This document shows positions 1-38,415 of a DNA stretch of 38,415 nucleotides, one piece after another. The notes under the pieces were generated by a model. The model was not told where the DNA came from and searched no databases. It worked only from the letters and a program-made list of their open reading frames with translations. The number at the start of each line of letters is the position of its first letter. Position 1 is the stretch's first letter. Source of the DNA: Clostridiales bacterium Firm_05 (GTDB lineage Bacteria > Bacillota > Clostridia > Oscillospirales > Ruminococcaceae); NCBI GenBank assembly GCA_001604035.1, contig LVAK01000012.1, forward strand, positions 1 through 38,415, given 5' to 3'. A program made the position numbers and the translations under genes.

Positions 1-420
1 GTCCCGAAGAAGGAAAGGAATGAACGGCTGGAGCTGCTCAGGAATGAGACTGCGGTGATGATATTCTACGAAGCTCCCCATAAGCTCAGGAGCACTCTTG
101 ACGATATGGCGGGATTCTTCGGTGCTGACCGCAGGATCACCGTATGCCGTGAGCTTACAAAGGTCCACGAGGAAACACTCCGCTTTACTTTAGGTGAGGC
201 TGTGGAGCACTTCACTGCTCATGAACCAAAGGGCGAGTTCGTACTTGTTCTGGAGGGAAAGTCTCAGGACGATATGGAAAGCATTACACTGGAACAGGCT
301 CTTGAACAGGTCAGAGCCCTTGTAGATCACGGTGAGAAGCCTACTGATGCCTGCAAGGCTGTTGCGAAGGAGACCGGATTCAGAAAAGGTGAATTATACT
401 CTGCATTTTGCGGCGAATAA
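1..420 (+). CDS. rsmI: 16S rRNA 2'-O-ribose C1402 methyltransferase RsmI, 3' part
   Basis: The reading frame is open from base 1, so the 5' half of the gene, including the SAM-binding N-terminal part, lies outside the window; a GTG at 55 is internal. The visible 139 residues contain FYEAPHKL, CRELTKVHEE and GEFVLVLEG, which match the conserved C-terminal half of the RsmI/YraL family (tetrapyrrole methylase fold); the corresponding E. coli stretch reads FYESTHRL and RELTKTWE. Family knowledge: the enzyme methylates the ribose of C1402 in 16S rRNA at the decoding centre. The extreme C-terminus (KAVAKETGFRKGELY) is the small helical tail seen in this family. The gene ends in TAA, and no strong terminator follows before the next promoter. 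Confidence 0.9.
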   Translation, partial: VPKKERNERLELLRNETAVMIFYEAPHKLRSTLDDMAGFFGADRRITVCRELTKVHEETLRFTLGEAVEHFTAHEPKGEFVLVLEGKSQDDMESITLEQALEQVRALVDHGEKPTDACKAVAKETGFRKGELYSAFCGE

Positions 421-483
421 TACTTGGAAATGGCAAAATATACTCTTTAATGTGACGAACAGGTGAAAATTTGTGCAGAATCC

Positions 484-512
484 TTGCAATCTTTCAGCAG
501 TTGTGTTATAAT
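484..512 (+). promoter_or_regulatory. Predicted sigma-A promoter for the PHP gene
   Basis: TTGCAA (484-489) and a perfect TATAAT (507-512) are separated by 17 bp. Transcription should start near 519, giving a leader of about 70 nt before the ATG at 591. Confidence 0.6.
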
Positions 513-590
513 TGTTGTCGGTTTTGCATATATTGTTTTGACATACATCTTTTTATTTCCGTCTTTCGACAGAACGGAGAGGAGTATATT

Positions 591-1436
591 ATGATCTGCG
601 ATCTTCATTGTCACACAAAACTTTCAGACGGTTCGCTGGGAATCGAGGATATTATAGCTCAGGCACAGCGCACCGATATAGACTGGCTTTCAATAACCGA
701 CCATGATACCATGGCTTCTTTTTCAAGAGCTGACGTTCTTGCAGAGCGTGCCGGAGTTAAGATACTCCACGGCGTTGAACTCTCTGCGTGGGATAAGGAC
801 AGGAACAGCAAGGTGCATATCCTTTGCTATGCTCCCGCAAAGCCTGACAGGCTTGAAGGACTTTGCCTGAAATGCTGCGAGATAAGAAAGGAATGCTCGA
901 AGGAAATGATTGAGAAGGTCATGGAGAAGTTCCCCATTACCCTTGAAAGCATACTCAAACACACGACCTCCTCAAAGAGCATATTCAAGCAGCATATCAT
1001 GCGTGCGCTGATAGACTACGGATACGCTCTGGAATTTTACGGTGATCTGGACAGGGAGCTTTTCAATCCCGAGGTGGGAAGCTGTTACGTTGAGCGTGAA
1101 TATCCTGACGTAAATTTCGTTATCGACCTTATTCACACAGCCAAGGGCGTTGCAGTAATGGCTCATCCTGCACAGTACGATAATATCGAGCTGCTGGAGG
1201 AGCTGGCAAAGAAGGGGAAGATAGACGGCGTTGAAGTCGGCCATCACTCTGCCGATGAGAGCTACCGCAGTGAGCTCAGGGCTATCGCTGAGAAGTATGA
1301 TCTTATACAGACAGGCGGTTCTGACTTCCATGGACTTTATAACAGCGTGCCCACACATCTTGGCAGCGAAACTACTTCAAAGGAAGAGCTGGATAAAATA
1401 CTCAAGCTTGCTTCAAAAAATAAAGCAGGGAAATAA
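591..1436 (+). CDS. PHP-domain metal-dependent phosphoesterase
   Basis: A protein of 281 residues. ATG 591 is chosen because GGAGAGGAG lies just upstream (about 575-583) and the protein then starts with the family motif DLHCHTKLSDG; an in-frame start at 471 would add 40 unrelated residues. PHP motifs visible: H6-x-H8 and D13, T36-D-H-D, a central HILCYAP segment, AHPAQ, and GGSDFHG near the C-terminus, all metal ligands in this family. The best match in type is the YciV/TrpH-like group (RNase AM, nucleoside 3',5'-bisphosphate phosphatase), but the substrate cannot be read from the sequence. It is followed after 3 nt by the YdcF-like gene, so the two are probably co-transcribed. Confidence 0.85.
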   Translation: MICDLHCHTKLSDGSLGIEDIIAQAQRTDIDWLSITDHDTMASFSRADVLAERAGVKILHGVELSAWDKDRNSKVHILCYAPAKPDRLEGLCLKCCEIRKECSKEMIEKVMEKFPITLESILKHTTSSKSIFKQHIMRALIDYGYALEFYGDLDRELFNPEVGSCYVEREYPDVNFVIDLIHTAKGVAVMAHPAQYDNIELLEELAKKGKIDGVEVGHHSADESYRSELRAIAEKYDLIQTGGSDFHGLYNSVPTHLGSETTSKEELDKILKLASKNKAGK

Positions 1437-1439
1437 CGG

Positions 1440-2231
1440 ATGGATTCTGAAATGACAAATTTAATAAAACTTATAGGAATGAGAGTGCTGCCGGCTCTCA
1501 TTTCTTTTATACTGCTGATGCTGTTTATAGCACCATGCTTCAAGGGGATAGTTAATCTCGGAAACATTGCAGGTATGATAGTATCCGGAGCGGTACTGGC
1601 GGCAGTCATATTCTACCCTCAGGTCAAAGCTTTTGCCGGACGTCTATGGGAAAAGCCGGCAGGAAAGGTGCTGCTGTGCTCGGCTGCTGTTATGACAGCT
1701 GTCGGCGTTGTTCTTGCGGCAGTTATAAGCTTTTTCATGGTAAGGGCAATGAACGACCGTCCTCAGAGCAGTGATACTACAGTCGTTGTTCTTGGCTGCA
1801 AGGTAAAGAACGGCGCTCCCAGCCGTATGCTCAGGAAAAGACTTGATGCAGCTTATGACTTCCTTGTGGAAGAGCCGGACGTAAAGGTCATAGTTTCCGG
1901 CGGAAAAGGCAGCGATGAGATCATAAGTGAAGCTCAGTGTATGAGAGATTATCTCGTTGGCAGGGGGCTTTCGCCGGAGCGTATCTATATGGAGGACAAG
2001 TCTGAGGATACAGAACAGAATCTGCGCTATTCAAAGGATATCATAGAGCGTGAGGGACTTCCGGAACGTATAACCATAGTTACTGACGGCTACCACCAGC
2101 TCCGGGCGGAAATGCTTGCGGACAAGCTGGGCATGGAGGCGTGGAATATCTCTGCCGATACATCTGACTGGCTCATTCCGACGTACTGGGTGAGGGAATG
2201 GATAGGCGTAACGTACTATGTGCTCAGATAG
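1440..2231 (+). CDS. YdcF/SanA-like (DUF218) membrane protein
   Basis: A protein of 263 residues with three hydrophobic segments (about residues 10-30, 37-57 and 75-100), then a soluble DUF218 domain from about residue 107. Diagnostic stretches are VVVLGCKVKNGAPSRML, KVIVSGGKGSDEIISEA, MEDKSEDTEQNL and IVTDGYHQLRAE; acidic and Asn/Gln residues around TEQNL and the TDGYH motif are typical of the family. Members such as ElyC and SanA are linked to envelope integrity and lipid-carrier metabolism, but the biochemical activity is not settled. The gene starts 3 nt after the PHP stop codon and likely forms an operon with it. A second in-frame ATG at 1452 is possible. Confidence 0.8.
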   Translation: MDSEMTNLIKLIGMRVLPALISFILLMLFIAPCFKGIVNLGNIAGMIVSGAVLAAVIFYPQVKAFAGRLWEKPAGKVLLCSAAVMTAVGVVLAAVISFFMVRAMNDRPQSSDTTVVVLGCKVKNGAPSRMLRKRLDAAYDFLVEEPDVKVIVSGGKGSDEIISEAQCMRDYLVGRGLSPERIYMEDKSEDTEQNLRYSKDIIEREGLPERITIVTDGYHQLRAEMLADKLGMEAWNISADTSDWLIPTYWVREWIGVTYYVLR

Positions 2232-2299
2232 AGCAATGTCAATAAAAAGTAAGTATATTTACCATTGAATATTTGTATAGTTAAATTTTAAAATTACTA

Positions 2300-2328
2300 T
2301 TGCAATTATAAAAAAAATGTGATATAAT
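2300..2328 (+). promoter_or_regulatory. Predicted sigma-A promoter for the isomerase/acyl-CoA synthetase fusion gene
   Basis: TTGCAA (2300-2305) and TATAAT (2323-2328) with a 17-bp A-rich spacer. The start point would be near 2335, about 30 nt before the ATG. Confidence 0.65.
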
Positions 2329-2364
2329 AATCTTTGTAATTTTTTCTGAAAAGGAATGATAATA

Positions 2365-4893
2365 ATGAAGATAAGCTTTTCAACTCTGGCTTGTCCTGAC
2401 TGGTCATGGCCGGACATCTACTCAATGGCTAAGGATTTCAAATTTGACGGTATCGAGCTAAGAGGTCTTGGTAACGAGATCTTTTCAGTAAAGGCTCAGC
2501 CATTTACTGATTCACAGCTACCTGCAACTATTGCAAAGCTAAAGCAGCTCGGCCTGGAGATCCCCTGCCTTGATTCAGGAGCTTGTCTTAAATTCAAGGA
2601 TAAATTCGCTGAGGCAGAGGCTGAGATCACAGCTTACGCTCAGCTTGCAAATAAACTCGGCACATCATACATAAGAGTTCTGGCAGACAAAGGCCCTAAG
2701 CCTGTGGACGAGGTGGATGACGAAGCCGTTGTTGAGGCCCTGAAAAAGCTGGTCCCTATGGCTGAGGAGTACAATGTTACCCTGTTGGTGGAGACAAACG
2801 GTGCTTATAGTGATACTGCCCGTCTTGCAAAGATCCTTGAGAAGGTAGGAAGCCGCAAGGTAGCTGCTCTCTGGGATATGCACCACCCCTACCGCTTCGG
2901 CGGCGAGTCACCGGAGCAGACTGTTGCAAATCTTGGTGAATACATAAAGTTCATACAGGTAAAGGATAGTATCGTAAATGCCAACGGCGAGGTAGAATAC
3001 CGTATAATGGGCAGCGGTGACATTCCGGTAAAGGATATGATCGCAGCTCTTGAAACTATCAATTACAACGGCTATATCTCACTTGAATGGGTAAAGCGCT
3101 GGGCAAGAGACCTTAGCGATGCCGGCATCGTTATCCCTCAGTTTGCTGAGTATATGGCTCCTTATAAGAAGAAGCACAAACATTCTCTCCAGACAAATAT
3201 GAGAGGCGACGGACAGTATCCGTGGCCGAAGGAGAGGATACTCAACTATACATTCCCTGATATACTCGACCGTATCTGTGAGCAGTTCCCGAATCAGTAT
3301 GCTTTCCGCTATACTGAGCTGGACTATACACGTACATATCCTGAGTTCAGGGACGATGTTGATACATTCGCCCGCTCACTCCTTGCAATGGGCGTAAAGA
3401 AGGGCGATCACGTTGCTATCTGGGCTACAAATGTTCCGCAGTGGTATATCACATTCTGGGCTACAACAAAGATCGGTGCAGTTCTTGTAACTATGAATAC
3501 GGAATACCGTATCCACGAGGCAGAGTATCTGCTGAGACAGTCTGATACAAATACCCTTGTAATGATAGACGGTATCAAGAACATCAACTATGTTGATATT
3601 ATCAAGGAGCTCTGTCCTGAGCTGGAGACCTGTGAGCCCGGAAAGCTTGAATCTGCAAAGCTTCCATACCTGAAAAATGTCATAACTATCGATTCCGAGA
3701 ACAAGGGCTGCTACACATGGGAGCAGGCTGTTGCACTCTCAAAGAGCGTGCCTTATTCTCAGGTAGAGGCTGTAAGAAAGACTATAGATATCCACGATGT
3801 TGCAAATATGCAGTACACATCCGGAACAACAGGCTTCCCCAAGGGCGTTATGCTCACACACTACAATGTTGTAAATAACGGTAAGGCTATCGGAGACTGT
3901 ATGGATCTCTCCACAGCAGACCGCATGATGATACAGGTGCCCATGTTCCATTGCTTTGGAATGGTACTTGCTATGACAGCATCAATGACACACGGCGTTA
4001 CAATGTCACCTATAACAAGATTCTCTCCGAGAAAGGGACTTGCCTGCATAAACAAGGAGAAGATAACCTGTTTCCACGGCGTTCCCACAATGTTCATAGC
4101 AATGCTGGGACACGAGGACTTTGATAAGACAGATTTCTCATACATGAGAACAGGTATCATGGCCGGCTCACCTTGTCCTATAAAGACCATGGAGGAAGTT
4201 ATAGAGAAGATGCATATGTCTGAGATATGCATAACATACGGTCAGACAGAGGCTTCTCCTGCAACTACAATGAGCAAGACCACTGACTCTATCGAGCAGA
4301 GAGTTAATACAGTCGGCGGACCTATCTTCGGAGTTGAGTGCCGTATAGTTGATCCTGAGACAAATGAAGTGCTCCCGGACGATGTTGACGGAGAATTCGT
4401 TGCAAGAGGATACAATATAATGAAGGGCTACTACAAGATGCCTGAGGCAACAGCAGCAGCTATCGACAGCGAGGGCTGGCTCCACACCGGAGACCTTGCA
4501 AGAAGACGTTCCGAGGACGGATACTTCAAGATCACAGGACGTATCAAGGATATGATAATCCGTGGAGGAGAGAATATCTACCCCAAGGAGATAGAGGACT
4601 TCCTCTATACATACCCCAAGGTCAAGGATGTACAGGTAATAGGCGTTCCTGATGCAGATTACGGTGAGGAGATAATGGCCTGCATCGTGCTCCAGGACGG
4701 CGAGACTGCTACAGAGCAGGAGATCAAGGACTTCTGCCTTGCAAGAATGGCAAAGCACAAGTGTCCGAGATATGTTGATTTTGTTGAGGGCTTCCCGATG
4801 AATGCCGCAGGAAAGATACTCAAGTACAAGATGAGAGAGCAGGCTGTAGAGAAGCTGAATCTCCACAACGCAAACAGTATAGAGACTGCATAA
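2365..4893 (+). CDS. Fusion: xylose-isomerase-like TIM barrel plus AMP-forming acyl-CoA synthetase
   Basis: An 842-residue single open frame with two enzymes. Residues 1 to about 270 form an AP-endonuclease-2/sugar phosphate isomerase-epimerase barrel (GFDGIELRG-like start, LLVETNG, LWDMHHPYRFGG, IQVKD, GYISLEW), with the Glu, Asp and His metal ligands in place. Residues about 280-835 form an ANL-superfamily ligase: YTSGTTGFPKG P-loop (484-494), TYGQTEASP, GWLHTGDLARR, KDMIIRGGENIYPKEIE, and the C-terminal catalytic lysine K817 in AAGKILKYKMRE. ATG 2365 has AAGGAA 8 nt upstream; ATG 2356 overlaps that site. The ligase half is closest in style to medium- or long-chain fatty-acyl or short-chain acyl-CoA synthetases; substrates are unknown. 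No stop, frameshift or ribosome binding site is seen at the junction, so the fusion appears genuine. Confidence 0.85.
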   Translation: MKISFSTLACPDWSWPDIYSMAKDFKFDGIELRGLGNEIFSVKAQPFTDSQLPATIAKLKQLGLEIPCLDSGACLKFKDKFAEAEAEITAYAQLANKLGTSYIRVLADKGPKPVDEVDDEAVVEALKKLVPMAEEYNVTLLVETNGAYSDTARLAKILEKVGSRKVAALWDMHHPYRFGGESPEQTVANLGEYIKFIQVKDSIVNANGEVEYRIMGSGDIPVKDMIAALETINYNGYISLEWVKRWARDLSDAGIVIPQFAEYMAPYKKKHKHSLQTNMRGDGQYPWPKERILNYTFPDILDRICEQFPNQYAFRYTELDYTRTYPEFRDDVDTFARSLLAMGVKKGDHVAIWATNVPQWYITFWATTKIGAVLVTMNTEYRIHEAEYLLRQSDTNTLVMIDGIKNINYVDIIKELCPELETCEPGKLESAKLPYLKNVITIDSENKGCYTWEQAVALSKSVPYSQVEAVRKTIDIHDVANMQYTSGTTGFPKGVMLTHYNVVNNGKAIGDCMDLSTADRMMIQVPMFHCFGMVLAMTASMTHGVTMSPITRFSPRKGLACINKEKITCFHGVPTMFIAMLGHEDFDKTDFSYMRTGIMAGSPCPIKTMEEVIEKMHMSEICITYGQTEASPATTMSKTTDSIEQRVNTVGGPIFGVECRIVDPETNEVLPDDVDGEFVARGYNIMKGYYKMPEATAAAIDSEGWLHTGDLARRRSEDGYFKITGRIKDMIIRGGENIYPKEIEDFLYTYPKVKDVQVIGVPDADYGEEIMACIVLQDGETATEQEIKDFCLARMAKHKCPRYVDFVEGFPMNAAGKILKYKMREQAVEKLNLHNANSIETA

Positions 4894-4903
4894 GTATAAA
4901 CAT

Positions 4904-4944
4904 AGTCCGGAAATGGCTTATATGGCTGTTTCCGGACTTTTTTT
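4904..4944 (+). terminator. Rho-independent terminator
   Basis: A 10-bp stem, AGTCCGGAAA (4904-4913) with TTTCCGGACT (4929-4938), followed by a run of T to 4944. It closes the fusion gene's transcript. Confidence 0.9.
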
Positions 4945-4945
4945 G

Positions 4946-4974
4946 TTTACATTATAGCATTTGTGTGGTATAAT
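4946..4974 (+). promoter_or_regulatory. Predicted sigma-A promoter for the dockerin protease
   Basis: TTTACA (4946-4951), 17-bp spacer, TATAAT (4969-4974). Start near 4981. It begins immediately after the preceding terminator's T-run. Confidence 0.7.
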
Positions 4975-5022
4975 ACAGGCAGGGGATATGATCTCAGATA
5001 CACCCTTAAAGGAGGTAATAAG

Positions 5023-8000
5023 ATGAATAAATACATGAGCAAAGCAGTTTCTTTGCTGTCAGCAGGAGCTATGACCTTATCCGTTATTGCTCCGATGAGT
5101 TCCGGTGCAGGCTTTTCCTCAGCAAACGTATCGTACCTGACGGAAGCTGACAGCGGAAACCATTTTGGTACATCCGGTTATTCACTGTCGCTGCCGAAAT
5201 TTGCATTCAGCAACGGCGAGGGCAGCACTGAACTGATAATGAGGCCGACATATGGCAGCAGTACTTCTTCAGCAGCCGAAGAGTTTCCTGCTTCATTTGA
5301 TATGAGGACGGACGGCTCACTTAACGGTGTAAAGGATCAGGGACCATACGGAACCTGCTGGACGCATTCCTCTGCTGCCAGTGCAGAATCCAGCGTCATG
5401 GACATAGATCCGTCAGTAGACCTTTCCGAAATGCACACAGCTTTTTTCACATATGCCGGCCCCCAGCAGAAGGGATATGACAGTTCTCTTGAATACTATG
5501 AGATCCTTGACCTTGGCGGCAAGGCTTCTGATGTAGTTAATCTATGGTCGCAGTGGCTTGGACCTGTAAGAGAAGAGAAGATACCCTATGGCGATCCTGA
5601 GATCTTTGCCAGACAGGAGATAAGAAATCTTTCTGATGATGCTGATTATCATCTGAGGAATGCATATCTCTTTGACCTTGAAAAGGATCAGTCTGATCTG
5701 GAAGCTGTGAACCAGAAAATAAAGTCCTTCATCTACAACGGAAATGCAGTTGACGCATCGTTCTATGTAGATGAGATAGGGTACTATGATTTCTCATACG
5801 ATACATACTATACCAGATTGCCGCAGAGACTTGCAAATCATGCAATAACGATCGTTGGCTGGGATGATAATATGCCTGCTGACCATTTCAAGAATACACC
5901 TGCCGGAGACGGTGCCTGGCTGTGCCGTAACAGCTGGGGACTGAATTTCAGCGATCTTGGTTTCTTCTGGATATCATACTATGATAAGAGCCTTACGGAT
6001 TTCGCCGTGTATGAGCTTGATGACAAGGATAATTTCAAGAAGAACTATCACTATGATACCTTTACACCTGTACAGTCCATGTCTGCGTTTGATGAAGAGG
6101 ATATCAACGGAAAGTCATATTGTGCAAATGTATTCAGCGCAATGACAGATGAGACCATAAAAGCGGTGTCCACATATGCAGTGAATCCGGATTCCGAGAT
6201 CGAGATATACATATATACAGGCCTTACCGACCTGCATGATCCGACCTCCGGCGAGCTTGCATCCTATAAGAAAGTCACTCCGTCAATGACAGGCTACCTT
6301 ACTATAGATCTTGATGACTATGCGGACGTTGAGACTGGTGAGGATTTCTCTGTTGTTGCAGCTATCTACAATGAGGATACACCATATGTCATCCCGGTAG
6401 AAACTGCAATGTATGTTCAGGATGATGAAGATGATTCACTGTATGATATTGGCGGCAGCGCATCAAAGGAGCTCATAGAATCCTATACCTACAGAGGAGA
6501 GAGTTTCTTCAGCGCTGACGGAAAGAGCTGGACTGATACGCTGGATGATCCGTATACTTACTCAGAAGAGGAGGAGCAGGATATCCTGCAAAGCCTTAAT
6601 GAAGACCTGTTCTACGGACTTGAACCCGAGGATGAAGACTTCATTGACGAAGCGAAACAGTCTTATAATATGTTCAAGAGGCTCTTTGAGAGCGGAAGTG
6701 TTCACGTAAAGCTCGGCAATATCCCTCTCAAGGTATTTACAGATCCAAAGGGAACAGTAGAGTTTTCACGTCCGTCCGGAGAGGTGCCTGCTGATAGCTA
6801 TGTAACTCTCAGAAGCCCTGAGGGGGAACAGATATATTATAGCATAAACAACGGCGATATAATGGAATACAATACCGAGCCGGAGCCTGAACAGATAAAG
6901 GTCACTGAGAAGATGAACATAGGTGCCTACACAAGCAGCGGTGCCTACAGCGAAAGGACTTACAGTCCGTTGAAGGCACAGTTATCGGCGCTGTATGTGG
7001 ATACATCGGAGGAAAAGCCGTATTGCAGGCAAGCAAAGAGGATAAACGACAGTCTGTATGAGGTGGAGCTGTATTCATTTGAGGATGGTTTGAAGTTCAT
7101 GCCTGTCGCCTCAGGTGACACAGTCATAAACGGCGGCGCATTGAAGGCCTTCGAGTTCGGCCAATGGACAAATGTGGATATTGGCGTTACAACAGTGAAA
7201 TTTGATTTGAAAAAAGAGGGAGCCCTTGACAATACCGTTGAGGTCAGGATAATCAACAGCCCTTTCAATGTGGAGCTGGGAAATGAAATGATCTATTATT
7301 CCAGTGCAGATGAAGTGTACACAAAGGACGGCAAACTGATCCCTGACGGATCATATGTAGGTGATCTGGCCGGACAGAAGGTCATAGCAAAGATCGGCAG
7401 CAATGAAATAGAGTGGGAGATCCCTGAGCGCAATGAATTGCCTGAACTTGAGATAGACACACTCAGCGAGACTCTTGGCTTTATCCCAAATGATATTGCA
7501 GGGTTACTGGAAATAGCACCAATGGCTGAACCACAGGATGATGACTATACAGTTCCGGAATACAGACTTGTAGACGGTGCATGGGTAAATTCCGGCATGG
7601 TGATGAACAAGGCGATAAGAATAATTCCCGGCGAAACACTGACCTTAAGACTAAAAGAGGGAAACGGAAAATTCGCCAGTCTGCCCGTAACGATCGAAGT
7701 GCCTCAGGCTCCTGATGCACCGGAGATACTTCCGGAGTATCGCCAGGAGGGCATGGGGATGGTCTTTGATGACTATGATTATGACATTGCACGTACCGAT
7801 CAGGGCATGAATATCAGTTTTGAGGAATATGCACAGAAACTTGGATATAAGAACACCGAAGCCTGCCTGGATATCGTTGCCGCCCGTCTTGGAGCAGAAA
7901 GTGATATAGCCAGAGCAGTAGGATACGGCAGTTGGAACAATGAGTCCTCTTATCCTTTCGGGCAGCAGCTCCTTATAAGAAAAGCAGCTACGGAAACCGA

Positions 8001-8253
8001 ATTTGCGTCAAAAGCAGTTGTCGTGCAGTACTGGGAGAAGGGTGATGTGAACAAGGACGGAACAGTTGACGGAAGCGATGCTACGATAGTCCTGAAGCAC
8101 TTCGGCCGCATAATGCATTTCCCTGATCCTGTTATCCCGGAGGAGGATCAGTACCTTGGCGACATGAATGGTGACGGCACTATAGACGGAACCGATGCAA
8201 CGCTGATCCTGCGAATTTTCGGCCAGAGACTGGCAGAAATGTCAAAGGAATGA
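5023..8253 (+). CDS. Secreted papain-family (C1) cysteine protease with C-terminal dockerin
   Basis: A protein of 1076 residues starting at ATG 5023, with GGAGG at 5011-5015. Residues 1 to about 30 are a Sec signal peptide. The C1 peptidase domain spans about 85-325: nucleophile C112 in GPYGTCWTHSSAA, H273 in NHAITIVGWDDN and N303 in LCRNSWG. A lectin-like domain, as commonly paired with such bacterial C1 peptidases, probably follows (about 340-500). The region near 590-640 (GTVEFSRPSGEVPADSYVTL) resembles a chitobiase/hexosaminidase C-terminal module. The C-terminus (about 1007-1070) holds two EF-hand loops, DVNKDGTVDGSDA and DMNGDGTIDGTDA, which make a type I dockerin. Inference: the protease is displayed on, or anchored to, a cellulosome-type cohesin scaffold. 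Its substrate is unknown. Confidence 0.88.
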   Translation: MNKYMSKAVSLLSAGAMTLSVIAPMSSGAGFSSANVSYLTEADSGNHFGTSGYSLSLPKFAFSNGEGSTELIMRPTYGSSTSSAAEEFPASFDMRTDGSLNGVKDQGPYGTCWTHSSAASAESSVMDIDPSVDLSEMHTAFFTYAGPQQKGYDSSLEYYEILDLGGKASDVVNLWSQWLGPVREEKIPYGDPEIFARQEIRNLSDDADYHLRNAYLFDLEKDQSDLEAVNQKIKSFIYNGNAVDASFYVDEIGYYDFSYDTYYTRLPQRLANHAITIVGWDDNMPADHFKNTPAGDGAWLCRNSWGLNFSDLGFFWISYYDKSLTDFAVYELDDKDNFKKNYHYDTFTPVQSMSAFDEEDINGKSYCANVFSAMTDETIKAVSTYAVNPDSEIEIYIYTGLTDLHDPTSGELASYKKVTPSMTGYLTIDLDDYADVETGEDFSVVAAIYNEDTPYVIPVETAMYVQDDEDDSLYDIGGSASKELIESYTYRGESFFSADGKSWTDTLDDPYTYSEEEEQDILQSLNEDLFYGLEPEDEDFIDEAKQSYNMFKRLFESGSVHVKLGNIPLKVFTDPKGTVEFSRPSGEVPADSYVTLRSPEGEQIYYSINNGDIMEYNTEPEPEQIKVTEKMNIGAYTSSGAYSERTYSPLKAQLSALYVDTSEEKPYCRQAKRINDSLYEVELYSFEDGLKFMPVASGDTVINGGALKAFEFGQWTNVDIGVTTVKFDLKKEGALDNTVEVRIINSPFNVELGNEMIYYSSADEVYTKDGKLIPDGSYVGDLAGQKVIAKIGSNEIEWEIPERNELPELEIDTLSETLGFIPNDIAGLLEIAPMAEPQDDDYTVPEYRLVDGAWVNSGMVMNKAIRIIPGETLTLRLKEGNGKFASLPVTIEVPQAPDAPEILPEYRQEGMGMVFDDYDYDIARTDQGMNISFEEYAQKLGYKNTEACLDIVAARLGAESDIARAVGYGSWNNESSYPFGQQLLIRKAATETEFASKAVVVQYWEKGDVNKDGTVDGSDATIVLKHFGRIMHFPDPVIPEEDQYLGDMNGDGTIDGTDATLILRIFGQRLAEMSKE

Positions 8254-8521
8254 CAGGCGGTGACTTCCGGAGAAAAATGAGCAGGAGAACAAACTGTTGA
8301 CAAATCCTACAAAGCCAAGGGGCTGTAAATAGCTGTAAATTGTAACAGTTAGGCATTAGGTATAAAAGAAAGACGCCGAATTTGTGAAATAAGAGTGAAA
8401 ATGACTTTTACCGTTTTGTAACTTTTTGATTTTGAGGTTTTTATTTATGTAATTATTACCGAAGATAAGCTGTTGAAAATGTACAATGTGCTCAAAAAAT
8501 GTTAAAGAACGATTCAAATCA
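8254..8521 (+). other. Gene-free intergenic stretch
   Basis: There is no credible coding frame and no clear terminator after the protease. The only structure noted is a short direct repeat, AGCTGTAAAT-like, around 8320-8345, and A/T-rich sequence with long T runs upstream of the transporter promoter. Confidence 0.5.
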
Positions 8522-8550
8522 TTGACTTTGAAAAAAAAATACTGTATATT
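8522..8550 (+). promoter_or_regulatory. Predicted strong promoter of the sugar ABC transporter operon
   Basis: TTGACT (8522-8527), a 17-bp spacer containing an A-tract, then TATATT (8545-8550). The predicted start near 8557 leaves an unusually long leader of about 286 nt before the ATG at 8843. Confidence 0.7.
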
Positions 8551-8556
8551 TGATAT

Positions 8557-8790
8557 ACGAAAGCAAACGGTTCTGGATTGCGTGCGGAGTTATCCGCAGG
8601 TTAACCGCACTGCGGAGCAAAACAGCATGAAGGATCTGCCGGAAGGACGGTTGCTTCAATGACAAAAAAGTCGATCAGGCTGCTTCAAAACAGCCGCTAA
8701 CCCGTAAGACGGCAGGAAAGCCGTGCTGAAGATGAGGACATTCATCGGAAACGACTGGAAAACTGTCCCAAGGGAAAAATCAATTCAAAC
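8557..8790 (+). ncRNA. Candidate structured 5' leader (possible riboswitch-like element) of the sugar transporter
   Basis: The leader is GC-richer than its flanks and full of mutually exclusive pairings. TGCGGA occurs at 8583-8588 and again at 8611-8616; TCCGCA (8593-8598) and ACCGCA (8604-8609) can pair with either copy, and GTGCGG with CCGCAC encloses an alternative arm. CTGCCG (8636-8641) pairs with CGGCAG (8710-8715), enclosing GGCTG/CAGCC and GGTTGC/GCTAACC arms. The same 3' strand can instead form ACGGC (8709-8713) with GCCGT (8719-8723). GATGA (8731-8735) with TCATC (8742-8746) is a further hairpin. Known riboswitch cores (cobalamin, TPP, c-di-GMP, ykkC, SAM) were looked for by eye and not found. 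Function is inferred only from position and structure. Confidence 0.4.
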
Positions 8791-8818
8791 ATATTATACT
8801 TCAAGGAAAGTGTAATAT
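8791..8818 (+). other. Stem-loop directly upstream of the binding-protein ribosome binding site
   Basis: A 10-bp stem, ATATTATACT (8791-8800) with AGTGTAATAT (8809-8818), has one G-U pair and an 8-nt loop. No T-run follows, so it is not a terminator. It ends 8 nt before the AAGGAGG at 8827-8833 and may stabilise the 5' end of the mRNA or influence translation. Confidence 0.55.
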
Positions 8819-8842
8819 ACATATTTAAGGAGGAAAAATCTC

Positions 8843-10309
8843 ATGAACACACTTAAGAGAACATTAGCTTTAGTAGCTACACTTGCTATGGCTTCCACAG
8901 CATTCGCTTCATGCGGCAAGGATGATTCTTCATCTTCTTCTGAGGCTACAACAGCTGCAGATGCTGCTACAGAGGCTCCTACAGACGACAACGGCGGCGA
9001 GCCCGCTACAGAGGCCCCTACAGACGACAACGGCAGCGAGAGCAGCGCATTTTCTGCTGACCTCGGCGAAGTTAAGCTCAAGACAGGCGGCGATCAGTTC
9101 ACAGTAGTTGCTTGGAACGATCAGGACGTACCGAAGCTCCTCGAGAACTGGGGCAAGTTCGGCGGCGACACATCTAAGAACAACTTCATCTCCTTCGGTG
9201 TAGGCGGCGGCGATGCTTCTGAGAAGTATGACGCTCTCTTCCAGTCCGGTGATGACCTCGATGTTTACTTCTGTGAAGCTGACTGGGCTCTCAAGTACAT
9301 CAACGATGACACAAAGACAGCTGCTCTTGAGGACCTCGGATTCTCAGAGGCTAACTTTGCTGATGTTTATGACTATACAAACGAGATCGGTAGAGCTACA
9401 GAGGGTGCTAACGCTGGTAAGATCGTTGGTGCTTCATGGCAGGCTGCTCCTGGTGGTTTTGCTTACAGAGCTGACCTCGCTAAGGAGTATCTCGGCGTAA
9501 ACAGCCCTGAAGAGATGCAGGCTAAGATCGAGGGTTGGGACAACTTCGTTGCTGCTGCTACAACAGTTGCAGAGGCTACAGACGGTAAGGTTGCTCTCGC
9601 TGACTCACTCGGTGGTATGTGGCAGGTATTCGCTGCTAACAGAACACAGCCATGGCTCTCTAACGGCAGACTTACATTCGATTCTTCTTGCGAAGACTTC
9701 GCTAAGATCGCTAAGACTCTCTGGGACAACGGCGGCGTAACAAAGAACGGTCAGTGGACAGATTCTTGGATCCCTGCTGGTCAGGACGGCACATGTATGG
9801 GTTACTTCGTATCTACATGGGGCTTCGGTGAGACAGCATTCTTCGGCCAGGCTTCTTCTAAGTCACACGGCCAGTGGGCACTTTGTGAAGGTCCTGCTCC
9901 TTACTTCTGGGGCGGTACATGGATCGTTGTTAACCCCAACACAGATAACGCTGATCTTGCTCAGTCCTTCATCTTCAACTCAACAGTTGACAAGGAAGCT
10001 ATGAAGGAGTACGCAGTTACAAAGCCTGACTATGTAAACAACAAGGTTGTTATGCAGGAGCTCGTTGACGCTAAGACAGATCCTGATAGCTATGTAACTG
10101 AGAACCTCGGCGGACAGAACTACTTCGCAGTTCTCCACGAGAATGCTAAGGCTATCAACCTCAAGGGACTCATCACACCTTATGATGCTCTCGTTAAGGG
10201 CAAGTTCCTCGATCAGGTAACTAAGGTTTACTGTGAGGGTGGTTCTTACGAGGATACAATTTCCGCAGCAATGGATGATGTTCTTACAGTAAATCCTGAC
10301 CTTGGCTAA
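8843..10309 (+). CDS. Sugar ABC transporter substrate-binding lipoprotein (CUT1 type)
   Basis: A protein of 488 residues. A lipoprotein signal ends in FASC with the lipidated cysteine at C24. A low-complexity linker follows that contains two copies of ATEAPTDDNG (about residues 45-70), then the periplasmic-binding-type domain (FTVVAWNDQDVPKLL to the end). Extracellular solute-binding protein family 1 features include the aromatic-rich WQAAPGGFAYRADLAKEYLGV and PYFWGGTWIVV stretches. Codon use is strongly biased (GCT, CTC, AAG, GAC), which suggests very high expression, in keeping with its strong promoter and perfect AAGGAGG. The two permease genes downstream complete the membrane part. The substrate is probably an oligosaccharide; which one cannot be told from the sequence. 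Confidence 0.88.
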   Translation: MNTLKRTLALVATLAMASTAFASCGKDDSSSSSEATTAADAATEAPTDDNGGEPATEAPTDDNGSESSAFSADLGEVKLKTGGDQFTVVAWNDQDVPKLLENWGKFGGDTSKNNFISFGVGGGDASEKYDALFQSGDDLDVYFCEADWALKYINDDTKTAALEDLGFSEANFADVYDYTNEIGRATEGANAGKIVGASWQAAPGGFAYRADLAKEYLGVNSPEEMQAKIEGWDNFVAAATTVAEATDGKVALADSLGGMWQVFAANRTQPWLSNGRLTFDSSCEDFAKIAKTLWDNGGVTKNGQWTDSWIPAGQDGTCMGYFVSTWGFGETAFFGQASSKSHGQWALCEGPAPYFWGGTWIVVNPNTDNADLAQSFIFNSTVDKEAMKEYAVTKPDYVNNKVVMQELVDAKTDPDSYVTENLGGQNYFAVLHENAKAINLKGLITPYDALVKGKFLDQVTKVYCEGGSYEDTISAAMDDVLTVNPDLG

Positions 10310-10349
10310 TTCGTATCTTGGTAAAACCTGCTAATTAATTAAGCTTATA

Positions 10350-10385
10350 ATAGTTGCCTATAGGATTTATTCTATAGGCAGCTAT
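10350..10385 (+). other. Intergenic stem-loop between binding protein and permease genes
   Basis: A 14-bp stem, ATAGTTGCCTATAG (10350-10363) with CTATAGGCAGCTAT (10372-10385), has one G-U pair. Only a weak T-rich tail follows. Such elements commonly act as partial terminators or 3' stabilisers that let the binding protein be made in excess of the permeases. Confidence 0.65.
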
Positions 10386-10425
10386 TTATAATCTTTTAAC
10401 AAATTTAACGAGAGGGTGTGTGCTT

Positions 10426-11556
10426 ATGGCATCAGCTGCCCAGAGACGAATTAAATCAATCAGCTATGCTAAATATGGCTATATTTTTATATTGCCGTTT
10501 TTTCTTGTTTATTTCGTTTTTCAACTTTGGCCGTTGATTAACACATTTATCGTTGCCTTCCAGGGCAACCAGTCCAAGACCGGAGATTGGGTAGGACTTG
10601 AGAACTTCAAGACTCTCCTTCAGAAGGTCAACTTTACATCACAAGATAATAAGATCGCTCTTAACCTCGTACCTTCAAGTGATGAGGAGTACGCTGCTGC
10701 GATCGCAAAGAAAACAAATAATGCTATCCATAAAGAGTTCATTGAGTCCTTCAAGCATACTCTTGTACTCTGGATAGGTAACTTTATTCCCCAGATCCTG
10801 CTTTCACTTTCACTTGCGGTATGGTTCACAGACGCTAAGCTGAAGATCCCGGGAAAGGGCTTCTTCAAGGTTGTTATGTATATGCCTAACATCATTACTG
10901 CTGCTTCTGTTGCTGTACTCTTTATGTCACTTTGTTCAGAAGATAAGTATGGCGCATTTAACCAGTTGTTCCACAAGATGGGTATAGTAAAGACGCTGGA
11001 TGGTCCAAAGGCGGACGTTGTCCACCTGGTAGGCGGACAGGGTCACCCGTGGCCGGCACGATTCGTCATAATGTTTATACAGACCTGGATGTGGTTTGGT
11101 AATACAATGATCATGCTCATGTCAGGTATCATGGGAATCAATCCTTCGCTCTTTGAAGCTGCAAGCATCGACGGAGCAAGCAGCGGACAGGTCTTCAGAA
11201 AGATCACATTGCCACTTCTCAGCCCAATCATGGTATATACTCTCGTAACATCCATGATCGGTGGTCTCCAGATGTTCGATATTCCATACCTCTATCATAA
11301 GGGTACAAATATCAATACAGACCTTGAGACAGTCGCTGTATTCATTTATAAGAATTTCCATACAGGTCAGAAGTATCAGAACTATGGTTGGTCTGGTGCA
11401 GCTTCTGTACTCCTGTTCATTATTACGCTTGCTCTTGGCTGTATCACATTCTATCTCAACAGAGATACAGATGAGATCGCTAAGAAGAAGCAGCGTAAGA
11501 AGCTCGCTAAGCAGGCTAAGCTTCAGAATAAACAGTTTGGAGGTCTTAGCTTATGA
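10426..11556 (+). CDS. Sugar ABC transporter permease (MalF/UgpA-like)
   Basis: A protein of 376 residues. ATG 10426 is preferred over GTG 10420 because AGAGGG at 10411-10416 gives better spacing. The first membrane helix (YIFILPFFLVYFVFQLWPL) is followed by an extracytoplasmic stretch of about 80 residues, then about five helices. The cytoplasmic EAA loop that docks the ATPase is at about 244-263 (EAASIDGASSGQVFRKITLP). The C-terminus is a lysine-rich cytoplasmic tail. It overlaps the next gene by 4 bp, so translation of the two permeases is probably coupled. CUT1 family by architecture; the substrate is unknown. Confidence 0.9.
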   Translation: MASAAQRRIKSISYAKYGYIFILPFFLVYFVFQLWPLINTFIVAFQGNQSKTGDWVGLENFKTLLQKVNFTSQDNKIALNLVPSSDEEYAAAIAKKTNNAIHKEFIESFKHTLVLWIGNFIPQILLSLSLAVWFTDAKLKIPGKGFFKVVMYMPNIITAASVAVLFMSLCSEDKYGAFNQLFHKMGIVKTLDGPKADVVHLVGGQGHPWPARFVIMFIQTWMWFGNTMIMLMSGIMGINPSLFEAASIDGASSGQVFRKITLPLLSPIMVYTLVTSMIGGLQMFDIPYLYHKGTNINTDLETVAVFIYKNFHTGQKYQNYGWSGAASVLLFIITLALGCITFYLNRDTDEIAKKKQRKKLAKQAKLQNKQFGGLSL

Positions 11557-12446
11557 GCGGTAACATGAAATCTGTTTATGGACAGGGCAAGGACAATTAT
11601 ATGTTCAAGATCAGATTAAAGTCAACTATACTTTTCGTATGGTGCATTATTCTGACTATTATCTGTCTTGTTCCGATCTACATTCTTCTTATCAATGCAA
11701 CTCGTGAGGCATCTGAAATCGCTGGCGGACTTTCTATTGTTCCGGGTTCTCACTTTATGAAGAACGTTGAGACAATGAGAACTGACTTCAAACAGCAGTT
11801 CAGACCTCTCATAGGATACAGAAATAGTGCTATCATCACAATCAGCGCTACTTTCCTTTCTGTATTCTTCTCTGCACTTACTGCATACGGAATCCACGTT
11901 TATGACTTTAAACTCAAGGAGATCTCTTACACAGCTATCCTCCTCGTAATGATGGTACCAGCACAGGTTACTGCTGCCGGCTTCCTTAACTTCATGGTTA
12001 AGATCCATCTTACAGATTCCTACATTCCGCTTATCGTTCCTGCAGCAGCAGCTCCGGCGATAGTATTCTTCATGCGTTCTTACATGAAGTCTTCCTTCCC
12101 GCTGGATATCGTTGAGGCAGCTCGTATCGACGGATGCAGCGAGTTCAGAACATTCCTTACAATTGCTATTCCTATGATGAAGCCGGCTATTGCTGTTCAG
12201 GCAATATTCGCTTTCGTTGCACAGTGGAATAACTTCTATACACCTTCCATGATCCTCCTGAGCAATAAGATGTCTCAGAGAACACTTCCTATGATGATCG
12301 CTAACGTTCAGTCTATGGATACATATAAGGACTACGGTGTTGTTTACACCTGTATCGCAATCAGTATCATCCCGATCATTATTGCGTACATCCTTCTCTC
12401 AAGATTCATCATTGCCGGTGTTGCACTCGGTGGTGTAAAGGAATAA
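11553..12446 (+). CDS. Sugar ABC transporter permease (MalG/UgpE-like)
   Basis: A protein of 297 residues with about six membrane helices and an EAA loop at about 188-210 (EAARIDGCSEFRTFLTIAIP). It starts inside the last codons of the upstream permease gene (ATGA overlap). It pairs with that permease to form the transmembrane channel. No ATP-binding gene follows: a terminator ends the operon directly. In Gram-positive bacteria CUT1 importers of this kind are often energised by a shared MsmX-type ATPase encoded elsewhere, which is the likely situation here. Confidence 0.9.
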   Translation: MSGNMKSVYGQGKDNYMFKIRLKSTILFVWCIILTIICLVPIYILLINATREASEIAGGLSIVPGSHFMKNVETMRTDFKQQFRPLIGYRNSAIITISATFLSVFFSALTAYGIHVYDFKLKEISYTAILLVMMVPAQVTAAGFLNFMVKIHLTDSYIPLIVPAAAAPAIVFFMRSYMKSSFPLDIVEAARIDGCSEFRTFLTIAIPMMKPAIAVQAIFAFVAQWNNFYTPSMILLSNKMSQRTLPMMIANVQSMDTYKDYGVVYTCIAISIIPIIIAYILLSRFIIAGVALGGVKE

Positions 12447-12457
12447 TATCAAAAATT

Positions 12458-12485
12458 ACAGCACACTTCGGTGTGCTGTTTTTTT
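12458..12485 (+). terminator. Rho-independent terminator of the transporter operon
   Basis: ACAGCACAC (12458-12466), TTCG tetraloop, GTGTGCTGT (12471-12479), then a T-run to 12485. Confidence 0.95.
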
Positions 12486-12488
12486 ATC

Positions 12489-12517
12489 TTGACAAGGTAC
12501 ACCACAGGGGGTATAAT
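12489..12517 (+). promoter_or_regulatory. Predicted consensus promoter of nadE
   Basis: Perfect TTGACA (12489-12494), 17-bp spacer and perfect TATAAT (12512-12517); start near 12524. Confidence 0.8.
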
Positions 12518-12566
12518 ATAGGTATGATCTCGTTTCAAAAATCTACCGGGATCTCAGGAGGTCAAT

Positions 12567-13331
12567 ATGAGCGGAATGAATAACGCAAAAAAGTATCAGT
12601 TCGATGCTAAGGCAACAACTGAAAGACTGGTTGAGTGGGTAAGGAATTATTTTGAGACAACTGCTTCCCCGGAAACAAAGGCTATAATTGGAATTTCCGG
12701 CGGAAAGGACAGCTCTGTTGCAGCAGCAGTCTGTGTAAAGGCACTGGGCAAGGACAGAGTTATCGGTGTTCTTATGCCTCAGGGTGAGCAGTCGGATATC
12801 TCTTACAGTCATCTGCTGGTTGATACGCTTGGCATAAAGCACTACGTAATAAATGTTGGTGACACTGTCAGCACATTTATGTCAGAGCTGAAAAAGCACA
12901 TGGAGCCTTCAAATCAGGCAATTGTCAACACTCCTGCTCGTATCAGGATGACAACGCTTTACGCTGTTGCAGCCTGCTTTGGCGGAAGGGTGGTCAATAC
13001 CTGCAACCTTTCTGAGGACTGGGTGGGATATTCCACAAAGTATGGAGATGCTGCCGGAGACTTTTCACCTCTGTCTGATCTTACAGTTACAGAGGTTCTT
13101 GCAGTAGGTGATGAGCTTGGACTTCCGAAGGAGCTTGTACATAAGGTACCGACCGACGGCCTTTGCGGCAAAACAGATGAAGAGAATCTTGGCTTTACAT
13201 ATGCTATGCTTGATAAATACATCAGGGGAGAGGACGATCTCAGCTCCTGTCCTGAGATAAAGGAGAAGATCGACCGACTTCACAGGCTTAATCTTCATAA
13301 GCTTATGCTCATGCCTAAATTTGAACAATAA
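12567..13331 (+). CDS. nadE: NAD+ synthetase (ammonia-dependent type)
   Basis: A protein of 254 residues. The PP-loop motif SGGKDS (residues 44-49) binds ATP for adenylation of nicotinic acid adenine dinucleotide; further family stretches are NTPARIRMTTLYAVA, CNLSEDWVGYSTKYGDAAGDFSPL, TDGLCGKTDEENLGFTY and the YIRG region. The length fits the single-domain enzyme; there is no N-terminal glutaminase domain, so ammonia rather than glutamine is the expected nitrogen donor. ATG 12567 has CAGGAGG upstream (about 12555-12561). The gene stands alone between its own consensus promoter and a terminator. Confidence 0.92.
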   Translation: MSGMNNAKKYQFDAKATTERLVEWVRNYFETTASPETKAIIGISGGKDSSVAAAVCVKALGKDRVIGVLMPQGEQSDISYSHLLVDTLGIKHYVINVGDTVSTFMSELKKHMEPSNQAIVNTPARIRMTTLYAVAACFGGRVVNTCNLSEDWVGYSTKYGDAAGDFSPLSDLTVTEVLAVGDELGLPKELVHKVPTDGLCGKTDEENLGFTYAMLDKYIRGEDDLSSCPEIKEKIDRLHRLNLHKLMLMPKFEQ

Positions 13332-13340
13332 TATGCAGAA

Positions 13341-13375
13341 AAAAACCGGCATTAGTAATTTAATGCCGGTTTTTT
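13341..13375 (+). terminator. Rho-independent terminator of nadE
   Basis: AAAAACCGGCATTA pairs with TAATGCCGGTTTTT around a short A/T loop. The symmetric A and T tails make it usable in both directions. Confidence 0.92.
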
Positions 13376-13418
13376 AGGGGATTTTATATGAAAGAATGTG
13401 GATGTACCTCAAAAATAT

Positions 13419-13458
13419 ATATGCTCACCTACGTGATGAAATAAATGAGCATATTTTT
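13419..13458. terminator. Terminator-like inverted repeat between convergent genes
   Basis: ATATGCTCA (13419-13427) pairs with TGAGCATAT (13446-13454), flanked by an A-run on the left and TTTT on the right. It lies in the 243-bp gap between convergently transcribed nadE and the radical SAM gene and could act in either direction. Confidence 0.5.
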
Positions 13459-13544
13459 AAGGTACTGACTATATTATAGCAGAATAAATTGTATAAAGCT
13501 ATAAATTTTTTGTCATTATTTAACAATACTGGTCAAATATTGCG

Positions 13545-13572
13545 ATAATGGACTGCCGAAGCAGTCCATTAT
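13545..13572. terminator. Perfect 12-bp stem-loop at the 3' end of the radical SAM operon
   Basis: ATAATGGACTGC, CGAA loop (13557-13560), GCAGTCCATTAT. It begins 3 nt beyond the radical SAM stop codon on the minus strand. The minus-strand T-tract is weak, so it may be a terminator or a 3' stabilising hairpin. Confidence 0.6.
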
Positions 13573-13574
13573 TT

Positions 13575-14648
13575 TTAGAATAATATGTCACGGAAACAGA
13601 GCATGGGCTCGTTTTTGTCGAAATCCCAGCTGTGGAAGGAATCGCCGTGGCAAAAATCCTTCTCAGGACAGTCCGTGCATTTTGTACATGAATCTGAGAG
13701 ATCACGGCGGAACTCCTTGAACTTGTTCTGCCATACCTCGCTGAATCGGTCACGGAGGATATTTCCCTGTACCAGCTCAGGACGGCGGTCAATGTCAAGA
13801 CAGGCAATAATATCGCCGTTTGTACAGATACTTGCCGTATAAAGTCCGGCAGTACAGAGGAAGTACCAGTCTCTGATCTCACGCTCATACTCAAGGCCGA
13901 GATAGTGGCTGCAACCGTATGTAACAGGCTCGCCAGCCATTCTCATATTTCTGATAAAGTCAACGAGAGTTCTGTAATCGTCCTTGGTGAGGAGGAGATT
14001 CGGATAATCCTTTGCTCGTCCCATAGGCTCTATGTTGACAACTCGCCATGAATCAAGATCAAGCTCGCTGAATATTTTGTACAGCTCCGGAAGCTGACCT
14101 ATATTCTCGTGAGTTACAACTGTTGTTATCTGTACTGCCTTGAATGAGCCGTTCCTGATAAGACTTTCAACGCCGGCCATAGCTTTTTTGTAGCCGCCTT
14201 TTGTACGGCGGAAGTTGTCATGTGTTTCTTCAAGACCATCGATACTTACGGATATGGTTCCCATTCCGCAGCGCTGAAGATCTTTTGCAACGCTGTCGTC
14301 GATAAGAGTAGCGTTGCTGGTCATTCCCCATTTAAATCCCAATTCATTTGCAGATGACATTATATCGAAAAAATCCTTCCTGAGAAGGGGTTCGCCTCCG
14401 GTGATACACAGCATTTTATGGTCAGTCCCCATATCTTCCTTAACCTGTGTGAGAAATTCACGGTACTGTGCAGGGGAGAGCTCCTCTGCCTTGACCTCGC
14501 CGCAGCGGCTTCCGCAGTGGATACAGTTCTCATTGCAGCGCATAGTAAGTTCAAGGAAGAGATTGCGGAGCTGAGGCTTTATTTTAAGCTTATCACGATA
14601 GTCTGCCATTGCATAGAGATGACTCTTTTTAAGATTTTTATTAAGCAT
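13575..14648 (-). CDS. Radical SAM/SPASM enzyme, putative peptide/protein maturase of the YGPP operon
   Basis: A protein of 357 residues. The radical SAM core binds its 4Fe-4S cluster through C38-x3-C42-x2-C45 (MRCNENCIHCGSRCG), with the GGEP motif at 84-87 and a strand-like SVSIDG at 133-138. The C-terminal SPASM/twitch-type region is cysteine rich: C246, C265, C275, C283, C321, C324, C327, C333 and C351, enough for two auxiliary clusters. The end, HGDSFHSWDFDKNEPMLCF, is distinctive. Such enzymes install carbon-sulfur, carbon-carbon or related crosslinks in ribosomal peptides or activate enzymes. It is the third gene of a minus-strand operon, 19 nt after a lipoprotein gene; CGGAG lies before the ATG. 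Inference: the two upstream YGPP lipoproteins are its substrates. The exact reaction is unknown. Confidence 0.85.
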   Translation of the reverse strand: MLNKNLKKSHLYAMADYRDKLKIKPQLRNLFLELTMRCNENCIHCGSRCGEVKAEELSPAQYREFLTQVKEDMGTDHKMLCITGGEPLLRKDFFDIMSSANELGFKWGMTSNATLIDDSVAKDLQRCGMGTISVSIDGLEETHDNFRRTKGGYKKAMAGVESLIRNGSFKAVQITTVVTHENIGQLPELYKIFSELDLDSWRVVNIEPMGRAKDYPNLLLTKDDYRTLVDFIRNMRMAGEPVTYGCSHYLGLEYEREIRDWYFLCTAGLYTASICTNGDIIACLDIDRRPELVQGNILRDRFSEVWQNKFKEFRRDLSDSCTKCTDCPEKDFCHGDSFHSWDFDKNEPMLCFRDILF

Positions 14649-14667
14649 AGTTTTTCTCCGTTGTCAA

Positions 14668-15417
14668 TTATTCAAGTCCGAATACCCAGGGTGGGCCATA
14701 GAGCGGGACAGTTGTAGTATAAGTCTGGAATTCAGTCGGCTCAGCAGTTGTAGGTTCGATATCCTCTGTTGGAGGCTCGGTAACATCTTCATACTCATCG
14801 AAAGTTTTTATTTCACCAGTAAGATATTTGTTTACTGCTTCGATATCTTTGATATCAAATGTGCCGTCATTATTCACATCATAACGATCGTCATAGAGGT
14901 AGTATTTTGGAAAGCTTGGATCATTATAGTTTATTTTCATAAGAGTAAGATCGAAAGCGTCAACCTTACCGTCATAATCGATATCACCAGATATCTCTAT
15001 TGGCGGAGGACCGTAAAGGGGGGCTGGCAGAGCTGTAGTTGGCTCAAAACCTGGATTTTTGTAGAAATCCTCATCCTCAAAATACGGATCAGTAGGATCT
15101 TCTTCATTGTACGGATCGGTAGGATCCTCTTCGTTTATAGAAGGATCCTCTGTAGTGATCTGTCCATCTTTTTCAAAGTCCCATATGCTTGGAGGTCCGT
15201 AGAGTGTAGGTATAGTTGTAGTTGGTACATATGTATATGTAGTAGTTTCTGTCTGAGCGTTGAGCTCGTTTTCTTCAACTACTATCTTGTTGCTGAGTGG
15301 TCTTGCGAACTGCTCTTCTTCTTTTTCGCCTGCCTGCGTAACGTTTCCGCAAGCTGCAGCACTCATTGCAGCGGCGAGAACAGCAGCGGTCAGTGCAGTT
15401 GCTTTAGTTTTTTTCAT
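14668..15417 (-). CDS. Lipoprotein with three LYGPP motifs and a dockerin-like domain
   Basis: A protein of 249 residues. The lipoprotein signal ends in SAAAC with lipidated C23. LYGPP occurs three times, with tyrosines at 73, 135 and 240; each motif is preceded by a Thr/Pro-rich segment, and the last sits nine residues from the C-terminus (YGPPWVFGLE). Acidic repeats (EEDPTDPY) lie between the first two. Residues about 144-203 (GDIDYDGKVDAFDLTLMKI and DVNNDGTFDIKDIEAVNKYL) form a two-loop dockerin-like EF-hand module. It shares its signal peptide start (MKKTK) and motif count with the upstream lipoprotein. I do not recognise the family. Inference: a surface-anchored substrate of the adjacent radical SAM enzyme, possibly able to bind a cohesin. 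Confidence 0.8.
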   Translation of the reverse strand: MKKTKATALTAAVLAAAMSAAACGNVTQAGEKEEEQFARPLSNKIVVEENELNAQTETTTYTYVPTTTIPTLYGPPSIWDFEKDGQITTEDPSINEEDPTDPYNEEDPTDPYFEDEDFYKNPGFEPTTALPAPLYGPPPIEISGDIDYDGKVDAFDLTLMKINYNDPSFPKYYLYDDRYDVNNDGTFDIKDIEAVNKYLTGEIKTFDEYEDVTEPPTEDIEPTTAEPTEFQTYTTTVPLYGPPWVFGLE

Positions 15418-15443
15418 GATTCTCTCAATCCTTTCATTTTAAT

Positions 15444-15767
15444 TTAGTCGTAATTCTCCGGCGGGCCGTAGATAACTGGTATCTCGTCCTGCGAAGGCAC
15501 ATAAGGGTCGATGACATTGTCCTGTGGAGGACCGTATATGTCCTGCGGGTCGTCAATTGCAGGATCATATGGCGCAGTAGTTATGTCCTGAGGAGGACCG
15601 TAAATGCACTCCTGATTATCAGTGGCCGGCTGATACTCTGTTTCTGTCTGGATAGTGGCAGCTGATGAGCTGTCGTTGTCTGACGAGTCGTTAGTGTTGC
15701 AGGCTGAAAGATTCATTGCTGCTGCAAGAGCGGCGGCAGTCAGAAGAGTTTTCTTTGTTTTTTTCAT
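15444..15767 (-). CDS. Small lipoprotein with three IYGPP motifs at exact 22-residue spacing
   Basis: A protein of 107 residues. The start at 15767 is chosen over a longer frame from 15803 because GGGAGG precedes it and the protein then begins with a typical lipoprotein signal (lipobox LSAC, lipidated C23). IYGPP occurs at tyrosines 56, 78 and 100, that is every 22 residues, followed by QD, QD and EN. The intervening stretches also repeat a Pro-Tyr/Asp-Pro pattern (APYDPA, DPYVPS). The last motif lies seven residues from the end. This is the first gene of the operon; the next lipoprotein starts 26 nt after its stop codon. Function is unknown; the periodic motif beside a radical SAM enzyme suggests a repeatedly modified precursor. 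Confidence 0.78.
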   Translation of the reverse strand: MKKTKKTLLTAAALAAAMNLSACNTNDSSDNDSSSAATIQTETEYQPATDNQECIYGPPQDITTAPYDPAIDDPQDIYGPPQDNVIDPYVPSQDEIPVIYGPPENYD

Positions 15768-15821
15768 TATTAATCCTCCCTTATTAAAAGCGGAAAGGAA
15801 CACTTTTTCATACTATAATAT

Positions 15822-15850
15822 AGTATATACCAAATATTGGGAAAAGTCAA
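15822..15850 (-). promoter_or_regulatory. Promoter of the YGPP/radical SAM operon with overlapping palindrome
   Basis: On the minus strand TTGACT (15850-15845), 17-bp spacer, TATACT (15827-15822); start near 15815, about 48 nt before the ATG. A perfect inverted repeat, TACTATA-A-TATAGTA (15811-15825), covers the end of the -10 box and the start point, where a repressor could bind. Confidence 0.6.
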
Positions 15851-15976
15851 TGGAAAAACTGTGCAGAATAAAAAAACTCTTCAATCGCCGTCCTGATTTG
15901 TCCACCTTACATTACTTAGACGTAACATTCTCAAAAAACTCTCACATTTTTCTGAAAAAATTTTTTTGATAAATTA

Positions 15977-16005
15977 TTGACGAAGTGCGGCGAAAAAGGT
16001 ATAAT
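15977..16005 (+). promoter_or_regulatory. Predicted promoter of the PBP-like lipoprotein gene
   Basis: TTGACG (15977-15982), 17-bp spacer, TATAAT (16000-16005); start near 16012. It diverges from the YGPP operon promoter across about 130 bp that hold no gene. Confidence 0.7.
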
Positions 16006-16050
16006 ATAACTAAATAGAAAAATAAGGAAAAATGTCGGAGGCGGCAGATA

Positions 16051-16131
16051 ATGGGTGTCCGTATGTGGTATTTGTATATCAGAGTTTTTTCGACGGGATA
16101 TCTGAACGCCTTCAGCACTATAATTTCCTGA
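16051..16131 (+). CDS. Possible 26-residue leader peptide
   Basis: The 5' leader of the PBP-like gene contains a short frame from ATG 16051 to TGA 16131 preceded by a good GGAGG (16037-16041) at 9-nt spacing. The peptide is hydrophobic and aromatic (MGVRMWYLYIRVFSTGY at its start). It could be a translated leader or a chance frame; no attenuator hairpin was identified after it. An overlapping 37-codon frame from 16032 lacks a comparable ribosome binding site. Confidence 0.3.
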   Translation: MGVRMWYLYIRVFSTGYLNAFSTIIS

Positions 16132-16155
16132 ATTTAATACAGTAAGGATGATAAT

Positions 16156-17613
16156 ATGCTTTCAGTTAATAAAAGAGCAGCATCATTTCTGATACTTGCA
16201 GCAATGCTGACCTCATCAGTGTCCTGCGCTTCATCTGTGGGACAAGCTGACAGCAGTGAGGAGGTCACTCAGACTGGCGAAGCGCCAACTGGATCCGTCA
16301 CCGCAGAGCCAGCGCAGGAAGCTGCTACAGAGCCAATGACACAGCCAGTTGAGGAGAAAACCTCTCAAGCCGGTGTAAAGGGGAATGTCTATGACGTAAA
16401 GGGCAGGCTTCTTGTAAGCAATGGTACAGACAGTTCGGGCAGGCCGATGAGAGTATATGCTGATGATTATGCTGTATCATTTGCCAACGTTGTTACAGAG
16501 ATGTCTGACGGATATGATACTGCTTTCAACGATATACTTTCAGAGCAGCAGCCCGGTACAGATGTGGGGCAGTCCATTGAGCTGACCATTGACGCAGATG
16601 TACAGAATGCTGTATATGACTATATGCAGAGTACAAATCTTGTAGGCTCAGTTGTTGCTCTCAGGACAGACGGCTCTGTGCTTGCACAGGTCTCTTATCC
16701 ATCATATGATCCGAGAACGGTTACGGATCAGAAATACGATGAGGAGCTTGCCTGGGGCAAATGCGGCAACAAGGCGTTCCAGAACTTCGAGCCCGGTTCC
16801 TGCTTCAAGATAATGTCAGAGGTCATTGCAGACAAGCATGGCTTTTATTCCTGCCATGATGAGGGTGAGTGGAAATTCGACGGTATATCCATAGTGAACT
16901 GGGATCACGATACAGGCTCTTATCCTGTGGAACGCACATTGCAGTCGGCATTTATAAATTCCAGCAATATTTTCTTCGCAAAGGCATTTGACAGTATCGG
17001 TACGGATGCCGTGCTGTCTGATCTGGACAGCATATTCCATTTCCAAACGCCTATAGACTGCGATTTCGGAGAGATAAAAAACAATGTTGAGATATACTGC
17101 GAGGACGATCTGAGAAGAACCGCCTTTGGTCAGTCTTATGTGCTGACTTGCCCGTTATATCTTGCAGCTCTCGGCAGAGAGGCTGCTTTCGGAGACATGG
17201 TCAAGCCCTTTGTCCTGAAGGATATCGTGGATACAAATGACAGTACAAAGGTGCTCAAGGAGGGAAGTGCCCGCAGTGAGGTAATTGCTACCATCCCACA
17301 GGAGTACCGTCAGAATCTTCAGGACGGCATGAGAGGTGTGGCAGGCGGCCTTGGTGTTTATGTACCGCAGGGCTACAGTCTCTATGCAAAGACTGGCACA
17401 GCAGAGACATGGGAGAATGATTTCCTGTATATCACTGGCTGCGTAAAGAATGACAGCGATGATGGTTCTGCTGTGTACGATGACTACAGCAATTACAACG
17501 GCTCTTATGTAATAGTAATGCAGGTAAGGAATCCGGCTGATCACGGCTTTGAATTTGCCAGTCATTCAGCAAGTCTCTATCAGGGAGTTGTAAATGCAAT
17601 AGTTGGAAAATAA
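16156..17613 (+). CDS. Lipoprotein with penicillin-binding transpeptidase domain
   Basis: A protein of 485 residues. An N-terminal lipoprotein signal (lipobox SVSC near residue 24) and a Glu/Thr/Pro-rich linker lead to a short KGNVYDVKGRLLVSNG segment, which resembles the RGxIYDRNG start of class B PBPs. All three active-site motifs of the PBP/beta-lactamase superfamily are present: S215-C-F-K218 (usually STFK), S269-S-N271, and K412-T-G414 followed by TAE. The large N-terminal dimerisation domain of class B PBPs is largely missing and the usual transmembrane anchor is replaced by a lipobox. Likely role: peptidoglycan D,D-transpeptidase or a PBP-related sensor or resistance protein acting at the outer face of the membrane. 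AAGGATG lies before the ATG. Confidence 0.82.
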   Translation: MLSVNKRAASFLILAAMLTSSVSCASSVGQADSSEEVTQTGEAPTGSVTAEPAQEAATEPMTQPVEEKTSQAGVKGNVYDVKGRLLVSNGTDSSGRPMRVYADDYAVSFANVVTEMSDGYDTAFNDILSEQQPGTDVGQSIELTIDADVQNAVYDYMQSTNLVGSVVALRTDGSVLAQVSYPSYDPRTVTDQKYDEELAWGKCGNKAFQNFEPGSCFKIMSEVIADKHGFYSCHDEGEWKFDGISIVNWDHDTGSYPVERTLQSAFINSSNIFFAKAFDSIGTDAVLSDLDSIFHFQTPIDCDFGEIKNNVEIYCEDDLRRTAFGQSYVLTCPLYLAALGREAAFGDMVKPFVLKDIVDTNDSTKVLKEGSARSEVIATIPQEYRQNLQDGMRGVAGGLGVYVPQGYSLYAKTGTAETWENDFLYITGCVKNDSDDGSAVYDDYSNYNGSYVIVMQVRNPADHGFEFASHSASLYQGVVNAIVGK

Positions 17614-17616
17614 TGC

Positions 17617-17645
17617 TTTACAAATCCTTAGTGATGTAGTATAAT
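17617..17645 (+). promoter_or_regulatory. Predicted promoter of thrH
   Basis: TTTACA (17617-17622), 17-bp spacer, TATAAT (17640-17645); start near 17652, about 26 nt before the ATG. Confidence 0.75.
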
Positions 17646-17677
17646 TAGTAAAGATAAAATTTACCGGAGGTATTTAT

Positions 17678-18280
17678 ATGTATATAACTTGTCTTGATCT
17701 TGAAGGTGTACTCGTTCCTGAGATATGGATCGCTTTTGCGGAAGCAAGCGGCATCCCGGAGCTTAAGAGGACTACCCGTGACGAGCCTGACTATGATAAG
17801 CTTATGAACTGGCGTATCGGTATCCTTAAAGAGCACGGTCTCGGCCTTAAGGAGATACAGGAGACTATCGCAAAGATAGATCCTATGCCCGGCGCAAAGG
17901 AGTTCCTTGATGAGCTTCGTTCACTTTGCCAGGTAATAATCATCAGCGATACATTTACACAGTTTGCAGCTCCTCTCATGAAGAAGCTGGGTATGCCAAC
18001 TATATTCTGCAACAGCCTTGAGGTAGCTGATAACGGAGAGATAACAGGCTTCAAAATGCGCTGCGAGCAGTCAAAGCTCACAACAGTAAAGGCTCTCCAG
18101 TCAATAGGCTATGACACTATTGCCAGCGGCGACAGCTTCAACGATCTTGGAATGATAAAGGCAAGCAAGGCAGGTTTCCTGTTCAGGACTACAGATTCTA
18201 TCAAGGCTGATTATCCTCAGTTCCCTGCATATGAGACATATGATGAGCTTCTTGAAGCAATAAAGAAGGCAATGGACTGA
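17678..18280 (+). CDS. thrH: Phosphoserine phosphatase / homoserine phosphotransferase ThrH
   Basis: A protein of 200 residues of the HAD superfamily. The start, CLDLEGVLVPEIWIAFAE, closely resembles Pseudomonas ThrH, including the D7-x-E9 form of motif I in which the usual second Asp is replaced by Glu. Also present are TTRDEPDYD, motif II S90/D91-T (IIISDTF), lysine K133 and motif IV GDSFND (151-156), plus the family's QFPAYETYDEL end. ThrH dephosphorylates phosphoserine and can transfer the phosphate to homoserine, so it links serine and threonine synthesis. It is monocistronic between its own promoter and terminator, with CCGGAGG upstream of ATG 17678. Confidence 0.9.
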   Translation: MYITCLDLEGVLVPEIWIAFAEASGIPELKRTTRDEPDYDKLMNWRIGILKEHGLGLKEIQETIAKIDPMPGAKEFLDELRSLCQVIIISDTFTQFAAPLMKKLGMPTIFCNSLEVADNGEITGFKMRCEQSKLTTVKALQSIGYDTIASGDSFNDLGMIKASKAGFLFRTTDSIKADYPQFPAYETYDELLEAIKKAMD

Positions 18281-18300
18281 TATAAAACAGTGAATAAATT

Positions 18301-18336
18301 AAGGTGTGATAAGAGCTGCTTATCACACCTTTTTTG
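18301..18336 (+). terminator. Rho-independent terminator of thrH
   Basis: AAGGTGTGATAAG (18301-18313) pairs with CTTATCACACCTT, a 13-bp stem, followed by a T-run. Confidence 0.95.
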
Positions 18337-18717
18337 TATATTCAGAAATTGTTACTTTTTATCTGCGATTTTGATTTTTAGTCTGGAAAAGTTTTTTGCG
18401 GCAGCGGTGGATAAAACGAAGACGGTTTTGCAGAAATTTTGCAGAATTTTTGCATATCTATAGGGAAGCACTCGTATCTTGCGGCGAAAATCGGACAAAA
18501 TCTGCCGGCGAAATTTACAAGGGAGTGCTGTCCGATTTATATCAATATTGCCGAAGGCTATTCAAGGTCGAACATATAATCATGATATGCCGAGCAGAAA
18601 ACTGTTAAGTTTTATCTATATAAAAATCATATATGGGTATTATATTGACAAATGCTTGGCCACAGGCTTTAGTAGTATTATTGATTATGTAGATTATTTT
18701 TTATTTTTTTATTGTTG
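18337..18717. other. Gene-free region with candidate pseudoknot
   Basis: There is no convincing coding frame. Short frames at 18396-18608 and 18479-18721 overlap each other and lack ribosome binding sites. The region contains a tandem TTGCAGAA-type repeat near 18428-18452 and two interleaved inverted repeats described in the next entry. The sequence becomes strongly A/T-rich towards the next promoter. Confidence 0.5.
18467..18538 (+). other. Interleaved inverted repeats (H-type pseudoknot candidate)
   Basis: AGCACTC (18467-18473) pairs with GAGTGCT (18523-18529), while AAATCGGAC (18488-18496) pairs with GTCCGATTT (18530-18538). The two stems (7 and 9 bp) interleave and their 3' strands abut exactly, as in a coaxially stacked pseudoknot. 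No promoter is obvious in front, so expression is uncertain. It could equally be a remnant of a mobile element. Confidence 0.35.
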
Positions 18718-18746
18718 TTGACTTTGGCTCATATATAGGCTATAAT
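18718..18746 (+). promoter_or_regulatory. Predicted promoter of the transglutaminase-like secreted protein
   Basis: TTGACT (18718-18723), 17-bp spacer, TATAAT (18741-18746); start near 18752, giving a leader of about 190 nt. The leader has an A/T-rich hairpin near 18854-18881 followed by TTTTTT, a possible weak attenuator. Confidence 0.7.
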
Positions 18747-18943
18747 TACATCCGGATCGGCCAATCCTTAATAAAATGAATATAAGTTAAAACAAAACTA
18801 TAAAAATGATAAGTGTGTGAGGTATTATTATTTTTTATAGCCGAGGGGTAAGGTGTATATTTTTGATATAAAATATATACGGAGTTTTTTCAGATTAGCA
18901 CTAAATTGACATAACAATTAATAAAAATTGGAGGTCTATTTTA

Positions 18944-21900
18944 ATGAAGAAAATACATAAACTTACATCATTTCTGACAGCTGCGACAATGGCTCTTTCA
19001 ATGTCAGTATCTTTCAGTGCAGCTGCTGTAATGCAGCCTGAGGAAGGAAAAAAAGCATATGCAGATCTACAGGCTCGTGCAAGAGCTTTCAGGGTTGACG
19101 ATGCGGTTCTGAATCAGAAGTATAACAATGCAAAAACACGTATCCAGAATAACACCGGAACTTTTGATATTTTTTCAGATCGTCCTTATGGTGACGAAGG
19201 AATAAACTACGGTGATTACCAGGTTATCAGAGATACTATCAATTATCTTTATAAAAAAGATGGTTTTAACAAGAAGTCATTCCCACTGAGCGAGATCGCC
19301 GATTATAACAGAGTAAGATGTGATGTGGACGGCGACGGAGAGCTTAGCTACTATGACTATTGCAGTATGCTCAGATATGTTCAGGAGCAGATCGGACTGA
19401 CTGATGATTATACAGATCTTACAAGAAAAACTGAAAATCAGCGTCTCCAGCTGGTAGGCGGTGAAGGTGCAGTAGGCCTGAAAAAGCTGGTTTCAGACAA
19501 GGAGAATATCACTCTTCCTTCAGAGATCTGCTGCAAGGTTAAGCTCAAAGGCGAAGACGGCAAACTTGTCGATTCGTGGTGTATTTTACCTGTTATTCAG
19601 ATAGAAAAAAATGCATTTTCAAAATGCACAAACATGAAAAAGCTCACTATCAGAAACTACATACAGCCTGAATGGTTCATGAAGCCTGAAGGATATGATT
19701 GTGAGGAAGCACTTTTCTCCGGTAAGCTCAGAGCTATCGAAAACGGCGGAACTGTTGCAGACTGTACATATATCGATATAAAGGATGGCGCATTCAATGG
19801 TTGTACCGGTCTTGAGACTGTTAATTTCCAGGAGAACGTTAACTTCAGCCAGAAGGTTTTTGCCGGAACAAAGTTTGGCAGCTCATCCAATGTTTATAAC
19901 GCTGATAATGGCATTTGTTATGTAAAGAGCAGCGACGGAAGAGCACTCGCAGCTTGCGGTATCTATGATCCATACAAGGCCCTTAAGGAGCGTAACGGTA
20001 TCCTTAATTTTGATATTGAAGACGGAACCACAACGATTACAAGCAATCTCAGAACTGCATTCAATATTTCTGACAAGAACAAGGAGATATCACTGAATAT
20101 CCCTGATTCCGTCAGATATATCCATAATGACGCCTTCTCATCAGGCGAGACATTTGACTATTCTTCAGACAAGAAGATCAATGTTGACTGCTATTCAATA
20201 AAGTGGGTGAACGGCAAGAGCTTTGAAGAGCTCTGTGCAGATTATGAAGGTCAGAGGATCGATCCTGAGACTCTTGATGAAGACGAAAGAAAAAAATGGA
20301 CTCCGACTTTTGACGAATTCCTGAGAAACAATAACGGTTCATTCAAGGGCACACAGTTTATGGCAGATCCTGTCAAGAACATCATTGCCGCTAAGGTAAA
20401 GGAGATCAAAGCGGATCCAAATAATAAAACAGACCGTGACAAGATAGAGGCTGCCTGCAAGTATATTTTTGAGCAGGCTGAGTATTCAACATATGTTGAC
20501 GGAGATTATGCCTTAAGCGATTTCTCACTTTTCCCAAATGACCTTTACAATACACTTGATGAGGCCAGAACAAATAACTTTGCTCCGACAAATGCATTCC
20601 TTACACATCATACAATGTGTGAGAGCTATTCATATGCAGTATCATTGATGCTTGATTCTCTCGGTATAATAAATCACACTATGGGCTGCAACGGTCATGC
20701 ATATAACATCGTATACGTTGATGGAAAGTGGCAGATCGTAGATATGTCTGTATATGGATCTTTTGATCGCAACTATGCTCTCTACTCAGAATCAGAGGAT
20801 ACATCATTTATCAGAAACGAACTTACCATATTAAATAATAAAGACGAATATGCTCTCTATCCGAATGATCCCAAAAACCTTTATGGTGAAAGCGGAGGCG
20901 GCTATTATCCGGCTGCAAGCATAGCCGGCAGCTCGAAGCTTGCCGTATTCAAGGAGAACAACGGATCAAGCGATCTTATAGCTGAGGATGTACATTACAA
21001 TATCGTTGGCCTGAGCGATGACCAGACCTCTATAACAATTGCACTGCCTTCCGGTAATATCCCCAGGTCAATAGAAAAAGACATTGCTGCTGGAAGGATC
21101 AATGTTTTCAACGGCAATGGCATTGTTAGGATCAATGGATCAGATTACTATTTTGAGAATAACAGGATAGTTACAGGACCGTGCTGGCGTGATATCAATG
21201 GTAAACATTGCTATATAAAGGCTGATAATTCAATAGCAAGATATGAGATTGTTGAAATACCTGTAAACGGAGAAAAAGTAAGCATCTACTTTAATGATGA
21301 TTACAGTGCTTACACAGGTGCTTGGTTCAGCGATGATATGTTCTGCTATTACGATGGCTATAATGGTATGTTAAAAAATGGCTACGGAAACGTTAATGGC
21401 GTAAGATATTATTTTGATAATGAAGGCCGTATGGAGCATGGCGAAGGCTGGTTCAGCTTCAATGGCGGAAAGTTCTACTTTAAGAATAATAATACATTCG
21501 CCTGTGATGAAGATCTTGAGCTGCCTGTAGACGGAAAAATGCAAACATTCAGATTCAATTCTAACGGCACACTTCTTATCGGAATAGACAGACTTAACGA
21601 TGGTATGCGTTATTTCTCTTCGTCAGGAATAGTTATGCATGATAAGGGCTGGTATGAGGCTGAGCCTGCTAAGTGGTTCTATTTTAAGGATACCGGTGTT
21701 GTTGCATATGACGAGGACTATGAGATCTCAGGTAATCTGTACAGATTCAATTATGACGGTACTTTTTTCTGGGGCTTTGGAAAAAAAGACGGATATTTAC
21801 GTTTCTTTGACCTTAATAACGGAATGCTCAAGAATGAAAATGAATTCTATAATTATGATAATGAAACATACTATTTCAAGGAAAATGGTATATTAGCCTG

Positions 21901-22162
21901 CAACGAGTGGCTTTATCACGATGATAACTACTATTTATTCTCTGTAAGTGGCCGTATGTTCAAAAACTCATTTGTTGAATTGGACGGAGCATACTATCAT
22001 CTGGATAACGATGGAATCATGGCTGCTAATTCAGATGTTGAGTGGAAAAACGGAATAAAGCTTCATGCTTCTGCTAATGGAGATCTCGACCTTTCTGTTC
22101 TGAGCGAATATCAGAAGGCTGAATTCCAGAATGAAGCAATTGTATATGCAAATGCAAAATAA
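18944..22162 (+). CDS. Secreted transglutaminase-like protein with leucine-rich and cell-wall-binding-type repeats
   Basis: A protein of 1072 residues. A Sec signal covers about residues 1-28. A single dockerin-type EF-hand loop (DVDGDGELSYYD, 127-138) is followed by BspA-like leucine-rich segments (EKNAFSKCTNMKKLTI, KDGAFNGCTGLETVNF; about 220-310). The transglutaminase/protease-like core lies at about 480-620 with C559 (HHTMCESYS), H585 (CNGHAYN) and D600 (QIVDMSVYG) as the probable triad. From about 720 to the end are aromatic-Gly repeats of the choline/glucan-binding type (GVRYYFDNEGRM, GGKFYFKNNN, DGAYYHLDNDG). GGAGG (18930-18934) precedes ATG 18944. Likely a surface-bound processing or crosslinking enzyme, or a non-catalytic adhesin. 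Partner and substrate are unknown. Confidence 0.8.
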   Translation: MKKIHKLTSFLTAATMALSMSVSFSAAAVMQPEEGKKAYADLQARARAFRVDDAVLNQKYNNAKTRIQNNTGTFDIFSDRPYGDEGINYGDYQVIRDTINYLYKKDGFNKKSFPLSEIADYNRVRCDVDGDGELSYYDYCSMLRYVQEQIGLTDDYTDLTRKTENQRLQLVGGEGAVGLKKLVSDKENITLPSEICCKVKLKGEDGKLVDSWCILPVIQIEKNAFSKCTNMKKLTIRNYIQPEWFMKPEGYDCEEALFSGKLRAIENGGTVADCTYIDIKDGAFNGCTGLETVNFQENVNFSQKVFAGTKFGSSSNVYNADNGICYVKSSDGRALAACGIYDPYKALKERNGILNFDIEDGTTTITSNLRTAFNISDKNKEISLNIPDSVRYIHNDAFSSGETFDYSSDKKINVDCYSIKWVNGKSFEELCADYEGQRIDPETLDEDERKKWTPTFDEFLRNNNGSFKGTQFMADPVKNIIAAKVKEIKADPNNKTDRDKIEAACKYIFEQAEYSTYVDGDYALSDFSLFPNDLYNTLDEARTNNFAPTNAFLTHHTMCESYSYAVSLMLDSLGIINHTMGCNGHAYNIVYVDGKWQIVDMSVYGSFDRNYALYSESEDTSFIRNELTILNNKDEYALYPNDPKNLYGESGGGYYPAASIAGSSKLAVFKENNGSSDLIAEDVHYNIVGLSDDQTSITIALPSGNIPRSIEKDIAAGRINVFNGNGIVRINGSDYYFENNRIVTGPCWRDINGKHCYIKADNSIARYEIVEIPVNGEKVSIYFNDDYSAYTGAWFSDDMFCYYDGYNGMLKNGYGNVNGVRYYFDNEGRMEHGEGWFSFNGGKFYFKNNNTFACDEDLELPVDGKMQTFRFNSNGTLLIGIDRLNDGMRYFSSSGIVMHDKGWYEAEPAKWFYFKDTGVVAYDEDYEISGNLYRFNYDGTFFWGFGKKDGYLRFFDLNNGMLKNENEFYNYDNETYYFKENGILACNEWLYHDDNYYLFSVSGRMFKNSFVELDGAYYHLDNDGIMAANSDVEWKNGIKLHASANGDLDLSVLSEYQKAEFQNEAIVYANAK

Positions 22163-22206
22163 GGCACAGTGACATCATCTGTGGTTTCATTCATAAAATA
22201 ACAAAT

Positions 22207-22239
22207 AAAGGCTGCGTAAATAATTTACGCAGCCTTTTT
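22207..22239 (+). terminator. Rho-independent terminator
   Basis: AAAGGCTGCGTAAA pairs with TTTACGCAGCCTTT, followed by T residues; it ends the transglutaminase-like gene and insulates the cas locus. Confidence 0.93.
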
Positions 22240-22330
22240 CTGCTTTTTCGATTCCCGGCAGGTTTCGACAAAATACGACAAATAATGTGAAAATCATTGC
22301 GGATTATAATGTTAATTCATAAAATATATA

Positions 22331-22359
22331 TTGAAATGATACAATTGCTGTGATATAAT
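22331..22359 (+). promoter_or_regulatory. Predicted cas3 promoter
   Basis: TTGAAA (22331-22336), 17-bp spacer, TATAAT (22354-22359); start near 22366. Its -10 flank differs from the cas5c promoter and does not contain the 17-nt segment matched by the crRNA-like RNA. Confidence 0.7.
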
Positions 22360-22410
22360 GGAATAAATTGTGTTAAAAGAAAAATGTTTGAGGAACGGAG
22401 GCTGAGCTGT

Positions 22411-24741
22411 ATGTTTACTGCCCATATACGGGAACCTGGAAATGAAAAGCAATCTGTAAAAGAGCACAGTGAAAATGTTTCTGCATTGGCAGGAGAGTTC
22501 CTGCGTTCATGCGGATTGTTTGAGACTGGCAAACTGGCCGGACTTCTTCACGATGCCGGAAAACTGAGAGCAGTCTTTGATGATTACATAAACAAAAGAA
22601 ACAATATGAGGCGGGGCAGCATAGATCACAGCTATGCCGGTGCAAGATATCTGAAAGAGCTTGCTGAGAATAAGGATCCAAAGATAAAGGCAGCGGCGGC
22701 AGGTATAGCGCATACGATACTATCACATCACGGCATAAGCGACTGGCTTGATTCGGACGGCAATGATGAGTATCAGCGCCGCACCTCAAAAAATGATGAT
22801 TATGAAGAGATATGCTCTAATATATCGGATATCATCCCGGAGCAAATGGCAGACGAAATGCTTTCCGCAGCTGCGGAAGAGTGGCTGAATATCGCAGGAA
22901 AACTGATGCGCCTTGCTAAAGGTGAAGATGCTAAAAGAGAAGCGGCGTTTTATATAGGTATGCTTGAAAGGCTGATACAGTCTGCACTTATAGATGCTGA
23001 CAGAACTGATACGGCTGATTTTATGTCGGGGCGGGCAACTGAGCACGAGCCTGATCGTGCCGGGCTGTGGATGAACATGGATAAGCGCATGGATGAAATG
23101 CTTGCAGCTTTTTCAAAGCTTACCGACAGTATCTCCGTTCAGAGAAGAAGCATATCCGACAGGTGTGCTGCATTTGCTGAGCATAAAGTCGGCGCTTGCA
23201 GACTTATAGTTCCCACCGGCGGCGGAAAAACACTGTCCTCACTCAGATTCGCAATAAAGCATTGCAAAAAATACGGCTTGAAAAGAATAATTTACATTGC
23301 ACCGTTCATGTCCATACTCGAACAGAACAGTGATATTATTGCATCCATTGCCGGTGAAGAGAACTTTCTTGAGCACCATTCCAATATGGTCTCGGAAATT
23401 GACAACACAAAGGAACTGGAGGATTACCTGCTATGTGCCGAACGCTGGGACAAGCCGGTGATCGCCACAACAATGGTGCAGTTCCTGAATACGCTATTTT
23501 CTGCAAAGACTTCCTCGGTAAGAAGGATGCACAGACTTTGTGATTCGGTGATAATAATCGATGAGGTGCAGTCTGTGCCAATAAGATGTACTGATCTGTT
23601 CAGCCTTGCAGTGAATTTCCTTGTGGATCAATGTAATGCTTCGGTAGTTCTGTGCTCTGCAACTCAGCCGCCTTTTGATGAGAGAAAAAGTTACAGGCTT
23701 CTGCTGGATGAGGAAAAAGATATGGCAGGAGATCACACTAAGGATTTTGAGGTGTTCAGACGCACTGAGATCATTCCTCAGCTTAAGAAGTACGGCTATG
23801 ATACAGAAGAGGCGGTGGGATTCTGCTCTGAGAAATTCAGAGAAAATGGTGACCTGCTGCTGATAGTCAACACAAAGGCTCAGGCAAAGGAGATGTACGA
23901 AAAGCTTCGGGAACAGCTTGGTAGTGAGGCATATCTGATACATCTGAGCACAAATATGTGTCCTGCTCACAGAAAAAAGCGCATTGGTACACTGAGAAGA
24001 TTCCTGAAAAGGAATATGCCTGTAGTATGTGTAACGACTCAGTTGATAGAGGCTGGAGTGGATATATCGTTCAGATGTGTGGTGCGGGCGATAGCCGGAC
24101 TTGACAATGCAGCTCAGGCCGCCGGACGCTGTAACAGAAGCGGAGAGTATAACAGGATATGTCCGGTATACCTCATCAATTTCAAGTCGGAGAACCTGAG
24201 CCGCCTTGAAGAAATAAAGTCTGCACAGGATATCTCACGTCATATCATAGACAATGGTGACGATGATCTGTTGTCTGTGGATGTACAGAGCAGATACTTC
24301 AATATGCTTTTTGAGCGGTACAAAAATGAGCTTTCTTATAATGTTAAAGACGGCAGTCAGGACTCATCTATCCTTGAATTTCTCTCAACGAATAAAGGCC
24401 GCTGGATCGTAAGACAAAAGACGGAGCCTATTATTTCTCAGGCGTTCAGAACTGCCGGCGAGCTTTTTGAGGTAATAGACAGCAGGACAAAGAATATCAT
24501 TGTTCCGTACAATAAACAGGCAAGAGATATAATTGCCAAGCTTGAAAGTGATATTTCCCCTCAGGAGACAGTGGAGCTGCTGAGAAAGGCGCAGAAATAT
24601 ACCGTCAGCATCTATTCCGGAACAGAAAAAAGACTGATCGAAAAAGGTGCGCTTGATCTTAATACATTGGACAAGCGCTTTTACAGCAATGAGTTCGGAG
24701 TTACACTTGAAGGCGCTGAACAAGAGGTACTGATATTCTGA
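22411..24741 (+). CDS. cas3: Cas3 helicase-nuclease, type I-C
   Basis: A protein of 776 residues. ATG 22411 is preferred to 22384 because GGAGG (22397-22401) has the right spacing. The HD nuclease domain comes first (H19 in VKEHSENV, H47-D48 in GLLHDAGK, and a later SHHG). The SF2 helicase follows: Walker A PTGGGKT (268-274), DEVQ box (384-387), SAT motif III (416-418) and motif VI Q569-x3-R573-x2-R576. Cas3 is recruited by DNA-bound Cascade after full R-loop formation and degrades the target strand. It lies at the usual first position of a I-C locus but, unlike many, is separated from cas5c by 234 bp holding a second promoter and a minus-strand crRNA-like gene. All key residues are intact. 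Confidence 0.95.
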   Translation: MFTAHIREPGNEKQSVKEHSENVSALAGEFLRSCGLFETGKLAGLLHDAGKLRAVFDDYINKRNNMRRGSIDHSYAGARYLKELAENKDPKIKAAAAGIAHTILSHHGISDWLDSDGNDEYQRRTSKNDDYEEICSNISDIIPEQMADEMLSAAAEEWLNIAGKLMRLAKGEDAKREAAFYIGMLERLIQSALIDADRTDTADFMSGRATEHEPDRAGLWMNMDKRMDEMLAAFSKLTDSISVQRRSISDRCAAFAEHKVGACRLIVPTGGGKTLSSLRFAIKHCKKYGLKRIIYIAPFMSILEQNSDIIASIAGEENFLEHHSNMVSEIDNTKELEDYLLCAERWDKPVIATTMVQFLNTLFSAKTSSVRRMHRLCDSVIIIDEVQSVPIRCTDLFSLAVNFLVDQCNASVVLCSATQPPFDERKSYRLLLDEEKDMAGDHTKDFEVFRRTEIIPQLKKYGYDTEEAVGFCSEKFRENGDLLLIVNTKAQAKEMYEKLREQLGSEAYLIHLSTNMCPAHRKKRIGTLRRFLKRNMPVVCVTTQLIEAGVDISFRCVVRAIAGLDNAAQAAGRCNRSGEYNRICPVYLINFKSENLSRLEEIKSAQDISRHIIDNGDDDLLSVDVQSRYFNMLFERYKNELSYNVKDGSQDSSILEFLSTNKGRWIVRQKTEPIISQAFRTAGELFEVIDSRTKNIIVPYNKQARDIIAKLESDISPQETVELLRKAQKYTVSIYSGTEKRLIEKGALDLNTLDKRFYSNEFGVTLEGAEQEVLIF

Positions 24742-24761
24742 ATCGGGGTTACATAACAACA

Positions 24762-24852
24762 CACCGCACAGGAATATCTCCTATGCGGTGCGCTGCCGGC
24801 TCTGACCGATAATATAATCTGTTTAATTTCAATCCACGCACACAAGTGCGAC
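24762..24852 (-). ncRNA. crRNA-like Cas-regulating RNA (CreR-type autorepressor of the cas5c operon)
   Basis: Read on the minus strand. Positions 24852-24826 are a degenerate CRISPR repeat of 27 nt against 33 in the array. It starts GT, has a 5-bp stem CGCAC-TTGT-GTGCG in place of the 7-bp stem, and keeps the 3' handle TGGATTGAAAT exactly. Positions 24825-24791 form a 35-nt spacer-like segment, a length common in the array. Its first 17 nt are the exact complement of ATAATATAATCTGTTTA at 24936-24952, over the cas5c -10 box, and the bases 5' of that target on the minus strand are TTC. Positions 24790-24762 form a 12-bp hairpin followed by a moderately T-rich stretch, a likely 3' end in place of a second repeat. 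Family knowledge: comparable crRNA-like regulators repress cas promoters through partial matches in other subtypes. Expression is inferred. Confidence 0.8.
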
Positions 24853-24857
24853 AACTT

Positions 24858-24889
24858 ATTATATCATATATAATATTCTATAATGTAAA
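24858..24889 (-). promoter_or_regulatory. Probable promoter of the crRNA-like RNA
   Basis: On the minus strand a perfect TATAAT (24863-24858) places the start near 24851, at the first bases of the degenerate repeat. A TTTACA (24889-24884) lies upstream but at 20 bp, longer than ideal, so the -35 assignment is tentative. It is divergent from the cas5c promoter. Confidence 0.45.
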
Positions 24890-24916
24890 CAAATTGTGAA
24901 CAGTGGCAGGAAAGAC

Positions 24917-24945
24917 TTGACAAGTGCAAAAGAATATAATATAAT
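24917..24945 (+). promoter_or_regulatory. Promoter of the cas5c-cas8c-cas7c-cas4-cas1-cas2 operon
   Basis: Perfect TTGACA (24917-24922), 17-bp spacer, perfect TATAAT (24940-24945). Such a consensus promoter should be very strong unless restrained. The start point near 24952 and the -10 box lie inside the 17-bp sequence matched by the crRNA-like RNA. Confidence 0.85.
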
Positions 24946-24955
24946 CTGTTTAGAA
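24936..24955 (-). promoter_or_regulatory. Predicted Cascade operator: 17-nt protospacer plus TTC PAM over the cas5c promoter
   Basis: The minus strand reads TTC (24955-24953) and then the 17 nt identical to the start of the crRNA-like spacer (24952-24936). The identity stops at 24935; beyond it only scattered bases match, so the R-loop would be incomplete. Binding here would cover the -10 box and start site. Confidence 0.75.
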
Positions 24956-24975
24956 AATAAAAAGGAGGTGCGGGA

Positions 24976-25722
24976 ATGCAAAAACACCGGAATACCGTTG
25001 AGTTCTGTGTCCATGGAAAGAATGCGTTGTTTTCAGATGTGCTTACCCGTGTGGGAGGAGAGAAGTTCAGCTACTCCGTTCCGACATATGAAGCACTTAA
25101 AGGTATACTTCACAGTATATACTGGAAACCGACTTTCACCTGGTATGTAGACGGGGTGCGAATAATGAACCGTATCAAGAACGTGCGGAAGGGCATACGT
25201 CCTATCAAGTATGACGGCGGAAATGACCTTGCATATTACAATTATCTTGAGGATGTCTGCTATCAGGTCAGAGCACATTTTGAATGGAACTACAACCGCC
25301 CTGAGCTCGAACAGGACAGGAACGAGCACAAGCATCACAATATCGCCAGACGTATGATAGAGCGTGGCGGAAGGCGTGATATCTTCCTCGGAACACGGGA
25401 GTGTCAGGGCTATATTGAGCCCTGTGAGTTCGGCGAAGGCAATGGAGCTTATGACGGAGTTGATATGGATCTGTCATTCATGTATTACGCTATGATCTAT
25501 CCTGATGAGGCGGAAAAGGAAGAGGACAGGGGCTTTATGACAGCCTGTTTCTATAAACCGGAAATGAAAAACGGAATAATAGAGTTTGTACGTCCTGCTG
25601 ATATACTGCCGGAGCATAAGCGGCATATCAAGAAAATGGGTATAAAGCCCTTCGGCAGAGAATTTGACAATTTCATCGGTCTTGATGAATTTATCGGAGG
25701 TGAAGCTGATGAGTTGGACTAA
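24976..25722 (+). CDS. cas5c: Cas5c (Cas5d), crRNA-processing Cascade subunit
   Basis: A protein of 248 residues. In type I-C, Cas5 replaces Cas6: it cuts the repeat hairpin and stays on the 11-nt 5' handle. The catalytic residues known from the Bacillus halodurans enzyme have clear equivalents: Y49 in SIYWKP, K119 and H120 in RNEHKHHNIARRM. Further family stretches are PTYEALKGIL, GGRRDIFLGTRECQGY and MYYAMIYPDE. AAAGGAGGTG (24961-24970) precedes ATG 24976. It ends 14 nt inside cas8c. Because the handle TGGATTGAAAT is shared by the array repeats and by the minus-strand crRNA-like RNA, this enzyme could in principle process both. Confidence 0.95.
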   Translation: MQKHRNTVEFCVHGKNALFSDVLTRVGGEKFSYSVPTYEALKGILHSIYWKPTFTWYVDGVRIMNRIKNVRKGIRPIKYDGGNDLAYYNYLEDVCYQVRAHFEWNYNRPELEQDRNEHKHHNIARRMIERGGRRDIFLGTRECQGYIEPCEFGEGNGAYDGVDMDLSFMYYAMIYPDEAEKEEDRGFMTACFYKPEMKNGIIEFVRPADILPEHKRHIKKMGIKPFGREFDNFIGLDEFIGGEADELD

Positions 25723-27538
25723 TGAGCTTTACAAGGTTTATGAGCTGGCTGAGACAGACAAGGATATGCTGCCGATATCCCATTCTACTGCAAATGCACA
25801 GATAGAAGTGACTGTAAGTGAGGAAGGCGAATTCGTAAGCGCCTCGGCTGTTGATAAGGAAAATACAGTTACAATAATACCTGTGACCGAAGATTCAGGA
25901 GTCAGGACGAACGGTATAAATCCGATGCCGCTTGCAGATAAACTGCTTTATATTGCAGGAGATTACAGCAATTATGCCAAGGGAAAGCGTTCGGATAATT
26001 CCGAATACTTCAGTGCATATATGAAACAGCTTGGCGAATGGTGTAAAAGTGAATATTCTCACTTTGCTGTTGCTTCAGTGTATGCTTATCTTGAAAAGCA
26101 GCAGCTTATCCGTGATCTGATACAGTGCGGTATCATAGAGCTTGATGAGGACGGTAAATTTGCTGATAAGAAATTCAACAATATCGCTCAGGAGGATTCT
26201 TTTGTAAGGTTTATCGTAAGCGGAAAAAGCGGCCTTTGCTATACATGGCAGGACAAAAAGCTTTACAAGTGCTTTCAGGATCATTATGAATCCAGCTTTG
26301 ACAGTAATGATCTGAGCTATGCTGACGGAAAAAGAGGAGCTGTTACATATAAGCATCCTTCCAAAATACGCAACAGCGGCGATAAAGCAAAGCTCATATC
26401 AGCAAATGACAGCTCAAATTATACATTCCGTGGACGATTTTTAAATAAGGAGGAAGCAGTTGCTGTAAGCTATGAGTTTTCTCAGAAAATGCATAATGCG
26501 CTGAAGTGGCTTGTGTCAAAACAGAGCCGTTCCTATGATTCACTGACACTTGTTACCTGGAACAGTGCCCTTGGATATGTTCCAAGTGTTACCAAAAGTG
26601 TATTTGAATTATTTGATGACGTTGAGGAATATGATACAATACCAAAATTCTCAGAAAAACTTAACAAGAAGCTTATGGGCGGCAAGACTGACTTCGATCC
26701 GGCTGACAAGGTCATGATAATGGGACTTGATGCCGCAACCACAGGAAGACTGTCGATAGCACTATATGCCGAGCTAATGGAATCTGATTTCTACGCTAAT
26801 CTTAAAAGGTGGCACAGTGAAACTGTATGGAGCAGATACAACGGCAAGCTTGGAAAAACAGTGGAGGATTCATGCAGCCTTCCGCAGATAGCAAATTGTC
26901 TATATGGAAATGAGCAGAACGGATTTCTTTCGTGTGATAAAAAACTCATGGGCGATGTTATACTGAGACTGCTCCCATGTGTTGCAGAGGGAAAAAGGCT
27001 TCCCCACGATATAGTGATGATACTCTGCGAAAGGGCTTCTGCACCGCTTTCATACGAGAAGGAGTATAACCACCGGACGATCATCGAAAACGCCTGTGCT
27101 CTCATTAGGAAGGAGCAGGCAGAGCATGATAATAAACTTTATTACAAAGGAGAGATAAAAATGGCATATGATCCGAATTGTACCGATAGAAGCTATCTCT
27201 ACGGCTGTCTGCTTGCAATAGCTGACAAGGCGGAAAGTGATACATATGATGCGAATGAAAAACGTGTTACCAACGCAAGACGTTTCTGGAACGCTTTTTC
27301 GTCACGCCCGTATCAGACCTGGAAAATAATCGAGGAAAGGCTTGAGCCTTATCTTGAAAAAGAACAGTGGGCAATGAAAAAGTATACAAAGCTCATCAAT
27401 GAGATAATGATGAAGATGTCACCGGAGGAATTTGCCGATAACAGCAAGCTGTCTCCCATGTATCTTATTGGCTACCACCATTATAATGCAATGCTCTGGA
27501 ACAATAACAAGACTGCTGATGATAAAGAGGAGGAATAA
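25709..27538 (+). CDS. cas8c: Cas8c (Csd1), Cascade large subunit
   Basis: A protein of 609 residues, within the family's usual 570-620. ATG 25709, with GGAGG at 25696-25700, overlaps the end of cas5c by 14 nt; an upstream in-frame ATG at 25664 would add 15 residues without a ribosome binding site. Csd1 hallmarks include NPMPLADKLLYIAGDYSNYA, CYTWQDKKLYKCFQDHYES, MIMGLDAATTGRLSIALYAEL, DRSYLYGCLLAIADKAE and the C-terminal helical small-subunit-like part (NARRFWNAFSSRPYQTWKIIEERL). It recognises the PAM; type I-C complexes of this family read TTC. An internal translation start giving a separate small subunit (Cas11c) is known for this gene family; a candidate is ATG 27161, preceded by AAAGGAGAG, at MAYDPNCTDRS. 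Confidence 0.94.
   Translation: MSWTNELYKVYELAETDKDMLPISHSTANAQIEVTVSEEGEFVSASAVDKENTVTIIPVTEDSGVRTNGINPMPLADKLLYIAGDYSNYAKGKRSDNSEYFSAYMKQLGEWCKSEYSHFAVASVYAYLEKQQLIRDLIQCGIIELDEDGKFADKKFNNIAQEDSFVRFIVSGKSGLCYTWQDKKLYKCFQDHYESSFDSNDLSYADGKRGAVTYKHPSKIRNSGDKAKLISANDSSNYTFRGRFLNKEEAVAVSYEFSQKMHNALKWLVSKQSRSYDSLTLVTWNSALGYVPSVTKSVFELFDDVEEYDTIPKFSEKLNKKLMGGKTDFDPADKVMIMGLDAATTGRLSIALYAELMESDFYANLKRWHSETVWSRYNGKLGKTVEDSCSLPQIANCLYGNEQNGFLSCDKKLMGDVILRLLPCVAEGKRLPHDIVMILCERASAPLSYEKEYNHRTIIENACALIRKEQAEHDNKLYYKGEIKMAYDPNCTDRSYLYGCLLAIADKAESDTYDANEKRVTNARRFWNAFSSRPYQTWKIIEERLEPYLEKEQWAMKKYTKLINEIMMKMSPEEFADNSKLSPMYLIGYHHYNAMLWNNNKTADDKEEE
27161..27538 (+). CDS. cas11c: Probable Cas11c small subunit from an internal start within cas8c
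   Basis: Inside cas8c, AAAGGAGAGATAAAA (about 27148-27160) provides a good ribosome binding site for the in-frame ATG at 27161 (MAYDPNCTDRSYLYGCLLAI). The product would be 125 residues, all helical in character, covering the C-terminal domain of Cas8c. Family knowledge: type I-C systems make Cas11 from an internal start in cas8c, and it lines the Cascade belly. The matching position, length and ribosome binding site support this, but translation was not observed. Confidence 0.65.
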   Translation: MAYDPNCTDRSYLYGCLLAIADKAESDTYDANEKRVTNARRFWNAFSSRPYQTWKIIEERLEPYLEKEQWAMKKYTKLINEIMMKMSPEEFADNSKLSPMYLIGYHHYNAMLWNNNKTADDKEEE

Positions 27539-27541
27539 AAA

Positions 27542-28399
27542 ATGAGCGTACTTCAGAACAAGATCGATTTTTCAGTTATTATAACTGCTAAGAATGCAAA
27601 TCCTAACGGTGATCCGCTGAACGGAAACCGTCCGAGAGAGAATTACGATGGCTTCGGCGAGATAAGTGACGTCTGCATAAAGAGAAAGCTCCGCAACCGC
27701 TTACAGGATATGGGCGAGAAGATATTCGTTCAGTCAGATGACAGATGCGATGACGGACAGAAGAGCCTCCACGATCGTGCCAAGGCTTGCGAAGCACTTG
27801 CAAAGATCACCAAGGGCAAGGATACTGACAGAGATCAGTTTGCAAAGGCTGCCTGTGAGGAGTGGATCGATGTCCGCAGCTTTGGTCAGGTCTTTGCATT
27901 CAAGGGTGATCCTGTATCAGTGGGCGTAAGAGGTCCGGTGTCAATTCAGCAGGCAGAGAGCATTTCTCCTGTGGACATTGTAAGTATGCAGATAACCAAG
28001 AGTGTTAACGGTGAAAGCGGAAAGGACGGCAAGGCATCTGATACTATGGGAACAAAGCATAAGGTGGACTTTGCCCTATATGTATTCCACGGCAGCATCA
28101 ACTGTCAGCTCGCTGAAAAGACCGGATTTACCGAGGAGGACGCAGAGAAAATAAAGCTGGCTCTTGAAACACTGTTTGAGAATGACTGCTCATCTGCAAG
28201 ACCGGAGGGCAGCATGGAGGTAAGGCGTGTTTACTGGTATAAGCATGACGGCAAGACTCCTAAGAATTCATCTGCAAAGGTACATCGCCTTCTTAATGTA
28301 GTTATGAAGGACGGTGTGGAAAGACCTCGCCGCTTTGAGGATTACGATATTACACTTGATACTATAGACGGACTGGAGCCGGAGATATTCGAGAGCTGA
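27542..28399 (+). CDS. cas7c: Cas7c (Csd2), Cascade backbone subunit
   Basis: A protein of 285 residues. The N-terminus, DFSVIITAKNANPNGDPLNGNRPREN, is the signature of Csd2/Cas7 backbone proteins, followed by VRSFGQVFAFKG, SVGVRGPVSIQQAESISPVDI and GTKHKVDFALYVFHG. Several copies coat the crRNA spacer. The gene begins 3 nt after cas8c, with GAGGAGG inside the end of cas8c, and has well-used codons, in keeping with its high stoichiometry. One nucleotide separates it from cas4. Confidence 0.95.
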   Translation: MSVLQNKIDFSVIITAKNANPNGDPLNGNRPRENYDGFGEISDVCIKRKLRNRLQDMGEKIFVQSDDRCDDGQKSLHDRAKACEALAKITKGKDTDRDQFAKAACEEWIDVRSFGQVFAFKGDPVSVGVRGPVSIQQAESISPVDIVSMQITKSVNGESGKDGKASDTMGTKHKVDFALYVFHGSINCQLAEKTGFTEEDAEKIKLALETLFENDCSSARPEGSMEVRRVYWYKHDGKTPKNSSAKVHRLLNVVMKDGVERPRRFEDYDITLDTIDGLEPEIFES

Positions 28400-28400
28400 G

Positions 28401-29060
28401 ATGTACAGCGAGGATGAGTATCTGCAATTGTCAGGCATACAGCATTTTGTCTTCTGCCGCAGACAATGGGCACTCATACATATCGAGCAGCAGTGGGAGG
28501 AGAATTACCGTACTGCTGACGGCAGAGTTATGCACAGGAACGTTCACAATGCAGATCTCCATGAAAAAAGAGGAGATGTTGTCATATCCCGGGCGATGGC
28601 TGTTTCGTCTGCATCGCTGGGAATAAGCGGAGAATGTGATGCAGTCGAATTCCGCAGGGACGATCGTGGGATAGAGGTATTCGGCCTTGAAGGCAGATAT
28701 TCTGTTACGCCTGTGGAATACAAGCGTGGCGAGCCAAAAGAGGATGACAGCGATATCATGCAGCTTGCCTTACAGGCAATGTGTCTTGAGGAAATGCTTT
28801 GCTGTGAAATAAGTACAGGATATCTTTATTACGGCGAAACAAGGCGCCGTACAAAAGTGGATATCACTGATGAGCTGCGTGACAGAACAAAGGCTGCCCT
28901 CGCTGAAATGCATGATATGTACCGCAGGAGATATACGCCGAAGGTCAGGCGCAGCAAGGCCTGCAATGCCTGTTCGCTGAAGAATATCTGCCTGCCGGTG
29001 CTGTGCTCTGAAAAAAGTGCAAGAGCCCATATATTGTCAATGCTGGACGAGGAAAAATGA
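28401..29060 (+). CDS. cas4: Cas4 exonuclease, spacer-adaptation factor
   Basis: A protein of 219 residues. Four cysteines bind the iron-sulfur cluster: C19 (FVFCRRQ) and C188, C191 and C197 (KACNACSLKNIC). RecB-type nuclease residues are visible: D80 after GISGEC, E106 and K108 in VEYKRG, Q121 and Y143/Y144. Cas4 works with Cas1-Cas2 to choose prespacers with the right PAM and to trim their ends, which is relevant to the repeated PAM-edge-fixed acquisitions in the array. It starts 1 nt after cas7c stops and 1 nt separates it from cas1. Confidence 0.95.
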   Translation: MYSEDEYLQLSGIQHFVFCRRQWALIHIEQQWEENYRTADGRVMHRNVHNADLHEKRGDVVISRAMAVSSASLGISGECDAVEFRRDDRGIEVFGLEGRYSVTPVEYKRGEPKEDDSDIMQLALQAMCLEEMLCCEISTGYLYYGETRRRTKVDITDELRDRTKAALAEMHDMYRRRYTPKVRRSKACNACSLKNICLPVLCSEKSARAHILSMLDEEK

Positions 29061-29061
29061 T

Positions 29062-30093
29062 ATGAAAAAGCTGCTGAATACATTGTATATCACTTCGCCT
29101 GACAGATATCTTTCCCTTGACGGGGAGACCATTGTTATAAAAAGTGATGGAAAAGAGATCGGCAGAGTGCCGCTCCATAATCTTGAACGGATAATGACTT
29201 TCGGCTATACAGGCGCAAGTCCTGCGCTTATGGGAAAGTGTGCCAAGGAAGGTATCGAACTTGTATTTATGAGCGGAAACGGACACTTTCTTGCCGCAGT
29301 TGAGGGAGAGATGAACGGAAATGTACTGCTGCGCCGTCAGCAGTACCGCCTGGCAGATGATAGAGAAAGAGCACTGGATATTGCGAAAAATATAATATGT
29401 GCCAAACTTTTCAACAGCAGGTGGACTGTTGAACGGACGCTGAGAGATCATTCGCTGAGGATCGATACAGAAAAGTTTATGCACTGCTCTGAGCTGCTTA
29501 AACGATCATCCAAAGCCGCACTGGAAGCAACTGATATGGATACACTGAGAGGCATAGAGGGTGAAGGGGCACAGATATATTTTTCTGTGTTCAATGATAT
29601 GATACTCCAGCAGAAGGAAGATTTCTGCTTTACTGTAAGGAATAAGCGTCCGCCGAAGGATAATGTTAATGCATTGCTTTCATTTGCTTATTCACTTGCA
29701 ACGAGTATGTGTACCTCTGGACTGGCTTCTGTCGGACTTGATCCATATGTGGGATTTATGCATACAGACCGGCCGGGAAGACGTTCGCTTGCGCTTGATC
29801 TTGTAGAGGAATTCAGAGCACCGCTTTGCGACAGGTTTGTTATCACTCTTATCAATAAGAAAATGATAACAGCTGCTGAGCTTGAAAAGCGTGAGGACGG
29901 TGCAGTTATTCTGACGGAAAACGGAAGAAGGACATTCATCACAGCATGGCAGAAACGCAAAAGCGATGAGCTGAGGCATCCGTTTCTTGATGAAAAGCTG
30001 GAATGGGGGATGCTCCCATATTCTCAGGCGCTGTTGCTTGCAAGATATATAAGGGGAGACCTGGACGCATATCCTCCGTTTATGTGGAAGTGA
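29062..30093 (+). CDS. cas1: Cas1 integrase
   Basis: A protein of 343 residues from ATG 29062; an in-frame start at 29017 lies inside cas4 and is rejected. Catalytic metal ligands by position: E166 (RGIEGEG), H234 (GFMHTDRPGR) and D246 (LALDLVEEFRAPL). The N-terminal beta domain includes VPLHNLERIMTFGYTGASP. Together with Cas2 it integrates spacers at the leader end of the array. All catalytic residues are intact, in keeping with an active adaptation module. Confidence 0.96.
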   Translation: MKKLLNTLYITSPDRYLSLDGETIVIKSDGKEIGRVPLHNLERIMTFGYTGASPALMGKCAKEGIELVFMSGNGHFLAAVEGEMNGNVLLRRQQYRLADDRERALDIAKNIICAKLFNSRWTVERTLRDHSLRIDTEKFMHCSELLKRSSKAALEATDMDTLRGIEGEGAQIYFSVFNDMILQQKEDFCFTVRNKRPPKDNVNALLSFAYSLATSMCTSGLASVGLDPYVGFMHTDRPGRRSLALDLVEEFRAPLCDRFVITLINKKMITAAELEKREDGAVILTENGRRTFITAWQKRKSDELRHPFLDEKLEWGMLPYSQALLLARYIRGDLDAYPPFMWK

Positions 30094-30097
30094 TAAT

Positions 30098-30388
30098 ATG
30101 CTGGTACTTATAACTTATGATGTAAATACATCAGATAGTGCAGGAAAAAAGAGACTGAGACACGTTGCGAAGCAGTGTGTGAATTATGGCATAAGAGTTC
30201 AGAACTCGGTGTTTGAATGTGAGCTTGATCCTGCAAAATGCCGTATGCTCAAACAAAAGCTGAAAGAAGAGATCGATGCTGAAAAAGACAGCCTGAGGTT
30301 TTATTACTTAGGCGACAGGAAAAAGGCGAAGATCGAGCATATCGGTGCAAAAGAAACGATAAAGGTGGACGAACCGCTTTTATTCTGA
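30098..30388 (+). CDS. cas2: Cas2
   Basis: A protein of 96 residues, the usual length. It has a ferredoxin-like fold with the conserved Asp in the first strand (LVLITYDVNT, D8) and the typical GIRVQNSVFECEL and SLRFYYLGD segments. It forms the dimeric bridge of the Cas1-Cas2 integrase. It starts 4 nt after cas1 and is the last gene before the leader. Confidence 0.96.
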   Translation: MLVLITYDVNTSDSAGKKRLRHVAKQCVNYGIRVQNSVFECELDPAKCRMLKQKLKEEIDAEKDSLRFYYLGDRKKAKIEHIGAKETIKVDEPLLF

Positions 30389-30548
30389 TGCGAATATGAA
30401 GTGTACATGAAAACACCGGGATATTCGCACCTGAAAAACAGGGCTTTTTTGAGATGATGCTTTTATTCTTAAAGCCGGAAAAGCCTGTTTATTCGCATAA
30501 ATGTGCATTTTTCATGACGGATGCTTTCTGTCTATGTGCATTTTTGCT
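30389..30548 (+). promoter_or_regulatory. CRISPR leader
   Basis: A 160-nt A/T-rich region between cas2 and the first repeat. It starts with an inverted repeat, TGCGAATAT (30389-30397) with ATATTCGCA (30421-30429). A second one pairs AAACAGGGCTTTT-like sequence (30436-30448) with AAAAGCCTGTTT (30479-30490). A 12-nt direct repeat ATGTGCATTTTT occurs at 30501-30512 and 30534-30545, exactly 33 nt apart, the second copy ending 3 nt before repeat 1. These are candidate integration-anchoring signals. No consensus promoter is evident. Confidence 0.75.
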
Positions 30549-33500
30549 GTCGCTCCCTTCACAGGGAGCGTGGATTGAAATATCGTTATTCTGAATAATG
30601 TCATATGCTTTATTCAGTCGCTCCCTTCACAGGGAGCGTGGATTGAAATAGCGCCTTATATGCTGCTATGATCTTAGGCCAGGTCGCTCCCTTCACAGGG
30701 AGCGTGGATTGAAATTCTGATATGCAGAAAGAGGAGAAGGAAGCAGCTGTCGCTCCCTTCACAGGGAGCGTGGATTGAAATTCCGAGAATGCTCACAGTG
30801 ATCGATAAGCCCAGGGTCGCTCCCTTCACAGGGAGCGTGGATTGAAATACATATAAAGAAGCAATAGGGTCTGATATAGATGTCGCTCCCTTCACAGGGA
30901 GCGTGGATTGAAATCCATTAATGCGGAAATTGAAAAATTTGAAGCTGAGAGTCGCTCCCTTCACAGGGAGCGTGGATTGAAATGTCCTTGGTATTGGCGA
31001 TAGTCTCGAGCGCAAAGGGTCGCTCCCTTCACAGGGAGCGTGGATTGAAATTCGACAAGTATAACAACTTTAAAGACCACGAGAGTCGCTCCCTTCACAG
31101 GGAGCGTGGATTGAAATAACTATTGATGAGGTATACTTATTATCACGATACATGTCGCTCCCTTCACAGGGAGCGTGGATTGAAATCATTGCTCAAATAT
31201 ATGCCGATGCTTATCAGGCTGTCGCTCCCTTCACAGGGAGCGTGGATTGAAATACCGTATGTCTAATACCTGTACCTATATGCGTGCGTCGCTCCCTTCA
31301 CAGGGAGCGTGGATTGAAATAAGATTGAAATTGACGAATGTGTTATTGATTGCAGTCGCTCCCTTCACAGGGAGCGTGGATTGAAATCACTTGTCCTGAC
31401 TTGCTGTATAGCTGGTAGTGAGTCGCTCCCTTCACAGGGAGCGTGGATTGAAATACCGCACACTCAACGGCGGCGAGGCTCTCGTGTATGTCGCTCCCTT
31501 CACAGGGAGCGTGGATTGAAATAATGGGTGGCGAATTTTACGAAAAGACAAAACCAGTCGCTCCCTTCACAGGGAGCGTGGATTGAAATGCGGCAAAGAG
31601 AATAACACAGGACAGAGAATTCCTGTCGCTCCCTTCACAGGGAGCGTGGATTGAAATAGAGAGGGGTATTGATATGACCGCAAAGGAACTATGTCGCTCC
31701 CTTCACAGGGAGCGTGGATTGAAATCTTGGTGCTATCGTTGACAAGTGTGCACGCATGGTCGCTCCCTTCACAGGGAGCGTGGATTGAAATCTCACAAAT
31801 AATCCTATTGATGTAATATGCGGACGTCGCTCCCTTCACAGGGAGCGTGGATTGAAATATAGTCACCAATGCCGAGCAGCTGCTCGTTGAATGTCGCTCC
31901 CTTCACAGGGAGCGTGGATTGAAATGACGATCTCCTCGGGGAGAGCCTCGAATGTATCGGGTCGCTCCCTTCACAGGGAGCGTGGATTGAAATACACTCA
32001 ATTAACAATAATAAGCGCCCTCGCAAGTCGCTCCCTTCACAGGGAGCGTGGATTGAAATATACACGGAATATAGTTGACGGTGTAGAGGACTGTCGCTCC
32101 CTTCACAGGGAGCGTGGATTGAAATGTCAATTTCTAACGGCATTATCCGCAGCACAAAGTCGTCGCTCCCTTCACAGGGAGCGTGGATTGAAATAAGCCT
32201 CTTGACAAGATCGCTCACTCTCTATATGTCGCTCCCTTCACAGGGAGCGTGGATTGAAATATGATGAGGCTAAGCCTTTTATGATCGCACTCTCAGTCGC
32301 TCCCTTCACAGGGAGCGTGGATTGAAATAGGACTATCTAACGAGCGGCTCTCTCGGAGCAAAGGTCGCTCCCTTCACAGGGAGCGTGGATTGAAATAAGT
32401 TATGGCCTCTCGTGCAAAAAGCCGGTATACATGTCGCTCCCTTCACAGGGAGCGTGGATTGAAATCCGAGGGGGAGGGTGCTCCGATACGTATCTCAACG
32501 TCGCTCCCTTCACAGGGAGCGTGGATTGAAATTTCTGGAATTGCCTAAGAGATTAGGCCTGAGCAGTCGCTCCCTTCACAGGGAGCGTGGATTGAAATTC
32601 CTGTAGTTGTACCCCACTCGTCAAATAGAGGGTCGCTCCCTTCACAGGGAGCGTGGATTGAAATTATCACAAAGAGAACAAAAGAAGTTTTACAGGGTTG
32701 TCGCTCCCTTCACAGGGAGCGTGGATTGAAATCCATGATGAGGGCGCACCCCATATGTCGGGATTAGGGTCGCTCCCTTCACAGGGAGCGTGGATTGAAA
32801 TATAGTTGAGCTGTATGATGTAGAGGCTATTGATGTCGCTCCCTTCACAGGGAGCGTGGATTGAAATTTATCCAGCGTTACACCCATTGCATACCTGTCA
32901 GTCGCTCCCTTCACAGGGAGCGTGGATTGAAATGCAGCGATTACTATACACCTGAGCAGATATGTGAGTCGCTCCCTTCACAGGGAGCGTGGATTGAAAT
33001 AATTCCATCCGAGGTAAAAGCATATCCGTAAAGGACGTCGCTCCCTTCACAGGGAGCGTGGATTGAAATAAAAACTGCTCAGGAGTATAGAGCTAATTTC
33101 TCAGTCGCTCCCTTCACAGGGAGCGTGGATTGAAATATTTTGGCGCAGTAGATTATGAGGAAACATTTAGTCGCTCCCTTCACAGGGAGCGTGGATTGAA
33201 ATTGTCAGATATTGTGACGGTAATATAAAATACTTATGTCGCTCCCTTCACAGGGAGCGTGGATTGAAATTGTATAATCTCCCAGGAGATTAAAACCTAT
33301 ATCACGTCGCTCCCTTCACAGGGAGCGTGGATTGAAATATCACCAGGATTCATTACATTCCATGCGCTGAAATGTCGCTCCCTTCACAGGGAGCGTGGAT
33401 TGAAATTCCAGGGACAACAACTTGTGTCAAATGGTTCTCCCGTCGCTCCCTTCACAGGGAGCGTGGATTGAAATGCTAAAATATCAATACTGCCGGCGCT

Positions 33501-36500
33501 GAATCCCTGGTCGCTCCCTTCACAGGGAGCGTGGATTGAAATCTGCACTATGCCGGTTTTTCCGGTTACTTCTCCATAGTCGCTCCCTTCACAGGGAGCG
33601 TGGATTGAAATCATAATGAGCAAGAGCCGCACAAAGGATCCTAAAAGTCGCTCCCTTCACAGGGAGCGTGGATTGAAATGGATCAATCGGAAGCTGCGAA
33701 TCCGGCGCATAAGTCGTCGCTCCCTTCACAGGGAGCGTGGATTGAAATAACTCTTCGATCCTCGTTTATGATTCCGAGTGCGTCGTCGCTCCCTTCACAG
33801 GGAGCGTGGATTGAAATTTGAATCCGCTTATACTCGATCAATTAGGCGCCCCGGTCGCTCCCTTCACAGGGAGCGTGGATTGAAATATTTTTTATAACCA
33901 AACCTGCAAAAATAACTTTGTCGCTCCCTTCACAGGGAGCGTGGATTGAAATTACGAGTGGTTATACCGGGGCGGCTATGCTAAATGTCGCTCCCTTCAC
34001 AGGGAGCGTGGATTGAAATGAGCTCGTACTCTGAGGCGGCTAACCTCGTGCCGTCGCTCCCTTCACAGGGAGCGTGGATTGAAATAAACCGCTTGGAAAT
34101 ATATTATAAAACGCCTCGGGTCGCTCCCTTCACAGGGAGCGTGGATTGAAATTATGAGGTATACGGCGAGGCGCCGACCGTCTCCTGTCGCTCCCTTCAC
34201 AGGGAGCGTGGATTGAAATGTTTTAACGTTACCGGTACGAGCCTCAAAAAGCTGTCGCTCCCTTCACAGGGAGCGTGGATTGAAATGAGCTCGTACTCTG
34301 AGGCGGCTAACCTCGTGCCGGTCGCTCCCTTCACAGGGAGCGTGGATTGAAATTACCCAACCGGGGGACGTGGAACGGCATTACATAGTCGCTCCCTTCA
34401 CAGGGAGCGTGGATTGAAATGAGCTCGTACTCTGAGGCGGCTAACCTCGTGCCGGTCGCTCCCTTCACAGGGAGCGTGGATTGAAATTCGAGGCCTCTTA
34501 TCGTATTAATGGTACGGTTGGTCGCTCCCTTCACAGGGAGCGTGGATTGAAATTCGATAAAGCTCGACGACCTATACAAGAATCTTGGTCGCTCCCTTCA
34601 CAGGGAGCGTGGATTGAAATAATTATTATACCGGTAATGAGGTATTAAAGAACGTCGCTCCCTTCACAGGGAGCGTGGATTGAAATGTTTAAAGTTAAAA
34701 AATGCAATCAATAACGACAGTGTCGCTCCCTTCACAGGGAGCGTGGATTGAAATACACTGTGTCGACCACGACAGCAACGCCATTATGTCGCTCCCTTCA
34801 CAGGGAGCGTGGATTGAAATCGCTTAACATCGTGGAGTGGTCATTAGCGCAGGGTCGCTCCCTTCACAGGGAGCGTGGATTGAAATAAGAGGTGATTATT
34901 AATGTCAAAAAGAACCGCCACGTCGCTCCCTTCACAGGGAGCGTGGATTGAAATGATAAGACTTTTACAAAGTCCATTTGCGGAAACGTCGCTCCCTTCA
35001 CAGGGAGCGTGGATTGAAATCGCTTAACATCGTGGAGTGGTCATTAGCGCAGGAATGTCGCTCCCTTCACAGGGAGCGTGGATTGAAATAATGCGGTGAA
35101 CGGCTCGGGCGAGAACGTCGCCGGTCGCTCCCTTCACAGGGAGCGTGGATTGAAATCTGACCGGGGGTTGCACTGCCTGCGTACTTGCTGTCGCTCCCTT
35201 CACAGGGAGCGTGGATTGAAATGGTGTCCGTGCGAACACATTCAACGAGCAGCTGCTGTCGCTCCCTTCACAGGGAGCGTGGATTGAAATACGGCGGTAA
35301 GATCTCTCGCCGAGCTCAATAAGGTCGCTCCCTTCACAGGGAGCGTGGATTGAAATATCAAATCAAAGAACGTTATAACAGTATGTTATAGTCGCTCCCT
35401 TCACAGGGAGCGTGGATTGAAATAGCGATTGGAGGTGATTAAGTTGGATAATATATTAGTCGCTCCCTTCACAGGGAGCGTGGATTGAAATAGAGATAGA
35501 GCTCTCCGAGGCTATTAACGTCATTTGTCGCTCCCTTCACAGGGAGCGTGGATTGAAATAACGTTACAAGCAAGCTGGCGCAGCAGACCACTGTCGCTCC
35601 CTTCACAGGGAGCGTGGATTGAAATTTCTATAGCTCTCTCATAATGAATACGCTGATTATGTCGCTCCCTTCACAGGGAGCGTGGATTGAAATGACCGGC
35701 GGGCGTGGTAATATTGCAACCAGTTGGTCGCTCCCTTCACAGGGAGCGTGGATTGAAATCCCGGTTGGGGAGTATATTACTATCAATAGGCAGTCGCTCC
35801 CTTCACAGGGAGCGTGGATTGAAATAATAGCGCTTTTCTCAATGTCACGAGAGAGTATTGTCGCTCCCTTCACAGGGAGCGTGGATTGAAATCAACAACT
35901 TCCAACACTTCCAACAGCTTACAACGTCGCTCCCTTCACAGGGAGCGTGGATTGAAATCCTCAGTAACGGTATTATTAGAAATACAAAGGGACGTCGCTC
36001 CCTTCACAGGGAGCGTGGATTGAAATTCGATCAGACAGGAGAATTTTATAATCCAGCGGGTGTCGCTCCCTTCACAGGGAGCGTGGATTGAAATTCAAAG
36101 GGTGCTTTAATGTTACCCGTTGCCCTCGGTCGCTCCCTTCACAGGGAGCGTGGATTGAAATATTTACAAAGATAACAAATTCACTGAAACAATAAGTCGC
36201 TCCCTTCACAGGGAGCGTGGATTGAAATCCTCGACTAACTGTTTATAAAGATCGTCAAGCTTGGTCGCTCCCTTCACAGGGAGCGTGGATTGAAATGAGC
36301 TAATACGAGACGGCCGCTCGTTAGAGAGCGTCGCTCCCTTCACAGGGAGCGTGGATTGAAATGAGCTAATACGAGACGGCCGCTCGTTAGAGAGCTCAGT
36401 CGCTCCCTTCACAGGGAGCGTGGATTGAAATTGATAAGCCGAGTGCGTTATGCCGTACTTTTTGGCGTCGCTCCCTTCACAGGGAGCGTGGATTGAAATT

Positions 36501-38415
36501 CCGTCCGGTCTCTAATGATATGTTAGTGATATAAGTCGCTCCCTTCACAGGGAGCGTGGATTGAAATAACAACTGAAAGTGAACCAAAATACAATAACGA
36601 TGTCGCTCCCTTCACAGGGAGCGTGGATTGAAATTTTACAACGGAGTAGATTCAAGGGAGTTTGGCAGTCGCTCCCTTCACAGGGAGCGTGGATTGAAAT
36701 ATCGAAAGAACAGAAGCGCTGATAGCTGCATTCACGTCGCTCCCTTCACAGGGAGCGTGGATTGAAATATGACAAAGCGTATGAATCTGCCGCCAAGAGT
36801 GCGGTCGCTCCCTTCACAGGGAGCGTGGATTGAAATTTGCCTATCAACTTTTTTACAAAATTATGTTAGGTCGCTCCCTTCACAGGGAGCGTGGATTGAA
36901 ATGCTCCTCAGCTCCCTTAACAGTTTATGTGCCTGGGTCGCTCCCTTCACAGGGAGCGTGGATTGAAATTTTGCTGTTTTTGTGTAATCCGCCTTTGTCG
37001 TTGTCGCTCCCTTCACAGGGAGCGTGGATTGAAATTCGAAGTTTATCGATAACTTCAAACGTTTTTAGGTCGCTCCCTTCACAGGGAGCGTGGATTGAAA
37101 TTAACGTGCTCCTTCGGCTCGACTTATATAGGACTGTCGCTCCCTTCACAGGGAGCGTGGATTGAAATGTGAAGTTACTGGTCATATTATGGCTTTGCTT
37201 AAAGTCGCTCCCTTCACAGGGAGCGTGGATTGAAATACCAAATGAAAGTTATTTTTTATGTTTGCCCTTGTAGTCGCTCCCTTCACAGGGAGCGTGGATT
37301 GAAATATATAAAAACTCCTTCCGTTCGTACTGCTCCGCAGTCGCTCCCTTCACAGGGAGCGTGGATTGAAATTGCAACTACTCGAAATGATGACAGAAGA
37401 ACAACAGGTCGCTCCCTTCACAGGGAGCGTGGATTGAAATTTAACATCTATAAAAAACCGTGCAAGAGCAACAAAGTCGCTCCCTTCACAGGGAGCGTGG
37501 ATTGAAATTTTCTGTAGAAGACGTAAACCAAGAAATCATAGAAGAGTCGCTCCCTTCACAGGGAGCGTGGATTGAAATGATAAACTATTAGGAAGTGAGG
37601 TGTAAATATTATGGTCGCTCCCTTCACAGGGAGCGTGGATTGAAATATATTGTGTGCATTATATTGGGTTTTGCGCTGATGTCGCTCCCTTCACAGGGAG
37701 CGTGGATTGAAATTCTGAGGTCAATATAGGGCTTTCCGAGAGCTCCCGGTCGCTCCCTTCACAGGGAGCGTGGATTGAAATTAACACAAAGTAGTAAATA
37801 CAAATCAGGTGTATAGTCGCTCCCTTCACAGGGAGCGTGGATTGAAATTCATTTTGCTAAAAAATATTGCACAACACTGTTGAGTCGCTCCCTTCACAGG
37901 GAGCGTGGATTGAAATAGCACCATATACTTCTATTCTTCATATCAGAACAGTCGCTCCCTTCACAGGGAGCGTGGATTGAAATATCAATCTGTAAACTTG
38001 CATTGATATCTCTTGCAGTCGCTCCCTTCACAGGGAGCGTGGATTGAAATGACAGATATAATAATTATCTCCGAATTCTGTTATAGTCGCTCCCTTCACA
38101 GGGAGCGTGGATTGAAATGGCGAAACAGAAATTTATATTAATCCTCAGACCGGCGTCGCTCCCTTCACAGGGAGCGTGGATTGAAATCAACCAGTATAAA
38201 GCATTATCCATAGCATTTACGTCGCTCCCTTCACAGGGAGCGTGGATTGAAATCCCATATTAGTGAGCATAACGTCAGTACGGATAGTCGCTCCCTTCAC
38301 AGGGAGCGTGGATTGAAATATCAACAGTATTGTGCAATATTTTTTAGCAAAATGGTCGCTCCCTTCACAGGGAGCGTGGATTGAAATTGCTCCGGCTGAC
38401 TGGGCAACTGCAACA
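30549..38415 (+). CRISPR. Type I-C CRISPR array, 117 repeats in the window, continuing beyond its end
   Basis: The 33-nt repeat runs GTCGCTCCC-TTCACA-GGGAGCG-TGGATTGAAAT, with a 7-bp stem (CGCTCCC/GGGAGCG) and the I-C handle at its 3' end. I located 117 copies by start position, from 30549 to 38355, and saw no variant. There are 116 complete spacers of 33-37 nt (mean period about 67.3 nt) and a partial one of 28 nt after the last repeat. The absence of degenerate distal repeats implies the true end lies further on. The leader is on the cas2 side, so spacer 1 at 30582 is newest. Repeated spacers: 52, 56 and 58; 64 and 67; 86 and 87. Opposite-strand or overlapping spacers: 20 with 70; 109 with 116. 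Divergent homologues: 60 with 85; 27 with 86. Confidence 0.99.

Follow-up and report, generated by a model that had tools for sequence, protein, structure and literature searches.

A crRNA-like gene lying between cas3 and cas5c of a clostridial type I-C locus very probably serves as a CreR-like autorepressor, by which the Cascade complex would keep down its own cas operon, as judged from the sequence of the locus and its relatives. The gene is carried by Clostridiales bacterium Firm_05 (assembly GCA_001604035.1), and the window, meaning the whole stretch of DNA that was analysed, covers 38,415 nt of contig LVAK01000012.1. A sequence-only reading of the window had proposed self-repression of the operon by guide-loaded Cascade, and this reading is supported by the comparisons made here within the genome and among related loci.

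The window carries seven cas genes on its plus strand, identified by Pfam matches. They are cas3 with HD and helicase domains (22384–24741), cas5c (24976–25722, PF09704), cas8c or Csd1 (25664–27538, PF09709), cas7 (27542–28399, PF05107), cas4 (28401–29060, PF01930), cas1 (29017–30093, PF01867) and cas2 (30098–30388, PF09827). This order is that of type I-C, and the seven ORFs scanned, cas3 through cas2, gave no Cas6 hit. The large protein just upstream of cas3 (18944–22162) has BspA-type leucine-rich repeats and cell-wall binding repeats.

The CRISPR array, with the repeat GTCGCTCCCTTCACAGGGAGCGTGGATTGAAAT, occupies 30549–38415 on the plus strand and continues towards the contig end. Its 101-nt stretches 34254–34354 and 34388–34488 are identical, reflecting an internal duplication of repeat-spacer units. 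A phage search with the array spacers, aimed at the PAM of this system, yielded no PAM and only 5 records at 69–82% identity, the best three of them spread over much of the array. The repeat handle GTGGATTGAAAT has 117 exact copies on one strand of the genome and 1 on the other. The places listed for the 117-copy strand are all inside the array, and the lone opposite-strand copy is the element in the cas3-cas5c gap.

This element, which has cas3 upstream of it, is read from the minus strand. Its single degenerate type I-C repeat, GTCGCACTTGTGTGCGTGGATTGAAAT, spans 24852–24826 and combines a 5-bp stem with the intact array handle. The sequence-only reading had described one repeat-like element here with its handle whole and with a shortened but paired stem, CGCAC with GTGCG; re-reading the sequence agrees on the former and folding recovers the latter. 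The 35-nt segment that it had placed after the handle is to be shortened, the distance from handle to hairpin being 29 nt (24825–24797). It had also missed the element's own extended −10 box, TGATATAAT, which lies at 24866–24858 on the minus strand, 5 nt ahead of the repeat, with the same spacing in relatives.

The 29 nt form a spacer-like segment and its first 17 nt, TAAACAGATTATATTAT (24825–24809), are the guide. An 18-bp hairpin with a weakly U-rich tail follows at 24796–24756 (−27.3 kcal/mol, z −6.9 for 24758–24797). It is likely the 3′ end or terminator of the RNA and possibly a stand-in for a second repeat. A terminator scan of the window found none, and the hairpin has no clear T run. 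Only one handle is present in the gap when up to two mismatches are allowed, and with this single handle and a hairpin after the spacer the element is not a two-repeat mini-array. In the fold of the 102-nt RNA predicted from the −10 box onwards, the guide lies open between the repeat stem and the 18-bp hairpin (−43.9 kcal/mol, z −5.2). The sole Rfam match over 24300–25300 is one miRNA model, far below its gathering score.

The guide points at the promoter of the first gene behind the gap, cas5c. This promoter, at 24917–24945 on the plus strand, has TTGACA and TATAAT 17 nt apart and agrees with the consensus at 12 of 12 bases. The guide equals its minus strand at 24952–24936, a stretch that runs from the −10 box as far as the likely start of transcription, and TTC, the candidate PAM adjoining guide position 1, occupies 24955–24953 on the minus strand. 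The match ends after 17 nt in the window. All three of these points had been put forward from the letters and stand as claimed. Across the 265 contigs of the genome, a search for PAM plus guide that accepted any base at positions 6 and 12 and up to two mismatches gives one perfect place, which is this target, and one further place with 2 mismatches.

We surveyed type I-C loci for the same arrangement. Cas5c relatives were matched in 12 of 60 related genomes, in 19 of 125 genomes of the genus and in 116 of 396 genomes of the family, many of the last being other Cas5 types; from the family search only its 63 strong places (counted by eye) were taken and its weak rows were left out. Further survey loci comprise at least 80 named loci of genome contigs and 1 viral locus, and 11 loci of other Cas5 relatives (L010–L015 and L025–L029) were dropped before counting. 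The resulting 158 loci reduce to 133 distinct by cas5 sequence, 130 of them with at least 300 nt upstream. An element was called by the handle alone, with at most one mismatch, on the minus strand and within 420 nt of cas5.

By this handle-only search the element is found in 21 of the 130 distinct type I-C loci. A cas3-cas5 gap of 100 nt or longer is present in 31 loci; these include all 21 carriers, and in the remaining 10 no element was detected. Two of these 10, L021 and L104 (the latter from Ruminococcus flavefaciens SAb67), have by eye a broken handle and guide and a changed promoter, and are probably decayed elements. L017, in genome G077, retains handle and guide remnants near the cas5 start (100 nt upstream) and is apparently a natural case of the circuit being lost through a deletion; it is left out of the 21 because its promoter region is missing. 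Ruminococcus sp. YE71 has two type I-C cas5 loci, L097 and L095, with the element at L097 only. Judged by record names, many of the carrier Clostridia come from gut and rumen.

The elements share their anatomy. The repeat stem has at least 5 bp, G-T pairs allowed, in 20 of 21 and 4 bp in L087; it changes on both sides, the second pair being G-C in 14 elements and A-T in 7. In 20 of 21 a TG-preceded −10-like box, with six variants accepted, is placed 5–7 nt ahead of the repeat, and L113, mis-scored by the script, has by eye TATACT at the same spacing. A hairpin of at least 8 bp begins 22–40 nt past the handle in every element, as counted with the best hairpin of each and no shuffled control. 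Its tail has at least four T in a row in 17 of 21 elements by eye, the window not among them.

Guides were then compared with promoters, each guide being placed in its own promoter region at the site with the most matches overall, blind to PAM and position. Over the 17 positions the own promoter has no mismatch in 5 loci, one in 7, two in 7, four in 1 and five in 1 (n = 21). Hence 19 of 21 own promoters have at most two mismatches, against 18 of 420 swapped pairs, in which each guide was set on the other 20 regions, and 20 of 4200 shuffled guides. These swap and shuffle controls rule out chance as the source of the guide-promoter match.

The guides themselves differ between loci, with 20 distinct ones among the 21 elements and a median of 7 differences between two; therefore, guide and promoter change together. 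In L016, whose cas5 sequence equals that of L089, the guide departs from that of the window at positions 3, 5 and 7 and the promoter departs likewise. L103 and L111 share one guide, to which the L103 promoter is identical, and the L111 promoter differs from it only at positions 6 and 12. The sequence-only reading had suggested comparing the cas3-cas5 gaps of relatives, and a promoter kept while its 17-nt match drifts freely was to count against the idea. The reverse is observed, as the guide tracks its own promoter in 19 of the 21 handle-defined elements.

TTC adjoins the target in 19 of 21 loci, the exceptions being L087 with TTT and L113 with CTA. It also adjoins the best site in 48% of the swapped pairs; its presence is thus partly due to conservation of the promoter itself, and TTC is weaker evidence than the match. 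Two loci fit poorly. L113, with 4 mismatches besides CTA in place of TTC, looks decayed, and L118 has TTC but matches only to position 13.

The mismatches that do occur are not scattered. The 19 close pairs have 21 of them, 12 at position 6, 5 at position 12 and one each at 10, 11, 13 and 17, leaving 4 of 21 off positions 6 and 12. Against an even spread the excess at 6 and 12 has p = 6e-13 with mismatches treated as independent, a value that overstates the case because the loci are related and their mismatches not fully independent. In the swapped pairs with at most two mismatches, 5 of 30 mismatches fall at 6 or 12, and in the shuffled guides the positions are about even. Class 1 complexes flip out every sixth crRNA base, according to the available passages of two papers (PMC11127173; PMC5904413). 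The six-nucleotide phase is the strongest sign that Cascade would be the reader of the element's RNA.

Guide and target are identical at position 17 in 18 of the 19 close pairs, at position 18 in 1 of 19 and at positions 19 to 30 in 3–8 of 19. The low value at 18 (p = 0.01 vs an assumed 0.3) suggests a selected stop of pairing.

These regularities bear on two other origins of the match. One is that a piece of the promoter was copied by gene conversion or duplication beside a stray repeat, without any guide function; in plain DNA the match is indeed a direct repeat and includes a common −10 sequence. Such copying, however, gives no account of mismatches concentrated at 6 and 12 (17 of 21), of a match whose start adjoins both the handle and TTC, or of stem pairing kept through base changes, and we consider it very improbable.

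The other origin is a fossil, in which a piece of the own promoter was once acquired as a spacer and the array later decayed to one repeat. Repeat, spacer and PAM are arranged as in a self-targeting spacer, but a full-length match is then expected, and in the 19 close pairs it breaks off after position 17. Moreover, the elements come with a promoter box and with a hairpin further downstream, and 20 different guides aim at equivalent sites across species. A fossil spacer is extremely improbable on these grounds.

Similar elements occur outside the cas3-cas5 gap. A scan upstream of cas3 in 61 loci, which skipped regions with more than three handles and ranked sites by total mismatches, gave 7 handles with at most one mismatch. 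Targets upstream of cas3 lie beside TTT in L131 (mismatches at 6 and 14), L155 (at 12) and L160 (none), and L148, whose handle has 2 mismatches, has a 17/17 match upstream of cas3 beside TTT. The L109 target upstream of cas3 is beside TTC with 4 mismatches (6, 12, 15 and 17), and L143 matches there over 11 nt only, beside CTC. L145 has a handle upstream of cas3 and no matching target in that region, and the handle upstream of cas3 in L149 is taken for chance. The six matching records are named Clostridia bacterium, Clostridium sp., Oscillospiraceae bacterium, Coprococcus catus, Clostridiaceae bacterium and Christensenellaceae bacterium.

A phylum-wide pattern scan matched 16 of 398 genomes at 17 places, one of them the window's element. 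Among the other 16 places, 14 are in arrays, including the window's array, and 2 are single (15 loci inspected). One of the single places, L172, has a TTT-flanked target with mismatches at 12, 16 and 17, its contig ending soon after; for the other, L176, no target was found.

In viruses, 47 stretches (L189–L235) match a pattern of promoter box, GTC, gap and handle, and 36 of these 47 loci have a single exact handle. They are Racr-like candidates by their sequence, and some without an evident stem may be chance. Viral contigs searched with the pattern for guides like the window's gave 0 matches. One viral contig, L169, encodes a Cas5c relative, and no element was found there.

The viral stretches raise the alternative that the clostridial RNA is itself a Racr-like decoy, which mainly occupies Cas proteins and matches the promoter incidentally. 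Their single repeats have a similar promoter-repeat layout, and a type I-C Racr inhibits its system as described in the available part of the publication (PMC10651486). Yet guide and promoter stay matched in 19 of 21 loci, and none of the 47 viral matches has a best surveyed-locus site with at most two mismatches and TTC, taking the best site per locus and strand. We regard a mere decoy as very unlikely.

Regulation might also come from transcription itself, the minus-strand promoter causing interference or antisense effects on cas3 read-through. The RNA gene does face cas3 and sits in the gap. This kind of regulation, however, neither requires nor explains the guide-promoter match, the PAM and the six-nucleotide phase, and is exceedingly unlikely as the explanation.

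For the preferred autorepression by guided Cascade, we propose the following route. From the extended −10 promoter a minus-strand RNA would begin roughly where the repeat does, Cas5c would cut it at the handle and the hairpin-ended single-repeat RNA would be loaded into Cascade. The complex would read TTC and pair the guide over the cas5c −10 box for 17 positions, equal to three 6-nt Cas7 segments minus the flipped-out last base. Bound there, it would keep RNA polymerase from transcribing cas5c-cas8c-cas7-cas4-cas1-cas2, and the match would be too short for Cas3 to cut. The outcome would be negative feedback on Cascade and the adaptation genes, with cas3 upstream of the targeted promoter, and array crRNAs competing for Cascade would lift the repression. 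We infer the transcription, processing, binding, repression and relief from the features of the loci.

Published data on related systems, as given in the portions of the papers available, are in line with several of these steps. Cas5c processes the RNA in type I-C (PMC11127173). The Xanthomonas type I-C system functioned only when 27 or more bases matched after TTC (PMC8406640). The E. coli type I-E Cascade reached maximal affinity with a match of no more than 18 bp, and E. coli Cas3 action needs more extensive pairing than Cascade binding (PMC5904413). Therefore, a 17-nt match should suffice for binding but not for cutting, and a partial-guide repression without Cas3 action would agree with the Xanthomonas and E. 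coli data.

CreR regulators are described for types I-B, I-E and V-A in the available text of a 2026 review (PMC13131331), for type I and V-A in that of another paper (PMC12737573), and are treated also in a third (PMC12948488). As in CreR, where Cascade or Cas12a is the repressor, a crRNA-like gene with a repeat-like element is found inside the cas locus, and its spacer shows partial complementarity to the promoter of the cas operon it belongs to, with a PAM adjoining. Unlike the I-B, I-E and V-A forms in these texts, the present one belongs to type I-C and has one repeat followed by a hairpin and a 17-nt match with 6 and 12 free. No type I-C case of CreR was found among the literature matches listed. 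Thus, the kind is already known, whereas an I-C form that has a single repeat, ends in a hairpin and shows a six-nucleotide mismatch phase was not found in the literature listed.

Standalone repeats and mini-arrays, most of them of type I, whose spacers are in part complementary to cas promoters were reportedly collected by Shmakov et al. 2023, and are said to have often two repeats around the spacer and targets near cas8. In contrast to those elements, there is one repeat here and the target is the cas5c promoter. Since they are said to be mostly type I, I-C cases may already be among them. A natural single-guide tracrRNA of the type II Cas9 also reportedly represses cas genes with a partial guide (Workman 2021).

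CreA of the CreTA module, in the available text of PMC9458426, similarly has a degenerate repeat (one or two), a spacer partly matching a promoter and Cascade as the repressor. It represses a toxin, whereas here the cas5c promoter of the cas operon is targeted and not a toxin gene. The scaRNA of Cas9, a type II effector, is alike in that a CRISPR effector represses a gene of the host under the direction of a partial guide, as the same text has it. Racr is alike as a solitary repeat unit made as a small RNA, which is predicted here, and exists for type I-C according to the accessible part of PMC10651486. It is described there as a virus-borne inhibitor, unlike the present element, which sits in the cas locus between cas3 and cas5c, with a guide that coevolves with the cas promoter.

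On balance we favor the broader view that clostridial type I-C systems carry a standard one-repeat autorepressor shaped by Cascade geometry. Selection would hold positions 1–5, 7–11 and 13–17, free 6 and 12, and stop the match at 17, sparing the call for Cas3. Where the gap exists, cas3 would stay outside the circuit and therefore Cascade and the adaptation genes would be set separately from the nuclease. In gapless loci, the target would be upstream of cas3, often beside TTT.

The mismatch phase would be a natural footprint, left in regulatory guides, of how Cascade reads DNA. Such guides could be found without expression data by seeking matches broken only at every sixth base. The match length tolerated before Cas3 recruitment becomes testable as well, because the close pairs keep position 17 and, in 18 of 19, do not keep 18. 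These results give strong evolutionary evidence that a number of Clostridia use the compact, Cas6-less type I-C Cascade to repress transcription of its own operon.
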